Shown here: positions 1-64,000 of the stretch, piece by piece
How the letters are laid out: every line of letters starts with the position of its first letter
Position numbering within the stretch: position 1 is the first letter of the stretch
Assembly (NCBI RefSeq): GCF_006715635.1
Contig: NZ_VFNP01000001.1
Location: forward strand, 3,100,001-3,164,000
DNA: 64,000 nucleotides
Direction of reading: 5' to 3'
From: Streptomyces sp. SLBN-118
GTDB lineage: Bacteria > Actinomycetota > Actinomycetes > Streptomycetales > Streptomycetaceae
The notes under the pieces: model-generated
The model's input: the letters and a program-made list of their open reading frames with translations, nothing else
Databases searched by the model: none
What the model was told of the DNA's origin: nothing
Program-made: the position numbers and the translations under genes

Positions 1-1360
1 GGCTGCGCTGGAGGCGGCTCAGGTCACGCTGCAGCGGCACGGCGGGCGCGGCATCAGGCACCTCGCCGAGGACGTTCCCGACGATCAGCCGGTCCCTGAT
101 CAGGTCGAGCGGCACGTCGGAGCCGTCGCACATCACGGCCCGTACGGCATCGGTCGTCTCGGTCAGCCCGGCCAGCGGCCGGCCGCGCATCGCGGCAAGG
201 GTGTCGGCGAGGCGGACGGCCTCGATGACATGGGCCGAGGAGACCATCCGGTCCTCGTCCCTCAGCAGCCGGGCGACCTTGGTCATCCAGCGCTCCACGG
301 GCCGGTCGGGGGCGCCGAAGAGGTGTCCGTACCAGCCGGGTGAGTCGATCCCCGCGCCGTAGCCGCTGTGCCGGGCGAGCCTGCGGTGGGTCCAGGGCAC
401 CCAGGTCATCTCGGTCCTGACCTTGGGCAGCCCTTTGAGGAGGGCCTTGTCGGCGGCGAGGGTGGTCTTCCCGGCGAGCGCGGGCACATGCCAGGCTCCG
501 CACACGACGGCGACGTCGTCCCCGAACTTCTTGCGTGCGGCGCGGAGTTGGATCCGCATATGGGCCTCGCGCACCAGGTCGCGGTCGTGCCCGCCGTGGC
601 CGTACATCTCGCGCAGCGCGGTCATGGCCTCGCCGAGCGCGGTGAAGGGCGCGCGGGGGTCGTCGTCCGCCCGGCCGTCCGGCCCGGCTCTGGACGCGGA
701 CCCGCGGTGCTCGACGACGTCCTCCCACCACCGCTCGGGATCGTCGTACCCGGCGGTCTCGGCGAGGACGGCGATGGGATCGATCCGCACGCCCGGGTCG
801 GGCACGGCATCCCATTCGGGATCGACGGCCGCCGCATCGGGCGCGACGCCAGCCGGCTCCCCGCCGGGAACCGCATCCCATTCAGGGTCGACGGCCGCCG
901 CGTCGGGCACGACTCCGGCCGACTCCCCGCCAGGAACCGCATCCCATTCAGGGTCGACGGCCGCCGCGTCCGGACGGAGCCGCGGCTCCGCCTCCCGGCC
1001 CGGATCCGCCTCCGAGGAGTCCTTCTCCTCCGCCGCTGCCAGCGCCAGCGAATGCGCGGCGGGGAGGTCGATGAACCGCACCGGCACCTCCCGCTCCAGC
1101 GCCCAGCGGATCGCCACCCACTCCGGTGAGAACGCGGCCAGCGGCCAGAACGCCGCCCGTCCCGGGTCGTCCACAGCATGGGCGAGCAGGGCGACCGGCG
1201 GGCGCATCTGCTCGTCCGCCGCCAGCGCAAGCAACGCGTCGGCCTCGGGCGGTCCCTCGATCAGCACTGCCGGGGGCGAGGCCGCGTCCAGTGCGGCCCG
1301 CACCGCCCGTGCCGAGCCGGGACCGTGGTGACGGACGCCGAGGAGCAGGGGGCCACTCAT
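1..1360 (-). CDS. DUF5682 family protein (3' end outside window)
   Basis: The frame reads from an ATG at 1360 to the window edge without a stop, giving at least 453 residues. The start overlaps the stop of the MoxR-type gene by four bases (ATGA), so the two are translationally coupled. The protein begins MSGPLLLGVRHHGPGS, and near residue 288 it has CGAWHVP. These are two G-x-x-H motifs (GVRH at 8-11, GAWH at 288-291) of the kind seen in TraB/TIKI-like proteins; that link is my inference. An Asp/Glu-rich low-complexity stretch at about residues 130-185 holds a 22-residue tandem repeat. The biochemical role of DUF5682 is not known. It normally accompanies MoxR, SWIM and DUF5691 genes, as here. 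Confidence 0.85.
   Translation of the reverse strand, partial: MSGPLLLGVRHHGPGSARAVRAALDAASPPAVLIEGPPEADALLALAADEQMRPPVALLAHAVDDPGRAAFWPLAAFSPEWVAIRWALEREVPVRFIDLPAAHSLALAAAEEKDSSEADPGREAEPRLRPDAAAVDPEWDAVPGGESAGVVPDAAAVDPEWDAVPGGEPAGVAPDAAAVDPEWDAVPDPGVRIDPIAVLAETAGYDDPERWWEDVVEHRGSASRAGPDGRADDDPRAPFTALGEAMTALREMYGHGGHDRDLVREAHMRIQLRAARKKFGDDVAVVCGAWHVPALAGKTTLAADKALLKGLPKVRTEMTWVPWTHRRLARHSGYGAGIDSPGWYGHLFGAPDRPVERWMTKVARLLRDEDRMVSSAHVIEAVRLADTLAAMRGRPLAGLTETTDAVRAVMCDGSDVPLDLIRDRLIVGNVLGEVPDAAPAVPLQRDLSRLQRS
807..970 (-). repeat. 66-bp tandem repeat inside the DUF5682 gene
   Basis: Copies begin at 807, 873 and 939, and the third is partial (32 bases). The unit is 66 bp, so it keeps frame and encodes a 22-residue unit containing DAAAVDPEWDAVPGG. 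Copies differ by only a few bases, which suggests recent slippage or unequal exchange. Confidence 0.9.
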
Positions 1361-2469
1361 GCGCTCACCTCACGGCAGGCGCGGTAGAAGTCCTTCCAGC
1401 CGTCCCGCTCACGGACGACCGTCTCCAGATACTCCTGCCAGATGACGCGGTCCGCCGCCGGGTCGCGGACGACGGCGCCGAGGATTCCCGCCGCCACATC
1501 AGCGGGCCGCAGCACACCGTCGCCGAAGTGCGCGGCGAGCGCGAGGCCGCCCGTGACGACGGAGATCGCTTCGGCCGTGGAGAGCGTGCCCGAGGGCGAC
1601 TTGAGCTTGGTGCGGCCGTCTGCCGAGACGCCGTCCCGCAACTCCCGGAAGACGGTGACCACCCGACGGATTTCCTCAAGACCCTCGGGCACGGCCGGCA
1701 GATCGAGGGAGCGCCCGATCTGGTCGACGCGCCGCGAGACGATGTCGACCTCGGCCTCGGACGTCGCGGGCAGCGGCAGCACAACGGTGTTGAAGCGGCG
1801 GCGCAGCGCGCTGGACAGGTCATTGACCCCGCGGTCGCGGTCATTGGCGGTGGCGATGAGGTTGAACCCGCGGACGGCCTGCACCTCCTGCCCCAACTCC
1901 GGGATCGGCAGGGTCTTCTCGGACAGGATCGTGATCAGTGTGTCCTGTACGTCGGCGGGGATACGGGTGAGCTCCTCGACGCGCGCGGTCATGCCCTCCG
2001 CCATGGCGCGCATGACGGGGCTGGGCACGAGCGCGTCGCGGCTGGGGCCGTGCGCGAGCAACTGGGCGTAGTTCCAGCCGTAGCGGATCGCCTCCTCGGG
2101 TGTGCCCGCCGTGCCCTGCACGAGCAGCGTCGAGTCGCCGCTGACGGCCGCGGCCAGATGCTCGGAGACCCAGGTCTTCGCGGTGCCGGGCACGCCGAGG
2201 AGCAGGAGCGCCCGGTCGGTGGCGAGTGTGGTGACTGCGACCTCGACGATCCGGCGCGGACCCACGTACTTGGGCGTGATCACCGTCCCGTCGGGGAGAT
2301 CGCCGCCGAGCAGGTAGGTGGCCACCGCCCAGGGCGACAGCCGCCAATTGACCGGGCGCGGCCGGTCGTCGGCCGCTTCAAGCACCTTGAGCTCCGCGGC
2401 AAACGCGTCCTCGGCATGCGGCCGAAGGGCCTCGGCGCCGGTGGTTGCCCCTGTTTTGGACACGGTCAT
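1357..2469 (-). CDS. MoxR-type AAA+ ATPase
   Basis: A 370-residue AAA+ ATPase of the MoxR group. The ATG at 2469 is chosen because a GGAGGGG ribosome site precedes it; the frame stays open upstream but without such a signal. Walker A is GVPGTAKT, sensor 1 is NLIATANDRDRG, and SALRRRF supplies the arginine-finger region. The Walker B position reads RVEELTR, with Glu where most MoxR proteins have Asp. MoxR ATPases usually act as chaperone-like remodelers with a partner carrying a VWA domain; such a partner may lie beyond the left edge. It is coupled to the DUF5682 gene and divergent from the SWIM gene. Confidence 0.88.
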   Translation of the reverse strand: MTVSKTGATTGAEALRPHAEDAFAAELKVLEAADDRPRPVNWRLSPWAVATYLLGGDLPDGTVITPKYVGPRRIVEVAVTTLATDRALLLLGVPGTAKTWVSEHLAAAVSGDSTLLVQGTAGTPEEAIRYGWNYAQLLAHGPSRDALVPSPVMRAMAEGMTARVEELTRIPADVQDTLITILSEKTLPIPELGQEVQAVRGFNLIATANDRDRGVNDLSSALRRRFNTVVLPLPATSEAEVDIVSRRVDQIGRSLDLPAVPEGLEEIRRVVTVFRELRDGVSADGRTKLKSPSGTLSTAEAISVVTGGLALAAHFGDGVLRPADVAAGILGAVVRDPAADRVIWQEYLETVVRERDGWKDFYRACREVSA

Positions 2470-2532
2470 GGATCCCCCTCCAGATCGGTTCCAGATCGTT
2501 CGACCCGATGTGGATTCCACGGTGCACCATGC

Positions 2533-2541
2533 CACTGACAA
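2533..2541 (-). promoter_or_regulatory. PafBC-type -35 element facing the MoxR gene
   Basis: On the minus strand this reads TTGTCAGTG, identical to the -35 half of the promoter facing the SWIM gene. At the required 8-base spacing the -10 position reads CACCGT rather than TAnnnT, so this copy is incomplete. It may be a degenerate promoter or chance. Confidence 0.4.
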
Positions 2542-2579
2542 TCGACCTCGCCGCATACGAAGCCGCAGGTCAGTGCCCA

Positions 2580-2602
2580 TTGTCAGTGGTGACCCGTAGC
2601 GT
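2580..2602 (+). promoter_or_regulatory. PafBC-dependent (RecA-NDp type) DNA-damage promoter of the SWIM gene
   Basis: TTGTCAGTG at 2580-2588, eight bases, then TAGCGT at 2597-2602. This is an exact fit to the actinobacterial consensus tTGTCRgtg-N8-TAnnnT recognised with PafBC. Transcription would begin about seven bases downstream, at the ATG at 2610, implying a leaderless mRNA. Confidence 0.78.
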
Positions 2603-2609
2603 CGTCCGC

Positions 2610-3992
2610 ATGCTGCGAACCAACGGGGGAGAACCCGCGAACGCCGCGGATCAGGAAGTGCGCTGGACGTCGGAACAGGTGCTGGCACTGGCTCCTGACG
2701 ACCTGTCACGCAAAGCCGGAAACAGACTCGGGGCGGCCGGGCCGTGGTCCAGTGCGGGCAGCAGCGGCTCGGGGGCCGTGTGGGGCCTGTGCAAGGGCAG
2801 CGGCAGCAAGCCGTACCAGACCGTCGTCGACACCACGGGGCCCGCGTACAAGTGCAGTTGCCCCAGCCGGAAGTTCCCCTGCAAACACGCGCTGGGGCTG
2901 CTGCTGCTCTGGGCTGCGGACGAAGACTCCGTCTCGGCCGCGCGCACGCCGGACTGGGCCGAGGAGTGGCTGGAAGGGCGCAGAAAGCGCGCCACGGACA
3001 AGGAACAGAGCGGAGCGGGCGCCGGTCAGGCGGCGAAGACCGCCGATCCCGAGGCGGCCAGGCGCAGGGCCGAACGACGGGCGGAGCGGATCACCTCGGG
3101 GGCGAGAGAGCTGGAGCAGCGGCTGTCCGATCTGCTGCGCGGCGGCCTGGCCTCGGCCGAACAGGCGGGGTACGGGCTGTGGGATGAGACAGCCGCCCGC
3201 ATGGTCGACGCACAGGCACCCGGACTGGCGGGCCGGGTACGTGAGTTGGGGGCGATACCGGGCTCGGGGCCCGGCTGGCCGGTGCGGCTGCTGGAGGAGT
3301 GCGCGCTGATCCATCTGCTGGACGCGGCCTGGCTGGGGATCGAGCGGCTGCCGCAGCCGCTGGCCGCGACGGTCCGCACCCGGGTCGGGCTCGCCTCGCC
3401 CGCCGAGGGCTCGCCCGTGCGGGACGACTGGCTGGTCCTCGCTCAGTACGACTCATCGGACGGCAAGATCACCACCCGCCGCATATGGCTGCACGGGCGC
3501 GAGTCGGGGCGTACTGCACTGCTGCTCTCCTTCGGCGCGGCGGGACGGTCCCCGCAGCAGGCCCTGCCGGTGGGGCTGATGATCGACGCCGAGCTCACTG
3601 GCTACGCGGGTGCGGGGCAGCTGCGGGCGGAGCTGGGCGAGCAGTTCGGCGCGCCCGTCCCGATCGCCTCGCCACCGCCGGGCGGCCCGACCGGGGCAGC
3701 TCTGAAGGCGTACGGGCAGGCACTGCGGGACGACCCCTGGCTGGACTCCTGGCCGGTGACGCTGAGCCGCGTCATACCCGTTCCCTGGGACGGAGGGTGG
3801 CAACTGGCCGACGCCGACGGCAAGACCGCGCTGCCGGTCGCTCCCGCGGCGCTCGCCCGCTCCGGGCTGCTGAAGCTCGTGGCCGTCTCCGGCGGCGGCC
3901 CGGTCACCGTCTTCGGCGAGTGCGGTCACCAGGGCTTCTCACCGCTGGCGGCCTGGCCCGAGGACGGGTCCGAGACGGTCCCGCTGATCTGA
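2610..3992 (+). CDS. SWIM zinc-finger family protein
   Basis: A 460-residue protein with one SWIM zinc finger, CxCx(6)CxH, at Cys82, Cys84, Cys91 and His93 (KCSCPSRKFPCKH). SWIM domains bind zinc and are found in DNA-binding or protein-interaction contexts. A charged linker at about 130-170 follows, then a long C-terminal region without a motif I recognise. The ATG at 2610 is preferred because the PafBC-type -10 box ends seven bases before it; GTG at 2589 is the alternative. No ribosome site is visible, which fits a leaderless transcript. DUF5691 follows after 15 bases, so the two probably form an operon induced by DNA damage. Confidence 0.9.
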   Translation: MLRTNGGEPANAADQEVRWTSEQVLALAPDDLSRKAGNRLGAAGPWSSAGSSGSGAVWGLCKGSGSKPYQTVVDTTGPAYKCSCPSRKFPCKHALGLLLLWAADEDSVSAARTPDWAEEWLEGRRKRATDKEQSGAGAGQAAKTADPEAARRRAERRAERITSGARELEQRLSDLLRGGLASAEQAGYGLWDETAARMVDAQAPGLAGRVRELGAIPGSGPGWPVRLLEECALIHLLDAAWLGIERLPQPLAATVRTRVGLASPAEGSPVRDDWLVLAQYDSSDGKITTRRIWLHGRESGRTALLLSFGAAGRSPQQALPVGLMIDAELTGYAGAGQLRAELGEQFGAPVPIASPPPGGPTGAALKAYGQALRDDPWLDSWPVTLSRVIPVPWDGGWQLADADGKTALPVAPAALARSGLLKLVAVSGGGPVTVFGECGHQGFSPLAAWPEDGSETVPLI

Positions 3993-4007
3993 ACGTACGG
4001 AGGACCC

Positions 4008-5645
4008 ATGACCGGCACCACCACCAGCACATCGGCCTGGGAAGAAATCGTCACCGCGGCCCTGCTCGGCACCGACCGCCGCACGCCACCGGACGCGGTC
4101 CTGACTCCGGGCAAGGACGCCCCGTCCGCACTGCTGGACGCCGCGGCGCTCCATACCGTGCGGCGCAGGGCGGGACTGCTGCCCGCACCCGCGGCCGACC
4201 GTCCCGAGCCCGCGCCGCACGACGCCCGGCCCCGGCTGCCCGTGGCCGCGCGGCGACGGCTCGCCCAACTGCTCGCCGACCGGTCCGCACCCTCCCACGC
4301 GGGCGGGCGGCGCGGTACGGCACCCGATCTGACCGAGCTGCTCCCGCAGTGGCTGACAGCTGCCAACGAGCACCGCTACCAGGCGCCGCCGTCCCTGCTT
4401 CCCGCGCTGCTCGACGCGGCCAGGGCACGGACCGACCTCCGGCCGCAGGTCCTCGACTTCGCCGGGTCGCGCGGGCTGTGGCTGGCCCGGCTCAACCCGG
4501 ACTGGAAGTTCGCGCTGCGCGGTGCGTCGGGGAGCGCCGTGCTGCCCGACATGACCGACACCGAGGCGGTCCAACGGCTCTGGGGCGAAGGGCTGTTCGC
4601 CGAGCGCGTCGCTCTGCTGGCCGCGGTGCGGGTGCACGACGCGGAGGCCGCGCTGGCGCTGCTGACCACGACATGGGGCACAGAACGTGCCGAGGACCGG
4701 CTGATGTTCCTCGACTCCCTGCGTACGGGGCTTTCCGGCGAGGACGAGCCGTTCCTGGAGCGGGCCCTGTCCGACCGCAGCCGCAATGTCCGCGCCACGG
4801 CGGCCGAGCTCCTGTCCGCCCTGCCGCACTCCGCGCTGGCCGCACGGATGGCGGCCCGGGCCGCGTCCTGCGTCGGCCTGGACCGCAGCGGGGGCAGGAC
4901 GACCGGCGGGGACGCGGCGGCGATCGCGGTCGAGGCACCGCACGAATGCGATGCGGACATGCAGCGAGACGGGGTGGTTCCCAACCCGCCGACCGGCCGG
5001 GGCGAAAGGTCGTGGTGGCTGGGCCAGTTGGTGGAGGCGGCCCCGCTGTCGACCTGGCCGGCGCGGCTCGGCGGACGTACGGCCGAGGAGATCGTCGCCC
5101 TGCCCGTGGCCGAGGACTGGGGCCAGGAACTGCACGCGGCATGGTGCCGGGCCGCGGTGCGACAGCGCGACGCACATTGGTCCCGTGCCCTCCTCGGCGC
5201 CCCGGCCGCACCACCGGACACCGGTCCGGGCACCTCGTCACTCGCCGAGCGGGCCAAGCTTCTCGCGACGCTTCCGGCTGACGAGCGGGCGAGCTGGGTG
5301 GCGCAGTTCATAGCCGCGCACGGTCTGTCGGAGGCCTTCCAGCTCCTCGGTGTGTGCGCGGTGCCGTGGGCGGAGCCCCTGGGCCGCTCGGTGGTCGACG
5401 CGCTGGACATCGCGCGGGACGCGGGGAGCTACCCATGGAGCTTCAGCGGCGTGATGGGCCTCGCCGAACGCTGCCTGGACCCGGCGGAGGCGAGCCGCCT
5501 GGAGCTGCTGACGGCGACCCCGGACGAGACGGAAGGGGCCTCGCCTGGGGCGGGCGGGTACTGGTCGGAGGCGTTTCAGCGGCTGGTGTCGACGCTGAGG
5601 CTGCGCGCGGCGATGCGGGCGGAACTGGCGGACGGTTCCCTTTGA
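4008..5645 (+). CDS. DUF5691 family protein
   Basis: A 545-residue protein starting at an ATG preceded by ACGGAGGA. The opening (WEEIVTAALLGTDRR) is typical of DUF5691. The body is rich in Leu and Ala and contains HEAT-like helical stretches around residues 215-290 (repeated ALALLTTTW / ALSDRSRNVRATAAELL patterns), which suggests a helical scaffold. No catalytic motif is recognised and the function is unknown. It follows the SWIM gene by 15 bases and belongs to the same divergent locus as the MoxR and DUF5682 genes. Confidence 0.87.
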   Translation: MTGTTTSTSAWEEIVTAALLGTDRRTPPDAVLTPGKDAPSALLDAAALHTVRRRAGLLPAPAADRPEPAPHDARPRLPVAARRRLAQLLADRSAPSHAGGRRGTAPDLTELLPQWLTAANEHRYQAPPSLLPALLDAARARTDLRPQVLDFAGSRGLWLARLNPDWKFALRGASGSAVLPDMTDTEAVQRLWGEGLFAERVALLAAVRVHDAEAALALLTTTWGTERAEDRLMFLDSLRTGLSGEDEPFLERALSDRSRNVRATAAELLSALPHSALAARMAARAASCVGLDRSGGRTTGGDAAAIAVEAPHECDADMQRDGVVPNPPTGRGERSWWLGQLVEAAPLSTWPARLGGRTAEEIVALPVAEDWGQELHAAWCRAAVRQRDAHWSRALLGAPAAPPDTGPGTSSLAERAKLLATLPADERASWVAQFIAAHGLSEAFQLLGVCAVPWAEPLGRSVVDALDIARDAGSYPWSFSGVMGLAERCLDPAEASRLELLTATPDETEGASPGAGGYWSEAFQRLVSTLRLRAAMRAELADGSL

Positions 5646-5738
5646 GCCGAGGCTCCGTCCCGGCCCCGGCATGCGGCCTTCGGACGCAAGGTCCGCAGAC
5701 GCCGGACGGGCTGGATGCTGCCGGCCCGCCCGTAACCG

Positions 5739-6152
5739 CTATGCGCCTGCGGGCTCCCGCACATGCGCGTTCACCCAGTCGACGATCGAAGCCGTCGTCG
5801 CACCCGGCGTGAAGATCTCCGCGACGCCCAGTTCCTTCAGCGGAGCGATGTCTGCCTCCGGGATGATGCCGCCGCCGAAGACCTTGATGTCCTCCGCCTC
5901 GCGCTCCTTCAGGAGCGCGATCACCTTCGCGAAGAGCGTGTTGTGCGCGCCCGACAGGATGGACAGGCCGATCGCGTCCGCGTCCTCCTGGATCGCCGTG
6001 TCCACGATCTGCTCGGGGGTCTGGTGGAGGCCGGTGTAGATGACCTCCATACCGGCGTCGCGCAGCGCCCGCGCAATCACCTTGGCACCCCGGTCGTGGC
6101 CGTCGAGACCCGGCTTGGCCACCACCACACGGATCGGACCGGTCACACCCAT
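5739..6152 (-). CDS. icmB: isobutyryl-CoA mutase small (B12-binding) subunit
   Basis: A 137-residue cobalamin-binding domain. The signature D-x-H-x-x-G is present as DGHDRG (Asp17, His19, Gly22); His19 would ligate cobalt in the base-off/His-on mode. SILSGAH and the FGGGIIP loop complete the Rossmann B12 fold. Length and sequence match the separate small subunit of isobutyryl-CoA mutase, which interconverts isobutyryl-CoA and n-butyryl-CoA with the large subunit IcmA, encoded elsewhere. The start at 6152 has GGAGG upstream; an in-frame upstream extension lacks such support. The small subunit of another acyl-CoA mutase is the main alternative. Confidence 0.88.
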   Translation of the reverse strand: MGVTGPIRVVVAKPGLDGHDRGAKVIARALRDAGMEVIYTGLHQTPEQIVDTAIQEDADAIGLSILSGAHNTLFAKVIALLKEREAEDIKVFGGGIIPEADIAPLKELGVAEIFTPGATTASIVDWVNAHVREPAGA

Positions 6153-6539
6153 CACTGCCTCCACATACCGACTGCGCCGCATGGGCACGGGTCCCGCGCC
6201 GACCTCAGGCCCGGGCAAGTGAACGAACGTTATCTCCAGCATCCCGCAACCGGCCGTTTCACGGTGGGCAGCGAGGGGGAAATCACACATGGGACAAGTT
6301 CGCTAAGCGTCGTACCCGCATCGGGCGGAACACAAGCCGCATCACCGCCGCTGGCACGTTCGCTACGGGAGCCGCAACAGGGTCGTACCCCCGCGCCGTC
6401 AGCCGCGCGGCACGGCGGTACGACACCGTCGGCCCCTGGCCCGGCAACGGGCCAGGGGCCGCACAGTACCTACGGCAGCTCCCATGAGGGCACACGGGGG
6501 ACGGAGCCGTCCTCCGGCGTGCCGTACGGGAGGTCGGCA
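6153..6539. other. Divergent intergenic region icmB/lipase
   Basis: Roughly 390 bases between divergent genes. It should hold both promoters, but I see no convincing -35/-10 pair or operator. A GGGAGG ribosome site lies just before the lipase ATG. Confidence 0.6.
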
Positions 6540-7394
6540 ATGAAGGTTCTCCCCTTCTTTCCGCTGTGTCTTCGCCCTGTCGGACACCTGCGAATCTCCG
6601 CCGCACTGCTGCGTGCCGCTGCCCTCGAGCTGGCAATCCTCGCCGGGCATCTGCTGCTCTACCCCACCGGCCTCACCGCGGAGCGCCTCGCGCCCGCCCC
6701 GGCACCGGGTCCGGAGCCCCGCCCCTGCGACGCCGCGCTGCTCCCCACCGGCGGCCCGGTCCACCCGCCCGTCGTGCTCCTGCACGGTTTCGTGGACAAC
6801 CGCTCCGTCTTCGTCCTGTTGCGCCGCGCGCTTGCCCGGCACGGCCGCCAGCAGGTCGAGTGCCTGAACTACTCACCGCTGACCTGCGACATCCGCACGG
6901 CCGCAGAGCTGCTGGGCCGCCATATCGAGCAGATCTGCGCACGTACAGGCCGACGCGAGGTCGATGTCGTCGGGCACAGCCTGGGCGGCCTGATCGCTCG
7001 CTATTACGTGCAGTGCCTCGGTGGCGACCTGCGTGTCCGCACCCTGGTCACGCTCGGGACGCCGCATTCGGGGACCGCCATTGCCCCGCTCGCCAGCGCG
7101 CACCCCATCGTGCGCCAGATGCGCGCGGGCTCCGCAGTGATCGCGGAGCTTGCCAAGCCCGCTCCCGGGTGCCGTACTCGGTTCGTGAGCTTCTGGAGCG
7201 ATCTGGATCAGCTGATGGTCCCGGTCGAGACGGCATGCATCGACCATCCCGACCTCACCGCGCAGAACGTACAGGTCACCGGAATCGGACATCTCGCGCT
7301 GCCGGTCCACCCCGCCGTCGCGGCCGGGATCCGGGAAGCCCTCGAGTCCAGCGACTCGGCGACAGGCGCTTCGGGAGCCGTCTCCGTCGCGTGA
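6540..7394 (+). CDS. membrane-anchored or secreted lipase/esterase, alpha/beta hydrolase
   Basis: A 284-residue alpha/beta hydrolase of the triacylglycerol lipase type. A hydrophobic N-terminal segment at about residues 17-45 should anchor or export it. The oxyanion region is LLHGFVDN (81-88) and the nucleophile elbow is GHSLGG with Ser147. LGTPHSGT, the later SDLDQLMVP, and VTGIGHLALP supply the expected structural, Asp and His motifs. The ATG at 6540 has GGGAGG upstream; longer in-frame readings do not. It is divergent from icmB and followed by the M23 peptidase gene. Confidence 0.86.
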   Translation: MKVLPFFPLCLRPVGHLRISAALLRAAALELAILAGHLLLYPTGLTAERLAPAPAPGPEPRPCDAALLPTGGPVHPPVVLLHGFVDNRSVFVLLRRALARHGRQQVECLNYSPLTCDIRTAAELLGRHIEQICARTGRREVDVVGHSLGGLIARYYVQCLGGDLRVRTLVTLGTPHSGTAIAPLASAHPIVRQMRAGSAVIAELAKPAPGCRTRFVSFWSDLDQLMVPVETACIDHPDLTAQNVQVTGIGHLALPVHPAVAAGIREALESSDSATGASGAVSVA

Positions 7395-7631
7395 ATCGGC
7401 GCGCTGCCGAGCAACGATTGATCGAACACGTTTCGAACGTAGGATCAAAGCTGTGCCCGCAGTCCGCCGAAAGACGGCCGAATGCCCGTTTCCTGATTGC
7501 CTAAAACCTGCCGAAGATTGTCGCCGTTGCATACCGCCGGGTACAGTCGCGCCACTGCTTTCCCTCTGGGTCCCCCGCTCCCCCCGCGGCCCCCAGAACC
7601 AGGTTCTGCTGCCGAGGCGAGAGAGAAGTTG

Positions 7632-9227
7632 GTGAACGACCAGCACGCCCACGCCGGGTACGTCGGACACGACGGGTATTCGACCACTGGCAGCTTTGAC
7701 GCCGACCCGCTCTTCGGCGCGCTCCCCGGGAGTTACGAAGCGGGCCACAGTGGCCAGTACGACAGCACCCAGTGGGACACCGGGTCGCACCAGACGGCCA
7801 CGTACGACGTCTACGGCGCGCAGCAGGCACAACAGCCGCAGTACACACAGCAATTCCCGCAGTACGACACCTCCGCGGTCCAGTACGACACGACAGGGCA
7901 GTGGGACGCCGGCGCGTGGAACCAGACCGCGCAGCCGGGGCAGTACGAAACGGCCGCGGCGACGTTCGCGTACGACACCACCGGGCAGTGGGCAGCGCCC
8001 GCCTTCGACACCGGGACGTACGACGCCACCGCGTGGAACGCGGGCGCGCAGGCCGTCGTACCGCAGCAGTACACGCCGGAGCACGAGTACCTCCAGCCCG
8101 AGTCCCACGGCGAGACGACGTACGACGGCCTCAGCACGGACTTCCAGCAGGGCTACCAGCCGGACTTCCAGCAGGGCTTCGAGTCGCAGTACACGACCGA
8201 GTTCGCAGCGTCCGAGTTCGAAGCGGCCCATTTCGGGGCTGAGCACGACCCCGAGGCCGAGGCCGAGGCCCACTTCGACGCCGAGGCGCTTGCCGAGATC
8301 AACTCCGACGCCGACTCCGAGGCCTACGACGGCCAGGACGCCGAGCACGACCTCGAGGCGGAGTACGAGTCCGAGGCGGAGTACGAGTCCGAATACGACT
8401 CCGAGTACGAGTTCGCATCCGACGACGCGCCGGAACTCGAACCCGTCTCCGCCGCCGTCACACCCCGCCCTGTCCGCCGCTCCGGCGGATCCCGCGGCCG
8501 CCGCCGTACCCCGGCCAAACGCTCCGCCCTCCTCACCGTCGCCGTCCCCTCGGCCTGCGTGATGGGCGTCGCGGGCATCGCCGCCGCCTCCGTCGGAAAT
8601 CTGGGCAGCGACACCAAGGACGACTCCAACCTCTCGGCCGCCGATCCGTCCTCCGTCCAGCCCGTCGCGGCGAACAACAAGATGGACACGCAGCTCGCCG
8701 CTCTCAGCGCCGACGCCCGCGACTTCGGCGACCGCGCCTCCCGCACCCAGGAACGCCTTGATCTCAAGGCGCGCCAGGAGGCGGAGAAGAAGAAACGTGA
8801 CGACGAGGCCAGGCGCCGCGAGGCCCTGCGCCCCAAGTTCGTGCTTCCGGTGAAGCAGCAGGGTCTGAGCGCGTACTACGGACAGGCCGGCGTCAACTGG
8901 ATGTCCGTACACACCGGCATCGACTTCCCGGTTTCGTACGGCACCAAGGTCATGGCCGCGACCGACGGCACCGTCCGGACGCAGTGGAACAGCGCCTACG
9001 GCAACATGGCGATCGTGACCGCGCCCGACGGCACGGAAACCTGGTACTGCCACCTCAGCAGCACCAAGATCCGCTCCGGGTCGGTCAAGGCCGGTGACGT
9101 CATCGCGTACTCCGGCAATTCCGGCAACTCCACGGGCCCGCACCTCCACTTCGAGGTCCGGCCCGGCGGCGGCTCGGCCATAGACCCGCTGCCGTGGCTT
9201 CGCAGCCACGGCCTGGATCCCACCTAG
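7632..9227 (+). CDS. membrane-anchored M23 family metallopeptidase with long acidic N-terminal tail
   Basis: A 531-residue protein from a GTG start. Residues 1-285 are low-complexity, rich in Tyr, Gln, Asp, Glu and Thr, with repeated YDTTGQW and FQQG units, ending in a run of Glu/Asp/Tyr/Ser. After a basic patch comes one membrane helix (about 297-320), a charged coiled coil (about 345-400), and a C-terminal M23 domain. Zinc ligands are His and Asp in HTGID and His in HLHFE. M23 enzymes cleave peptidoglycan cross-bridges. The topology places the tail in the cytoplasm and the peptidase outside. Upstream in-frame codons lack a ribosome site. Confidence 0.88.
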   Translation: MNDQHAHAGYVGHDGYSTTGSFDADPLFGALPGSYEAGHSGQYDSTQWDTGSHQTATYDVYGAQQAQQPQYTQQFPQYDTSAVQYDTTGQWDAGAWNQTAQPGQYETAAATFAYDTTGQWAAPAFDTGTYDATAWNAGAQAVVPQQYTPEHEYLQPESHGETTYDGLSTDFQQGYQPDFQQGFESQYTTEFAASEFEAAHFGAEHDPEAEAEAHFDAEALAEINSDADSEAYDGQDAEHDLEAEYESEAEYESEYDSEYEFASDDAPELEPVSAAVTPRPVRRSGGSRGRRRTPAKRSALLTVAVPSACVMGVAGIAAASVGNLGSDTKDDSNLSAADPSSVQPVAANNKMDTQLAALSADARDFGDRASRTQERLDLKARQEAEKKKRDDEARRREALRPKFVLPVKQQGLSAYYGQAGVNWMSVHTGIDFPVSYGTKVMAATDGTVRTQWNSAYGNMAIVTAPDGTETWYCHLSSTKIRSGSVKAGDVIAYSGNSGNSTGPHLHFEVRPGGGSAIDPLPWLRSHGLDPT

Positions 9228-9303
9228 TAGGCCCTGTCCGGGCCCAGATCCCACCTGGATCCGCGCGCGATCCCCCCGGGCCACACGACATGGCCCAGGG
9301 AAC

Positions 9304-11745
9304 TCACAGCTTCTCGACCGGCGCGTACCGCAGCAGCAGCCGCTTCGGCTTGGTGTCCCCGAAGTCGATCGTCGCCTGTGCGTCCGAGCCCGACCCCGTC
9401 ACCTGCACCACGGTCCCCAGACCGAACTGGTCGTGCGTGACCCGGTCACCCACCGACAGCGAGATCACCGGCTTGTCGCTCGCACGCCGCGTGGCGAAGC
9501 CCGACGCACCGCCGCCCGCGCGGGAGCGCGACGACGACAGCGACGACGTGATGCCGGAGGTCGGCCCCGCGGGCCCGGCCATCGGCCCCGTCCGCTTCCA
9601 CTCCAGGTGCTGCCCCGGAATCTCCTCCAGGAAGCGCGAGGGCGGGTTGTACGAGGGCTGGCCCCAGGCGCTGCGCATCGAGGACCGGGTCAGATAGAGA
9701 CGCTCGCGGGCGCGCGTGATGCCGACGTACGCGAGCCGCCGCTCCTCCTCCAGCTCCTTCGCCTGGCCGAGGGCACGCATGTGCGGGAAGACGCCGTCCT
9801 CCATGCCCGTCAGGAACACCACCGGGAACTCAAGGCCCTTGGCGGTGTGCAGCGTCATCAGTGTGATGACGCCGGAGCCGTCCTCGTCCTCATCGGGGAT
9901 CTGGTCGGAGTCGGCGACGAGTGCGACCTGCTCCAGGAACTCGGCGAGCGTGCCCGCGCCCTCCTCCTCGGCGCGGTCCTGCTCGAACTCCAGCGCCACG
10001 GCGGCCAGTTCCTGGAGGTTCTCGATCCGGGTCTCGTCCTGCGGGTCGGTCGATGCCTGCAGTTCGGCAAGGTAGCCGGTGCGCTCCAGAACGGCCTCCA
10101 GCACCACCGCCGGGCCCGCGCCCGAGTCGACGACCGTGCGAAGTTCCTCCATCAGCACGTTGAAGCGCTTCACGGCGTTGGCGGAGCGGGCCGCCATGCC
10201 GTACGCCTCGTCGACGCGGCGCAGCGCCTGCGGGAAGGTGATTTTCTCGCGCAGCGCGAGTGCGTCGATCATCGCCTCGGCGCGATCGCCGATGCCGCGC
10301 TTGGGGACGTTCAGGATCCGGCGCAGCGGGACGTTGTCCTCCGGGTTGGCGAGCACCCGCAGATACGCCAGCACATCCCGCACCTCCTTGCGCTCGTAGA
10401 AGCGCACTCCGCCGACGACCTTGTAGGGCAGTCCGACGCGGATGAAGATCTCTTCGAAGACACGGGACTGGGCGTTCGTACGGTAGAAGACGGCGACGTC
10501 GCCCGCCTTCGCGTCGCCCGTGTCGGTCAGCCGGTCGATCTCGTCGGCTACGAACTGCGCCTCGTCGTGCTCGGTGTCGGCGACATAGCCGGTGATCTGC
10601 GCGCCCGCGCCCGCGTTCGTCCACAGGTTCTTGGGGCGGCGGCTTTCGTTCCGCTCGATGACCGCGTTGGCTGCGGACAGGATCGTCTGCGTCGAGCGGT
10701 AGTTCTGCTCCAGCAGGATCGTCGTCGCGTCCGGGTAGTCCTCCTCGAACTGGAGGATGTTGCGGATGGTCGCGCCGCGGAAGGCGTAGATCGACTGGTC
10801 GGCGTCACCGACAACGCAGAGCTCGGCCGGCGCCAAGTCCTCGTACCCCGTCCCCACCAGCTCGCGTACGAGTGTGTACTGAGCGTGGTTGGTGTCCTGA
10901 TACTCGTCCACCAGGACATGGCGGAAGCGGCGCCGGTAGTGCTCGGCGACGTCCGGAAACGCCTGGAGCAGATGCACCGTCGTCATGATGATGTCGTCGA
11001 AGTCCAGCGCATTGGCCTCGCGCAGCCTGCCCTGGTACATGCGGTACGCCTCGGCGAGCGTCTTCTCGAAACCGTCGGCGGCCTGGTCGGCGAAGGTCTC
11101 CTCGTCGATCAGCTCGTTCTTCAGGTTCGAGATCTTGGCGCTGAAGGACTTCGGCGGGAACTTCTTGGGATCGAGATCGAGGTCCCGGCAGACCAGCGCC
11201 ATCAGCCGCTTCGAGTCCGCCGCGTCGTAGATCGAGAACGACGAGGTGAAGCCGAGCCTCTTGGACTCCCGGCGCAGGATGCGGACGCACGCGCTGTGGA
11301 AGGTGGACACCCACATGGCGTTGGCGCGCGGCCCGACGAGCTGCCCGACGCGCTCCTTCATCTCACCGGCGGCCTTGTTGGTGAAGGTGATCGCCAGTAT
11401 CTGGCCGGGGTGGACGCTGCGGCTCCCCAGCAGATACGCGATCCGGTGGGTCAGCACGCGGGTCTTGCCGGATCCGGCTCCGGCGACGATGAGCAGCGGC
11501 GAGCCGGTGTGCACGACGGCGGCGCGCTGCTGTTCGTTGAGCCCTTCGAGGAGCGCGGCGGGATCCACAACGGTGCGCGGGGCGCCGTCGCGGTGGTACG
11601 GATCCCGGGCCGGGGGCACGTCGTAGGCACCCTGGAAGAGATCGTCGGGCATCTCCTCCGGGGCCGGGTCCTCGGGCGGCGGCGGAGGGTGCTCCGAGCT
11701 GGGCTGGAGGTCCGCCAGGAAGCTGTCGTCAAAGAGGCTGCTCAT
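9304..11745 (-). CDS. pcrA: ATP-dependent DNA helicase PcrA/UvrD
   Basis: An 813-residue superfamily 1A helicase. Walker A is AGAGSGKT (88-95), motif II is DEYQDTN near residue 280, motif III has GDADQSIYAFRGA, and later motifs include QNYRSTQTIL, TLHTAKGLEFPVVF and VGITRARERLYL. The C-terminus (VGDRVTHDQFGLGTVVQV) is the Tudor-like domain that lets PcrA contact RNA polymerase. The first 60 residues form an acidic, proline-rich extension usual in actinomycetes. It unwinds DNA 3' to 5' in repair and clears stalled polymerase. A PafBC-type promoter sits directly before the ATG. Confidence 0.96.
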   Translation of the reverse strand: MSSLFDDSFLADLQPSSEHPPPPPEDPAPEEMPDDLFQGAYDVPPARDPYHRDGAPRTVVDPAALLEGLNEQQRAAVVHTGSPLLIVAGAGSGKTRVLTHRIAYLLGSRSVHPGQILAITFTNKAAGEMKERVGQLVGPRANAMWVSTFHSACVRILRRESKRLGFTSSFSIYDAADSKRLMALVCRDLDLDPKKFPPKSFSAKISNLKNELIDEETFADQAADGFEKTLAEAYRMYQGRLREANALDFDDIIMTTVHLLQAFPDVAEHYRRRFRHVLVDEYQDTNHAQYTLVRELVGTGYEDLAPAELCVVGDADQSIYAFRGATIRNILQFEEDYPDATTILLEQNYRSTQTILSAANAVIERNESRRPKNLWTNAGAGAQITGYVADTEHDEAQFVADEIDRLTDTGDAKAGDVAVFYRTNAQSRVFEEIFIRVGLPYKVVGGVRFYERKEVRDVLAYLRVLANPEDNVPLRRILNVPKRGIGDRAEAMIDALALREKITFPQALRRVDEAYGMAARSANAVKRFNVLMEELRTVVDSGAGPAVVLEAVLERTGYLAELQASTDPQDETRIENLQELAAVALEFEQDRAEEEGAGTLAEFLEQVALVADSDQIPDEDEDGSGVITLMTLHTAKGLEFPVVFLTGMEDGVFPHMRALGQAKELEEERRLAYVGITRARERLYLTRSSMRSAWGQPSYNPPSRFLEEIPGQHLEWKRTGPMAGPAGPTSGITSSLSSSRSRAGGGASGFATRRASDKPVISLSVGDRVTHDQFGLGTVVQVTGSGSDAQATIDFGDTKPKRLLLRYAPVEKL

Positions 11746-11754
11746 CGCTCTACG

Positions 11755-11777
11755 AGTCTAGGCCGCCGCACTGACAG
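11755..11777 (-). promoter_or_regulatory. PafBC-dependent (RecA-NDp type) promoter of pcrA
   Basis: Minus-strand reading: CTGTCAGTG, eight bases, TAGACT. This matches tTGTCRgtg-N8-TAnnnT except for the first base. The -10 box ends nine bases before the ATG, so the mRNA would be leaderless or have a leader of one to three bases. Confidence 0.78.
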
Positions 11778-12020
11778 CTTGCCGCCGCATCGGGTCACCA
11801 CCCTCCGTAACTCCCGCGACTCTGCGTGATCGAGCCATGTCGCCGGGTCAACTTCCGGAGCGTCCGGGTCCGCCGATCGGCAAGGTCACGAAAATGTATC
11901 GGGCATATCGAACATCAACCTTCACAGCGACCACACGAGTTGGCTACGGTGCTCGACCAGGCGGCCCGTATCCCCCTGGCGATCCGCGCCACATCGGGCA
12001 GCCTGCGCCGAATTCGGGCT

Positions 12021-12154
12021 TTCCGTAAGGAAGTTCGAAGCCGGGGACCCATCATGCACAACCGGGGTGAATCGGACCGAGCCCCATCCGGTCCGTAGGG
12101 CGACCTTCCGTTCCGCCCGAACCCGACAGCTAACCCGGTAGGCGGTCCACGGAA
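12021..12154 (+). promoter_or_regulatory. ydaO-type c-di-AMP riboswitch
   Basis: Conserved blocks appear in the right order: GAAGCCGGGGACC, GGGGTGAATC, AGGGCGACCTTCCG, CCCGAACCCGACAGCTAACC and GGTAGGCGG. The outer P1 helix can form between TTCCGT (12021-12026) and ACGGAA (12149-12154), which touches the ribosome site. c-di-AMP riboswitches usually turn off cell-wall hydrolase genes in Streptomyces when c-di-AMP is high. Confidence 0.92.
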
Positions 12155-12170
12155 GAAGGAGATGCCGGCC

Positions 12171-13340
12171 TTGGCGTCGCATCGCAAAGAACGCAGCCGT
12201 ACCACGACCTCACCCGCCGTCGGGCTGACGACGGCGGCCATCGCCGGCGTCACGCTGCTGTCGACGCAGAGCGCCAACGCCGTGCCGACCGAGCCGAAGC
12301 CCTCCATCGAAGAGGTGCAGAAGAAGGTCGACGACCTGTACCGGCAGGCCGGCACCGCGACCGAGAAGTACAACAAGGCCAAGGAATCGACCGACGAGAA
12401 GCGGCGCGAGGTCGACGAGCTGCTCGACGAGGCCGCCACGCGCACCGACAAGCTGAACGAGTCGCGCAGAGCGCTGGGCAACTACGCGGCCGCGCAATAC
12501 CGCACGGGAGCCGTCGCCCCGACCGCCGCGCTGCTTTTCGCGGACAGCCCGCAGGCGTACTTCGACCAGACACAGCTGATGGACCGGATGACCGACCGTC
12601 AGCGCACCGTGATCGACGACTACGAGAACCAGCGCGCCGCAGCCGCCAAGCAGCGCGCCACGGCGACCGAGAAGCTCGAGTCGCTCACGCTCTCGCAGAA
12701 GGCCCTGCGCACCAGCAAGCAGGAGGTCCAGTCGAAGCTCGCCGAGGCACGGGCGCTGCTGTCGAAGCTGACCGCGGAGGAGAAGGCCCGGCTCGCCGCG
12801 ATCGAGCGCCAGAAGCAGGAGGAGGCCCGCCTCAAGGCCGAAGCCAAGGCCAAGGCCGAGGCGGAGGCGGAGGCCCGCGCCAAGGCGGAGGAGGCGGCGC
12901 GACAGCAGCAGGAGGCCGCCCAGCGCCAGGACACCAGCACCGGCACGAGCACAGGAACCGGCACCGGCACCGGCACCGCCGACAGCTACGCGGCCAAGGC
13001 CGACAAGGTCCTCGCCTTCGCCCGCGCCCAGATCGGCAAGCCGTACGTCTGGGGAGCGTCCGGGCCCAGTTCGTACGACTGCTCGGGGCTCACCCAGGCC
13101 GCCTGGAAGGCGGCGGGCGTGGACCTGCCGCGCACCACCTGGGACCAGGTGAACGTGGGCACGCGGGTCGCGACGAAGGATCTGCTCCCGGGTGACCTGG
13201 TGTTCTTCTACGACGACATCAGCCACGTGGGCATCTACATCGGCGACGGCATGATGATCCACGCGCCGAAGCCCGGTACGAACGTCCGCGAGGAGTCGAT
13301 CTACTACATGCCGATCTACGGCAGTGTGCGCCCCGCGTAA
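12171..13340 (+). CDS. secreted NlpC/P60 peptidoglycan endopeptidase (riboswitch-controlled)
   Basis: A 389-residue C40 peptidase. TTG at 12171 is chosen because AAGGAG lies nine bases upstream; ATG at 12162 abuts that ribosome site with no spacing. Residues 1-37 form a signal peptide ending near SANA. A long Ala/Glu/Lys coiled coil (about 45-255) and a Thr/Gly linker lead to the NlpC/P60 domain (about 275-389), with catalytic Cys304 in DCSG, His in SHVGIYIG and a third polar residue in MIHAP. It should cleave stem peptides of peptidoglycan. The c-di-AMP riboswitch and a close paralog at 13722 frame its role in wall remodelling. Confidence 0.93.
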   Translation: MASHRKERSRTTTSPAVGLTTAAIAGVTLLSTQSANAVPTEPKPSIEEVQKKVDDLYRQAGTATEKYNKAKESTDEKRREVDELLDEAATRTDKLNESRRALGNYAAAQYRTGAVAPTAALLFADSPQAYFDQTQLMDRMTDRQRTVIDDYENQRAAAAKQRATATEKLESLTLSQKALRTSKQEVQSKLAEARALLSKLTAEEKARLAAIERQKQEEARLKAEAKAKAEAEAEARAKAEEAARQQQEAAQRQDTSTGTSTGTGTGTGTADSYAAKADKVLAFARAQIGKPYVWGASGPSSYDCSGLTQAAWKAAGVDLPRTTWDQVNVGTRVATKDLLPGDLVFFYDDISHVGIYIGDGMMIHAPKPGTNVREESIYYMPIYGSVRPA

Positions 13341-13353
13341 CACCGCAGCAGCC

Positions 13354-13388
13354 GAACGCCCGGGCTTCCGAAGCGCGCCCGGGCGTTC
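13354..13388 (+). terminator. intrinsic terminator after the first NlpC/P60 gene
   Basis: A perfect 12-bp stem pairs GAACGCCCGGGC (13354-13365) with GCCCGGGCGTTC (13377-13388) around an 11-base loop, followed by TT. It begins 13 bases after the stop codon. Confidence 0.85.
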
Positions 13389-13721
13389 TTATGCCCCTGG
13401 CATGCCGGCCCCGTACCACCCCCCTTGGGGCAGGTGTGCCTCTTTCGACGCATCGGTCACAGCGCTACCGGGGTCGGCCCGGTGCCATCGGGTCCGCTAT
13501 CAGAAATCGATCCAGGATGTCCACCTTTGGGCAAAACCGGTCCATACGCAGCTCTCGCGTGACCCCCAGGTTTAGCGTCCTCCTCAGGTGACCGACTCCT
13601 CACCGCCGCCCGGCTTCCGGACGGCCGTCGGCCACCACCGCCGAGAGATCCGGCGGCGGACCGCTCCCCCGTGCGGACCGCCGCCGGACTCGGGCTCGGA
13701 CCGCAGGGAAGACGGAAGGAC
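13389..13721 (+). other. Leader region of the second NlpC/P60 gene
   Basis: About 330 bases with no gene. None of the conserved c-di-AMP riboswitch blocks seen before the first paralog occur here. A TAGCGT at about 13574 could be a -10 box, but no good -35 partner is visible. Confidence 0.5.
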
Positions 13722-14807
13722 GTGGACGCCCTCGTGGCAGCGCACCGGAAACCGAAGCAGCATCCGCTCACCGGGCCCGCGGGGCGGACCGCCGCCACCC
13801 TCGCGCTCGCCGGCGCCGCGACGGCCACCGCATTCGACGGCACCGCACTTGCCGACCCCGCTCCCACCCCCGCACAGGTCAAGGCCAAGGTCGACAAGCT
13901 CTACGAGGAGGCCGAGGCCGCCACCGAGAAGTACAACGGGGCCAAGGAGCAGACCGCGAGCGCCCGCACGTCGCTGGACGAGCTGCGCGACGAGGCCACC
14001 CGCAGGACCGAACGGCTCAACACCTCACGCAACGCGCTCGGTTCGATCGCCACCGCCCAGTACCGCGCTGGCGGGATCGACCCGGCGCTGCAGCTCGCCC
14101 TGACGTCCGACCCGGACGAGTATCTGGAGCGGGCCGCGCTCGCCGAGCGGGTCGGCACCCGTCAGGCCGACGCCATCGCCGGCGTACACCAACAGCTGGT
14201 GGACATCGCCCGGTTGAGGGCCGAGGCCGGCGAGCGGATGGGCGCGCTCAAGGCCCGGCAAACCGAACTGGCCAGGCACAAGGCCACCGTCCAGCAGAAA
14301 CTCTCGGCTGCCGAACAGCTGCTGGACCGGCTCACCGCCGCGCAGCGCGCCTCGTACGACAGCTCACAGGGGGCGTCCCACGGGGGCTACGGGGATGTCG
14401 CGTCCGTCGCACACGCCGACCGTTCCGCCGCCCCCCGCGGCTCCCTCCAGGCCCCCAACCCCCGTGCCGCGCAAGCCGTCGCCTACGCCTACGGCGCGCT
14501 CGGCAAGCCCTATGTCTGGGGCGCGACCGGGCCAGGATCCTTCGACTGTTCCGGGCTCACCCAGGCCGCATGGCGCTCCGCCGGCGTGTCGCTGCCCCGC
14601 ACCACCTACACCCAGATCAACGCGGGACAGCGTGTCTCACGCTCCGAACTCGCCCCCGGTGACCTGGTGTTCTTCTACTCCGGCATCAGCCATGTCGGCC
14701 TGTACGTCGGCGGCGGACAGATGATCCACGCGCCTCGTCCCGGCGCCCCGGTCCGGGTCGCGCCGATCGACGAAATGCCTTTCGCCGGAGCCACCCGGCC
14801 CGCGTAG
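13722..14807 (+). CDS. secreted NlpC/P60 peptidoglycan endopeptidase (paralog)
   Basis: A 361-residue paralog of the preceding hydrolase with the same plan: signal peptide ending near ALA, coiled coil (about 45-205), Ser/Gly/Ala linker, and NlpC/P60 domain (about 245-361) with Cys276 in DCSG and His in SHVGLYVG. GTG at 13722 has GGAAGG six bases upstream; GTG at 13734 is possible. The pair probably arose by tandem duplication. Unlike its neighbour it has no visible riboswitch, so control of the two has diverged. Confidence 0.91.
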   Translation: MDALVAAHRKPKQHPLTGPAGRTAATLALAGAATATAFDGTALADPAPTPAQVKAKVDKLYEEAEAATEKYNGAKEQTASARTSLDELRDEATRRTERLNTSRNALGSIATAQYRAGGIDPALQLALTSDPDEYLERAALAERVGTRQADAIAGVHQQLVDIARLRAEAGERMGALKARQTELARHKATVQQKLSAAEQLLDRLTAAQRASYDSSQGASHGGYGDVASVAHADRSAAPRGSLQAPNPRAAQAVAYAYGALGKPYVWGATGPGSFDCSGLTQAAWRSAGVSLPRTTYTQINAGQRVSRSELAPGDLVFFYSGISHVGLYVGGGQMIHAPRPGAPVRVAPIDEMPFAGATRPA

Positions 14808-14850
14808 GATCCCCGACGTCCGAAGACCCCGAGCGCGGCAGGAGCCCCAC

Positions 14851-15618
14851 GTGGACATCGACGTCCAGAACTACGTACGCACCCTCGCGCTCCGCTCGCC
14901 CGATCATGTGCGGGTCGGCCCCTTCACGGTGCGCTACAACCCCGACTGGGCCATCCCGCCCGCGAATTACGCCATCCCGGACCATGGCGCGGAGCCGACC
15001 ACCGAGGAGATCGGTGCTCTGATCGCCGTCTTCCGCGAGCGCGACCGGATGCCGCGTCTTGAATTCCTGCCCTCGTGCGCACCCGAGGTCGAGCCCGCGC
15101 TGCTCGCCGCGGGCTTCGCGGTCGTGGGCCGCGCCCCGCTGCTGGCCTGCGAGCCCGGCTCCCTCGTCGCGCCCGCGCCGGTGCCCGGGACATCGATCAG
15201 CGAGCCCTTCGACCCGGCCGGATTTGCCGCCGCGGCCGCCGTGCAGCATCTCGCGTACGGGAGCACGGGCGAGCCGACCGAGGGCGAGATCGCCTGGCTC
15301 CGCGGGGCCCACGAGGGCGGCGGGGTCGCTGCCGTCGCCACGGACGAGGCGGACGGGACCACGGTCGCCGCAGGCGGCTGCTCCATTCCGGTCGATGGGA
15401 GGAGCGAACTGTGCGGTCTCGCGGTCGCCGCGTCGCACCGCCGCCGTGGCATCGGCGCCGCCCTCTCCGCGTATCTGACGGCCACCGCCTTCGACCGCGG
15501 CTGCAAGGTGGTCTGGCTGGAGCCGGGCGACGCGGACGTCGAGCGGATCTACGCGGGGATCGGCTACCGGAGGGTCGGCGACAAGACCGACATGGCACTG
15601 GCCGTGTCACCCTGTTAG
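14851..15618 (+). CDS. GNAT family N-acetyltransferase
   Basis: A 255-residue protein from a GTG with AGGAG upstream. The C-terminal half (about 125-255) is a GNAT fold: GLAVAASHRRRGIG gives the V-x-x-x-x-R-x-x-G-x-G/A acetyl-CoA loop, and IYAGIGYRRVG is the usual terminal strand. The N-terminal half resembles the degenerate partner domain of two-domain GNATs. The substrate cannot be read from sequence. It lies 43 bases after the second NlpC/P60 gene on the same strand and may be cotranscribed. Confidence 0.82.
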   Translation: MDIDVQNYVRTLALRSPDHVRVGPFTVRYNPDWAIPPANYAIPDHGAEPTTEEIGALIAVFRERDRMPRLEFLPSCAPEVEPALLAAGFAVVGRAPLLACEPGSLVAPAPVPGTSISEPFDPAGFAAAAAVQHLAYGSTGEPTEGEIAWLRGAHEGGGVAAVATDEADGTTVAAGGCSIPVDGRSELCGLAVAASHRRRGIGAALSAYLTATAFDRGCKVVWLEPGDADVERIYAGIGYRRVGDKTDMALAVSPC

Positions 15619-15648
15619 GTCCTGTCGGACCGATCAGGGGGAGCGGCG

Positions 15649-16875
15649 CTACTCCAGCAGTCCGGCGGCGCTGTCGGTCACTTCCCCGTCCAGTTTCTGG
15701 TCCTCGCCCCGGCCCCGGGCCTGTCCCACCGACTCCCCGTCACCCTGTCCGTGGTGCCGGGTCATGCCCTGCAGATGCATCTGACGCGTCAGCCACTCGA
15801 ACGCGTAGGGCAGTTCCCTGCTCCACACCTTGGTGAGGTGGCCGCCGGTCGTCTTGCGCGCCTCGACCTTCGTCGGCGCCTTCGCCGCCCGCTGGAGCGC
15901 GAGACCGGGCTGGTACCCGTCCCCTCCCTCGCCCGTCGCCAGCAGTGAGACCCGCGGCGGCTTCTTGGCCGACTTCAGGATGTGCAGTACATCGTTCTCG
16001 CGGCGCAGGTCCGGGTCCGAGCCCGTGATCGAGTCCTTCTCCGCTGCCGGGTCGTTGTAGCCGGAGAGGCTGACGGCCGCGCGGTAGCGGTCGGGGTGGG
16101 CGAAGGCCAGTTTGGCCGCTCCGTGCCCGCCCGCCGAGTAGCCCGCGATGGCCCAGCTGTCGGGGCCGAGGGAGACCCGGAAATTGTCGGAGATCATCTT
16201 GCGCACGTCGACCGTCAGCCAGCTGTCGGCGTTGACCGTGCCCGGGATGTTCGCGTACCCGGCGTCGGAAGCGCCCAGCAGCATCGTGCGGGGCGAGACG
16301 AGTATGAAGGGAGCGACCCTGCCCGACTCGATCAGCGGCTGAAGCTTGGACTGGGCCTTCATCGCCTTGAACCAGCTCTTGGAGGAGCCGGGGAAACCGG
16401 CGAGCAGCTCGACGACCGGGAACTTCTTGTTGCGGTAGGCCGGGTCGTCGTACTGCGGCGGCAGCCAGACGAGGACCTCGCCCTCCACGCCCGATATCCC
16501 GCCCTTGAGATAGGTGCGGAGCAGCCCGTTGCCGAGCGAGGAGTCATCGACCTTCTCGAACTTCTGCTGCAGCTTGGGCAGCGAGGATATCTGCCTGCCG
16601 CCGGTGCCGCTGGGACCGAGGTCGACCGCGGTGTTCACATGGTTCGACGTACCGAGCAGGTCGTCCCAGCTGTCGTACAGCCCATTGGCGTTGTTGACCG
16701 CCACGAACACCATCAGGACCGCCGTCGCCTGCGCGAAGAGCACCATGAACAGCCGGCCGGCGCCCCGCACCATGGCGGGTCCGCGCAGCCGGCTCCAGAA
16801 CAGGAGCGGCAGGAGTACGGCGATCACGACCAGGACGATCGTGATCACGAAGAAGGTGTTCCCCGTCAAATTCAT
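15649..16875 (-). CDS. membrane-anchored esterase (esterase D / mycolyltransferase-like fold)
   Basis: A 408-residue protein with two N-terminal membrane helices (about 8-28 and 41-62) and an extracytoplasmic alpha/beta hydrolase domain of the PF00756 type. The nucleophile elbow is GYSAGGHG, ELLAGFPGS forms the oxyanion region, and TTGGHLTKVW carries the likely catalytic His. The last 30 residues are polar and rich in His, Gly, Gln and Glu. ATG at 16875 is preferred over upstream GTG/TTG codons by analogy with relatives; no clear ribosome site is present. The natural substrate is unknown. Confidence 0.8.
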   Translation of the reverse strand: MNLTGNTFFVITIVLVVIAVLLPLLFWSRLRGPAMVRGAGRLFMVLFAQATAVLMVFVAVNNANGLYDSWDDLLGTSNHVNTAVDLGPSGTGGRQISSLPKLQQKFEKVDDSSLGNGLLRTYLKGGISGVEGEVLVWLPPQYDDPAYRNKKFPVVELLAGFPGSSKSWFKAMKAQSKLQPLIESGRVAPFILVSPRTMLLGASDAGYANIPGTVNADSWLTVDVRKMISDNFRVSLGPDSWAIAGYSAGGHGAAKLAFAHPDRYRAAVSLSGYNDPAAEKDSITGSDPDLRRENDVLHILKSAKKPPRVSLLATGEGGDGYQPGLALQRAAKAPTKVEARKTTGGHLTKVWSRELPYAFEWLTRQMHLQGMTRHHGQGDGESVGQARGRGEDQKLDGEVTDSAAGLLE

Positions 16876-16945
16876 CACGCGAAACAAGAGGTGAACATGG
16901 CTCAGTCGGTTGCCCGGCTATGTACCAGTTACCTCACAACGGAGC

Positions 16946-17641
16946 CTAGACCAGACGACGAGCCGTCGCCCATCGGGTCAATTCGTGCCGATTCGAGAGC
17001 TGCAACTTGCGCAGCACCGCGGACACATGGGACTCCACGGTCTTCACCGAGATGAACAGCTGCTTCGCGATTTCCTTGTACGCGTAGCCCCGCGCGATCA
17101 GCCGCAGAACTTCCCGTTCGCGCTGAGTGAGCCGATCGAGGTCCTCGTCCACCGGCGGCGCGTCCGTCGAGGCGAACGCGTCGAGCACGAAGCCCGCGAG
17201 CCGCGGCGAGAACACCGCGTCCCCGTCCTGGACCCGGAAGATCGAGTCGACCAGGTCCGTGCCGGTGATGGTCTTGGTGACATAGCCGCGCGCACCGCCC
17301 CGGATGACCCCGATGACGTCCTCGGCGGCGTCCGAGACGGACAGCGCCAGGAACCGTACGGGGTTCTCGGCGGACGCCATGAGGGGGGCGCAGCGGCGCA
17401 GCACCTCCACCCCGCCGCCGCCCGGCAGATGCACGTCGAGCAGGACCACCTCGGGCCGGGTCGCCGTGATCACGGTGACCGCCTGGTCCACGTCGGCGGC
17501 CTCGCCGACCACCTCGACACCGGTGGTGGCGGTCTGGCCGATTTCCGCCTGCACGCCAGTGCGGAACATCCGGTGGTCGTCGACGAGCACGACCCGTACG
17601 CGCCGCTGTGCGGTCTCTCCCGCAGCCTCGGTCTCGGTCAT
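16946..17641 (-). CDS. NarL/LuxR-type response regulator
   Basis: A 231-residue response regulator. The receiver domain has the acidic pair DDH, the phosphoacceptor Asp in LLDVHLPGGGG, and the conserved Thr/Lys region (ALSVS, KTITG). The LuxR-type helix-turn-helix (about 165-225) reads LTQREREVLRLIARGYAYKEIAKQL in overlapping segments. Its start overlaps the stop of the upstream histidine kinase by four bases, so they are a pair. The adjacent PspC genes suggest its targets concern envelope stress. Confidence 0.92.
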   Translation of the reverse strand: MTETEAAGETAQRRVRVVLVDDHRMFRTGVQAEIGQTATTGVEVVGEAADVDQAVTVITATRPEVVLLDVHLPGGGGVEVLRRCAPLMASAENPVRFLALSVSDAAEDVIGVIRGGARGYVTKTITGTDLVDSIFRVQDGDAVFSPRLAGFVLDAFASTDAPPVDEDLDRLTQREREVLRLIARGYAYKEIAKQLFISVKTVESHVSAVLRKLQLSNRHELTRWATARRLV

Positions 17642-18930
17642 TCGCTCGCCCTCTCCATCTCCAGCTCGACCTCGGTGCCCCCACCGGGCACCGAGCGAAG
17701 CCGTGCCGTGCCGCCGTTGCGCTGCATCCGGCCGATGATCGATTCTCTTACGCCCATCCGGTCCTGGGGTACCGAATCCGGATCGAAGCCGGGCCCCCGG
17801 TCCCGTACGGAGACGAAGACGGTCCGGCCCTCGACCTCCGCATAGACCTGCACCGCCCCGCCCTCGCCACCGTACTTGGCCGCATTGACCATCGCCTCGC
17901 GCGCGGCCTGCATCTGTGCGACGAGTTTCTCGTCCAGCGGGCAGTCGCCGACAACCACGACCTCCAGCGGGACGCCATGCTTGTCCTCGACTTCGGCCGC
18001 CGCCTTCTTCACCGCGTCGGCGAGGGTGTCGGGTTCCTCGTCCTCGTCCTTGCCGGTGCCCTCGGGTTTGTAGAGCCAGTTCCGCAGCTCGCGCTCCTGG
18101 GCGCGGGCGAGCCTGCGTACTTCGCCTCCGTCGTCGGCGTTGCGCTGGATCAGGGTGAGGGTGTGCAGGACGGAGTCATGGACGTGCGCGGCGACTTCGG
18201 CACGTTCCTGGGCCCGGATGCGCATCGTCCGCTCCTCCGAGAGGTCCTGGGTCATCCGCACCAGCCAGGGCCCCGCGAGCAGTGCGACACCGGCGATCAC
18301 GGCAATGGCCGCGGTCAGTACGTTGCCGAGCTGGGCGGCCGAGCCGCGGACCACGATGAAGACGGTCAGGCCCATGCCGACGAGGGCGACGCCTGCCAGC
18401 GCCCGGCCCAGCTGCAGCAGCCTGCGGCGGCGTCCGACCTCGGTCCAACGGGCCCGGCGCGCGTTGTCCGCCTGCCGCCACACCAGCACCACACCGGCGC
18501 CGATCAGCAGGATGGGCCAGACATTGCGGCCGGCACTGCTGCCCATCTGCACACTGCCCGCGAAGATCGCGGCACCGATGAGCAGGGCGACCATGGCGAA
18601 GAGCTGGCCCTTGTCGGGTTTGCGCAGCCTGCGTCTGCCGTCGGCCATGGTCTCGAAGACGGAGCGCGGCTCGGCGGTCCTGCCCCCCACGCCGAGCGGC
18701 ACGACGATCCAGAAGACGGCGTACAGGAGCACGCCGAGGCCGTCGGCCATGAACAGGCCGAGGAAGACGAGCCGTACCCAGATGACCGGCAGTCCCAGAT
18801 GGCCCGCGAGGCCCCGTGCCACACCGCCGAGCATCCGGCCGTCCGCGCTGCGGTACAGCTTGCGCAGCGGCTGCTCCTCCGGCACGGGGGCACGGGAGGG
18901 TCCGGCGGGTCGGGGCGCGGCGACTGGCAT
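17638..18930 (-). CDS. sensor histidine kinase with N-terminal PspC domain
   Basis: A 430-residue kinase. Residues about 22-85 form a PspC domain (LYRSADGRMLGGVARGLAGHLG, split here by its membrane turn), followed by several membrane helices to about residue 215. The dimerisation and phosphoacceptor box is EVAAHVHDSVLHTL, typical of the HisKA_3 group, and the ATPase has NAAKYGG, DRGPGFD and MGVRESI. Partner: the overlapping response regulator. PspC domains sense envelope damage, so this is likely an envelope-stress sensor. It is divergent from a second PspC protein. Confidence 0.92.
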   Translation of the reverse strand: MPVAAPRPAGPSRAPVPEEQPLRKLYRSADGRMLGGVARGLAGHLGLPVIWVRLVFLGLFMADGLGVLLYAVFWIVVPLGVGGRTAEPRSVFETMADGRRRLRKPDKGQLFAMVALLIGAAIFAGSVQMGSSAGRNVWPILLIGAGVVLVWRQADNARRARWTEVGRRRRLLQLGRALAGVALVGMGLTVFIVVRGSAAQLGNVLTAAIAVIAGVALLAGPWLVRMTQDLSEERTMRIRAQERAEVAAHVHDSVLHTLTLIQRNADDGGEVRRLARAQERELRNWLYKPEGTGKDEDEEPDTLADAVKKAAAEVEDKHGVPLEVVVVGDCPLDEKLVAQMQAAREAMVNAAKYGGEGGAVQVYAEVEGRTVFVSVRDRGPGFDPDSVPQDRMGVRESIIGRMQRNGGTARLRSVPGGGTEVELEMERASE

Positions 18931-19082
18931 GTTCCGATCGTCACACGCGGGCAGAGGCCGCGGTATCAGGGGCGTCCCTTAAACCGACCCTGATCCGTGC
19001 CCGGGTGCGGGCGGGCGATATCAGGGAAGGGCCAGGGTCGGCGTGGGTGCCGCGGGGGCGCACGGCCCGTCACCATGGACGT

Positions 19083-20393
19083 ATGACTCAGCCGACCACT
19101 TCGCCTCAGGCGCAGCCGGATGTGCCGCCCGAGGCGCAGCAGTTGCGCCGTGCCTCCCGCCAGAAGGTCGTGGCCGGTGTCTGCGGCGGGCTCGGGCGGT
19201 ACTGCGACGTGGACCCGGTGATCTTCCGGATCGTGATCGGCGTGCTCTCCGTGACCGGCGGTCTCGGCCTGATCTTCTACGGCTTCGCCTGGCTGCTGAT
19301 CCCGTTGGAGGGCGAGGAGGAGAACGAGATCCGCAGGCTGCTGTCGGGCCGGGTCGAGGGCGCTTCGCTGGCGGCCGTGCTGCTGGCGCTGATCGGCTGC
19401 GGAGTGTTCCTGTCGATGCTGAGCAACGGCGGGACGCTCGCCTTCGCCGCGATGCTCTCGCTCGCGGTCGCGGGCGCGGCCGTGTGGTCGCAGCGCCGCC
19501 GTGTCACGGCGCCCGGCGGTGTGCCGCTGGATGCGGGGACGGCCCACGCGGTGGCCGAGGCCCCGCCGGAGACCAAGGCGCCGCCCGTGCGCGACAGCCC
19601 CTCGTGGTGGCGGGACCCGATCGTCAAGGACGGCACGACGGGCCCGGTGGCTTCGGGCTATCTGTGGGGCCCGGCCGACGCGGTCGCGGAGGCGGTACCG
19701 CGCGCGGAGGCCGGAGTGCCGCTGCGGCGGCCCACGGCCTCGGCTCCCCCACAGTCGCGCGGCCCGCGCGGAATCGGGGGCACAGTCTTCCTGCTCGCGC
19801 TGATCGCCGGGGGTCTGGGCACCGGGCTCAGCTGGGACATCAATCCGCTGGGCACGAGCCTGCAGATCGGACTGGCCTGCGCGCTGGCGGTGTTCGGGCT
19901 CGGCCTGCTGGTCAGCTCGCTGCTGGGCCGTACCGGCTTCGGCACGGTCATGATGACGATGATCACGGCGGCGCTGCTGGCCGGCGCGGCCGCGCTGCCC
20001 AAGGACATCAGCACCGACTGGGTGCGCAAGGGCTGGAAACCCGCCACCGTCGCAGCCGTGCAGGAGCACTACGAACTGGGCTCGGGCGACGCCACCCTCG
20101 ATCTGTCGTCCCTCGCCGTGCCCGCGGGGCAGACGCTGTCGACGACGGCCGAGGTCGGGGCGGGCCGGCTCAAGGTGGTCGTGCCGAAGAACGCGCCGGT
20201 CACAGTACGGGCCGAGACGGGCATCGGCGACATCCGTCTCCCCGACGACGCGCCGAACGACATCGACGTCTCGGCCGGCAAGGAACGGCAGCGGACTCTG
20301 CCCGCCCCCGCGGGGACGAAGCCGTCGGGCACCGTGGAGCTGCAACTCGAAGTGGGCATCGGACAGGTGGAGGTGACCCGTGCCGCGTCGTGA
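19083..20393 (+). CDS. PspC domain-containing membrane protein
   Basis: A 436-residue protein. PspC domain at about 20-80 (QKVVAGVCGGLGRYCDVDP, then a membrane helix and WLLIPLE), several further helices up to about residue 310, then a soluble domain resembling the DUF4097-like / LiaF C-terminal beta-helix (TTAEVGAGRLKVVVP, AETGIGDIRLP, VELQLEVGIGQVEV). LiaF-like proteins restrain envelope-stress kinases, which fits the divergent PspC kinase; that functional link is inference. ATG at 19083. Confidence 0.84.
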   Translation: MTQPTTSPQAQPDVPPEAQQLRRASRQKVVAGVCGGLGRYCDVDPVIFRIVIGVLSVTGGLGLIFYGFAWLLIPLEGEEENEIRRLLSGRVEGASLAAVLLALIGCGVFLSMLSNGGTLAFAAMLSLAVAGAAVWSQRRRVTAPGGVPLDAGTAHAVAEAPPETKAPPVRDSPSWWRDPIVKDGTTGPVASGYLWGPADAVAEAVPRAEAGVPLRRPTASAPPQSRGPRGIGGTVFLLALIAGGLGTGLSWDINPLGTSLQIGLACALAVFGLGLLVSSLLGRTGFGTVMMTMITAALLAGAAALPKDISTDWVRKGWKPATVAAVQEHYELGSGDATLDLSSLAVPAGQTLSTTAEVGAGRLKVVVPKNAPVTVRAETGIGDIRLPDDAPNDIDVSAGKERQRTLPAPAGTKPSGTVELQLEVGIGQVEVTRAAS

Positions 20394-20655
20394 ACTCCGG
20401 CATGGCTTCCGGCCGGGCAAGCTGGTCGCGGGTCTCGCCGTGCTGGCCGCAGCGCTGCTGTACGCGGGCGACGCGGCCGGCTGGTGGCAGACACCCTGGT
20501 TCGTGGTCTTCCCGGTCGTCTTCGGCGGTCTGTTCCTGGCCGGGGCGGTGACCTGGGCGCACTACGGGATCCGTCGCCGCCGCTCGGCCAGAAGGGCGTC
20601 GAGCGAGAACACCGCGGCACCGGCGAGCACCAGCGGCAGCCAGGCCATGAGGTAG
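20380..20655 (+). CDS. small two-helix membrane protein
   Basis: A 91-residue protein from a GTG inside the end of the PspC gene (14-base overlap), so translation is coupled. Two hydrophobic helices (about 16-33 and 42-61) are followed by a basic RRRRSARR stretch and a polar tail. I recognise no family. The overlap suggests it works with the PspC/LiaF-like protein. The region beyond its stop is rearranged, so the last residues may not be original. Confidence 0.75.
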   Translation: MPRRELRHGFRPGKLVAGLAVLAAALLYAGDAAGWWQTPWFVVFPVVFGGLFLAGAVTWAHYGIRRRRSARRASSENTAAPASTSGSQAMR

Positions 20656-20739
20656 GCCAGATCACTGGCGTACTGCTGTTGCAGGGTCTCCGGTCATGGA
20701 GCCTGTACGTGTACTGATCGCCCTCAGGATCAGCAACGA

Positions 20740-21088
20740 GACGGCCGCGGCCCTCTACCAATATGCCTACAGGGGTCAACTTCCTGCCCGGCCCGGATGG
20801 CGCGCGGCGGCAGCGGTGCGGTCCCGCGGCACGGTCGCGCGGCGACGGCCGCGGGCGGGCGAGCCGGACGATCGCCACCGCCGTCAGCAGCGGGGAGCGA
20901 CCGCGGTGAACTCGCGGTACGTCACGAGCACGTCGTCCGCCCGGTCGGCGCCCCAGGCAGCCGGCCGCCGATGATGACGGGGCCGACCTCGTGCAGCCGG
21001 AAAGTGAGCGGGTGACGACGCCGAAGTTGCCGCCACCGCCCCGGATCGGCCAGATCAGATCCGGATGCTCCGCCCAGAACCCCTTGAC
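20740..21088 (-). pseudogene. FAD-linked oxidase (berberine-bridge-like) fragment, middle part
   Basis: Reading leftwards from 21088, the peptides EHPDLIWPIRGGGGNFGVVTR, then in a second frame TFRLHEVGPVIIGGRL, then VTYREFTAV and LLTAVAIVRLA appear in the order found in FAD-binding oxidoreductases of the BBE-like family. The frame changes at least twice, and the N-terminal FAD P-loop part and the C-terminus are missing. The missing following part is found at 28440-28770 on the opposite strand. Confidence 0.8.
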
Positions 21089-21112
21089 ACGTTTTGCATA
21101 ATGCAAAAGTAC
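21084..21112 (+). promoter_or_regulatory. clc promoter with MarR-type operator
   Basis: TTGACA at 21084-21089 is an ideal -35. The perfect 17-base palindrome TTTTGCATAATGCAAAA (21092-21108) fills the spacer and reaches the -10 position, so a bound dimer would block polymerase. The same core recurs at four other places near the marR gene. Confidence 0.75.
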
Positions 21113-21125
21113 GGAAGGGGAAGGG

Positions 21126-22913
21126 ATGGGCGCCACTCAGACGATCGGACACGGCGAGCAGTCCAGGGCTGCGGAGAGCGTCGTCACCCCCGTGGGAAGA
21201 GCGGCGGGGCTGCTCAGCGCACCCTGGGGCCTGATGGCGCTCGCCGTGGTGATCGGCGCCGGAGCCGGTGCGGGCTCGGTCGTCTTCCGCTGGTGCATCA
21301 CGACCTTCACCCGCCTGTTCTCCGGCCACGCCGACTACGCGGCCTCGCACGGCACGGGCAACCCGCACTTGCCCTGGCTCGGGCCGTACTTCGTGCTGCT
21401 CGCCCCGGTGGTCGGCGGGCTGCTGTACGGGCCGCTGGTGCACCGCTTCGCCAAGGAGGCACTCGGGCACGGGGTGCCGGAGGTGATGCTCGCGGTCGCT
21501 CAGCGCGGCGGCCGGATCAGCCCGAAGGTCGCGGTGGTCAAGACACTGGCTTCCGCCCTGACCATCGGCTCCGGCGGTTCAGTGGGCCGCGAGGGTCCGA
21601 TCGTGCAGATCGGTTCCGCCCTTGGCTCCACCCTGGGGCGGGTGACGAAGGTGGCCGAGGAGCGGATGAAGCTGCTGGTCGCGTGCGGCGCGGCGGGCGG
21701 CATCGCCGCGACCTTCAACGCCCCACTGGCCGGGGTGTTCTTCGCCATGGAGCTGATCCTGGGCACCTTCTCCGCAGAGGCGTTCGGCGCGACCGTCCTG
21801 TCCAGCGTCACCGCGAGCGTGATCGGCCGCGCCGCCTTCGGTGACGTCGCCTTCCTGACCCTGCCCGCATTCCACGTCGACCATCTCGCACAGTACGGCC
21901 TGTTCGCCCTGCTCGGCGTCACCGCAGCCATGGTCGGCGCGGGCTTCGCCCGGGTGCTGTATCTGATCGAGGACGCCTGTGACTGGGCATGGCGCGGCCC
22001 GGAGTGGCTGCGCCCCGCGGCCGGCGGGCTGGCGCTCGGCCTAGTGCTGCTCGCCCTGCCGGAGATGTACGGGGTCGGCTACCCGGTACTGGAGAAGGCC
22101 ACCGAGGGCGGGTACGCGGTCGGCTTCCTGCTGCTGTTGCTGGTGGGCAAGATGCTGGCGACCAGCGTGACCGTCGGGATCGGCGGCTCGGGCGGGGTGT
22201 TCGCACCGAGCCTGTTCATCGGGGCGATGCTTGGTGCCGCGTACGGCGCGGGCGTCCACCACCTGCTGCCCGGGTCGGCCGACTCCGTTGGGGCATACGC
22301 GCTGGTGGGCATGGGTGCCGTCTTCGCCGGCGCCTCCCATGCTCCTGTCACCGCCGTGGTGATCCTTTTCGAGCTGACCGGCGAGTACTCGATCATCCTG
22401 CCGCTGATGCTGGCCATCGTGCTGGCCACCACCGTCAGCCGCCTGCTCTCGAACGACACGATCTACACCCTCAAACTGCGCCGCCGCGGCATCGACCTCG
22501 ACGGCCCTGCCCCTGGGGCCAAGATCGGCGCGCAGCAGGTCGGCTCCGTCATGGATCCCCTGCCCTCACCGCTACCGGCGTCGACCGAACTCGCGGACGC
22601 CGCCGAACTGTTGAGCCTCTCCGGGAACGGGGCACTACCGGTTGTCGATACCTCCGGACACTACGTGGGTGTCGTCACCGCCCAGGCCATCGCCGAGGCG
22701 CTGGCGGAGCAGCCGGACGCGGTCCCGGCGGTGGTGGGGCAGCTCGCCGAGCCACCCGCACCCGTCACGACCGACCAGCCCCTCGCACAGGCGCTGCACA
22801 CTCTCCTCTCGGCAGCAGGCACCGGGGTACCCGTCCTCGACCCCGCACACGGCAGGCCGGTCGGCTGGCTCAGCCATCAGAGCGCACTGCGTGCGGTGCA
22901 CGCGGCCGCATAG
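21126..22913 (+). CDS. ClC-type chloride channel / H+-Cl- antiporter with CBS pair
   Basis: A 595-residue ClC protein with about a dozen membrane segments. The anion-selectivity motifs are present: GSGGS, GREGP with the gating Glu, GGSGGVFAPSL and the later helix region. FNAPLAGVFFAMEL is also typical. The C-terminal 130 residues form two CBS modules (MDPLPSPLPASTELADAA, VVTAQAIAEAL, then a second), which bind adenine nucleotides and regulate transport. An AGGGGAAGGG ribosome site precedes the ATG. A palindromic operator overlaps the promoter, so it is probably repressed by the MarR protein encoded 1 kb downstream. Confidence 0.94.
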   Translation: MGATQTIGHGEQSRAAESVVTPVGRAAGLLSAPWGLMALAVVIGAGAGAGSVVFRWCITTFTRLFSGHADYAASHGTGNPHLPWLGPYFVLLAPVVGGLLYGPLVHRFAKEALGHGVPEVMLAVAQRGGRISPKVAVVKTLASALTIGSGGSVGREGPIVQIGSALGSTLGRVTKVAEERMKLLVACGAAGGIAATFNAPLAGVFFAMELILGTFSAEAFGATVLSSVTASVIGRAAFGDVAFLTLPAFHVDHLAQYGLFALLGVTAAMVGAGFARVLYLIEDACDWAWRGPEWLRPAAGGLALGLVLLALPEMYGVGYPVLEKATEGGYAVGFLLLLLVGKMLATSVTVGIGGSGGVFAPSLFIGAMLGAAYGAGVHHLLPGSADSVGAYALVGMGAVFAGASHAPVTAVVILFELTGEYSIILPLMLAIVLATTVSRLLSNDTIYTLKLRRRGIDLDGPAPGAKIGAQQVGSVMDPLPSPLPASTELADAAELLSLSGNGALPVVDTSGHYVGVVTAQAIAEALAEQPDAVPAVVGQLAEPPAPVTTDQPLAQALHTLLSAAGTGVPVLDPAHGRPVGWLSHQSALRAVHAAA

Positions 22914-22952
22914 GCGGCACCCCGAGGGCGCCCAGACCACGATTCACCTATA

Positions 22953-22965
22953 TTGCACTGTGCAA
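22953..22965 (+). promoter_or_regulatory. MarR-type operator palindrome
   Basis: TTGCACTGTGCAA, a perfect 13-base palindrome, one of the family of TTGCAY-N-RTGCAA sites in this segment. It lies 200 bases before the zinc-ribbon gene and 40 bases after clc. Confidence 0.65.
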
Positions 22966-23162
22966 AAAAATGGGTACGAGTGACTAGCCGGATGCTTCGC
23001 ACATGGGCGTAGAGATCGAAGTCCGGCAGCCAATGAGATTGAATCTCAGCATGCGGACTTCTCGATTCTAGCCAGATGCAGACGATCAGGTCAGCGGATC
23101 TTCACTCGCAGGAGTGGTGCGAAGGACAGGCCCAGCAGGCAGCTCGTTCCAGGAGGTGGACC

Positions 23163-23408
23163 ATGCGCACAAAGCACATTCAGCGCGCCTACTCGTTCGC
23201 GTGCCTCGACTGCGGGCACGGCTGGGAAGGCATATACGACATCGACGTGACCGTGGACGAGCACGCCCGGATCACCGCGGCCTATCTGCACGACGACCAG
23301 CGCGTGCCCTCACCCCTGCAGTCTCCGCAGTGCCCCGCCTGCGAAGGCCACAAGATCCGCATCATGCGGCCGGGTCGCGTCGCCTCCGCACACCTGTATG
23401 AGACCTGA
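23163..23408 (+). CDS. small zinc-ribbon protein
   Basis: An 81-residue protein with two CxxC knuckles (CLDCGHGWEG at about 14-23 and CPACEGHKIR near residue 61), which would bind one zinc. The spacer is acidic. The family is unknown to me; zinc ribbons of this size are often accessory nucleic-acid or protein-binding factors. AGGAGG lies six bases before the ATG. The upstream TTGCAC-T-GTGCAA palindrome suggests the same MarR control as clc. Confidence 0.75.
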   Translation: MRTKHIQRAYSFACLDCGHGWEGIYDIDVTVDEHARITAAYLHDDQRVPSPLQSPQCPACEGHKIRIMRPGRVASAHLYET

Positions 23409-23721
23409 GCGCCGCTGCAGGGGCACCACCACCAAACCCCAGCACCATCGAGGGCTCGGCCCCGTTGCTCGGATCGGGACATTTCGCACAACGCAAACAC
23501 GCGTGTCACCCAATTGGCCGTCAGCGACGACGCACCTCTCGTCGCCACCCGGCCGGTACATGGCTGTCACCCTCGACGAACAGAGCGTTCCATCCTCCGC
23601 CGTCTGGGTCCAGGTGTTCCTGTGACAACCACCCGCGCACGCCCGGCACATGGCGACCCGCAGCGCGCCTTCATATGACACACCGGGATCAGGCAGCGCG
23701 GTCCGCACCTGCGCGATTCCC
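23409..23721. other. Gap between zinc-ribbon gene and marR
   Basis: No gene is supported. The only structure seen is a poor relative of the operator (TTTCGCACAACGCAAA, 23482-23497) and the perfect operator that follows at 23722. Confidence 0.5.
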
Positions 23722-23734
23722 TTGCATTATGCAA
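23722..23734 (+). promoter_or_regulatory. MarR-type operator palindrome
   Basis: TTGCATTATGCAA, a perfect palindrome 53 bases beyond the marR stop codon. No intact gene starts on either side of it, so any target has been lost or lies further away. Confidence 0.65.
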
Positions 23735-23787
23735 AACGAGCGGCGGGCGGAGAAGTTCGGCCAGGGTCCGACGGCACCTCGAGCGGC

Positions 23788-24324
23788 TCAGGCGTCGCGG
23801 GCGACCGGGATATCCACAGCCCAACCCAGCGGATGCGGCTCCGCATCGTCGAGCGCCGGTGCGAGGGGCTCTCCCCCGGCCGCGTTGAAGGCGGCCAGGG
23901 CCTCGATGAGTGCCAGCCGCTGGGTCGGGGTGAGCCGTTCGATGATCGCGGCGATCTCGGCGCGGCGCCGGGCGGTGACGTCCTCGACCGTGCGCCGCCC
24001 CTCGTCCGTGAGCTGCAGCAGGGTCTCGCGGCGGTTGGCGGGATTGGCCTGCCGGTCGGCGAGCCCGGCCGCGATCAGCCGGTCGACCATCCGCATCGCG
24101 GTGGACGGCGCCACCCGGAGCAGGTCGGCGAGCGCGACCAGCTTGGTGGCCCCGCGCGTGGACAGCACCACCAGCATCCGGAACTGCGGCAGCGTCACCC
24201 GCTCCTCGACCGCCGCGAGGGAACGGGCGGAGACCGCCACCAGCAGTCGGGACGCGGTCAGCGCCGCACGGGTCACCGCGTCCACATCGTCCATCGCCCC
24301 CGCAGGGGCCTCGCGCTCCGGCAT
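23788..24324 (-). CDS. MarR family transcriptional regulator
   Basis: A 178-residue MarR protein. The winged helix is clear: LPQFRMLVVLSTRGATKLVALADLL, the recognition helix APSTAMRMVDRLIAAGL, and the wing DRQANPANRRETLLQLTDEG (segments quoted separately, about residues 45-115). Flanking helices form the dimer interface. The start is 34 bases after the phosphatase stop, so the two form an operon. The cluster of TTGCAT-N-ATGCAA palindromes around the gene is the expected operator type; the ligand is unknown, though MarR proteins often answer small aromatic or oxidising compounds. Confidence 0.93.
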   Translation of the reverse strand: MPEREAPAGAMDDVDAVTRAALTASRLLVAVSARSLAAVEERVTLPQFRMLVVLSTRGATKLVALADLLRVAPSTAMRMVDRLIAAGLADRQANPANRRETLLQLTDEGRRTVEDVTARRRAEIAAIIERLTPTQRLALIEALAAFNAAGGEPLAPALDDAEPHPLGWAVDIPVARDA

Positions 24325-24358
24325 AGGTCCTTTCTACCGTGCCGAAGTCCCTGCTCAC

Positions 24359-25447
24359 TCACACGATGGGAACAGATTTTCCTTGCCCATGACCGTGGTA
24401 GCGGAGCAGGAGCATCGCAGCGTCGTCATGGGGCGGCCCGCTGGCGTGCTGGGCAAGATCCGCGCGCAGGGCGCCCAGGGCGCGGTGCGCGTCTGGGTCC
24501 TTCAGCAGGTGCGCCCGCTCGCCGAGCGGATAGAAGCGGCCGTCCTCGTCTCGGGCCTCGGTGACTCCGTCGGTGTACAGCAGGAGCTGCTCGCCCGGCG
24601 CGAAGTCCACCCGATAGGGCTTCGGGCCCTCAGCGCCGTGCGCGCCCAGGCCCAGCGGAAGGGCGTGGGCGGGCGGCTGCGGGAAGTCGGCCGTGCCGTC
24701 CCGGCGGACGACCATCGGAGCCGGATGCCCGTAGTTGAGGAAGACGACCGCGTGGCCCGTGCCGATCTCGGCGAGAATCGCGGTGACGAACTTCTCGCCC
24801 TCCAACTCCCGGGCCACGCTCCGCTCCAGCCGCTCCCCCAGCCCCACCAGATCCGGCTCGTCGTGGGCGGCCTCCCGGAAGGCGCCCAACACCACGGCGG
24901 CGGTCTCGACCGCGGCCAGCCCCTTGCCCTGCACATCTCCGACAATCACCCGCACGCCGTGCGGCGAGGCCACCACCTCGTACAGGTCGCCGCCGATACG
25001 TGCCTCGGCGACCGCAGAGGTGTACGACACCGCCGCCTGCAGCGATCCAGCAGTCAGCGGCACCGGCCGCAGCAGCACCCGTTGGGCGACCTCCGCGATC
25101 GACCGCACGCTGGCCAGCTCCGCCTCTCGGCGGGAGCGCATCACTGCGGCTGCGATGCCGATGCCCGTCACACCCGCCACCGCCGCCATCGAGGCGAATC
25201 CCCGGCTCTCCTCGAACAGTCCGTTGTACAGGCCGAGCCCCATGGAAAGCAGTAGGGCCACCGCACCGATCACGGCGGTGCGGCGCCACCCTCCGACCAG
25301 GCCGGCGAAGGCGGGCCCGAGCGACACAAGGGGCAAGAGGCCGACCCCGGGCCCGGCCACGACATCCACGCCCGCGACCACCGCCATCGCCACGATCGGC
25401 GTGCTGGACAACACTGTCGAGCTTGATGGCGGCTTCTTCTCGGTCAT
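24359..25447 (-). CDS. membrane-bound PP2C / SpoIIE-type phosphatase
   Basis: A 362-residue protein. Three or four membrane helices occupy about residues 15-105, then a PP2C-like SpoIIE domain with metal-binding and catalytic motifs ARIGGDLYE, VGDVQGKG, NYGHPAP, YTDGVTEARD and HDDAAMLLL. Such enzymes dephosphorylate anti-sigma factor antagonists in partner-switching systems. ATG at 25447 has GGAG upstream; the frame stays open further upstream from a TTG without a ribosome site. marR follows directly, and a degenerate operator lies 58 bases upstream, consistent with autoregulation. Confidence 0.9.
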   Translation of the reverse strand: MTEKKPPSSSTVLSSTPIVAMAVVAGVDVVAGPGVGLLPLVSLGPAFAGLVGGWRRTAVIGAVALLLSMGLGLYNGLFEESRGFASMAAVAGVTGIGIAAAVMRSRREAELASVRSIAEVAQRVLLRPVPLTAGSLQAAVSYTSAVAEARIGGDLYEVVASPHGVRVIVGDVQGKGLAAVETAAVVLGAFREAAHDEPDLVGLGERLERSVARELEGEKFVTAILAEIGTGHAVVFLNYGHPAPMVVRRDGTADFPQPPAHALPLGLGAHGAEGPKPYRVDFAPGEQLLLYTDGVTEARDEDGRFYPLGERAHLLKDPDAHRALGALRADLAQHASGPPHDDAAMLLLRYHGHGQGKSVPIV

Positions 25448-25504
25448 CACGCACTCCAGCGGGGTCGCAGCACTGGAGAGCCGCCGCAGGCGCCCCTCCC
25501 CCAC

Positions 25505-25521
25505 CTTTAGACTATGCAAAG
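25505..25521 (-). promoter_or_regulatory. degenerate MarR-type operator before the phosphatase-marR operon
   Basis: Minus strand reads CTTTGCATAGTCTAAAG, matching 12 of 17 positions of the clc operator with the left half-site intact. It sits inside a perfect 8-bp inverted repeat (CCACCTTT at 25501-25508, AAAGGTGG at 25518-25525). Confidence 0.5.
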
Positions 25522-25571
25522 GTGGCTCTCTCGGGACGGTTCTTGCCCCGGCCTTTTACCCAATCGAGCCC

Positions 25572-25900
25572 ATGGCGCACAGAGACACCACCACCTGCCC
25601 TCAGCCGCCCACCGGGGTGGCGGTGTGCGGCCCTAGGACTGCCGATCCTCTTCTTCCGCGCGGGACTTGGGCCGCTCTTCGGGAAACGGCTCCTCCTGCT
25701 GCACCACACCGGGCGCCCCACCGGACTCGACCGCCGGGTGGTCCTGGAAGTGGCGGCGTACGAGCGGGCCGATGAGAGCTGGACCGTCGCCTCCGGCTTC
25801 GGACCAAAGTCCGACTGGTACCAGAACCTGCGCGAACAAGGGCGATGCGCTGCGAAGCGCCGAGAGGAGTTCGCCGGGAATCATCCGCACCACTGGGCAT
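25572..25900 (+). pseudogene. deazaflavin-dependent nitroreductase fragment
   Basis: ATG at 25572 begins MAHRDT, but the recognisable body (LPILFFRAGLGPLFGKRLLLL, HHTGR, VASGFGPKSDWYQNLREQG) is in the next frame, so a frameshift lies in the ACCACCACC run near 25590. After about residue 95 similarity to the F420/deazaflavin-dependent oxidoreductase family stops abruptly; the final 50 residues are missing. It is probably non-functional. Confidence 0.75.
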
Positions 25901-25906
25901 CTCATT

Positions 25907-25919
25907 TTGCACTGTGCAA
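25907..25919 (+). promoter_or_regulatory. MarR-type operator palindrome
   Basis: TTGCACTGTGCAA, identical to the copy at 22953-22965. It follows the broken nitroreductase and precedes no intact gene closer than the TetR gene at 26253. Confidence 0.65.
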
Positions 25920-26244
25920 TGGTTGGTGGGCTCCCCTCCCATCATTCGACGGTCGCCTCACCTCACAGCCATTGCATCCCGTCGGCCGGGCATGACTCAT
26001 TCCGGGTTGGGCGGCCTCTGGGGGAGGGGTAGTTGCACGGGGCCGACGCGCGGCCACCTCAGAGGAGGTCTGAGTATGTGCACCCGAAGAGGGGCACGCC
26101 CCCCGGAACAGAGTCGGCCCGTTGCGCTGATCACCCTCTGGCACGACGGGCCGCGGAGGGGTGACCCGTGATCCGCAGAACTTGGACGAGCATGCCCCAG
26201 GCGGGCGGCGCGAGCAGCGACCAGCCGGCCCCCTGGACGAGACA
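25920..26244 (+). other. Gap with one possible 31-codon ORF
   Basis: No established gene. A small ORF at 26076-26171 (MCTRRGARPPEQSRPVAL start) has a good AGAGGAGG ribosome site seven to eight bases before its ATG, but I recognise nothing in it. Confidence 0.3.
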
Positions 26245-26247
26245 TTG

Positions 26248-26274
26248 AACATATGTTTAACATGCTGTACATGC
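26248..26274 (+). promoter_or_regulatory. probable TetR autoregulatory operator
   Basis: The palindrome AACATATGTT (26248-26257) is followed by TTAACATGCTGTACATGCA, which repeats the ACATG half-site. Three in-frame ATG codons (26253, 26262, 26271) lie within it, so a bound TetR dimer would cover the start region. Confidence 0.5.
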
Positions 26275-26918
26275 ATTCAATCCCCGACGACCGGACCGCG
26301 CGGGCCGTCATCCGCGACGAGGCCCTGCGGCTGTTCGCCGCGCGTGGGCCGGAGTCGGTGACCGTGCGGCAGATCGCCGAGGCCGCGGGCGTCTCACCCG
26401 GGCTCGTGGTGCATCACTTCGGTTCGAAGGAGGGCCTGCGCCACAGGGTCGACCAGTACGTCCTGGCCGTGTTCGAGGCGATGTTGGGCGAACTGACCGG
26501 TGAAGACGGCACGGAGTTGCTCGATCCGGGCACCGGAGCGGCGTCCCTGAGCGAGGTGTTCGCCCGACATCTGCCGACAGGTTCGCCCCTGCCGAGCTAC
26601 CTGCGCCGACTCCTGCTGTCCGACTCGGACGCTGGCAAGACACTGTTCCGGCGCCTGTTCGAGCTGAGCCGCGCCGCGCTGGACGGCCTGGCGGCGACCG
26701 GACGGGCCGCACCAGGCCGGGAACCGGCTGTTCGCGCGGCCTTCCTGCTCGCCAACGACCTGGCCGTGTTCCTGCTCCGAGACCGCCTCGCCGAGGTCCT
26801 CGGCACCGACCCGCTGTCGGCCGACGGCATGGCGCGCTGGGCCCCGGAGATGCTGAGCATCTATGCGGGCGGACTGAACGCAGCACCGCAAGGAGAGACG
26901 CACCCGGAAAACCAGTAG
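26253..26918 (+). CDS. TetR family transcriptional regulator
   Basis: A 221-residue TetR protein (215 if translation starts at the third ATG, 26271). The DNA-binding domain is at about 10-60: ALRLFAARGPESVTVRQIAE followed by AAGVSPGLVVHHFGSKEGL. The helical C-terminal domain would bind an unknown ligand. No strong ribosome site precedes any of the three ATGs. It leads an apparent operon with the ABC ATPase (11-base gap) and the permease, so it probably controls that exporter. Confidence 0.92.
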   Translation: MFNMLYMHSIPDDRTARAVIRDEALRLFAARGPESVTVRQIAEAAGVSPGLVVHHFGSKEGLRHRVDQYVLAVFEAMLGELTGEDGTELLDPGTGAASLSEVFARHLPTGSPLPSYLRRLLLSDSDAGKTLFRRLFELSRAALDGLAATGRAAPGREPAVRAAFLLANDLAVFLLRDRLAEVLGTDPLSADGMARWAPEMLSIYAGGLNAAPQGETHPENQ

Positions 26919-26929
26919 GGAGATCTCAC

Positions 26930-27589
26930 ATGCCGACCGGATCCACACCCGCACCACGGCCCGTGCTCCAAGCGCGTGGCCTGCACAAGTCCTACGGCGC
27001 ACACCATGTCCTGCGCGGCGCCGACCTCGCCGTCGCCCCCGGGCAGCTCATCGCCGTTGTCGGCGAAAACGGCGCCGGAAAATCCACGCTGCTCAGGGTC
27101 CTGGCCGGCATCTTGCCCGTGGACCGTGGCGAGGTGGCTCTGACCGGGACGCTCGGCTACTGCCCGCAGGATCCCGTGCTGAACGGCAGCCTGACCGTCG
27201 AGCAGCATCTGCATTACTTCGCCGCCGCGCACCGCCTGCCCGATCTGCGGCGTGGCCACGAACTCGTCCGCATCCTCGGCTACCAGAAGTACGGACAGAC
27301 CGTTGTCGGCGAGCTCTCCGGCGGCACGCGGCAGAAGCTGAATCTCACCCTGGCCCTGCTGCACGATCCGGGCGTCCTGCTCCTCGACGAGCCCTACCAG
27401 GGCTTCGACTGGGAGACTTACCTGCGCTTCTGGGACCTGGTGGAAGAGCTGCGCGGCCGCGACAAGGCCGTCGTGATCATCACCCACCTCGTCTTCGAGC
27501 AGGACCGCTTCGACGTGCTGGCCGACCTGGACGACGGTCGGCTCAGCCCGCGCGCAACAGCCGGGGAGGGCGCCAATGTCCGCGTCTGA
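26930..27589 (+). CDS. ABC transporter ATP-binding protein
   Basis: A 219-residue ABC ATPase. Walker A is GENGAGKST (about 43-51), the Q-loop reads YCPQDP, the signature is LSGGTRQ, Walker B is VLLLDEPYQGFD, and the switch His is in ITHLVF. It is shorter than usual by lacking a C-terminal extension. A GGGAG ribosome site precedes the ATG. It pairs with the permease that overlaps its end by 14 bases, forming an export-type ABC complex under the TetR regulator. Confidence 0.93.
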   Translation: MPTGSTPAPRPVLQARGLHKSYGAHHVLRGADLAVAPGQLIAVVGENGAGKSTLLRVLAGILPVDRGEVALTGTLGYCPQDPVLNGSLTVEQHLHYFAAAHRLPDLRRGHELVRILGYQKYGQTVVGELSGGTRQKLNLTLALLHDPGVLLLDEPYQGFDWETYLRFWDLVEELRGRDKAVVIITHLVFEQDRFDVLADLDDGRLSPRATAGEGANVRV

Positions 27590-28370
27590 CGGATCCGAAC
27601 TTCGGCCGCTGTACGGGCAGTTCGCCACGGCCCTGGGCTTCTCGGTGCGCGACCAGGCCCGCAACCGGCTCGCGGGGCTGCTGCTCGTGCTGTTCGTGCC
27701 GGTCTGGTACATGCTGATGGATGCCCTGGCCTCGGGCGAGGTTCTGGACTTCAAGCTCTACGCGACCGGCGAGGTGCTGCATGTCGACGGCGGCAGCCTC
27801 ACCCTGATCTCCGCGGGCCTCAACTCAGTGACAATGATTGCCGGGTTCGTCGTCTTCGACGCCGTCCGCAAGGCACTCGCCTTCGACCGGCGCCTCGTCT
27901 TCGCCGGATACCGGCAGGCCACCCTCGTCGGCGCCAAATCCCTCGCCATCGCCATGGTGGCGACCGCGATCGCCCTCTACACCGCACTCGCGATCCTTCT
28001 CTTCTGGCGCCCGACGACGGCCGGCTGGTTCGCCGTCCTCGCCGCCTTCACCGTCATCGCCCTGACCTACGGTGCCCTCGGCCTGCTCCTCGGCGTCCTG
28101 GTCAAGCGCGACCTGGAGGGCTTCTTCCTCATCATCATGGGCGGGCTGATGGACACCTTCCTGCAGAACCCGCTGGGCAACCCCCTCGCCAACAAGCCCG
28201 TCCTGCAGTGGTTCCCGTCCTTCGGCCCCATGCAGTTCGCGGCAGGCGGCTCCTTCGGGGACACTGCCCTGTGGGGACATCTCGCCCTCGGCCTGGCCTG
28301 GGCGGTCGCGTTCAGCATGATCGGGCTGGCCATCTTCCGCATCCGGACCCACACCCCTCGCCGGCGGTGA
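27576..28370 (+). CDS. ABC transporter permease
   Basis: A 264-residue integral membrane protein with about six helices (near 35-55, 80-105, 120-150, 158-185, 195-215 and 235-258), typical of ABC-2 type permeases. Translation is coupled to the ATPase gene. The substrate is unknown; TetR-controlled pairs of this kind commonly export a drug-like compound. The sequence downstream of the stop is a rearrangement scar. Confidence 0.88.
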   Translation: MSASDGSELRPLYGQFATALGFSVRDQARNRLAGLLLVLFVPVWYMLMDALASGEVLDFKLYATGEVLHVDGGSLTLISAGLNSVTMIAGFVVFDAVRKALAFDRRLVFAGYRQATLVGAKSLAIAMVATAIALYTALAILLFWRPTTAGWFAVLAAFTVIALTYGALGLLLGVLVKRDLEGFFLIIMGGLMDTFLQNPLGNPLANKPVLQWFPSFGPMQFAAGGSFGDTALWGHLALGLAWAVAFSMIGLAIFRIRTHTPRRR

Positions 28371-28439
28371 CGGCCCGACCGAGCCACAGGCGCCGCGCGG
28401 TGCTCGCCTCAACGCGCGCCGCCACGGCGGGCTCTGGTC

Positions 28440-28770
28440 TTCCGCGGCGTCCCGTTCGTTCGGGGTGTCGTATCTGGCCGGCCTGACCAGGCTGCGGCCC
28501 TATCCGGAGCATCAGTCGCTGCAGAACCCAACGGTGTCGCACGGCTGGCATTACTACTGGAAGTCCAGCGAGGTGGCGGCGTTGCGCGATGATCTGATCG
28601 ACATGCTCGTTTGAGCACACCGCCCGGATCGCCTCGCCCCGGTCGTACACGCTGGTCTTCCAACTCGGGGCGCCATCGCCCGGGCGGCCGAAGACGCCAC
28701 CGCCTACCCGCACCGCAGCGCGGCCCACGCAATCAACATCAACGGCGCGTGGCTGCCCGGGAACCGGTGA
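28440..28770 (+). pseudogene. FAD-linked oxidase fragment, later part
   Basis: The frame encoding LRPYPEHQSLQNP and HGWHYYWKSSEVAALRDDLID ends at a TGA at 28612. Shifting by one base restores EHTARIASPRSYTLVFQLGG, AEDATAYPHRSAAHAINING, which is the continuing BBE-like oxidase sequence. A single extra T in CTCGTTTGAG explains the break. The sequence picks up where the opposite-strand fragment at 20740-21088 stops. Confidence 0.82.
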
Positions 28771-29062
28771 CCGACCTGGGGTCGACCGCCGACCAGATGG
28801 CAGAGCCCTTGTGTCGCTGCGGCAGGACCCTCTCGCCCACCTCAGGGCACGTTCACCCAGAGCGCCTTGGACGGTGTCCCCTGGTCATCCGTCACGAAGA
28901 GCATGTACCAGCCGGCCACATCTGGCCATTCGCCCATCTCGCGCGCCCGTCGGTGAACCGGACCCTCGGGCGGCCCGCCCTCTGGACAACGATGTCCTGC
29001 ACGCCCTGGTCGGCGAAGGCTTCGCCGACCAGCAGCACGCCGCCGCGTCCTTGTGGTGGGCC

Positions 29063-29240
29063 AAGGATCAACCCTGAAGGTTCGGGCCGACCCGCTGACG
29101 GTGATCTCGCAGTCGACGACGCGGACCGACACTGCGCCGAGCCTGGACAGCCAGCAGCCGTCGGGGAAACGTTCCAGGACCGGGAGCCTGCGGTGCTCCT
29201 TCACGCGGACCAGGAGGCCGATCCGGTAACAGCGGGCTCC
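29063..29240 (-). mobile_element. IS4-family transposase remnant
   Basis: Minus-strand peptide LVRVKEHRRLPVLERFPDG then CWLSRLGAVSVRVVDCEIT matches the central DDE region of Streptomyces IS4-type transposases. Similarity ends after about 55 residues and no terminal repeats are visible. It overlaps the 3' end of the acyltransferase gene in another frame. Sequence from here left to 28770 shows no other recognisable gene. Confidence 0.55.
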
Positions 29241-30610
29241 TGGGACCCCTGGCCGCCCGCCGGTTCCCCCACCGACGACTGGAACTCATGCGGGGCACGA
29301 CGATGCCGCCCCTTTCGAGCAGCCACCTCGTTCTCTTTCGACGTCTCGGGGACGACCGGTTCACCCCCTGCGGACGGACCGCGATGACGATCCAGCAGCC
29401 GACGGGCAAGCCGCTGCCCCGGCAGCTCCACCAGTTGGTAGGTGAGTGCGCTCAGCATGAGCAGTACGGAGAGGAAGCCGACGAGCCAGATCAGCTGTGG
29501 TACCGCACCGTGGGAACGCCCCACCTTTTCCATGAGCCAGGACATCGCGGAGATCAACGGACGGTGCAGCAGATAGACGGAGAAGCTGACGAGGCCCAGC
29601 CAGGTCAGGGCCCCAGGCATACGGCGGCGGCGCAGTAGGAGGGCCACCGCGAACAGCGCCCAACCCGCAAGGAACGCGCTGACCCAGGCGATCGGGGAGG
29701 CGGTCCAGGTGCGGATCTGAGCCTGCTTGTCGTCGTAGAGCAACCCGGCCGCCGTCCCCGCCGCGACGACGAAGCCGCAGTACGCCCACGCCGCTCCCCG
29801 GCCGATCTGCCCTCGCTCGGCGCGGTAGATCACGGTCCCGCTGAACATCGTCGCCAGGATCAGCAGGCTCTCCCAGAGAGTCGACCGCGAGTTGGCGATC
29901 ATGAGCACCAGGCCGAGCCCCGCCAGCAGCGTCACCCCCGTCAGTTGCGCCGACCGGCGGCCGGTGAGCAGGAACAACAGCCCCACTCCCACAACCAGCG
30001 CGGTTCCCGCGGCCAGTTGCCGGACGGTGAACTCGGGCCGCAGGCTCCACTCCGCCGCCCACGGACCCAACAGCAGCGCCGCCCCGGCGAACACCGCCGT
30101 CACGGGCCCGCTGCGGCGATGGGCGCCGGCCATGAACAGAAGCGTGACCAGGTAGTAGAAGACCATCTCGTAGGTCAGTGTCCACATCACCGGCAGACCG
30201 CTGCGCAGGCCCAGCAGATCCTGCAGCATGGTGGCATTTGCAACGGCGGCGAGCAGGGGGTGCTGATGGACCGAGACATCCACCGCGGAGAAACGCTGCG
30301 GCACCAACACGGCCGCAGCGACGAAGACCACCAAGCATAGCGGGTAGAGCCGCAACAGCCGGCCGGTCCAAAACGCCCGCACATCCCCCCGGCGCTCCAG
30401 CGAGGCAGGCACGATGTACCCGCTGACCAGGAAGAACGCCATCACCCCGAATATCCCCGGATCGAACCACTCGCGCACGGCCCCACCGAAGCCCACAAAC
30501 AGCTCGCCGCTCAGGTGGTGCAGGGTCACGGTGAGGGCCGCAATCCCCCGGACAACGTCGAGCCACGCGAGCCGGGCCGCAGTCGATAGCACAGATGTTC
30601 GTGATCTCAC
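29201..30610 (-). CDS. acyltransferase 3 family membrane protein
   Basis: A 469-residue integral membrane acyltransferase with about ten helices. The N-terminal LDVVRGIAALTVTLHHLSGE carries the catalytic His; FFLVSGYIVP and the SFSVYLLHRP motif are also typical. Family members O-acylate cell-surface sugars or exported metabolites. GTG at 30610 begins the frame; a GTG six codons later is possible. The last 70 residues are polar, and the final 13 or so overlap an IS4 remnant in another frame, so the original C-terminus may be lost. Confidence 0.87.
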   Translation of the reverse strand: MRSRTSVLSTAARLAWLDVVRGIAALTVTLHHLSGELFVGFGGAVREWFDPGIFGVMAFFLVSGYIVPASLERRGDVRAFWTGRLLRLYPLCLVVFVAAAVLVPQRFSAVDVSVHQHPLLAAVANATMLQDLLGLRSGLPVMWTLTYEMVFYYLVTLLFMAGAHRRSGPVTAVFAGAALLLGPWAAEWSLRPEFTVRQLAAGTALVVGVGLLFLLTGRRSAQLTGVTLLAGLGLVLMIANSRSTLWESLLILATMFSGTVIYRAERGQIGRGAAWAYCGFVVAAGTAAGLLYDDKQAQIRTWTASPIAWVSAFLAGWALFAVALLLRRRRMPGALTWLGLVSFSVYLLHRPLISAMSWLMEKVGRSHGAVPQLIWLVGFLSVLLMLSALTYQLVELPGQRLARRLLDRHRGPSAGGEPVVPETSKENEVAARKGRHRRAPHEFQSSVGEPAGGQGSQEPAVTGSASWSA

Positions 30611-30845
30611 CCGCGGACCCTAGCAAGCCCCTCCACCTTGGCGTGGATCGCCCCCACCAGCACGGAACGGCTCTTGCGCCCGCCCTGTTCTGAGGATTTT
30701 CGTCCGATAACTCACGCTGAGCCGTGAGCGAGCGGTAGCCGTACCCCGGGCCTGCCCGTGATCCCGAACGGGTCGAGCGGCGTCGCGCCCAGCCCGCCGG
30801 ACCGGTGCCGGGGCCCGGTTGCCGACTGCCACGAGAATGGGAGGC

Positions 30846-31440
30846 ATGGAGGGACTGGGTCGTCGCTGGCCGTGGACCCGGATCCTGGTCTGGGCCGTGG
30901 CCGTGCTGAGCCTGACTGTGCTGGCCACCGCCGCTGTCGTGCGCAGCACCGTGCTCAATCCCGGCTTCTACAGCCGGGTGATCGAGGAGGACCGGGCCTT
31001 CCAGAGGGTCTACGACGAGGTACTGGTCGACCCGCACATCGCTCCGGTCATCCGTGATCTGCTGGGCCGGCTGCCCGTCCCCGCATCCACCGTCACCTCG
31101 AACCTCAAGCTCGTGATTCCGCCAGAGACCTTGCGGGCCATGGGCGACCAGCAGGATCGCCGAGATGGTTCACTACCTTGGGGGGGACCGCGACCGACTC
31201 CGTCTCACGGTCGACCTCGGGCCTGTCGCCGCGAACATCGAACGGCTCGGCCAGATCTACTTCGCCGATGCCATCGCGTCGCTGCAACAGCGCTCCGAAC
31301 CCGACTTCGAGGTCTTCAAGGAGCGCCTGTCCAAGGTGGCGGCGCAGTTGGTGGCGGGCGATGTCCGGATCGACGGGCTGCCGTCGCTGGCGCTCTCCCA
31401 CGACCAGGCGATCTCGGGGCGCGTGCGGCGAAGTCCGTGA
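30846..31440 (+). pseudogene. frameshifted single-pass membrane protein
   Basis: From ATG 30846 the frame encodes a signal-anchor (ILVWAVAVLSLTVLATAAVV) and a domain up to about residue 105 (LKLVIPPETLRAMGDQQ). Near 31150 the coding frame shifts, continuing as IAEMVHYLGGDRDRLRLTV, LGPVAANIERLGQIYFADA and ending at 31440. Base composition and continuity suggest one original gene of over 190 codons, broken by an indel and perhaps cut at its 3' end. Family not recognised. Confidence 0.6.
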
Positions 31441-31510
31441 ACGGCGCACGTGAGGACCCGCGTACTGCGTCGGCGGGGATCTTGAGCATGCCGCTGGAAG
31501 CAGCTCTGAC

Positions 31511-32050
31511 TCAGCGCCAGGACTCTGACGCGGCACTTCCCTGACGTCGGCGCCTGATCAGGGCATCCAGTGACCAGTAGGGCGCCCCGGCCAGCACGAG
31601 AGGCACCCAGCAAAACATGTACGGGAGATCATTGCCGTAGTAGTACGGCTCGCTCTGCCAGCTCACGGTCAGCCACAGGCTCAGCGAGATGAGCGCACCG
31701 CCGAGCGCGGCGAGCCGGGCCAGCAGCCCGACCAGGATGCCGATGCCGACGGCGAGCTCGCCGAAGGCGATCGCATAGCCGAAGCCCACCGGGCTCTTGA
31801 GCGCAAGATCGACCAGGGCGGGCACGGCGGCGGTGTCGCGCACGCTGCGCATCAGATCTCCGATGGAGCCGCTGCCGCCGGCCGCCATGAACTGGCTGTC
31901 GGTGAGTTTGTCGATGCCCGCATAGATAAAGGTCACGCCGAGGAAGATCCGCAGCGGCACAAGGGCGTAACGGCTCGCCCGCTCCCTCCAGCCGCCGCGC
32001 CCGCCGTCGACCGATCCGTAGCCGGCCGTCGTCCGATATGTGTGTGTCAT
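31511..32050 (-). CDS. DoxX family membrane protein
   Basis: A 179-residue protein with four membrane helices after a cytoplasmic N-terminus of about 28 residues. PLRIFLGVTFIYAGIDKL and the GELAVGIGILVGLLARLAAL segment are hallmarks of DoxX. Family members are linked to redox or thiol homeostasis; a specific role cannot be read. It stands alone between a pseudogene and another minus-strand membrane gene. Confidence 0.88.
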   Translation of the reverse strand: MTHTYRTTAGYGSVDGGRGGWRERASRYALVPLRIFLGVTFIYAGIDKLTDSQFMAAGGSGSIGDLMRSVRDTAAVPALVDLALKSPVGFGYAIAFGELAVGIGILVGLLARLAALGGALISLSLWLTVSWQSEPYYYGNDLPYMFCWVPLVLAGAPYWSLDALIRRRRQGSAASESWR

Positions 32051-32154
32051 AACTGGTCCCGCCTTCGGGTCGACCCGTCAACTGACCATACGTACGACGA
32101 AGCCGGTCCGCTCACCAGCCATGCGACTCACTCTGTGACACGCGGGCCCGGTGA

Positions 32155-32207
32155 GTCAGTCCCTTCACGTGGATCAGAACCTCGATCAGTCCTTCACGTG
32201 GATCAGG
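32155..32207. repeat. 21-bp direct repeat at the 3' end of the next membrane gene
   Basis: TCAGTCCTTCACGTGGATCAG (32186-32206) is repeated 31 bases away as TCAGTCCCTTCACGTGG... (32155-32176) with one inserted C. It duplicates the last codons and stop of the gene at 32186. Confidence 0.8.
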
Positions 32208-33565
32208 CAGCGGTTGCTCTCCACGCCCGCCGCCGTCACCACCCGGACATCCACCTGCCCGGGCTCGACCTCCGCCGGGACCGGCACGGTGAGCACCGTG
32301 TCCGTCGGGTTGGCGAAGCCGCCCGGCACCGGGATCAGCGGGACATGGACATGCACGGCGCCGATACGGACGACCATCCGGGCCAGCCGGTCCGGCGTCC
32401 CCGCACCCGGCGGCACAAAGCCCGCGCCGCGGATCTCGATGTCGTCTCCCGTACGGATGGGGGCGTCCAGATCCCCGGCCTCACGGGCCCGTACGACCGA
32501 CAGGACGACTGGCCGGCCGCCCTCCGCGAACTTCCCGGCGACGTATGTCGCCGCCGAGACGGCGACCAGGAGCGCGAGCCCCCACGGCAGATCGGGCAGT
32601 TGCTCGGGCCGACGGGCCAGCCGTACCAGCGCGAAGACCACGGCGACCGCGCTGACCAGCGCGTACTGCACATCGGCGAAGCTGCCGCGCCCGCCGTCGT
32701 CGCAGAGCAGATCCGCCAGCCGCGGGCGGTCGGCCCGGATCTTCTGCAGCCGCCGGCGCGTGACGCGCACGGCCACCACACCGCGTACGACAACGGCGAT
32801 GCCGCACACCAGGGCGAGGACCGACAGCATGCCCGCGCCCCGGGCCAGGCCGAGCCCTTCGATCAGCGCGTCCCGGTCGGAGGCGGAGGAGGCCCAGCCC
32901 AGCTGGAGAGCGAGGACCAGGACCGCGAAGACGGCCAGCAGCACCCAGGCGATGGCGACAGCGCGGGAGGTGGAGAGGCGGTTGTCCTCGCCGATCAGCG
33001 GCGCGAGGAGACCGCCGCGCGAACGGTGCAGCCGTGCGGCCGCGGTCAGCAGCCCGCCGACGGCGACCGCGGCGATCAGCCCCGCCGTCCGGGCGCCGGT
33101 CCAACCCGCGCCGATCGCGGTGGCCGCCTGCCCGAGCACCAGCGCCGCGACGCCCGCCCAGACGATCAACAGCGAGCGGCGCCATACCAGGTGGAGCCAG
33201 GCCTCGCCCTCTTCACGGCTGCGGTCGGCGACCGCGCGGGCCGACTGGTACAGCTCGTCCGACACCCACTGGCGCGAGGCGCTCGGCGAGTGCGAGAGGG
33301 CGACCGGCAGCCCTTGTCCTGCGGCGAGTTCGTCGCGCTTGGCGATGAAGGCCGCCACGGCACGCCGATGCTGTTCGCGCGCGCCGGGCGTGCGTTCTTC
33401 GCACTGTCCCGCTTCCTGCACCGCCACGACCGACGCCGCCCTTCCCCGCCTGCTGACTGAACTTCCGTGCAGTTCCTGGGAATTGTGCCGTACGGAAGGG
33501 GCCCACGTTCCGGCGCCGGAGGCCAGGGCGGGTGAATGTGCCGCGCCCGGATTGACTTCGGCCAC
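32186..33565 (-). CDS. multi-pass membrane protein with C-terminal IPT-like domain
   Basis: Up to 459 residues. A soluble N-terminal part with Asp/Glu/Arg-rich helices is followed by two pairs of membrane helices (about 130-180 and 205-265), another pair near 310-355, and a beta-rich C-terminal domain (VVLSVVRAREAGDLDAP, IRTGDDIEIRGAGFVPPG) resembling an IPT/TIG fold. The start is uncertain: GTG at 33565 opens the frame, but GTG at 33427 follows a GGGAAGGG stretch and may be genuine. Function unknown. A short direct repeat duplicates its 3' end. Confidence 0.75.
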   Translation of the reverse strand: MAEVNPGAAHSPALASGAGTWAPSVRHNSQELHGSSVSRRGRAASVVAVQEAGQCEERTPGAREQHRRAVAAFIAKRDELAAGQGLPVALSHSPSASRQWVSDELYQSARAVADRSREEGEAWLHLVWRRSLLIVWAGVAALVLGQAATAIGAGWTGARTAGLIAAVAVGGLLTAAARLHRSRGGLLAPLIGEDNRLSTSRAVAIAWVLLAVFAVLVLALQLGWASSASDRDALIEGLGLARGAGMLSVLALVCGIAVVVRGVVAVRVTRRRLQKIRADRPRLADLLCDDGGRGSFADVQYALVSAVAVVFALVRLARRPEQLPDLPWGLALLVAVSAATYVAGKFAEGGRPVVLSVVRAREAGDLDAPIRTGDDIEIRGAGFVPPGAGTPDRLARMVVRIGAVHVHVPLIPVPGGFANPTDTVLTVPVPAEVEPGQVDVRVVTAAGVESNRCLIHVKD

Positions 33566-33583
33566 CGGATGGCCGGTTGTGGG

Positions 33584-34372
33584 CTACTGAAGCAGCCCCG
33601 GCTCCTCCTTGCTGATCTGCCGCCACAGGGGCTGGTAGTTGATCCACGCGACCAGATCACTGCCGAGCTGATCGCGCGTGGCCACCGCGTCACGGTGCTC
33701 GATCAGCACGGGCTTGCCCGCCGACCGGGCCGCGAGCTGCACCTGCGCGCAGCGCTCCATGGAGATGAACCACCAGGCCGCCGCGTCGACCGAGTCGCCG
33801 ACCGTGAGCAGCCCGTGGTTGCGCAGGACGACGGCCTTGTACGCACCGAGGGCGTCCGCGATCCGGCGGCCCTCGTCCTCGTCCACGATCACACCGGTGT
33901 ACGAGTCGACCAGGGCGTGGTCCTCGTAGAAACCGCAGGCTTCCTGGGTGATCGGCTCGATCAGCTCACCGAGGGCGGACAGCGCCCGGCCGTACACGGA
34001 GTGGGTGTGTGCCACAGCGACGACATCCGGCCGGGCGCGGTGCACCTGCGCATGCACGGCGAAAGCGGCCTGGTTGACGTGGTGGCGCCCGGCGACGACT
34101 TGGCCCCCGGCGTTCACCAGGATCAGATCACCGGCCGTGACCTGCGCGAACGGCATACCGAAGGGGTTGACCCAGAAGCAGTCGGTGAACTCCGGGTCCC
34201 GCGCGGTGATGTGGCCGGACACCCCGTCCTCGTAACCGAACCGCCAGAAGAGCCGCAGCGCCCCGGCGAGCCGCTCCTTGCGGTACGCCCGCTCGTCCAC
34301 CACGGACTCGTGCACCGGCGGCATGGCGAAGCGCAGTTGCTCGACGGGGATGGGCGGGGGCGTCTCGGTCAT
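33584..34372 (-). CDS. class II aldolase/adducin family protein
   Basis: A 262-residue class II aldolase-type enzyme. The zinc-binding histidines are in VAHTHSVYG and the later RNHGLL; SGHITARDPE and NPFGMPF form the conserved phosphate-binding region. The family includes fuculose-phosphate aldolase and epimerases; this subgroup, common in Streptomyces, has no assigned substrate. It sits alone, divergent from the cupin gene. Confidence 0.88.
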   Translation of the reverse strand: MTETPPPIPVEQLRFAMPPVHESVVDERAYRKERLAGALRLFWRFGYEDGVSGHITARDPEFTDCFWVNPFGMPFAQVTAGDLILVNAGGQVVAGRHHVNQAAFAVHAQVHRARPDVVAVAHTHSVYGRALSALGELIEPITQEACGFYEDHALVDSYTGVIVDEDEGRRIADALGAYKAVVLRNHGLLTVGDSVDAAAWWFISMERCAQVQLAARSAGKPVLIEHRDAVATRDQLGSDLVAWINYQPLWRQISKEEPGLLQ

Positions 34373-34440
34373 GGCTGGAAGCTACCTTCGGGCACCCGAA
34401 GTGACCAGAGACTTCGCACGCCTTGTACGAGAATGCGCGC

Positions 34441-34884
34441 ATGACCGACACGACATCTCCGCTGGTCCCGCTCCTCGGCCTCGAACCGCACGTCGAGGGC
34501 GGCTGGTTCAGGGAGACCTGGAAGACGACGGGCTCGACGACCCCGCCCGGTTACCCCGGCCCGCGGGCGTACGCCACCGGGATCTACTTCCTGCTGCACC
34601 CCGGCGAGAGTTCGCGCCGGCACCGCGTACGCTCCGACGAACTCTGGCTCTGGCACCGCGGCGGCCCACTGCGCCTCCACTTCGGCGGCACGGACGAGAA
34701 GCCGTCCGAGACGAAGACGCTGACTCTGGGTCCGTCGGTGGAGTCGGGTGAACAGCCCCAGCTCCTGATCCCGGCCGGGACCTGGCAGGCGGCGGAACCC
34801 GCGGGCGACGAGCCGGTCCTGGTGACCTGCGTCGTGGCGCCGGGCTTCCACTACGACGACTTCGAGCTGGAGGAGCCGACGTAG
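34441..34884 (+). CDS. cupin, DUF985 family
   Basis: A 147-residue DUF985 cupin. Recognisable segments are EPHVEGGWFRETW, ATGIYFLL, SRRHRVRSDELWLWHRG and PAGTWQAAEP, which build the double-stranded beta-helix with its metal-site His/Glu residues. Function is unknown; relatives have been proposed to bind sugars. The region from the aldolase ATG to this ATG is 68 bases, so promoters are back to back. Confidence 0.88.
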   Translation: MTDTTSPLVPLLGLEPHVEGGWFRETWKTTGSTTPPGYPGPRAYATGIYFLLHPGESSRRHRVRSDELWLWHRGGPLRLHFGGTDEKPSETKTLTLGPSVESGEQPQLLIPAGTWQAAEPAGDEPVLVTCVVAPGFHYDDFELEEPT

Positions 34885-34889
34885 AGCAG

Positions 34890-35474
34890 CTACAGGTTGT
34901 CGATCTCGGCGAGGTCGATGTCGATGGTGAAGGGGACGGAGAGCTTGAGGTGGTCGTGGAACACGCCGCTCGGACGGTAGGACCGCGCCTCTTTGTCGAG
35001 TTCGAAGACGTGGACGACCGGGTGTTCGTCCGTGCCGGCCATCTCGACCCGCCAAAAGTGCGGGATACCCGCGTTGGCGTACTTGTGCGGCTTGGTGTCC
35101 TGGTCACGGGCCTCGGACTCCGGAGAGACCACCTCGACGGCGAGCAACACGTCTCTGACCTCGAAATAGGTCTGGCTTCGGCTCCTTGCGGCCGCGGCGC
35201 GCACCACAGCGATGTCCGGCTCCGGGCCATTTCGCTTGTCGATCACCACCGTCATCTCGCGCCGGATTCTCAGCTCAGGCGGCGCGGTGCGACGCAGGCT
35301 GCTCACCAGCAGGTCGATCACGATGCTGTGGAAATCCCGCTGCGGGCTCACGAAGACCAGGCTCCCGTCGATCAGCTCTGTGTGCGGCGGGAGGTCGGGC
35401 ATCGTCAGCAGGTCGTCCACGGTGTAACCGTCCTGCGGCGGCACCGGCCAGGGGTGCGCGATCTCAGCGGTCAT
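34890..35474 (-). CDS. Uma2 family endonuclease-fold protein
   Basis: A 194-residue Uma2 protein (PD-(D/E)XK fold). HTELIDGSLVFVSP, GPEPDIAVV, LLAVEVVSPESEARD and the following Lys in DTKPHKYANAGIPHFWRVE form the E-D-ExK active-site pattern. GGGAGG precedes the ATG at 35474. These proteins are numerous in Streptomyces and their biological role is unclear. It converges on the cupin gene with a five-base gap. Confidence 0.9.
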   Translation of the reverse strand: MTAEIAHPWPVPPQDGYTVDDLLTMPDLPPHTELIDGSLVFVSPQRDFHSIVIDLLVSSLRRTAPPELRIRREMTVVIDKRNGPEPDIAVVRAAAARSRSQTYFEVRDVLLAVEVVSPESEARDQDTKPHKYANAGIPHFWRVEMAGTDEHPVVHVFELDKEARSYRPSGVFHDHLKLSVPFTIDIDLAEIDNL

Positions 35475-35533
35475 AAGTCCTCCCATGGACGGGATTCCGG
35501 GCCGTACGGTCAGCGTACCCAGCCGATACGACA

Positions 35534-35565
35534 ACGCCGCCACCCAAACGAATGAGCGGCGGCGT
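35534..35565 (-). terminator. terminator after guaA
   Basis: An 8-bp stem, ACGCCGCC (35534-35541) with GGCGGCGT (35558-35565), lies just past the guaA stop. There is no T-run, as is common in Streptomyces. Confidence 0.55.
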
Positions 35566-35587
35566 CGGCGTTGACCTTGCAGAGGGG

Positions 35588-37186
35588 TTACTCCCACTCG
35601 ATGGTGCCCGGCGGCTTGCTGGTTACGTCCAGCACTACGCGGTTGACGTCCGCGACCTCGTTGGTGATCCGCGTCGAGATCTTCGCCAGCACGTCGTACG
35701 GCATCCGAGTCCAGTCCGCCGTCATGGCATCCTCGGACGAGACTGGCCGCAGCACGATCGGGTGACCGTAGGTGCGGCCGTCACCCTGGACACCGACGCT
35801 GCGCACGTCCGCGAGCAGCACGACCGGGCACTGCCAGATGTCACGGTCCAGGCCGGCCGCGGTCAGCTCCTCGCGGGCGATCGCGTCCGCCTCGCGCAGC
35901 AGGTCCAGGCGATCCCTGGTGACCTCGCCGACGATACGGATACCGAGGCCGGGGCCCGGGAAGGGCTGGCGCTGGACGATCTCCTCCGGCAGGCCGAGCT
36001 CCTGGCCGACCATCCGGACCTCGTCCTTGAACAGCTTGCGCAGCGGCTCGACGAGCTCGAACTCGAGGTCCTCGGGAAGGCCTCCGACATTGTGGTGCGA
36101 CTTGATGTTGGCGGTGCCGGTGCCGCCGCCGGACTCGACGACGTCCGGGTAGAGCGTGCCCTGCACGAGGAAGGCGACGTCCTCGCCGTGCTCGGCCTCG
36201 GCGATGATCTCGGCCTGGGCCTGCTCGAAGACGCGGATGAACTCGCGGCCGATGATCTTCCGCTTCTCCTCGGGATCGGAGACCCCTGCCAGCGCGGTAA
36301 GGAACCGCTCCTGCGCGTCGACGACCTTCAGCTGGACGCCGGTGGCCGCGACGAAGTCCTTCTCGACCTGCTCGGTCTCGCCCTTGCGCATCAGACCGTG
36401 GTCGACGTACACGCAGGTGAGCTGGGAGCCGATGGCCTTCTGTACGAGGGCCGCGGCGACCGCGGAGTCCACGCCGCCCGAGAGACCGCAGATCGCGCGC
36501 TTCGTGCCGACCTGCTCGCGGATGGCTGCGACCTGCTCGTCGATGACGTTGCCGGTGGTCCACGTCGGCTCGATGCCGGCGCCGCGGTAGAGGAAGTGCT
36601 CGAGTACCTGCTGGCCATACGTCGAGTGCATCACCTCGGGGTGGTGCTGGACTCCGTACAGCCTCTTCTCGTCGTTCTCGAAGGCCGCGACCGGCACGAC
36701 GTCCGTGGACGCGGTGACGGTGAAGCCCTCGGGCGCGGCGGAGCAGGCGTCGCCGTGTGACATCCACACGGACTGCTCGGCCGGGGTGCCCTCGAAGAGG
36801 GTCGAGCCGGTCTTGGAGACATGCAGCGGCGTACGGCCGTACTCACGCGCACCGGTGTTGTCGACGGTCCCGCCGAGCGTCGTCGCCATCAGCTGGAAGC
36901 CGTAGCACATGCCGAAAACGGGGACCCCGGCCTCGAAGATCGCGCGGTCCAGCCGGGGAGCACCTTCCGCGTACACCGAGGACGGGCCGCCGGAGAGGAT
37001 GATCGCCTTGGGGTTCTTGGCCAGCATCTCGGCCACGGGCATCGTCGACGGGACGATCTCGCTGTAGACCCGGGCCTCGCGGACGCGGCGGGCGATGAGC
37101 TGGGCGTACTGCGCGCCGAAGTCGACAACGAGGACTACGTCCGGGTTGGAGTGATCTGGCGCGGCAGCGGGGGACGCTGAGGACAC
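35588..37186 (-). CDS. guaA: GMP synthase (glutamine-hydrolysing)
   Basis: A 532-residue enzyme that converts XMP to GMP using glutamine and ATP. The class I amidotransferase domain has nucleophile Cys94 in GMCYGFQ and the His-x-Glu pair in HHPEV near residue 185. The ATP pyrophosphatase PP-loop is [14 protein letters not shown], and the C-terminal dimerisation domain ends [11 protein letters not shown], the usual GuaA terminus. GTG at 37186 has GGAAGG upstream. Confidence 0.97.
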
Positions 37187-37311
37187 TGGCGGCCTTCCGG
37201 CGGTGGGAGGGGGTCGGTTTTGTCGATTCTACCGGCGCGCCGGAGCCGCTTTTCGTCTCACCATCCGAACCGGGTTTTCGCGCTCGGCGGCGGGAGGTCC
37301 ATACTTCCCCC

Positions 37312-37383
37312 ATGCACAAGCAGCTGACCTTCGTCTTTACCTATGGCACCGGCCCGTCCGGCTGCCATGGTCGTGCTGCTTGA
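37312..37383 (+). CDS. putative leader peptide of the chorismate mutase gene
   Basis: A 23-codon ORF starting MHKQLTFVFTYGTG, with Phe, Phe and Tyr within five residues. It ends 25 bases before a strong terminator hairpin and about 105 bases before the chorismate mutase start. GGGAGG lies upstream at a somewhat long spacing. This is the arrangement of a ribosome-mediated attenuator reading Phe/Tyr supply, the end products of the chorismate mutase branch. Inference from layout; no homolog was checked. Confidence 0.55.
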   Translation: MHKQLTFVFTYGTGPSGCHGRAA

Positions 37384-37408
37384 GCCACTGACAAGCAACT
37401 TCCCAGGC

Positions 37409-37433
37409 GCCCCGGGCCGACAAGGCCCGGGGC
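37409..37433 (+). terminator. attenuator-like terminator before chorismate mutase
   Basis: A perfect 10-bp stem, GCCCCGGGCC / GGCCCGGGGC, with a 5-base GACAA loop, followed by GTTCTGTCATTT. It lies between the leader ORF and the structural gene. Confidence 0.75.
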
Positions 37434-37488
37434 GTTCTGTCATTTCCGGGCCGTGCCGCTCCGGGGCCTCCCGCAAAGGAGCCCCACC

Positions 37489-37785
37489 ATGACCGTCACC
37501 GAGCAGCCCGTCACCGAGCGGACCGGCGCCCGCACCGAGGAGGCGGCAGCGCTCATCGGCGACGCCCGCGAGCGCATCGACGCACTCGACGACCGGATCA
37601 TCGGCCTCGTACAGGAACGGATGGCGGTCTCGGCCGTCATCCAGAAGGCCCGGATCTCCTCCGGCGGCCGCCGCGTGAATCTGTCGCGGGAAATGGAGGT
37701 TCTCAGCCATTTCAGCGACGCGCTCGGAAAGCCCGGAACGGCGCTCGCGATGACGCTCCTGGAGCTGTGCAGGGGGCGGATCTGA
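37489..37785 (+). CDS. chorismate mutase (AroQ type)
   Basis: A 98-residue all-helical AroQ-type chorismate mutase, converting chorismate to prephenate for Phe and Tyr synthesis. IGDARERIDALDDRIIGLVQERMAV gives the first active-site Arg and the Asp/Arg face (quoted across two helices), with SAVIQKARISSGG and NLSREMEV supplying the remaining Lys/Arg and Glu. AAAGGAG lies six bases before the ATG. It is preceded by a leader ORF and terminator. Confidence 0.92.
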   Translation: MTVTEQPVTERTGARTEEAAALIGDARERIDALDDRIIGLVQERMAVSAVIQKARISSGGRRVNLSREMEVLSHFSDALGKPGTALAMTLLELCRGRI

Positions 37786-37921
37786 GGCCGCGCGGATGTA
37801 CGGAGACGTATCTGAGTTCGGTCGCGTCCTCACCCTTACGGCGCGTGACCGCGCCCGGCGGGGCTTCGTTGTTCCGGTGTCCGTGCCAGCCAGGGGCGAC
37901 CCGTTCCGTCCGGGGAAGGCG

Positions 37922-38187
37922 ATGTCGCCGAACGACAAGTACGCCTCCCTGGTCGCGGCGGCCGGCTACCTGCCGCTGGTGCTGCGCGGGGAGGACTACC
38001 TGGAGCTGCTGCCGGCGGCCTGGCGGGCCATCAACGACTACGGCATCCGCATCGGCCACCGCACCTACGACGCGCCCGGGCTCGGGCCGTGGCGGCGCCA
38101 GCACTCCGGGCACGCGGTCAAGCGCGGGCTGTGGGAGGTGCACTACGACCCCTACGACCTCTCCCGCGTCTTCGTTCGACAACAATC
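37922..38187 (+). mobile_element. Mu-type (rve/DDE) transposase C-terminal fragment
   Basis: The frame from 37922 encodes SPNDKYASLVAAAGYLPL, LELLPAAWRAINDYGIRI and GLWEVHYDPYDLSRVFVR, matching the C-terminal Mu transposase domain of Streptomyces elements. It stops abruptly at a junction with cytochrome b sequence; the catalytic core is absent. Confidence 0.75.
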
Positions 38188-38190
38188 AGG

Positions 38191-38944
38191 GGCCTGCCCG
38201 GCTGGGTCGGGGTGCAGCACTTTCTCAATGTCTTCTTGATGACGTTCGTCATCCGTGCTGGGCTGCAAATTTTCGCTGATCACCCTCGGCTGTACTGGAC
38301 GCGGCACAGCACCCCGGGAAAGGAGTGGTTCCGCGCGCAAAAACCGGTTCCCGCAGACCCCCTGTGGACCGCTAAGAAAGACTCCATCAGTCTGCCGGGC
38401 CAGGTCGGGCTGCCCGGAATCCGGCACTCCATCGGGCTGGCCCGGTGGTGGCACCTGGGCATCAGCACGCTATGGGTGCTCAACGGCCTGGTCTTCTACG
38501 TCCTGCTGTTCATGACCGGTCAGTGGCGGCTGTTGGTGCCAACAAGCTGGGCCGTCTTCCCTCATGCCGCGTCGGTGCTGATCCAGTATTTGTCGTTGAA
38601 CTGGCCGACCGAGACCGCATGGGCCAGTTACAACGGCCCTCAGCAGATCGTCTACTTCATCACGGTCTTCGTCGCGGCCCCGGCCGCGCTCGCCACCGGT
38701 CTGGGTATGTCCCCAGCACTGTCCACCCGCTTCAAACGGATCAGCAAGGTACTCAGCATCCAAAACGCGCGATCGCTGCACTTCCTCGTGCTGCTGTGGT
38801 TGCTGCTCTTCATCGTCATCCACGTGACCCTGGTGTTCACCACCGGACTGTTCCGCAACCTCAACTACGTCTATGCCGCGCGAGGCGGTCATGGCTGGGC
38901 CCGCTTCGGGATCTTTGCAGCATCCATGGTGGTCGTCATTGTCC
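38191..38944 (+). pseudogene. cytochrome b/b6-type membrane subunit, truncated at both ends
   Basis: About 250 codons encode GLPGWVGVQHFLNVFLMT, DHPRLYWTRHSTPGKEWFR, GIRHSIGLARWWHLG, and helices ending FGIFAASMVVVIV. This resembles the haem-binding membrane subunit of molybdopterin oxidoreductases, with haem-ligand His residues in HFLN, RHSIG and LHFLVLLW. The true N-terminus is replaced by transposase sequence and the C-terminus by an IS110 piece in a shifted frame. No partner catalytic subunit is nearby. Unlikely to work. Confidence 0.75.
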
Positions 38945-39180
38945 TACCTCGGTGTCTTCTTCCGACGTCTCGCGGCCAGACGCGGCGGCAAACGCGCACT
39001 CGTCGCCGTGATGCACAAACTCGCCATCGCCATCTGGCCGTCCTGCACGACAACAGCCCCTATCGTGACCTCGGCCCCGACCACTTCACCCGCCGCGATC
39101 CCGAACGTGCCATGCGCCGCATGCTCAGGGAAGCCAACAGCCTCGGCCTGACCATTCGCTTCGAACCCATCACTGCCTGA
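38942..39180 (+). mobile_element. IS110-family transposase C-terminal fragment
   Basis: SYLGVFFRRLAARRGGKRAL and VAVMHKLAIAIW run in one frame; one missing base near 39032 moves the rest (VLHDNSPYRDLGPDHFTRRD, PERAMRRMLREANSLGLTI) to another, ending at 39180. This is the conserved C-terminus of IS110-type transposases. Confidence 0.78.
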
Positions 39181-39465
39181 CCGGCTCAACCGTGAGTCAT
39201 TTTCGTGTCAGACCCGCCGTCAGCGTCGCTCTTGGTTTCCCTGCGGCCGGACCGCCTTGGTGAGGGTGGACTTTGCTGAACGTGCGGCGGCAAATCCGAT
39301 GGCGCCGAAGCGGCGGAAACCTGGTTACACCCCAAAGCACTCGCCCCGCACCGATGCGTGCGGGGCGATGCGGGAGGGCCTCAGAGGCTGGACGCACACA
39401 CTCGGCATCTCCTTGGCCGTTCGCTGCAGGCCGGGCCTGGTGGGTGTGGCGTCTGGGGCCTCTTG

Positions 39466-40215
39466 TCAGCCGCGGTGGACGCAGTAGAGCGTGCCGTTGT
39501 GGGAGGCGAGAGCAGGTGCGGAGCCGCCGGTGGAGAGGGTGTTGATCTGCGTGAACGGGCTTCCGAAGCCGCCGAGCACGCTGCCGGTGGTCCAGAACAG
39601 GTTCCTGTTGGCATTGTTGCCCCGACCATGCAGTGCAGCTTCCCGTCATGGGAGGCGACGGCCGGGGCAGCGGCGGTGGAGCCCGAGCGGAAGTAGCCAA
39701 CTGCGCCCCATGAGCTGCGGTAAGAGGTGTAGCACAGGGTGCTGTCCTGGGCCCGGAAGACGCAGACCAGCCCCGGAGCTGTCTGTGGCCAGCGCCGGTG
39801 CGGACCGGGTTGCCACGCCGGCAACCTCGATCACGCTGAACGGGGTCCAGGCACGGCCGTCGAAGGTGGCGACGTAGATGTTGTCGTTGGTGCGCTCGCG
39901 GACCGCGCAGTAGAGCTTGCCGTCGTAGGCGGCCAGGGCCGGCAGGGTCGCGGTCGAGCCGGAAGGGAACCTGGCGAAGTTGTTCCAGCTGGTGGTGTCG
40001 AAGCTGGTCCAGTACAGGCTGTTGTCGCGGCCCCGGACGACGCTGTAGAGCGTGCCGTCGAAGACGGCGAGCGCGGGGGCGGAGGGGCTCGCCGCCGATC
40101 CGACCCGTGTGAAGTTTCCCCAGCGGGCGCCATCGAAGGTGCCCCCGGGGAATCGGTAGCGGGCGGCGGAGACGGCCTCGTGGTCGGGGTGGGTGCAGGC
40201 GGGCTCGGGGGTGAG
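39466..40215 (-). pseudogene. beta-propeller/lectin-like repeat protein, frameshifted
   Basis: Three frames join into one repeat protein: TFDGARWGNFTRVGSAAS, APALAVFDGTLYSVVRGRDN, SLYWTSFDTTSWNNFARF, PALAAYDGKLYCAVRERTND; frame change near 39775 to VFRAQDSTLCYTSYRSSWG, APAVASHDGKLHCMV; another near 39610 to NNANRNLFWTTGSV, ALASHNGTLYCVHRG, then stop. The unit of about 45-50 residues with A-L-A-x-x-D-G-x-L-Y recurs four times, as in bacterial propeller lectins or sialidase-like repeats. Two single-base indels make it non-functional. Confidence 0.65.
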
Positions 40216-40350
40216 GCGATCTCCTTGGCGTGCCCCAGACGGACCTGGCGGGTTCCGTCAGCCAGCCGCGCAACTCGAGCGACGGACACTCCGTCGAGGT
40301 CGAGCAGCAACGTCCTATCGTGGGCAAGTCCGCGGCCCTGCATGATTGTT
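40216..40350 (-). mobile_element. ISL3-family transposase N-terminal remnant
   Basis: Minus strand encodes LLLDLDGVSVARVARLADG then TRQVRLGHAKEI, resembling the start of ISL3-type transposases. Only about 45 codons remain, abutting the propeller pseudogene. Confidence 0.5.
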
Positions 40351-40544
40351 CTGCGAAAAGAACAGAAACAATCACACAGGAGCCGCGGACATCTCGCACA
40401 CGGGGCCCGAACCACGAGATTGATCACAGGTCGTGATGCCCGGTCAAACTCCAAGGCCCAGCACACATCCGATCCAGCAGATGCTGGGCCGGGCACCGCG
40501 CCGGCCGAAGGAGGCGCGCCGCTACCGCCGCGCCTGCTTCGACC

Positions 40545-41666
40545 TCAGTTGACCCACCACCCGTGCCAGACCTGGTTGGCCCAGCCGTTGAAAGCCAGGG
40601 TGTAGATGTTGCCGTTCGAGTCGCCGTCCAGAGTCAGACCGGTTTGGGCGTCCCGATAAGTATTGTCGAGGAGGCTACTATCACCACCCCGCATCCAGTA
40701 CTGATAGCCGTTGCCCAGCTGGCACGGCATTGTGTAGACGCTTCCCCAGGCGTTGCTGTCCAGGCACCGACCCGTCGCCGCATTACGGAGATAGCGTCTA
40801 GTCCCGCCGTCGGCGTAAGTGAAGACATCCCACCGCTGATGGGGGTTGACCCAACTACTGCACGGGGAGGCATAGACGTCACCATTGAAGTTGCTGTCCA
40901 GGCAGCGACCGGTCCCTTTGCTTTGGAGCGTTATCTTCCCTTCCTTGTTGATCGGCTTCCCGCATCTATCGTGCAACTCCTCGAAGGTCATAGGCCGGTC
41001 CTTAAATGTGAACTGGTCTGGGCTGGTGTGGTTGGCGTCTTCCCCGTCAACTACGGTATTGGTGAAAACAAGAAAGCCTCCGTCAGCCGTCCGCCCCAGA
41101 TGTCGATGGTACTGCTGAAACATGAGGGCATCGATTTCGGAATTCCCATGTACTACGTAGTACCCCTCCACATGGACCATCGGGACATCGTGCTCGATCC
41201 AGCCGACGTAGCTCGGCGGTATTTTGATCGTCAGTGTCGTGGTGTCGGAGTGGCTATCTGTCACACTGTAGCCATATGCAACACTGATACCCGCCTCAAG
41301 AACGTCAGGGATGACCGTGGATGTGACCGTCCCCGTAATCGTGACCGAGTTGGTCGTCGCCGTTGTGTCCGTGTACCACTTTTGCATTTCCGAGGTGGTG
41401 GAGGCGCAGTTGTAGCCGTCGGGGGTGGCCTGTTGGGCGTTGGTTCGCGTGTACCGATATGAACGGGTCCCGACGAAGTTGCACCGGATGCTCCCATCCG
41501 TTTTTTGCGTACCGATGCACTGGTTGTAGGCAGACTGGGTTTCGGACAAGAATTGCGAATAATCGTCGGCGTGCGCCGCCGTTGCGGTCCCCATCAAGAG
41601 CGCGATCATGAGGCCGCACACTGTCAGGAGTGCTGTGGATGTTCGATGCCGTGGGTTGGTCGTCAT
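40545..41666 (-). CDS. secreted aerolysin-like protein with C-terminal ricin-type lectin domain
   Basis: A 373-residue protein with AGGAGG before the ATG. Signal peptide at 1-33 (ALLTVCGLMIALLMGTATAAHA). Residues about 75-190 are strand-rich and Thr/Ser-rich (NSVTITGTVTSTVIP, SVTDSHSDTTTLTIKIPP, EHDVPMVHVEGYYVV), the pattern of an aerolysin/ETX-MTX2 pore-forming domain. Residues about 245-373 form a ricin B beta-trefoil with three QxW repeats (QRW, QYW, QVW) and CLDSN motifs. Base composition is visibly lower in G+C than the flanks, so it is probably acquired. A plain secreted lectin is the alternative. Confidence 0.7.
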   Translation of the reverse strand: MTTNPRHRTSTALLTVCGLMIALLMGTATAAHADDYSQFLSETQSAYNQCIGTQKTDGSIRCNFVGTRSYRYTRTNAQQATPDGYNCASTTSEMQKWYTDTTATTNSVTITGTVTSTVIPDVLEAGISVAYGYSVTDSHSDTTTLTIKIPPSYVGWIEHDVPMVHVEGYYVVHGNSEIDALMFQQYHRHLGRTADGGFLVFTNTVVDGEDANHTSPDQFTFKDRPMTFEELHDRCGKPINKEGKITLQSKGTGRCLDSNFNGDVYASPCSSWVNPHQRWDVFTYADGGTRRYLRNAATGRCLDSNAWGSVYTMPCQLGNGYQYWMRGGDSSLLDNTYRDAQTGLTLDGDSNGNIYTLAFNGWANQVWHGWWVN

Positions 41667-42710
41667 TTCCTTCTCCTCCTTTGAAGGGCCCCTCCAGGGA
41701 GCCGGTGATGCCATGCAAGGGGATTGCTCTTGGGTGTTGTCACGGGTCGGCCGCGATGCTCAAGACGCCGCGGCGTGTCGATTGCGTTGTGAGAGCTGGT
41801 TGTTGGTGCTCGGGGCCCAGGGGGAGATCGGGGCCTGGCGGCTGGATCGGTGTCGGGTCGCTGGGCACAGTCGGCCGCCGCCTGCCGAGCAGGTCCGGGC
41901 GGGCGGCGGTGCGGCCGCTCCCCGGGTTCGGCGACCAGCATCGGTGGCGTGGCGTGGCGTGTGAGCATGCCGACCTCCAGATCATCAATCGCCGGCCGCC
42001 TGCGCGTGCGCCGCGCAAGGAGCCCTGTGGCCGAAACCCTGGATCGCAGGCGCCTGAGCCCATGGGGATGTCCGACCGGAACCCGGGTTTCGGGTCGCAG
42101 GGGCTTTTCCGGCAGCCGATGAGTGAGGACATAACCGCGGCGACCACCGCCGGAGAGACAGGGCAAGGGTCCGCGTATGTAGAAACTCGTCGAATTCGGT
42201 CATGAACACCGGGCAAACAGCGAATCACTACCGGAGGTAGCCCGGCGTTACAACCGACGTGTGTCCATGAAGGGACAGTCGACGCAGTCAGCAGATATGC
42301 CAATGGAGCCACCCCCCCCCTTGATTTGATCGTTCAAACTATGAATGCGGCCCGCAGCGCGAAAAACAACCCCAGCTACCACAGGTGCCGTTAACAAGCT
42401 GCAAACTAGAGCGCGAACCGGACATCAGCTCACGTATCACCCCCCGAGGAGAGTGTTTACTCAAAACGGGTTGAAATGGTGATCCTGACTCAACGTCAAA
42501 CGCCCACTGACAGCGGGACGTCGCGCTGCCCGGGTGCCGGTGGTGGGGAAGCGCCAGCGACAGTAGAGCTTTGTCCCACCTGCCATCGTGGCCAAGGGTC
42601 GACCTTGGAGAACACCGTAGAACTACCTGTTTTGGCGCTACCGTGCCCCTCGCTCGGCCAGTGACTACACCACTGCGTGGGGCGTGACCCGCTTCAGGTC
42701 GGGGACGACA
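41667..42710. other. Gene-poor lower-GC stretch
   Basis: About 1 kb with only short, unlikely ORFs on both strands and an eleven-C run at 42311-42321. I recognise no gene, repeat or IS end apart from the IS at its right border. Confidence 0.5.
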
Positions 42711-44040
42711 GGGGCCTTTCAAAGTCGGGTTGATCATGTAGGTGTGCTGGTCACGGCGGCGCGACGATGTGCCGGTGGGGCGCTACGAACGCAACGAAGC
42801 TCCCGTTGAGAGGGGTGACCTTGCCAAGTCGCCCTGTTCAACCGGAGCTTCGATGTGCCGCCAGTCTGCCGCCGTCTGTCTGGTCAAGTCGCCCACCCGT
42901 CAGCAGCGGTGTACGGCCGATCTGGCGGTGCGGCTGCGTACGCTGTCCGATCCGCGCCATCGGCGCGGGGTGCGTCACCCGTTCGTGAGTGTGCTGTTGG
43001 TTGCCTGCTCGGCGGTGATCTCCGGGGCGCGTTCCTTCGCGGCGATCGGTCAGTGGGCGAAGAACGCCCCTCAGGAGACCCTGGCCCGGCTCGGCGCCCG
43101 CACCACGAGCGTGTTCGGCGTGCGGCTGGCGCCGAGCGGGGCGACCATCCGGCGTCTGGTCAACCGCACCTGCCCCGGAGGGCTTGCCGATCTGCTGGGA
43201 TGTGATCCCGCGGACGCCGACTCGCTTGCTGTGGACGGCAAATCAGCGCGCGGTTCGCGTACTGACGACAGTCCGGCCGCCCACCTGCTGGCCGCGATCA
43301 CCGACACCGGACAGGCGGTCACCCAACTGCGCGTTCCCGACAAGACAAATGAAATCACCTGCTTCGCCGCCCTGTTGGAGCCCTACGACCTGGCCGGCGT
43401 CGTCGTGACCGCCGATGCTCTGCACACCCAGCGCGATCACGCCCGCTACCTCGGCGAGAAGAGCGCGCATTACGCCTTCACCGTGAAGCGCAACCAGCCG
43501 AACCTGTATGCCCAGCTCAAGGCCCTGCCTTGGAAGGAAGCGAGAGCCAGGTTCTACGACCGCAGCACCGGTCACGGCCGGCTGGAAACCCGCGTCGTGC
43601 AGGTGTTGACCGTCACCGACCTGGGGGTCGACTTCCCGCACGCCGCCCAGGTCGCCAGGATCGTCCGCCACCGCACGGACCGGAAGACCGGCAGGCGCAG
43701 CCGCGAGACGGTCTGCGTGCTGACCGATCTGACCAGCCGCCAGGCGTCCCCGCAGCGCATCGCGCAGCTCATCCGTGCGCAATGGGTGATCGAGAACCGG
43801 CTCCACTTCGTTCGCGACGTCACTTTCGCCGAGGACGCCTCCAAGATCCGCACCGGGCACGGCCCCGACAACATGGCCGCCCTCCGCAGCTTCGCCATCA
43901 ACCCTCTCCGCGCCGCGGGACACACCAACATCGCTGCCGCCCTCCGCGACATGTCCTACGAACCCTTCACCCGGCCCCTCGATCTCCTCAAGATCAGCTG
44001 ACCTGCGTCGATCCAAAATCAAGAGACTTTGCAACAGCCC
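42711..44040 (+). mobile_element. ISAs1-family insertion sequence
   Basis: About 1.33 kb. The left end GGGGCCTTTCAAAGTC (42711-42726) and the inverted right end (GACTTTGCAACAGCCC, 44025-44040) are imperfect inverted repeats enclosing one full transposase. No target duplication is evident, so the ends may have been rearranged. Confidence 0.75.
42853..44001 (+). CDS. ISAs1 family transposase
   Basis: A 382-residue transposase, apparently intact. The N-terminal domain (LRTLSDPRHRRGVRHP) and DDE residues are recognisable: LAVDGKSARGS, VVTADALHTQ and the Glu in RAQWVIENRLH. ISAs1 elements move by a DDE mechanism. The ATG at 42853 is preferred; the frame is open to 42742. Confidence 0.92.
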   Translation: MCRQSAAVCLVKSPTRQQRCTADLAVRLRTLSDPRHRRGVRHPFVSVLLVACSAVISGARSFAAIGQWAKNAPQETLARLGARTTSVFGVRLAPSGATIRRLVNRTCPGGLADLLGCDPADADSLAVDGKSARGSRTDDSPAAHLLAAITDTGQAVTQLRVPDKTNEITCFAALLEPYDLAGVVVTADALHTQRDHARYLGEKSAHYAFTVKRNQPNLYAQLKALPWKEARARFYDRSTGHGRLETRVVQVLTVTDLGVDFPHAAQVARIVRHRTDRKTGRRSRETVCVLTDLTSRQASPQRIAQLIRAQWVIENRLHFVRDVTFAEDASKIRTGHGPDNMAALRSFAINPLRAAGHTNIAAALRDMSYEPFTRPLDLLKIS

Positions 44041-44105
44041 TGGGAGGCGGACACGGCGGCTACAACCAGGACCATGAATTCTTCGGCTACCGGCAATCCA
44101 TTTAG
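44041..44105 (+). pseudogene. 3' tail of a gene cut by the ISAs1 element
   Basis: Immediately after the IS, one frame reads GGGHGGYNQDHEFFGYRQSI and stops. Gly/Tyr/His-rich and unlike the transposase, it may be the C-terminus of an interrupted gene. The upstream part is not recognisable left of the IS. Confidence 0.3.
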
Positions 44106-44808
44106 CCCGCTGGACAGCAAGGCCAACGCCTGCGGCACCGTGGACCGGCCTCTGTTTCGCTCAGCACGACGGTGCCCGCCTGGGTGAGGCGTTGCCAAAA
44201 ACTGCGACGCCTACAACACAGACTGCGGGCGTCCGGCCGGGCCGCGTGACGGGCCCCGGCCGGATGTCCCGGTAGTTCTCGCGGAAAAAACAACGCTAAG
44301 GGGCTGCGGGCCAGCTCAGGGTTCGGCGTTACGGGCTGAGGGCGTTGACGCGGTTCGCGTACTCGCGGCGGGCCTTGCGCTGTGCCGCCATGGGCTCCGT
44401 CGAGAGGTTGGCAGCGGGCCAGGAGCTGTTGGTGAACCGGCGGGGTGGCGCTGACGCGCAGGGTGTAGCCCTGGCCGCGTCGTAGGGTCACCCCGCGGTT
44501 GAGCGCGTCGCGCTCGGCGGGGCTCCAGTTCGGCGGTGCGGAGGAAGTCGGCGACCTTGCCAGGCATGTCGAGGGTGACGGGCAGTTCTGTGGCCGAGGT
44601 GTCCGCGTGGCTGGCGGCGGTGTTCTCGGGCAGGAGGCCGGCGGCGGCGGTGCGGACGGCGCCCCGGCTGACGCCGTGCTCGCGGGCCCCCGCATCTCGC
44701 CCGGCTGCGTTTCCGCATCATGCGAGTACGGCTCATACGAGTGTGGTCCGGCGCTTTGCCGACCGAGCACGGACGACGATCGTTGATCGACCGCCCCTTT
44801 CGCCGCTC
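44106..44808. other. Degenerate region, possibly a decayed minus-strand gene
   Basis: Minus-strand peptides LDMPGKVADFLRTAEL (one frame) and SPAERDALNRGVTLRRGQGY, TLRVSATPPVHQQLLARC (another) look like one protein broken near 44510. No family recognised. The remainder shows nothing. Confidence 0.35.
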
Positions 44809-45564
44809 TCAACGGGGCATGTACTCCGCCAGCAGGTCCGCGATGGCGGCGTGCCCCGTCCCCTTGTCCCAGGACGCCTCGTCTGAGCTGGTGAGCACGA
44901 TCAGCTCGGTGCCGTCGGGCCGGGGGCTGCGGGAGACCTCGCAGGTGCCGTTCGGCCTGGCTTCCGCAAGCTTGCGCAGCTCCGTCTCGATGTCTTTGCC
45001 GCACCACGCGCGGGCCAGGTCCAGCGCTGTGTGGCCCTGTCCGTCGGTGCGGCGGGCGTCGGCGCCATGGCGCAGCAGGTCCCGCACGATGCCTGTCGCT
45101 CCGAACTCGGCCGCGGCCATCAGGGGAGTGCGGTCGAGGTGGCCGGCATCGGGGTCGGCGTTCGCTTCCAACAGGAGCCGGGCGGTCTCGTGGTGACCAC
45201 CGGCGGCTGCCCACAGCAGAGCGGTGTAGCCGGCGCCGTCGTCCTCCCTGAGACGGGGATCCGCGCCGTGGGAGAGCAGCTCACGCACCGCCGCGCTGTA
45301 GCCCCAGCAGGCCGCCGCACACAGCGGCAGCCCTTCACTCCCAGGTCCCCGGCTCTCCTCGTCGGGTGAGGCGCCTGCGTCCAGGAGCAGGCGCACGATG
45401 TCTGCCTCTCCCGACACCGCGGCCAGGTACACGGGGGTCTCGCCGACGGCACTCGCCGCGGACGGGGAGGCCCCTGTGCGCAGGAGTTCTTCCACCCGCC
45501 CCGTTCGCCGTTCGTAGATGGCGCGGATGAGCTGATCGGTCAGCGCTGTGGTCACGCTTGTCAC
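44809..45564 (-). CDS. ankyrin repeat protein
   Basis: A 251-residue protein with about five ankyrin repeats between residues 10 and 195 (GETPVYLAAVSGEADIVRLL, GYTALLWAAAGGHHETARLL, LDRTPLMAAAEFGATGIVRD, GHTALDLA). The last 55 residues are not ankyrin and end in ADLLAEYMPR. Ankyrin domains mediate protein contacts; the partner is unknown. GTG at 45564 has AAGAAG upstream. It is the only clearly intact gene between the ISAs1 element and the IS982 remnant. Confidence 0.85.
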   Translation of the reverse strand: MTSVTTALTDQLIRAIYERRTGRVEELLRTGASPSAASAVGETPVYLAAVSGEADIVRLLLDAGASPDEESRGPGSEGLPLCAAACWGYSAAVRELLSHGADPRLREDDGAGYTALLWAAAGGHHETARLLLEANADPDAGHLDRTPLMAAAEFGATGIVRDLLRHGADARRTDGQGHTALDLARAWCGKDIETELRKLAEARPNGTCEVSRSPRPDGTELIVLTSSDEASWDKGTGHAAIADLLAEYMPR

Positions 45565-45755
45565 CTTCTTTGCGTACGGTGCTTGGATGCCGGGTCGAGT
45601 CCCGGTTGCCGACGGTGCCGAGCTGTATGCATGTCTTCAGCCTGACACCGCTCCGGCGCTTTTTTGTCACTCCAAGACACACCTGCATCCGACTCAGGAG
45701 GGACGGGGTGGTCCGATAGTCCTAGACGAGCTACCCCGATCGTGCTCAGTGGTCT

Positions 45756-46105
45756 TCAGGCGATGAGGAAGCGGGTGAGGGGCGAGTGGGTCTTGTGGTT
45801 GTGCCAGATCGCGGCGGTCATCGCCAAGGGGCACCGGGCGGCGCGGACGGCGACGCCCTCGTGGGTAAGTCCGCCGTGCTGTTCGAGGTCCCACTGCCCC
45901 TTCAGGGTGTTGTTTACGGACTCGATCAACTGCCGCACGGACTTCAGCAGCCTCTCTCCAGGACGTTTCTTCTCCCGCTTGAACGAAGGCCGCAGCAAGG
46001 TGATCCCACGTAGAGCGAGGTTGCTCTCGAATTCCTTGGACGCGAAATCCTTGTCGGAGATCAGCAGTAGCCTGGGGCGTTCGGTGATCAGCTGTTCATC
46101 GACGT
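45756..46105 (-). mobile_element. IS982-family transposase C-terminal remnant
   Basis: Minus strand encodes LLLISDKDFASKEFESNLAL, RGITLLRPSFKREKKRPGE, ESVNNTLKGQWDLEQHGG and AAIWHNHKT, the C-terminal DDE region of IS982-type transposases. The N-terminal two-thirds is missing at 46105, where unrelated sequence starts. Confidence 0.75.
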
Positions 46106-46165
46106 CGCATGGCCTGTGGCACCTCGCGCTCGTCAGGTTTCGGGCGGGGCGGCCCCAGGATCGGT

Positions 46166-46630
46166 CTACTTGCTGCCGGCTTTGTTCTCGGCGATCCAGT
46201 CGGTGTTGGACTGCCAGCCGTACAGAGTATTGCCGTCGAGGAACGTGTAGTACAGGCCGCAGCGAGCCGTGGGCTTGGCGGCCGCGTCCTTGGGAAACCA
46301 GTCGGCCTTGAGTGCAGGTCCGGGGAGATTGGCAGTGGGCTTGTAGGGAGTGCAGCCGGCGGGCATGGACGCGGAGGGCAGGGTGGCCTTGAGAAGCCGG
46401 TCGCCGCCGGTTGTCTTCATCTCGTACGCGACGCTTGTCGCGCCGTCGGGTATCCACCGTGGGAAGGAGGCCCGGTCGGCCTTGGCTTCGGCCGCTGTCT
46501 TGTAGGAGGACGCCTCGTCGTGGCGATGGTGGTACCAGTCAGACGCGGCCGGCACAGTGAAAGCGGCAACGGCGCCGATGGCGATCACGGTGGAAACTCC
46601 GGCGATGACAGCCGTCCGGTTCCTGGGCAT
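46166..46630 (-). CDS. membrane-anchored or secreted protein of unknown function
   Basis: A 154-residue protein. The ATG at 46630 has GAGGAG upstream. A signal-anchor at about 7-28 (VIAGVSTVIAIGAVAAFTVP) is followed by an extracytoplasmic domain with two Cys (CTPYKP and RCGLYYTFL), probably disulphide-bonded. No family recognised. It resembles small cell-envelope proteins often found on islands. Confidence 0.7.
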   Translation of the reverse strand: MPRNRTAVIAGVSTVIAIGAVAAFTVPAASDWYHHRHDEASSYKTAAEAKADRASFPRWIPDGATSVAYEMKTTGGDRLLKATLPSASMPAGCTPYKPTANLPGPALKADWFPKDAAAKPTARCGLYYTFLDGNTLYGWQSNTDWIAENKAGSK

Positions 46631-47521
46631 ATCAGGCTCCTCAAAGGTGGGAGGTTCATATTCCACTCTCCCCGTCCGGCGAAGCCCGATCCATACGTCC
46701 CAAGAAGTGTTTCCGCATACATCTCCAGTCGGATGCCCCCTCCCCTATATGGACCCCAGATGCGGTTGCAGTACTAACAGGAAGGCAGCTCACGGCGAAC
46801 TCGTGCGGCGGCGCCCGTCTACCGCCATAGGAAACGCAAGATCCAGTTACACAGGCCGGGCTCACCCCGGGCATCGGGTTTCTTCATCCCACAGATCAGC
46901 ACCGCACGCGGATGCAACGATGAACGTCAACGGACACCACGCGTGGCTTCGCTGGGGCGTGTGACGTACCGCAGGTGCGTCGTGGGACCTCGCCCCAGCG
47001 CGCGTGACCGGTCGGCAGGGGACAGCAGCCCGGTCACCCCAAGGGCGGTCGGCTCCGGGGACGCCCGGTGCCGACCGCATCCGGTCCAAACGGTTGCGCT
47101 CGCCGCAGCCCGTCCAGCACGATGCAAGAGAAGCGCGTCCCCCTCTGCGCGACACAACCGCCAAAGGTCGATACCACCCGAGCGCCCTCCGTGCGCCGGG
47201 TCGGCGACCTTCCCCACGCGGTGCTACCCCCCGGCGCCGCGCCTCGGCACCGGCGCCGCCCTGACGTCGGTGCTGACCCCCAAGGGCCCTGCGGATGGTG
47301 CATTCGCGGGGCCCTTGGCCGTGCCCTCCGGCCCTTTGCGAATTCACTCCCGTGGCATGTGACGGGGGCCACATAAATTTTCTGTGAGTGCGAGGGCAAC
47401 CTTTTCGGCCACTGGCCGGTCAAGCATGCGAAACAACGGCCTCACCTGTGCACCCCCACCTCGGTAGGCCCATCAGACTCCGTGCCGCGCGAGCGGTACG
47501 CCGGACTTCACTGAGGTCTTA
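46631..47521. other. Gene-free interval before the surface protein
   Basis: About 890 bases without a supported gene. ORFs on both strands have no ribosome sites or recognisable motifs. An AT-richer patch (ACATAAATTTTCTG, about 47372-47385) may belong to the promoter of the surface-protein gene. Confidence 0.5.
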
Positions 47522-48526
47522 ATGAAGCTTCGCCGCGCTATGGCCGTCGCTGCAGCGACCGCTGTCATAGCACCCGCCGCGTTCCTGACGGCTCCGGCCG
47601 CGTACGCGGACGACCCGTCTCCGACGCCGACCGACACGGCGAGCAGTTCGCCGTCGGAGACGGCCGGCACCCCCTCGGAGACGGCGGGCACTCCCTCGGA
47701 GACGGCGACCGCGCCGGCCGCGGCCCAGAGCAGCACCCCGGCGGCCACCCCGAGCACCTCGGCGGCCTCGTCTTCCGCTCCGGCCACCACGCCGAGCCCG
47801 TCCGCCACGACGCCGGACGAGTTCCCCTGTGACCTGAACGAAGAGCCGAAGTTCGACAAGAGCCTGCAGACCAGCCTCTCCGGTCTGCCGTCGAAGATCG
47901 TCGCGGGCAGCGGCTACCACGAGTTCAAGCTGAACGTCAGCAACAAGGGCGAGAGCAGCTACAAGCGTGTCGACCTCGGCGTCTTCGCCGCTCAGATCGA
48001 CGAGGACACGTGGAACGAGGTCACCGGCCACCTGTCCCTGCAGTACAAGGACCCCGAGTCCGGCAAGTGGACCGCCATCTCCCTCGACGAGAACGACGAG
48101 GGCGCCGGTTACCTCGGCTACACCGACGTCAAGGCGAAGGAGTCCTTCTCCATCGACCTGCGTCTGAGCGTCGACAAGTCCGCCCCGGCCGGCTTCGGCT
48201 ACGCCATCAGCATCGGCATCTACGCCGACGACAAGGGCAACTGCGTCTTCTCCGACGACGAGTCCTACTACGAGTTCGACATCCTCGCCGCGGGCGCGAA
48301 GCCCGGTGACGTCGACGACGCCGAGCCGCAGGAGGGTGGCAAGAAGCCGCTGCCGTCCAAGAAGCCGGCCGGCAACACGGAGATCCAGCCGCAGGGCAAC
48401 CTCGCCTCGACCGGTTCCAACTCCATGCTGCCGACCGTCGGCATCGCCGGTGGCATCGCCATCGTCGCCGGTGCCGGGGTCGTCTTCGCGATGAAGCGCC
48501 GCCGCAGCGGTGACGCCGCCGCGTAA
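47522..48526 (+). CDS. LAxTG-anchored cell-surface protein (sortase substrate)
   Basis: A 334-residue surface protein. Signal peptide at 1-29 ending AYA, a Ser/Thr/Pro/Ala-rich stalk (30-100) with three tandem PSETAGT units, a beta-rich domain (about 105-265), then the sorting signal LASTGSNS near residue 298, a membrane helix and the RRR tail. LAxTG is the motif used by class E sortases in Streptomyces, so the protein should be covalently linked to peptidoglycan. The beta domain's function is unknown. Confidence 0.87.
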   Translation: MKLRRAMAVAAATAVIAPAAFLTAPAAYADDPSPTPTDTASSSPSETAGTPSETAGTPSETATAPAAAQSSTPAATPSTSAASSSAPATTPSPSATTPDEFPCDLNEEPKFDKSLQTSLSGLPSKIVAGSGYHEFKLNVSNKGESSYKRVDLGVFAAQIDEDTWNEVTGHLSLQYKDPESGKWTAISLDENDEGAGYLGYTDVKAKESFSIDLRLSVDKSAPAGFGYAISIGIYADDKGNCVFSDDESYYEFDILAAGAKPGDVDDAEPQEGGKKPLPSKKPAGNTEIQPQGNLASTGSNSMLPTVGIAGGIAIVAGAGVVFAMKRRRSGDAAA

Positions 48527-48545
48527 CACCCGGCCCTGAAGCCAG

Positions 48546-48581
48546 AAGGCCGCTGCACTCGGAGGGGGGTGCAGCGGCCTT
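48546..48581. terminator. bidirectional terminator between convergent genes
   Basis: A perfect 13-bp stem, AAGGCCGCTGCAC / GTGCAGCGGCCTT, with a 10-base loop, lies between the surface-protein gene and the convergent GMC oxidoreductase gene. Confidence 0.88.
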
Positions 48582-48597
48582 CGTATGTCCGGGCTGG

Positions 48598-50403
48598 TCA
48601 GGACTGTTTCGGCGGGACCGCCGGCATGCCCAGGAACGGCAGCCTCAGCGCCCCGAACGCCGAATCCGGCACCGCCGGTGACTTCGGGGCCACCGCCGGG
48701 AGGCGCTCGTAGGCCGCGCCCTGCTGCGGGCGGGTGTCCTCCTCGCCGTTGTTGGGCCAGAGCGAGATCGCCCGCTCCGCCTGTGCCGTGATCGTCAGCG
48801 ACGGGTTCACACCCAGGTTCGCCGAGACCGCCGCGCCGTCGACGACCGAGATGCCCGGGTGGCCCCACAGCCGGTGGTACGGGTCAATGACACCCTCCTC
48901 GGCGGAGGCGCCGATCGGGCAGCCGCCCAGGAAGTGGGCCGTCAGCGGGGTCCCCATCAGTTCGCCGATGTTGGAGCCCGCGTAGCCGTTGATCTCCTCG
49001 GCGAGCAACGACGCGGCGCGGGTGGCCTCCGGGATCTGGTTGGGGTTGGGAGCACCGTGGCCCTGGCGGGCGGTGAGCAGTCCCTTGCCGATGCCTTTCG
49101 ACTTGCGGTACGTCGTCAGGGAGTTGTCCAGCGACTGCATGACCAGACCAATGATGGCCCGCTCCGACCAGCGGCGGCTGGAGAGCGAACGGACCGCGAG
49201 CCAGGGGTGCCTGGCCATGTTGCCGAGCCAGGCCGCGACCCGGGACCGGGCGCTGTAGGGGACCTGGAGGATCGTCAGGCTGCCCATCGCGTTCGAGCCC
49301 CTGCCGTAACGCACCGGCTCGATGTGGGTGTTCTCGTCGGGGTGGATCGAGGACGTGATGGCGACTCCGCGCGTGAAGTCGACCTTCTCGGCTCCGTGCT
49401 TCCTGCGGTAGCGGCGGTTGTCGGTCAGCGCTCCCACCAGGGCCTCGGAGTTGGTACGGGTCAGCTCGCCCAGCCGCGTCGAGATCCGCGGCAGAAGTCC
49501 GCTGTCCTTCATCCGGTGCAGGAGGGTCTGGGTGCCGTAGGTACCGGCGGCGATGACGACCCGGCGCGCCGTGAACGTACGCCCCTGCCCCTTGCGCTTG
49601 TTGTCGCTGGGCAGGGTGCTGACCGCGAAGCCGCCGCGCGAGTCCTCGGTGACGGAGACGACCGAGGTCATGGGGTGGACTTCCGCGCCCGCCCTTTCCG
49701 CCAGGTAGAGGTAGTTCTCGTTGAGGGTGTTCTTCGCGCCGTGGCGGCAGCCCGTCATGCATTCGCCGCACTCGGTGCACGCCTTGCGGGAGGGACCCAC
49801 TCCCCCGAAGTACGGGTCGTCGACCTCCTCCCCCGGCCTGGCCGTCGCCGTGCCGTCGGCGTCCTCGCCGTCGCCGAAGTAGACGCCGACCGGGGCCATG
49901 TGGAAGGTGTCGCCCACGCCCATCGCCTGGGCGGTCGCCTTGAGATGGATGTCCGAGGGGGTCATCGTCGGGTTGAGCCGCACGCCCAGCATCCGCTTGG
50001 CCTGGTCGTAGTACGGAGCGAGCTCGTCCTGCCAGTCGGTGATGTCCTTCCACTGCGGGTCCTGGAAGAAGGCCGCGGGCGGGACGTACAGAGTGTTGGC
50101 GTAGTTGAGCGACCCGCCGCCCACCCCCGCGCCCGCCAGCACCATCACATTGCCGAGCAGATGGATGCGCTGGATGCCGAAGAGGCCGAGCGCAGGGGCC
50201 CAGAGATAGTTGCGCAGGTCCCAGGAGTTCTTGGGCAGCGTCTCGCGCGTGAAGCGGCGGCCCGCCTCCAGGACGCCGACCCGGTAGCCCTTCTCGGTCA
50301 GCCGCAGCGCGGAGACCGAGCCGCCGAAGCCCGAGCCGACGACGATGACGTCGTAGTCGTACGCGGATTCTTCCTGATTCTGGGCAGGGGGTACCTCGGG
50401 CAT
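48598..50403 (-). CDS. GMC family oxidoreductase (cholesterol-oxidase-like)
   Basis: A 601-residue flavoprotein. The FAD-binding motif GSGFGGS is near residue 23, GAGVGGGSLNYAN is the second GMC signature, and HFLGGCPIG plus the C-terminal VNPSLTITAQAERA close the active site. It contains CTECGECMTGC, a Cys cluster seen in some long GMC members that may bind a metal or iron-sulphur centre. Substrate unknown; sterol or alcohol oxidation is likely. The SSADH gene lies 27 bases upstream on the same strand, so the pair is probably cotranscribed. Confidence 0.87.
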   Translation of the reverse strand: MPEVPPAQNQEESAYDYDVIVVGSGFGGSVSALRLTEKGYRVGVLEAGRRFTRETLPKNSWDLRNYLWAPALGLFGIQRIHLLGNVMVLAGAGVGGGSLNYANTLYVPPAAFFQDPQWKDITDWQDELAPYYDQAKRMLGVRLNPTMTPSDIHLKATAQAMGVGDTFHMAPVGVYFGDGEDADGTATARPGEEVDDPYFGGVGPSRKACTECGECMTGCRHGAKNTLNENYLYLAERAGAEVHPMTSVVSVTEDSRGGFAVSTLPSDNKRKGQGRTFTARRVVIAAGTYGTQTLLHRMKDSGLLPRISTRLGELTRTNSEALVGALTDNRRYRRKHGAEKVDFTRGVAITSSIHPDENTHIEPVRYGRGSNAMGSLTILQVPYSARSRVAAWLGNMARHPWLAVRSLSSRRWSERAIIGLVMQSLDNSLTTYRKSKGIGKGLLTARQGHGAPNPNQIPEATRAASLLAEEINGYAGSNIGELMGTPLTAHFLGGCPIGASAEEGVIDPYHRLWGHPGISVVDGAAVSANLGVNPSLTITAQAERAISLWPNNGEEDTRPQQGAAYERLPAVAPKSPAVPDSAFGALRLPFLGMPAVPPKQS

Positions 50404-50430
50404 GACTCTCCTCGGTGCAAAAGGTGTCGA

Positions 50431-52047
50431 CTAGCGAAGGCGCAGGGCCTTCATCGCCTTCAGGCTGCGGCTCATGAAAGCGGCGTACTTCTCGTCGTCC
50501 ATGCCGAAGGACGGCGCCAGCGGCATCAGCCGCTGCTGGGCCACGGTCTGTGCCTCGGTGTACTTGAGGATGCCCTCCGAACCGTGTCGCCGGCTGAGGC
50601 CGGAGTCCTTCATGCCGCCCATCGGGGACTGCACGCTGCCGTACGCGGGGGCGTAGCCCTCGTTGATGTTGACGGTGCCGGTGCGCAGCTTCGCGGCGAC
50701 GGCGTGGCCGCGCTTGCCGTCCTTGGTCCAGACGCTCGAATTCAGGCCGTACGGAGTGGCATTGGCCTGCTTGACGACCTCGTCCTCGTCCTTGAAGCGG
50801 TAGATCGAGACGACAGGGCCGAAGGTCTCCTCGGTGCAGACGGCCATCGGCGCCTCGACGCCGTCCAGGATCGTCGGCTCGTAGAACAGCGGGCCGACGT
50901 CGGGGCGCGCGACGCCGCCCGCAACGAGCGTGGCGCCCTTGGCGACGGCCTCCTCGACATGGCGGGTGACGGTCTCCAGCTGACGCTCGCCCACCAGAGA
51001 GCCCATGTCGGCTCCGTACGCGAGGGAGTTGCCGAGGCGCATCGCCTTCGTACGGGCGGCGAACCGATCCACGAAGACGTCGGCGATCGACTCGTGGACG
51101 TACAGCCGCTCGATGGAGATGCAGAGCTGGCCCGCGGAGGAGAAGCAGGCGCGGATCGCTCCGGCCGCGGCCTTCTCGATGTCGGCGTCGTGCAGCACCA
51201 GCATGGCGTTCTTGCCGCCGAGTTCGAGGGAGACGCCGACCAGGCGGGCGGCCGCGCCCTGGGCGACCTCGCGGCCGGTGCGAGTGGAACCGGTGAAGGA
51301 GACGTAATCCGCGTGCTTGACGACTTCCGGGCCGACAACCGGGCCTTCGCCGATGACGATCTGGAAGACCTCGGCGGGCATTCCGGCCTCGATGAGCAGG
51401 TCGCGGGCCCACAGCGCGGTGAGCGCGGTCTCGGTGTCGGGCTTCATCACGACGGCGTTGCCGGAGACGAACGCGGGGAGCGCATCGCCGACGGAGAGTT
51501 CGAACGGGTAGTTCCAGGGCGCGATCTGGCCGACGACGCCGCGCGGCTGACGCAGTTCGGTGGTCTTCGTCAGGACGGGGACCACACCCATGTGGCGCTT
51601 GGGCTTGAGATAGGCGGGCGCCTTCCGGCCGTAGTGACGGGCGGCAACGGCGACGGCCTGGACCTCCTCGTGCGCGTGGAGGCGGGCCTTGCCGGTCTCC
51701 AGCTGGATGAGGTCGAGGACCTCGGCCTGGCGCTCGAGTACGAGGTCGTGGAAGCGGAGCAGGACGGCTGCGCGGGCGCGGGCCGGAATCGCGGCCCAGG
51801 CGGGCTGGGCCGCCCGGGCGCGCTCAAAGGCCTCGGCGACGTCCTCGGGGGTGGACTCGGGCAGATCAGCCAGCTTCCGACCGGTGAAGGGGGTGTGGTT
51901 CGCGGTACGGCCGGAGCCGATCACACCGCGGGTGAGCTGCGCGACCACCTCGGGAGTGACCACGTCTGCTGCGGTGCGCGCACCGGCCGGGGCGGCTGCT
52001 GTCGGATTGGTGCCCAGGGCGGCGGCGGGGGCCTGCGAGTCCGTCAT
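50431..52047 (-). CDS. gabD2: succinic semialdehyde dehydrogenase
   Basis: A 538-residue aldehyde dehydrogenase: catalytic Glu in LELGGKNAML, catalytic Cys in SSAGQLC, and Rossmann motif FTGSTRTG. Overall sequence matches the GabD2 type, which oxidises succinic semialdehyde to succinate with NADP+. ATG at 52047 is preferred because a -10-like TACTCT ends seven bases before it, suggesting a leaderless mRNA; an ATG seven codons upstream (52068) is the alternative. The symbol rests on overall resemblance only. Confidence 0.85.
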   Translation of the reverse strand: MTDSQAPAAALGTNPTAAAPAGARTAADVVTPEVVAQLTRGVIGSGRTANHTPFTGRKLADLPESTPEDVAEAFERARAAQPAWAAIPARARAAVLLRFHDLVLERQAEVLDLIQLETGKARLHAHEEVQAVAVAARHYGRKAPAYLKPKRHMGVVPVLTKTTELRQPRGVVGQIAPWNYPFELSVGDALPAFVSGNAVVMKPDTETALTALWARDLLIEAGMPAEVFQIVIGEGPVVGPEVVKHADYVSFTGSTRTGREVAQGAAARLVGVSLELGGKNAMLVLHDADIEKAAAGAIRACFSSAGQLCISIERLYVHESIADVFVDRFAARTKAMRLGNSLAYGADMGSLVGERQLETVTRHVEEAVAKGATLVAGGVARPDVGPLFYEPTILDGVEAPMAVCTEETFGPVVSIYRFKDEDEVVKQANATPYGLNSSVWTKDGKRGHAVAAKLRTGTVNINEGYAPAYGSVQSPMGGMKDSGLSRRHGSEGILKYTEAQTVAQQRLMPLAPSFGMDDEKYAAFMSRSLKAMKALRLR

Positions 52048-52235
52048 GGGGGCGAGAGTATGCGGCATCCCGCAGTTTGGGTACCCGTCAGTAACGGCTT
52101 TTCACCGGGCCCTCACCATCGCGCCAGCGATCACTGGCAGATAAGCCCTGATCAGGGGGCTTGCCCCGGCTTTCTGGGCTTCAGCACCGGATGCAGAGCC
52201 GTGACCTCGGCCCGCGTCGTGCCGCCCGCCCGATG

Positions 52236-53897
52236 TCACCCCGCGGGTGTGAAGGAGTCCAGCGCGGTGTCGAAGTGCCGTCGCGCCTCGTCCGTCCTGC
52301 CGACCGGGGCCGAGACCCACACGTCGTACATCGTGCCGTTCTCGTCCCAGCAGATGTCGAACGTGTGCCGGTCCCCCTCGGCCTTGGAGAAGCCGTCCCA
52401 GGAGAACTCCCAGAGCGCGGCGGTCAGCCCGTTGTGCGTGGTCGGGGTGACCTTGCCGTCGCGGTAGCCGGGGTTGGTGTTCGGTCCGTCCGCGTCCGAG
52501 CGGCGCATCGATCCGAGCGGCCCGTCGGGAGCCGGGCTCTGTACCCGGATGCCGATCCTGATGTCCTTGTCCGGCGCCATGTAGTAGACGCGCTTGTCGT
52601 CCTGGGAGCGTACGAAGCCCTCGGGGACGACGAGCGCGAAGCCGTCCGGGTCGGAGACCGAGAGATATCCCTCGGGCGCGACGGGCTTCTTGGCGGGTGG
52701 CGGCGTGGGCGACCTGGTCACGGTCACCGTGGGATTCGGCTCGGCTTTCGCGGCGGGCGACTGTGCCGCACTCACCGAAGGCGAACTGGTCTCCTTGGTA
52801 CTGCTCGGACCCGCGGCGGCGCCGCCACCTCCGTCGCCCTGGAACAGGACCGCTGCCGCCCCTCCCGCCCCGGCCAGCGCGGCGACGAGCGCCGCCACGG
52901 CCAGCAGCGGCGCATGCCGGCGTCCAGCACGCGCGGGCGCAGGGGTCACGGGCTGCTGCGGCGCGGGCGCGCGTGGCGTCGGAGTACTGTCGCGGCCCGT
53001 GTCGCGGCGGGAGTCCGCCCGGGCGTCGCGGCGGGTGGGGACGTTCAGCCCGGCGGGCACCGGTACGGCCCCCGTCGTGACGTACGTACGCAGCAGTTCC
53101 TCCGCCTCCGTCGCGCCGAGCCTGCGCTCCGGGTCCCGGTCGAGCAGCCCCAGCACGACCGGCAGCAGCGGAGCGGCCTGGGCGGGCGGGCGGATCTCGT
53201 CCTCGACGACCGCGTGCAGAATGCCGCCCAACGAGTCGCGGCGGAACGGCGATTCGCCGCTCACCGCCGCGCAGAGGAGCACTCCCAGCGACCACAGATC
53301 CGACTCGGGGCCGGCTGTCTCGCCCTGCATCCGCTCCGGCGCGGTGTACTCGGGCGATCCGACGAACGACCCCGAATCGGTGATCGTCGTGGACCCGGCG
53401 AGCTGTGCGATACCGAAATCGGTCAGGACGACCCGCCCCGTGGACTCCTCGATGAGGACATTGGCGGGCTTCAGATCACGGTGCAGCACACCCAGTTGAT
53501 GCGCGGCCCGCAGTGCGCCGAGCAGCGCGAGCCCGATCCGCGCCGCCTCCGCCACGTCGACGGGTCCGCCGCGGGTGATCCGTTCGGCGAGCGAGCCGCC
53601 GTCGACCAGTTCCATGACGATGTACGGAAGTCCGTCGTCGACGACCACGTCATGGACGACGATCACATGCGGATGCTTGACCCGGGCAACGGCGCGGGCC
53701 TCCCGCAGCGGCGCGGCCGCGGATGTGTACGGGGACGCCGAACGGCCGCCCCTCGCATCCTCCGGATGGAGCTCCTTGACGGCTACCCGACGGCCGAGCA
53801 GCTCGTCGTCCGCCCGCCACACGGTGCCCATGCCTCCGCGTCCCAGCCGGTCCACAAGCCGGTAGCGGCCCGCGATCAGCCGCGTTTCCTCGGACAC
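52236..53897 (-). CDS. Ser/Thr protein kinase, membrane-anchored
   Basis: A 553-residue Hanks-type kinase. Gly-rich loop GRGGMGTV, Lys41 in VAVKEL, catalytic loop HRDLKPANVL, DFGIA, and the APE-region (EYTAPERM) are all intact. A proline/Ser linker leads to one membrane helix near 325-345 and an extracytoplasmic sensor domain of about 190 residues, with the lipoprotein-like start GYLSVSDPDGFALVVP that recurs in its neighbours. It is the last of four tandem kinase-type genes. Confidence 0.94.
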   Translation of the reverse strand: MSEETRLIAGRYRLVDRLGRGGMGTVWRADDELLGRRVAVKELHPEDARGGRSASPYTSAAAPLREARAVARVKHPHVIVVHDVVVDDGLPYIVMELVDGGSLAERITRGGPVDVAEAARIGLALLGALRAAHQLGVLHRDLKPANVLIEESTGRVVLTDFGIAQLAGSTTITDSGSFVGSPEYTAPERMQGETAGPESDLWSLGVLLCAAVSGESPFRRDSLGGILHAVVEDEIRPPAQAAPLLPVVLGLLDRDPERRLGATEAEELLRTYVTTGAVPVPAGLNVPTRRDARADSRRDTGRDSTPTPRAPAPQQPVTPAPARAGRRHAPLLAVAALVAALAGAGGAAAVLFQGDGGGGAAAGPSSTKETSSPSVSAAQSPAAKAEPNPTVTVTRSPTPPPAKKPVAPEGYLSVSDPDGFALVVPEGFVRSQDDKRVYYMAPDKDIRIGIRVQSPAPDGPLGSMRRSDADGPNTNPGYRDGKVTPTTHNGLTAALWEFSWDGFSKAEGDRHTFDICWDENGTMYDVWVSAPVGRTDEARRHFDTALDSFTPAG

Positions 53898-53926
53898 GCA
53901 ACTCCCCCTCGATCAGCCTGCGTCCA

Positions 53927-55525
53927 TCATGCCGGAGGCCGCCAGCCACGGAGCATGGTGTCGAACTGCTGACGCGTCGTCGCCCAGTCCTCGGCTGGGC
54001 CGGACATGTAGAGCGCGTACTCCGTGCCGTTCTCCTCGACGTACAGCTGGTCGATGGCACGGCGCGGACCGGCGAAGGTGTTCTTCTCGTTCCAGGTGAA
54101 CTCCCAGCGCGCGGAGTTCTCCTGGTCACGGTAGGTGTTCTGGCCCAGCTTCAGCCTCTTGTACTGAGGAAGCCGCTTCGCCAGACCTCTCTCCATGTCC
54201 AGCATGTGCATGTACGAGGTCTCGAATTCAGGCGAAGCGTTACTGCTGATCCGGATGCGGTGCTTGCCGTCGTCGGGCGTGTAGTCGATCTGGTCGCCGT
54301 CCGCCTGGCGGGTCCAGCCCTTCGGTACGAGCAGGCTGAAGCCTTCCGGGTCGTTCACGCGATGCCATCCGGCCGGCTCGGCCGGGGAGGTGGCCGGCTG
54401 GGCCGTCGGCCGGTTGCCCGTACGCCCGCCATCGTTGTCACCGCCCGCGTACTGCATGGCGGCAAGTCCCGCGCCGCCGCCGACAACCGCCGCGAGTACG
54501 ACGACGATCGCGGCCCTGCGCAGCCTGCCGCCGCGCCGGGGCCGCTCGGCCCGGGCCGTCGTGCCAGGTCCGGGACCCGGAACAGGCGCCGGAGCAGCGG
54601 GCGTCGGCGCCGGAACCTGCGTCGTCACGGGCCGGGTGTGCCGCTCCGTCGCCCGCTGCGCGGGCACCTGCGGCTTCCGCGGGGTGGCCCGCCGCTCTCC
54701 CATCGCTTCCACCAGCATCTGCTCGGCCTCGGCGGCCGAGGGGCGGGCAGCGGGATCCTTGCGCAGCAGCGCCATGATGACGGGCGCGAGCGGCCCGGCC
54801 CACTCGGGCTGACCCGGCTCCTCGCCCACGACCGCCTGCATGCTGGCCAGTGGCGACGAGCGCCGGAAGGGCGACTCGCCCTCCACCGCCGTGTACAGCG
54901 TCGCGCCGAGCGACCAGAGGTCGGAGGCGGGTCCGGGGTCGGCGCCACGTACCCGCTCAGGAGCCAAGTAGTCGATGGACCCGACGATTTCCCCGGTCCG
55001 GGTGATCGTCGAGTCGCCCTCGATCGCGGCGATCCCGAAGTCGGTGATGAGCACCCGGCCGTCGCGGCTGAGCAGGACGTTGGCGGGTTTGACGTCCCGG
55101 TGGAGCACTCCGGCCGCGTGTGCGGCGCCGAGCGCGCGCAGCACGTGCAGCCCGATACGGGCTCCCTCAGCGGCCGGGATGCGCCCGCTCTCCTTGGCCG
55201 CGTCGGCGAGAGAGGGCCCGTCGACGTACTGCATCACGATCCAGGGACGGGCGTCGTGTTCGAGGACGTCGTGGACGGTGACGACACCAGGATGGCTGAT
55301 CCTGGCCGCGGCCCGGGCCTCCTTCTGGGTGCGGGCATGCAGAACGATGCGGTCCGCCTCGGAGACGTACCGCCCGGCGGTCAGCTCCTTGACCGCGACG
55401 ACCCGGTGCAGCACCTCGTCGTGCGCGCGCCACACCTTGCCCATGCCGCCGCTGCCGATGGTCTCGCTCAGCCGGTAGCGTCCGGCGAGCAGTAGACCCG
55501 CGCCCGTGCTTTGACTGTGTTCCAC
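53927..55525 (-). CDS. Ser/Thr protein kinase, membrane-anchored
   Basis: A 532-residue kinase: GSGGMGKV loop, Lys46 in VAVKEL, HRDVKPANVL, DFGIAAIEG and DYLAPERV. A membrane helix near residue 335 (AAIVVVLAAVVGGGAGLAAM) precedes a C-terminal sensor domain starting near WHRVNDPEGFSLLVPKGW, closely similar to those of the two flanking kinases. All catalytic residues are present. The conserved D-P-E-G-F motif suggests the family senses a related signal. Confidence 0.94.
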   Translation of the reverse strand: MEHSQSTGAGLLLAGRYRLSETIGSGGMGKVWRAHDEVLHRVVAVKELTAGRYVSEADRIVLHARTQKEARAAARISHPGVVTVHDVLEHDARPWIVMQYVDGPSLADAAKESGRIPAAEGARIGLHVLRALGAAHAAGVLHRDVKPANVLLSRDGRVLITDFGIAAIEGDSTITRTGEIVGSIDYLAPERVRGADPGPASDLWSLGATLYTAVEGESPFRRSSPLASMQAVVGEEPGQPEWAGPLAPVIMALLRKDPAARPSAAEAEQMLVEAMGERRATPRKPQVPAQRATERHTRPVTTQVPAPTPAAPAPVPGPGPGTTARAERPRRGGRLRRAAIVVVLAAVVGGGAGLAAMQYAGGDNDGGRTGNRPTAQPATSPAEPAGWHRVNDPEGFSLLVPKGWTRQADGDQIDYTPDDGKHRIRISSNASPEFETSYMHMLDMERGLAKRLPQYKRLKLGQNTYRDQENSARWEFTWNEKNTFAGPRRAIDQLYVEENGTEYALYMSGPAEDWATTRQQFDTMLRGWRPPA

Positions 55526-55615
55526 GTCCCCCGCCCAGTTTCCTTGGGATGACAGGTTACGGAGGGGAAGTACGGCCGGGGAACCCCGGATGCCTCAAGT
55601 GACCTCGCCGTGATG

Positions 55616-58222
55616 CTAGCGAGTGGTCCGATAGGCCTTCGTGGCCTCCTGGTGGACCTCGGCCACCTTGTCCCGCTGGTCCTCCGGTCCGATCACCTGG
55701 ACGACGTGGTAGGCGCCGCCGATGACGAGGGCGAGATTGCGTACGTACACCTCTCGGCCGTTGCTGTCCTGCCAGGTGAACTGCCCCTCGGCCATGGCTT
55801 GCTGCCCCACCTCGATACGGCGCAGCCCGGACGCCCCGGCCCACGACGAGTCGCGCCACGGCTGGAGTTCGCGCTCCTTGTCGCGCTGGTATGTCAGCGG
55901 ATCGTCGCCGTTCGCCTTCACGGTGTCACGGCCCGGCACGACGATCAGAATGAAATCTCCGTCCGTATAGCGGACTTGGCCGACGTCGTTGATCGGGTGG
56001 CGCTGCCAGGACTTCTGGACGGCGATCTGGAAACCTTCCGGGTCCTTGCGCAGCGCGTAGCCGTAGGGGATGTTCCCGGCGGGTGCGGATGTCTGGGGCT
56101 GCTGGGCACCGGGGCTGGTGGCGGGAGTCGAGGGCCGGTTGTCGGGGGCTGAGGCATCGGGGCCGGGACCGGTCGCCGTCGGACGCCCGCCGTTCTTGCC
56201 GTGGGAACCGTCCCGCTGCTGCGAGTCGGCCTTCGGCATGAACACCACGGCGTACGCGACGGCAGCCACCAGAAGGAGCAGCACCAGCAGCAGGAGGGTG
56301 CGACCGAGGGACCGGGGGCCGCGCCGCTCACGCCTGGACTTCTTGTGGCGATGGCGGCCGTGCACCACTTCGGCCGAGCCGCGGCGTTTGCGCACCAGCT
56401 CGCCCCGGCGGCGCACGACAGGCAGTCGGGAGCCGTCGGCCGGGGCCGACGGGACCGGCACGACATCCATCCCCGCCTCGGGCTCGGGCGCGGACCGCAC
56501 GAGCGAACGCAGCCAGCCTCGCAATTCCTCGAAGTCCGGGCGCTCCGTGGGGTCCTGACGCAGCAGCGACTCGACGACCGGGCGCAGCGGGCCGCACTCC
56601 TCGGCGAAGGCGGGCGGCTCGGAGCAGACGAGCTGGACCAGCTCGACTGCGCTCTCCTCGGGGTAGGGGGCATGACCCTGAACGGCCCGGTAGAGCAGGG
56701 CGCCCAGCGCCCAGAGGTCGGTTGCGGGGCCGACGGGGGCGGCCAACTGCCAGTTCTCATGGACGGGTCCGGCCTGCTCGGGGGCCCATCGCTCGGTGAC
56801 CGCGCCGACGACCGCGATCCGCGCCTGCCGGGCGCGCTCGGCGGCCAGGGGCGTGGCGGGGCCGCGGTAGGCGGGGATGGTGCCGCCCGCGACGATCTCG
56901 TCCCAGTGCCCGGTGGGCGCCCGGACCTCGGCGACGACGGGCCTGCGCTGGGCATCGGCGCGCTGGGCATCGGCCCGCAGCGCATCCTGGGCGCTACCGC
57001 CAGGACGGGAGGGGGCGGGCAGGCTGCCGGGGCGGGGGCCGGGAAGGGCCGGGCGGGCGCCGTAGGGGTCGTTGTGGCCGCGTGCTGCGGGACGGCCGGC
57101 GCCGGGGCTGCCACCCGCCGGGAGGGGGCGCGGGCCGTCCTGGGCCGGGAAGGAGGCGTCGTGCCACCTACCGGCCAGCCTGACGCGGCCGGGGCCGGAC
57201 CAACCGCCGTCCTCTTCCTCGTCGTCGATGTCGTCGTCGATGTCGTCTACGTCAATGTCGAGGGGCGGGCCCGGCTCACCCGGCCGCCGGGCCCACCAGT
57301 CGGGGTCGAAGCCCGCCTGGACCGGACGATCACCCTCGCGCTCGTTCTCGTCGGCGCGCGCCGCGGCCCGTGCCCCCGCGCGGTAGGCAGCGATCGCACC
57401 CGCCCTCGCGGCCCGGGCATCCGGCACCCCGCTTCCGGGCCGCGGCAGGGCAACCCGGGCGCCGGGCGAAGCCCCGTACGGACCGTCGTCCCCGTCTGCG
57501 TCGGTGTCCTCGTCCTCCGGGTCCTCGTCGTCCGGATCCGCGTACGTCCCCGCCTCCAGGGGCGCAGCTTCCCCCTGCTCCGCCGCCTCGGGCGGCCCGG
57601 GTATTCCTGCCAACTCGTCGTCCGGAGGGCCCGGCACCGGGGCGTACCCGCACAGCGCCTCCTCCGCCGCTCCCGACGCCAGTCCCGTCAGGACGACGCG
57701 CCCGTCGTCGCAGACGAGGACCGTACGGGAGGTGATGTTGCGATGCGTCCAGCCGTGCGCGTGCAGCACCCGCAGCGCGGTCAGTACGTCGGAGGCGACT
57801 TCGGCCGCCCGGTAGGGACTGAGCGGATGCTCCGCCAGAAGCGCCGCGAGCGGCCGCGCGGCGACCCGTTCGCTCACTATCCAGAGAGAACCGCCCTCTG
57901 CGAAAACGTCGAAGACCTGGTCCAGGCGCGGATGGTCAGGTATCTGCGCGGCAGCCTGCGCGGCCTCGATGGCCCGCCGCACCGCCGGGTCCGTGGGCCG
58001 CCGTGTCGTACGCCCCTGTGTTCTGCTCGGCACCGACCCGCCAATGCCGTCCGTCTCGACGACCTCGGCGTCCACGACCTCCGGCAACGGCACCTGCCGC
58101 ACCAGGACTTCTTGCCCGCTGTAGGTGTCGAACGCGCGGGTCTCCACCAGTTCGTACGCGTCGGAGGGCGGCAGCGGCAGGCGGTAGCGGTCGGCGAGCA
58201 CCCTTCCCGCATAGTCGTCCAC
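55616..58222 (-). CDS. membrane-anchored pseudokinase
   Basis: An 868-residue protein with a kinase-fold N-terminal domain lacking every catalytic residue: the ATP-binding Lys is Arg42 (VLVRQV), the loop reads HRNITSRTVL with Asn162 in place of Asp, and DFG is GLA at 180-182. An unusually long acidic, disordered insert (about 200-420) follows, then a second helical portion (DLWALGALLYRAVQGHAPY), a basic patch, a membrane helix near 665, and a sensor domain with RKDPEGFQIAV. It probably acts as a scaffold or allosteric partner of the adjacent kinases. Confidence 0.85.
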   Translation of the reverse strand: MDDYAGRVLADRYRLPLPPSDAYELVETRAFDTYSGQEVLVRQVPLPEVVDAEVVETDGIGGSVPSRTQGRTTRRPTDPAVRRAIEAAQAAAQIPDHPRLDQVFDVFAEGGSLWIVSERVAARPLAALLAEHPLSPYRAAEVASDVLTALRVLHAHGWTHRNITSRTVLVCDDGRVVLTGLASGAAEEALCGYAPVPGPPDDELAGIPGPPEAAEQGEAAPLEAGTYADPDDEDPEDEDTDADGDDGPYGASPGARVALPRPGSGVPDARAARAGAIAAYRAGARAAARADENEREGDRPVQAGFDPDWWARRPGEPGPPLDIDVDDIDDDIDDEEEDGGWSGPGRVRLAGRWHDASFPAQDGPRPLPAGGSPGAGRPAARGHNDPYGARPALPGPRPGSLPAPSRPGGSAQDALRADAQRADAQRRPVVAEVRAPTGHWDEIVAGGTIPAYRGPATPLAAERARQARIAVVGAVTERWAPEQAGPVHENWQLAAPVGPATDLWALGALLYRAVQGHAPYPEESAVELVQLVCSEPPAFAEECGPLRPVVESLLRQDPTERPDFEELRGWLRSLVRSAPEPEAGMDVVPVPSAPADGSRLPVVRRRGELVRKRRGSAEVVHGRHRHKKSRRERRGPRSLGRTLLLLVLLLLVAAVAYAVVFMPKADSQQRDGSHGKNGGRPTATGPGPDASAPDNRPSTPATSPGAQQPQTSAPAGNIPYGYALRKDPEGFQIAVQKSWQRHPINDVGQVRYTDGDFILIVVPGRDTVKANGDDPLTYQRDKERELQPWRDSSWAGASGLRRIEVGQQAMAEGQFTWQDSNGREVYVRNLALVIGGAYHVVQVIGPEDQRDKVAEVHQEATKAYRTTR

Positions 58223-58360
58223 GTCGCCTCCCCACGCGCGTGCTGTCCCCCGGACGGCCTCAAGGATCGCCCCAAACCGTCAATTCCGGTCGTTTGACGG
58301 GCTGTTGCGACCCCTTGCGGCTCCGTACCGTCCGCGAGTTCTCACGATACGTGTCCTGAG

Positions 58361-60811
58361 TCAGTCCTTGGGCTTGAATGTGGCGAACGCCGTCTTGCGC
58401 AGGGTCTCGCACTCGGTGCTTTGCCACTCGCTCGCCTTGCACGTGATCATGATCGAGTAGCCGCGCCCGGCATCCACCTTGAAGCCCCTGTTGAGGACTC
58501 GTACCCGCTCGCCGCCCTGATTGCGCTCGAACTGCCAGTCGGCGGCGGTCGGATAGCCCTTGTACTGGACCGGCCGGATTCCGAGGTGCTTGTAGCCGTC
58601 GCTGCTGGCGGCGGTCGCCAGCCTCGCCGCGTTCCAGGCAGCGGCGGCGTCGTCCTTGGGGCTGGCGCCGAAGTCGACCTGAATGCGCGGGAATCCACCC
58701 GTCCGCAGGTTGAAGATCCCGCCGGAGTTCTCACCCGCGATGCCGGTCATTTTGAAGCCCTTGGGCATCGCCATGGTGAAGTGGAACTGGTCGTTCGAGA
58801 CCATCACATACCCGGCCGGGATTCCGTTCCCGCTCGCGGGGCCGTCGGTCTTGGGCCCGCCGGACGGCTGCCCGCCCTGGCCGTCGCCGGTCCCGGTGTT
58901 GTCCTTGGGGCCGTCCTTGGCCGTGTCCTTGCCCTTGCCGCCGGTCGCGGCGCCGCCCTTGTCCTTGCCGCCGTTCGCCCCGGCCGAAGTGGCCTTGCCG
59001 CTCCCGGACTTGTTCTTGCCGCCCGTGTCGCCACCGCCGAGCGTGAGGTAGAGCACGGTCGCCAGCACGGCGAGCGCGACGACGGCCGCGATGGCCACCA
59101 GGGTGCGGCGGGGCACGGCATCGGTGAGCGGCGCCCGTGCCGGCACGGGCGGCGCGGCGGAAGCCTGCGGCACGGGCTGCGGCTTCTGTTCCTGCTTCGG
59201 TTCCTGCTTCGCGGCCGCCGCGGCGGCGTTGCGCACGGAGCGCAGCGCACCGCGCACCCGGTCGGCCGACGGGTCCTTCGGCCTGGCTTCCGGCGGCGGT
59301 GGGGGAAGCGGGGGCAGCGGAACGACGCGGGTGGCTTCCGGCGACGGCTCGGGCTCGGCGGGCCGCTCCGGCGCCTCGGGGGCGTGCAGCACTCGGGTGA
59401 GCAACGCCCGTGCGCCCGCGTCGTCGAGACGCTGATCCGGGTCCTTGGCGAGCAGGCCGTAGATGACCTCCTCCAGTGGGCCCGCGTTCTTCGGAGGGTC
59501 CAGCGGCTCGGTCATCACGGCGGTCAGCGTCGCGATCGCGGAGCCCTTGTCGTACGGCGGGCAGCCCTCGACGCTCGCGTACAACAGCCCGCCCAGCGAC
59601 CACAGGTCCGCGGCCGGCCCGGGCTTGTGGCCGCGGGCGCGCTCCGGCGAGATGTAGGAAGGCGCGCCGACGAGCATGCCGGTCGACGTGATCGACGGGT
59701 CGCCCTCGACCTGCGCGATTCCGAAGTCGGTGAGCACGACGCGCCCGTCCTCGGCGATCAGCACATTGGACGGCTTCACATCGCGGTGCAGGATGCCCTC
59801 ACGGTGCGCGGAACGCAGTACGTCGAGGATCGCGAGTCCGACCTCGGCGGCCCGCCGGGGCGTCAGCGTGCCGTCCTCGCGTACGGCTTCGGCCAGCGAC
59901 TTGCCCTCGACGAGTTCCATGACGATCCACGGGCGGTCGTCCTCGTCGACGACGTCGTAGACCGTCACCGCGCTGTTGTTGCGGATACGGGCGATCGCCT
60001 TGGCCTCGCGCAGGGTGCGCGTGATGAGGCGGCGCTTTTCTTCCTCGTCGATGCTGTTGGGGAAGCGCAGTTCCTTCACCGCGACGGTACGGCCGAGAGT
60101 CTCGTCGACGGCTCTCCACACGGTGCCCATGCCGCCGCGCCCGAGGACGCCTCCCAGCCGGTACCGCCCGGCGAGCAGCCGCCCCTGGGTCTCCCGCCCG
60201 GAACTCCGCGCGACCGCACCCGCCTTGACGGACGCGGCTGCCGTCTTGGGCTCGGGCGTCTTCGGCTGGGGCACCTTGGACTCGGGCGCCTTGGGCTCAG
60301 GCACCTTGGGCTCGGGCGCCTTGGACTCGGGGGACGTCGACTCGGGCGCCTTGGGCTCAGGCACCTTGGGCTCGGGCGCCTTGGACTCGGGGGACGTCGA
60401 CTCGGGCGCCTTGGGCTCGGGCGCCTTGGGCTCGGGGGACGTCGACTTGGGGGACGCTGCCTGGGGTGCCCCGGACGCGTCGGCCCCCGACACGGCTCCG
60501 TCACCGCGGCCAGGGCTCATCGCGTCCCCGCGGCCCGGGACGGACCCCGGTCCTGAGCCCCGCGCCGTGGCGCCCCGCCCGGAAGTCTGCGCAGGCTTCT
60601 CCGGCTCGGCGCCGGACGCCGGTTCGGCCTCCGGTGCGGGCACCGCAGTGGCCTCCGGCTCCGTGTCGAGCTTCTCCTCGGGACCCTGGGACTCCGGCTC
60701 GGGGTCCCGAGACTCCGCCTTGAGCTCCGCCCGGGAATCCTGCCCGGCATCCCGCTGGGGCTCCTCGGCCGTTTCCCGCTGGGGCTCCCGCGACTGCTCC
60801 GCCTCCGACAT
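58361..60811 (-). CDS. Ser/Thr protein kinase with long acidic/Pro-rich N-terminus
   Basis: An 816-residue kinase. ATG at 60811 has AGAGGGG upstream; the frame is open to 60895. Residues 1-205 are Glu/Pro/Ser-rich, including PEPKAPES-type repeats. The kinase domain (about 215-480) is complete: GRGGMGTV, VAVKEL, HRDVKPSNVL, DFGIAQ and SYISPERA. A membrane helix near 575 and an Asn/Gly/Lys-rich linker lead to an extracytoplasmic domain beginning VMVSNDQFHFTMAMPKGF. It heads the tandem group. Confidence 0.93.
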   Translation of the reverse strand: MSEAEQSREPQRETAEEPQRDAGQDSRAELKAESRDPEPESQGPEEKLDTEPEATAVPAPEAEPASGAEPEKPAQTSGRGATARGSGPGSVPGRGDAMSPGRGDGAVSGADASGAPQAASPKSTSPEPKAPEPKAPESTSPESKAPEPKVPEPKAPESTSPESKAPEPKVPEPKAPESKVPQPKTPEPKTAAASVKAGAVARSSGRETQGRLLAGRYRLGGVLGRGGMGTVWRAVDETLGRTVAVKELRFPNSIDEEEKRRLITRTLREAKAIARIRNNSAVTVYDVVDEDDRPWIVMELVEGKSLAEAVREDGTLTPRRAAEVGLAILDVLRSAHREGILHRDVKPSNVLIAEDGRVVLTDFGIAQVEGDPSITSTGMLVGAPSYISPERARGHKPGPAADLWSLGGLLYASVEGCPPYDKGSAIATLTAVMTEPLDPPKNAGPLEEVIYGLLAKDPDQRLDDAGARALLTRVLHAPEAPERPAEPEPSPEATRVVPLPPLPPPPPEARPKDPSADRVRGALRSVRNAAAAAAKQEPKQEQKPQPVPQASAAPPVPARAPLTDAVPRRTLVAIAAVVALAVLATVLYLTLGGGDTGGKNKSGSGKATSAGANGGKDKGGAATGGKGKDTAKDGPKDNTGTGDGQGGQPSGGPKTDGPASGNGIPAGYVMVSNDQFHFTMAMPKGFKMTGIAGENSGGIFNLRTGGFPRIQVDFGASPKDDAAAAWNAARLATAASSDGYKHLGIRPVQYKGYPTAADWQFERNQGGERVRVLNRGFKVDAGRGYSIMITCKASEWQSTECETLRKTAFATFKPKD
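60281..60420 (-). repeat. 60-bp tandem repeat in the N-terminal kinase tail
   Basis: Bases 60301-60360 and 60361-60420 differ at one position, and the unit extends back to 60281. Each unit encodes 20 residues of the form PEPKVPEPKAPESTSPESKA. The flanks carry decayed copies. Confidence 0.9.
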
Positions 60812-61193
60812 GCGTCCCCTCTGCGATCCCTGATCTTCGCCCGCGCCTGCCGTTTCCCGCTGCGATGCGGTAACCCTCCCTGGCAGAGCCCCCATTGTCC
60901 CTCACTCGGGGACCGGCGTTTCTCCCGGGTCCGCAGTCAGCCAGGACGGGTCCAGAAGCAGGAAGGCAATCACCATGCCACTGCTCGCGGTGAAGCTCAC
61001 CGCTTGGCTGGTCGGGGGCCCTGTCCAGCCAAGCGGAACGCACCCCTCCGGAGCACACGCCACCCCGAACCGGCCCTCCGGACGGCCGATTTCCACCGGG
61101 TCGGGGCCGAAGGCCCGCGGGCGGGCCGGGCGACGGGCGGGCCGGGGGCCGGGCTGGGCGAGCCGGGACCGGGCCCGGGCCCGGGCGATGGGA
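60812..61193. other. Intergenic region kinase/glpD
   Basis: About 380 bases. The right half (61110-61190) is a run of GGGCC/GGGC repeats with no coding signal. A 64-codon minus-strand ORF at 60902-61096 has no ribosome site or known motif. The kinase promoter should lie at its left end. Confidence 0.45.
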
Positions 61194-62900
61194 TCAGAGC
61201 GGCACGATGTCCGGCGCCCCCAGCCGCGCAGCGTCCGCCGTCAGGTCGTCCGGCTGCCGCTGCGACTCCCGCTCCGCCTCCACCCGCTTGTCGTAGTGCT
61301 CGATCTCCTTCTCGATGTGCTCCTTGTCCCAGCCCAGCACCGGCGCCATCAGCTCCGCACACTCCCGCGCGCAGCGCGTCCCCCGGTCGAAGGTCTCGAT
61401 CGAGATCCTGGTCCGCCGCGTCAGTACGTCATCGAGATGCCGCGCCCCTTCGTGTGACGCGGCATAGACGACCTCGGCCCGCAGATAGTCATCCGCGCCT
61501 TCCAGCGGCTCCCCGAGCTTCGGGTTGTCGGCGATCAGCGTCAGCAGATCCTCGATCATCGAGCCGTACCGGTTCAGCAGATGCTCCACGCGCACCACAT
61601 GAAGCCCTGTCCGCGCCGCGATCCTCGCCCGCGCGTTCCACAGCGCGGCATAGCCCTCGGCTCCGACGAGCGGGACGTTCTCCGTGACGCATGCGGCCAC
61701 CCGCTGGTCGAGCGCGTGCACCGCCTCGTCCACCGCATCCTTCGCCATCACCCGGTACGTCGTGTACTTGCCGCCCGCCACAACCACCAGCCCGGGCACC
61801 GGATGCGCCACCGTGTGCTCGCGCGACAGCTTGCTGGTCGCGTCCGACTCCCCGGCGAGCAGCGGACGCAGGCCGGCGTACACCCCCTGGACGTCGTCGC
61901 GGGTCAGAGGCACCGCCAGCACGGAGTTGACGTGCTCAATGAGATAGTCGATGTCCGCACTGGACGCGGCCGGATGGGCCTTGTCGAGATCCCAGTCCGT
62001 GTCCGTCGTCCCCACGATCCAGTGCCGCCCCCAGGGGATGACGAACAGCACGGACTTCTCGGTCCGCAGGATCAGCCCGGTCGACGAGTGGATCCGGTCC
62101 TTGGGCACCACCAGATGGATGCCCTTGGAGGCCCGCACATGGAACTGCCCGCGCTCCCCGATCAGCGCCTGGGTGTCGTCCGTCCACACCCCGGTCGCGT
62201 TGACGACCTGCTTGGCCCGGATCTCGTACTCCCCGCCGGACTCGACGTCCTGCACCCGCGCGCCGACGACCCGCTCACCCTCCCGCAGAAAGCCGACCAC
62301 CCGCGCCCGGCTGGCGGCATGGGCGCCATAGCTCGCGGCCGTCCGTACCAAGGTCGCCACATAGCGGGCGTCGTCCATCTGTGCGTCGTAATACTGCAAC
62401 GCCCCGACCAGGGCATCCTTCTTCAGGCAGGGTGCGACCCGCAGCGCTTGCCGCCGCGACAGATGCCGGTGGACGGGCAGGCCGCGCCCATGCCCCGACG
62501 ACACCGACATCGCGTCGTACAGCGCGACGCCCGATCCGGCGTAGAGGCGCTCCCAGCCCTTGTGCTGGAGCGGATAGAGGAAGGGCACCGGCTTGACCAG
62601 ATGCGGGGCCAGCCGCTCCAGCAGCAGCCCGCGCTCCTTCAGCGCCTCCCGGACGAGTGCGAAGTCCAGCATCTCCAGATAGCGCAGCCCGCCGTGGATC
62701 ATCTTGCTCGACCTGCTCGATGTGCCCGACGCCCAGTCCCTCGCCTCGACAAGCCCGGTGGAGAGTCCTCTTGTCGCGGCGTCCAGCGCGGTCCCTGCTC
62801 CCACCACGCCCGCGCCGACCACCAGCACGTCCAGTTCACGCTCGGCCATCCCGGCGAGCGCCTCGGCACGCTCCTTAGGTCCCAGTGTCGCTGTCCTCAC
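61194..62900 (-). CDS. glpD: glycerol-3-phosphate dehydrogenase
   Basis: A 568-residue FAD-dependent enzyme oxidising glycerol-3-phosphate to dihydroxyacetone phosphate at the membrane. FAD motif VVGAGVVGAGTALDA, SSRSSKMIHGGLRYLE, and IPWGRHWIVGTTDTDWD, GGKYTTYRVMA are signatures of GlpD. GTG at 62900 has GGGAGG upstream; the open frame beyond it has no such signal. The 230-base upstream region, shared with the divergent dehydrogenase gene, holds an AT-rich ACATATCGTTCATATTTACG stretch that may be regulatory. Confidence 0.95.
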   Translation of the reverse strand: MRTATLGPKERAEALAGMAERELDVLVVGAGVVGAGTALDAATRGLSTGLVEARDWASGTSSRSSKMIHGGLRYLEMLDFALVREALKERGLLLERLAPHLVKPVPFLYPLQHKGWERLYAGSGVALYDAMSVSSGHGRGLPVHRHLSRRQALRVAPCLKKDALVGALQYYDAQMDDARYVATLVRTAASYGAHAASRARVVGFLREGERVVGARVQDVESGGEYEIRAKQVVNATGVWTDDTQALIGERGQFHVRASKGIHLVVPKDRIHSSTGLILRTEKSVLFVIPWGRHWIVGTTDTDWDLDKAHPAASSADIDYLIEHVNSVLAVPLTRDDVQGVYAGLRPLLAGESDATSKLSREHTVAHPVPGLVVVAGGKYTTYRVMAKDAVDEAVHALDQRVAACVTENVPLVGAEGYAALWNARARIAARTGLHVVRVEHLLNRYGSMIEDLLTLIADNPKLGEPLEGADDYLRAEVVYAASHEGARHLDDVLTRRTRISIETFDRGTRCARECAELMAPVLGWDKEHIEKEIEHYDKRVEAERESQRQPDDLTADAARLGAPDIVPL

Positions 62901-63130
62901 TGCTGCCTCCCGTCGCCCCCGTACGGCCCCTGCGATCGGGCTCACAACGTCGATTCTGTCCGCAGTCGAGGACTTCAGCCACCGCCTGTGGATAACACTC
63001 GGACAGCCACAAGCTCGCAATGCGACATATCGTTCATATTTACGCCTAGTCTGACATTGCGCCTGCCTGTTCTGCCCACAGGGCTTGCGCTCACTGTCCC
63101 CGCGGCTTATAGGGAAGGACGGCCAACGCC

Positions 63131-64000
63131 ATGCCCGCAGATCTCGCCGTCATCGGACTCGGTCATCTCGGCCTGCCCCTCGCCCAGGCCGCCGTAGCCG
63201 CCGGCATCGAGACCATCGGCTATGACACCGAGCCACGCCAGTTGCCCGAACCGGCGGCGGGATGCACTCCGGCCGACATCCGCCGCATGCTCGCCGGTGG
63301 CTTCAGGACCGTCACGGACCCGGCCGAACTCGGACGCGTACGAACCGCCGTCATCTGCGCTCCCACCCCTCTCGGAGCCGACGGGGCGCTCGATCTCACC
63401 GCCCTCGCCGAGTCCGCCCGGACACTCGCCGCGCGGCTGCGCCCGCACACCACCGTGCTGCTCGAATCGGCCGTCCAGCCCGGCACCACGGAGACGTTCC
63501 TCCGCCCGATCCTCGAAGGGGGCTCCGGGCTGCGCGCCGGCCGCGACTTCCATCTCGCGTACTCCCCGAGCCGGGTGGACCCCGGCAGCCGCACCCACGG
63601 CTACGCCAACACCCCCAAAGTCATCGGCGGCCTCACCCCCGCGTGCACCGAATCGGCCGCCGCCTTCTACGGACGCCTCACCGACAAGGTCGTCCGCGCG
63701 CGCGGACCGCGCGAGGCCGAGACCGTCAAGGTCCTCGAAACGAACTTCCGCCACGTCAACATCGCCCTGGTCAACGAGATGGCAGTGCTCTGCCACGACC
63801 TGGGCGTCGACCTCTGGGACGTCATCCGCTGCGCCGAGACCAAGCCCTTCGGCTTCCATGCCTTCCGCCCGGGCCCGGGCGTCGGCGGCCACGGCGTCCC
63901 CCTGGACCCAGGACCTGTCGCGCCGTCCGGCCGCGGCTCCGCCCACCCCCTGCGGATGGTCGGCCTCGCGGAGGAAATCAACACCCGGATGCCGCAATAC
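63131..64000 (+). CDS. nucleotide-sugar dehydrogenase-like protein lacking catalytic Cys (3' end outside window)
   Basis: The first 290 residues are seen. The N-terminal Rossmann domain (VIGLGHLGLP) and middle domain (AYSPSRVDPGS, KVLETNFRHVNIALVNEMA) are those of UDP-glucose/GDP-mannose-type dehydrogenases (WecC/UgdA group). The active-site motif, normally GGHCxPxDP, reads GGHGVPLDP, with Gly255 for Cys. The following Tyr-Leu pair is also absent. Without the thiol the enzyme should not oxidise to the uronate. GGAAGG lies 13 bases before the ATG. Confidence 0.82.
   Translation, partial: MPADLAVIGLGHLGLPLAQAAVAAGIETIGYDTEPRQLPEPAAGCTPADIRRMLAGGFRTVTDPAELGRVRTAVICAPTPLGADGALDLTALAESARTLAARLRPHTTVLLESAVQPGTTETFLRPILEGGSGLRAGRDFHLAYSPSRVDPGSRTHGYANTPKVIGGLTPACTESAAAFYGRLTDKVVRARGPREAETVKVLETNFRHVNIALVNEMAVLCHDLGVDLWDVIRCAETKPFGFHAFRPGPGVGGHGVPLDPGPVAPSGRGSAHPLRMVGLAEEINTRMPQY

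Follow-up and report, generated by a model that had tools for sequence, protein, structure and literature searches.

A candidate aromatic amino acid attenuator, probably read through phenylalanine and tyrosine codons, upstream of a Streptomyces chorismate mutase

Architecture of the locus

The window, a 64,000-nucleotide stretch of Streptomyces DNA from a 7.79 Mb host genome, carries a chorismate mutase (CM) gene that is preceded by a short leader reading frame, a GC-rich hairpin, and a Shine-Dalgarno site (Table 1). An earlier note on this DNA had proposed a 23-codon leader with the residues FVFTY, a perfect 10-bp terminator hairpin, and the CM ribosome site behind it. The leader lies exactly as described and the ribosome site does follow the hairpin. 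The hairpin is also present, but it is longer than proposed: positions 37406-37418 pair with 37424-37436 to give 13 pairs, of which 11 are contiguous G-C and two are basal G-U. The T-rich tail 3′ of the hairpin is weak (CTGTCATTTC). Across the genome, the pattern FVFTYG matches exactly at this locus alone and with one mismatch at two other places, the reversed control pattern giving two matches.

Table 1. Coordinates of the features at the chorismate mutase locus, by position in the window.
Feature	Position	Strand	Basis or remark
guaA (GMP synthase), divergent neighbor	35588..37186	-	family matches; outside the switch
Predicted -10 box CATACT	37300..37305	+	sequence; 6 nt upstream of the leader ATG
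Leader peptide ORF MHKQLTFVFTYGTGPSGCHGRAA, 23 codons and stop	37312..37383	+	present in 78/80 CM loci
Candidate regulatory codons TTC (F7) GTC TTT (F9) ACC TAT (Y11)	37330..37344	+	codon counts, 57 distinct leaders
Leader hairpin AUGGCA-CCGG / CCGG-c-UGCCAU	37343..37368	+	computed fold; 94% paired over 52 sequences
Antiterminator strand CGGCCCG (37350-37356), GGC (37360-37362), GCC (37364-37366), UGG (37368-37370)	37350..37370	+	fold with ribosome at F9; co-variation
Small hairpin UGCUUG/CAAGCA, top of the antiterminator	37377..37397	+	fold; many bases invariant or nearly so in alignment A1
Switching strand: terminator 5′ arm and flanks, also the antiterminator's 3′ partner	37403..37419	+	folds; co-variation
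Intrinsic-terminator-like hairpin, 13 bp, loop GACAA, weak T tail	37406..37436	+	sequence; conserved in relatives
Shine-Dalgarno site AAAGGAG of CM	37475..37481	+	sequence
Chorismate mutase, 98 aa; start codon 37489-37491	37489..37785	+	family matches

The leader ORF has no well-spaced Shine-Dalgarno site, the sequence GGGAGG ending 14 nt upstream of its ATG. The -10 box was assigned from conservation and spacing and no -35 element is claimed; a sigma-70 scan that requires a -35 element predicted no promoter upstream of the leader. Because CATACT lies only 6 nt from the ATG, transcription from the predicted promoter probably begins at or beside the A of this codon, so that the message is probably leaderless.

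The 184-nt leader folds with a z score of -4.28, and none of 200 shuffles folds equally well. A search of the leader against Rfam returned no leader, riboswitch, or T-box above threshold, the best hit, ncS037, reaching 21 bits (E 0.82) where the gathering score is 112. In the computed fold, the CM Shine-Dalgarno site sits in a small local hairpin (37463-37485).

The target enzyme

The CM protein matches Pfam CM_2 (30.3 bits) and two NCBIfam models above their cut-offs (PRK07857, 122.7 bits; TIGR01808, 60.2 bits) as well as the structure of Mycobacterium tuberculosis Rv0948c (2QBV, E 1.4e-13). We take it to be of the AroQ-delta type and its Streptomyces coelicolor locus tag to be SCO4784, under which no paper was found in the open-access literature. 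CM catalyzes the step that opens the route leading from chorismate to Phe and Tyr, and the product of the controlled branch fits the Phe and Tyr codons of the leader.

This CM is not the only one in the genome, since a second one of another subfamily (TIGR01795, 162.7 bits) is encoded at G000:C2:1733827-1734063. A check of the 900 nt upstream found no aromatic leader ORF before the second gene and no leader before the matches to type II DAHP synthase in the same genome (L206-L208). The same check turned up one out-of-context ORF upstream of L202, in another genome. A search of viral contigs for CM found none.

Predicted folding of the switch

Four features of an attenuator are found at the locus: (i) leader codons for the end products of the controlled pathway, as read from the sequence, (ii) an intrinsic-terminator-like hairpin between leader and gene, with a T tract that is weak in Streptomyces, (iii) a computed antiterminator that is mutually exclusive with the terminator because both use the terminator 5′ arm, and for which the recoding control described below is modest, and (iv) in the folding model, a ribosome that frees the antiterminator at the regulatory codons and blocks it at the stop.

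The terminator 5′ arm has two possible partners, the 3′ arm of the terminator and leader codons 13-20 (37350-37370). The transcript was folded with the 5′ arm and loop already made and the 3′ arm still to come, the ribosome being set at each codon in turn and hiding all bases up to 13 from the first base of the A-site codon. For the window, the predicted pairing of the 5′ arm with the leader is 0.92 with the ribosome at F7 or F9 and 0.76 at Y11, then drops to 0.28 at codon 15 and to 0.00 at the stop. The ribosome-free value is only 0.29 because the leader hairpin (37343-37368) competes. Over 123 CM leaders (L128, L163, L168, and L171 are outside the folding sets), mean pairing falls from 0.87 with the A site two codons ahead of Tyr to 0.70 at Tyr itself and 0.18 five codons further on, and is 0.00 at ten or more codons past Tyr; the ribosome-free mean is 0.35. 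In this model the aromatic codons are placed where stalling is predicted to act most, and stalling at codons further upstream also scores high (0.70-0.85). Ribosome-free pairing is already strong in some leaders (0.89 in L067, 0.79 in L149), which indicates that the quality of the leader hairpin differs among loci.

The two strands also co-vary. Matched leader and arm pairs have a mean energy of -24.12 kcal/mol versus -23.07 (sd 0.19) for permuted ones, and none of 2000 permutations of the 73 distinct pairs is as good; the sequences are related, not independent, so this is no strict probability. At arm position +1, which is the first of its variable bases, the computed folds of 121 CM elements (L229, L236, L237, and four elements with a CCTCGG arm lie outside the count) give, as arm:leader pairs, G:C in 73, G:U in 31, A:U in 13, and C:G in 1, with 3 unpaired, and the terminator 3′ arm changes in step with this position. 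When only Streptomyces sequences are compared, the helices show a weak co-variation that for the most part does not exceed that of shuffles.

Synonymous recoding of codons 12-23 (116 distinct elements, 20 recodings each, from a codon table that took in three unverified ORFs) lowers the pairing from 0.87 to 0.75. Of the 2320 recodings, 588 pair at least as well and 434 reach an energy at least as low, a modest loss which implies that the peptide and GC-rich codons by themselves account for some of the pairing potential. Ribosome-mediated attenuation, the logic that the earlier note had read from the anatomy, is supported at the level of folding: an antiterminator, an element that the note had left unnamed, is predicted to form, varies together with the terminator, and hinges on where the ribosome stands.

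The leader peptide ends in GCHGRAA, which is nearly invariant in Streptomyces and could point to stalling by the nascent peptide in place of codon supply. This conservation is largely explained by the antiterminator, since the underlying bases pair with CCAGGCGCC or form its top hairpin. Other C-termini occur elsewhere (GAIAVA, GAAVTA, SLAIVGS), and in L035 the C-terminus of the leader ORF is frameshifted while most of the RNA pairing bases are kept. Nascent-peptide stalling was rejected as highly improbable because the C-terminus varies while the pairing is retained.

Conservation within Streptomyces

One of the two refuting conditions in the earlier note was an ORF that is not conserved upstream of homologs; the leader is present at every locus examined that has this type of CM and enough upstream sequence. 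A CM protein search, blind to the leader, found at least 405 relatives, and the best 80 were kept; by their record titles, these are Streptomyces except for L016 (Microtetraspora) and L034 ([Kitasatospora]). In 78 of these 80 loci, chosen by CM similarity alone, the leader lies directly upstream of CM. The exceptions are L039, where the contig begins 89 nt before CM, and L041, where the leader is farther upstream, past a run of N. In L041, the region upstream of CM at about 1050-1500 seems duplicated around the N run, probably through an assembly fault. A GC-rich hairpin follows the leader stop in all 79 loci (the 78 and the window).

A -10-like box is kept upstream of the leader in 78 of the 80 CM loci, and the aligned loci show it without a motif filter. 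Among 100 distinct CM leaders, the box is CATACT in 75, CATAAT in 10, TACACT in 8, and another sequence in 7, a count biased by the collecting script, which demanded a loose -10-like motif. The distance from box to start codon is 6 or 7 nt in 99 of the 100.

A covariance model, R1, was built from 52 sequences (alignment A1) out of 74 distinct elements, after L039 and L041 had been dropped and identical sequences merged. R1 matches in 101 of 104 genomes of the window's genus. Two of the remaining three (G116, G174) lack this type of CM, and in the third (G496) the gene lies 99 bases from a contig end. For genus g14 of the same family, there is no strong match among the R1 matches listed, the best being partial (E 1.1e-5). 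A CM search of 12 g14 genomes gave no match in 11 and a weak one (26%) in G036. This CM is also missing from G022, G059, and G063. In G004 and G031 (genus g5), CM is present and the leader has diverged, so that R1 scored it weakly or missed it; the leader missed in G031 has His in place of Tyr.

Conservation beyond the genus

R1 matches from other genera and families were taken as three sets of 20 stretches and joined with eight search loci (L126-L133), giving 68 loci. This CM type is encoded downstream in 48 of them, and all 48 have an F-x-Y-G-type leader (46 recognized by script, L163 and L171 by eye; Gln replaces Tyr in L170), a count biased by the use of the leader model to collect the loci. 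Families f31 and f35 account for two of the 48. A terminator-like hairpin was found by script in 44 of the 48 and by eye in L128, L163, L168, and L171. Another was found by eye in L229, and the stems are imperfect in L128, L168, and L229. Matches confined to about model positions 100-142 correspond to terminator-like hairpins and were left uncounted. L225 (G478:C277), a full-length R1 match with an E value of 4.4e-6, was set aside as a false positive, having neither leader nor CM.

A check that began from CM found the leader in 11 of 11 loci, namely L194, L195 (His in place of Tyr), and those of nine genomes of families f47 and f48, which belong to the same order as the window. The nine CM loci examined in f47 and f48 come from 15 sampled genomes, and all nine have a Phe-x-Tyr-Gly leader. 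Six of them have no R1 match at CM, which makes those leaders independent of the leader model. The motifs (RFFYGY, RFSYGH, RFSYGF, RFGYGF) and hairpin sequences of the f47 and f48 leaders differ from those of Streptomyces, while a -10-like box 6-7 nt from the start, TTT before TAT (where displayed), and a terminator-like hairpin (imperfect in L229) are retained. Several boxes of f48 are poor (CAGCAT, CACCAT, CACGAT).

Leader start, frame, codons, and pairing are kept across five families (f1, f31, f35, f47, f48). GC-rich hairpins are common in such genomes, as the short R1 matches at terminator-like hairpins illustrate, and an ORF could by chance overlie the ordinary terminator of an unrelated transcript. 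The conservation in five families contradicts this reading and leaves it a negligible probability.

The terminator-like hairpins of f47 and f48 often carry a good T tract, and better tracts than that of the window are found in some relatives, e.g., GGCTTTTGC and GAGTTTTTC. These tracts bear on the mode of action of the hairpin, which might chiefly affect translation or stability of the CM message and not termination. The weak T tract of the window, the small computed hairpin that holds the CM Shine-Dalgarno site, and, in the available portions of PMC1262725, S. coelicolor ilvB and leuA leader-codon mutations with effects unlike classical attenuation would all agree with such a role. Against it, proper T tracts occur in relatives, and the Shine-Dalgarno site lies 38 nt past the terminator hairpin and is unpaired with it in the fold. 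A role chiefly in translation or stability is considered unlikely, and termination remains the preferred reading.

Candidate stall codons

An F-x-Y-G pattern, applied to the window and to the loci found by CM similarity, collected 57 distinct leaders of 23 codons, and codon usage was examined in these. Codon 9 is Phe in 57/57 (TTT in 56, TTC in one), codon 11 is Tyr in 57/57 (TAT throughout), and codon 7 is Phe in 53/57 (TTC throughout). By comparison, TTT is used 0/16 times and TAT 1/12 times in the guaA of the window, and 0/10 and 0/69 times, respectively, in 79 CM genes. The TAT usage is explicable by pairing in the leader hairpin. The last T of the F9 TTT is unpaired in the computed fold, and selection on the codon itself, or on an open stretch, is the likely cause of its conservation. 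Phe codon 9 is the steadiest candidate signal of the leader. Its invariance and the near-invariance of Tyr11 are partly built into the search patterns, so that the constant presence of Phe is a tendency and not a proof.

The contribution of Tyr is less certain, because two elements lack it (L170 has Gln and L195 has His at this position), and in both the Phe codon stays (TTC and TTT). An attenuator that answers to Phe alone is a credible alternative, held with somewhat less than even confidence. Tyr11 would then be kept because the leader hairpin is closed at its foot by the last two letters of TAT; a ribosome that has reached Tyr would, on this view, be far enough along to hide a portion of the antiterminator strand. 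A37343 and T37344, the bases concerned, are indeed paired in the fold, and the model predicts lower antitermination at Tyr (0.70) than two codons before (0.87). In addition, the Corynebacterium glutamicum leader AroR is said, in the available text of PMC11802643, to be unaffected by Tyr supply. The retention of Tyr argues the other way: it is present in 99 of 100 distinct leaders (a figure biased by the search pattern) and also in the leaders of f47 and f48, where the hairpin is altered. Sensing of Phe with a probable contribution of Tyr is the reading carried forward.

Leaders of DAHP synthase genes

A search of 296 genomes across the class gave full-length R1 matches also in family f17 and in G274 (f28). 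In 17 such loci (16 in f17, one in f28; L174-L177, L179-L187, L189, L191-L193), the downstream gene is a type I DAHP synthase. Its start and the AGPCAVE motif are in frame in 17/17, and the two proteins scanned (L187, L191) score above the PRK08673 cut-off. Codons for Phe, Trp, and Tyr all occur in the 16 f17 leaders (MQRNFWRFYGYRP... or MRTAWSFWYGDGP...; an example is MQRNFWRFYGYRPVPRTVACKALR), whereas the leader of f28 (L187) contains those for Phe and Tyr and none for Trp. TTT and TAT are retained in the 17 leaders, a -10-like box immediately precedes the start, and a terminator-like hairpin is present. GGCCC lies opposite GGGCC in 14 of the 17, and L179 and L184 show a compensated change, GGACCC with GGGUCC. 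An FWRFYGY pattern search allowing up to two mismatches finds 16 of the 296 genomes, all of f17 and with 0-1 mismatches, against five genomes for the reversed control. None of the six f17 genomes checked has a CM of the window's type.

Common descent of the DAHP synthase and CM leaders is possible. As a tentative proposal, held with less than even confidence, the CM leader may form a branch within a family of aromatic attenuators that is widespread among actinomycetes and has a Phe-(x)-Tyr-Gly core, a GGCC-type strand, and stall codons fixed as TTT and TAT. The CM branch would then occupy the window's order and a few relatives, and the other branch (MQRNFWRFYGYRP..., with Phe, Trp, Phe, Tyr, and Tyr codons) would control the type I DAHP synthase of f17.

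Relation to known attenuators

Attenuation of this type is itself classic, and the CM element appears close in logic to two known systems, E. coli pheL-pheA and C. glutamicum aroR-aroF. In the former, Phe codons of the leader control CM activity through the supply of Phe-tRNA (PMC11802643, as far as its accessible text goes); the target is a bifunctional CM-prephenate dehydratase, unlike the CM here, and the CM leader has no Rfam leader match. The latter comes from an actinobacterium; its leader has Phe-Tyr-Phe codons, precedes an aromatic-pathway gene, and is said in the same accessible text to respond to limitation of Phe, not of Tyr. The portions at hand of PMC7356990 state control of aroR by both phenylalanine and tyrosine, and PMC4046766, likewise in part, also describes the aroR leader of aroF. 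Its target is DAHP synthase and not CM, and the likeness is drawn from published descriptions. A further difference concerns initiation. E. coli pheL is translated from a Shine-Dalgarno site, unlike the probably leaderless CM leader.

The Streptomyces trp attenuator (trpL1, MFAHSTRNWWWTAHPAAH) has a leaderless leader ORF, as is predicted for the CM leader, according to the available parts of PMC8079986 and PMC1262725. Its leader strand, 5′ arm, and 3′ arm form the triple gGCC-rGCy-GGCC, which resembles GGCCC-GGGCC-GGCCC here. It differs in having Trp codons, trpE as target, and Trp as the sensed amino acid. The CM leaders of L009, L014, and L080 start with MFAHST, the first six residues of Streptomyces lividans TrpL1 as given in the accessible part of PMC8079986; a common origin of the leaderless start is possible.

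The earlier remark that attenuators in Streptomyces are best known for trp genes is fair but too narrow, as leu, ilv, ala, thr, and met leaders are also described in S. lividans (PMC8079986, portions available). None of the eight leader peptides listed in those portions is assigned to CM. A comparative study of 2005 (PMC1262725, in the parts accessible) presents attenuators or leaders for trp, trpS, leuS, ilvB, cys, and leuA in Actinobacteria and reports no conserved RNA structure upstream of Phe or Tyr operons there. No report of this element was found in the open-access full texts searched, subscription papers lying mostly outside them.

Proposed mechanism and significance

Taken together, anatomy and evolution strongly support an attenuator that would respond to Phe, with Tyr likely contributing. 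On sequence and computation, we assign a probability of about 0.88 to ribosome-mediated attenuation of transcription in which charged tRNA-Phe, and probably also tRNA-Tyr, is sensed.

Transcription would start at the ATG of the leader ORF, from the inferred promoter. With Phe and Tyr plentiful, the ribosome would trail RNA polymerase to the leader stop and cover the antiterminator strand, leaving the GC-rich hairpin to terminate transcription before CM. With charged tRNA-Phe (or tRNA-Tyr) scarce, the ribosome would halt at F7, F9, or Y11 and hold the leader hairpin open. The exposed leader strand could then pair with the terminator 5′ arm, allowing read-through into CM. In the absence of translation, the leader hairpin would form and hide the antiterminator strand, and the terminator would be expected to win. 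The response of the predicted switch to Phe and Tyr supply is presumed from the identity of the leader codons.

Because TTT and TAT are used so strictly, the element lends itself to a clean test of the idea that rare wobble codons make the sensing of starvation sharper. If the proposed family relationship is true, the f17 leader would read all three aromatic amino acids at the entry of the pathway. The CM element, matched in 101/104 genomes of the genus, would fill the Phe/Tyr gap in the lists of PMC1262725 and PMC8079986, as far as their available portions go, and constitutes a concrete candidate for a switch at the Phe/Tyr branch.
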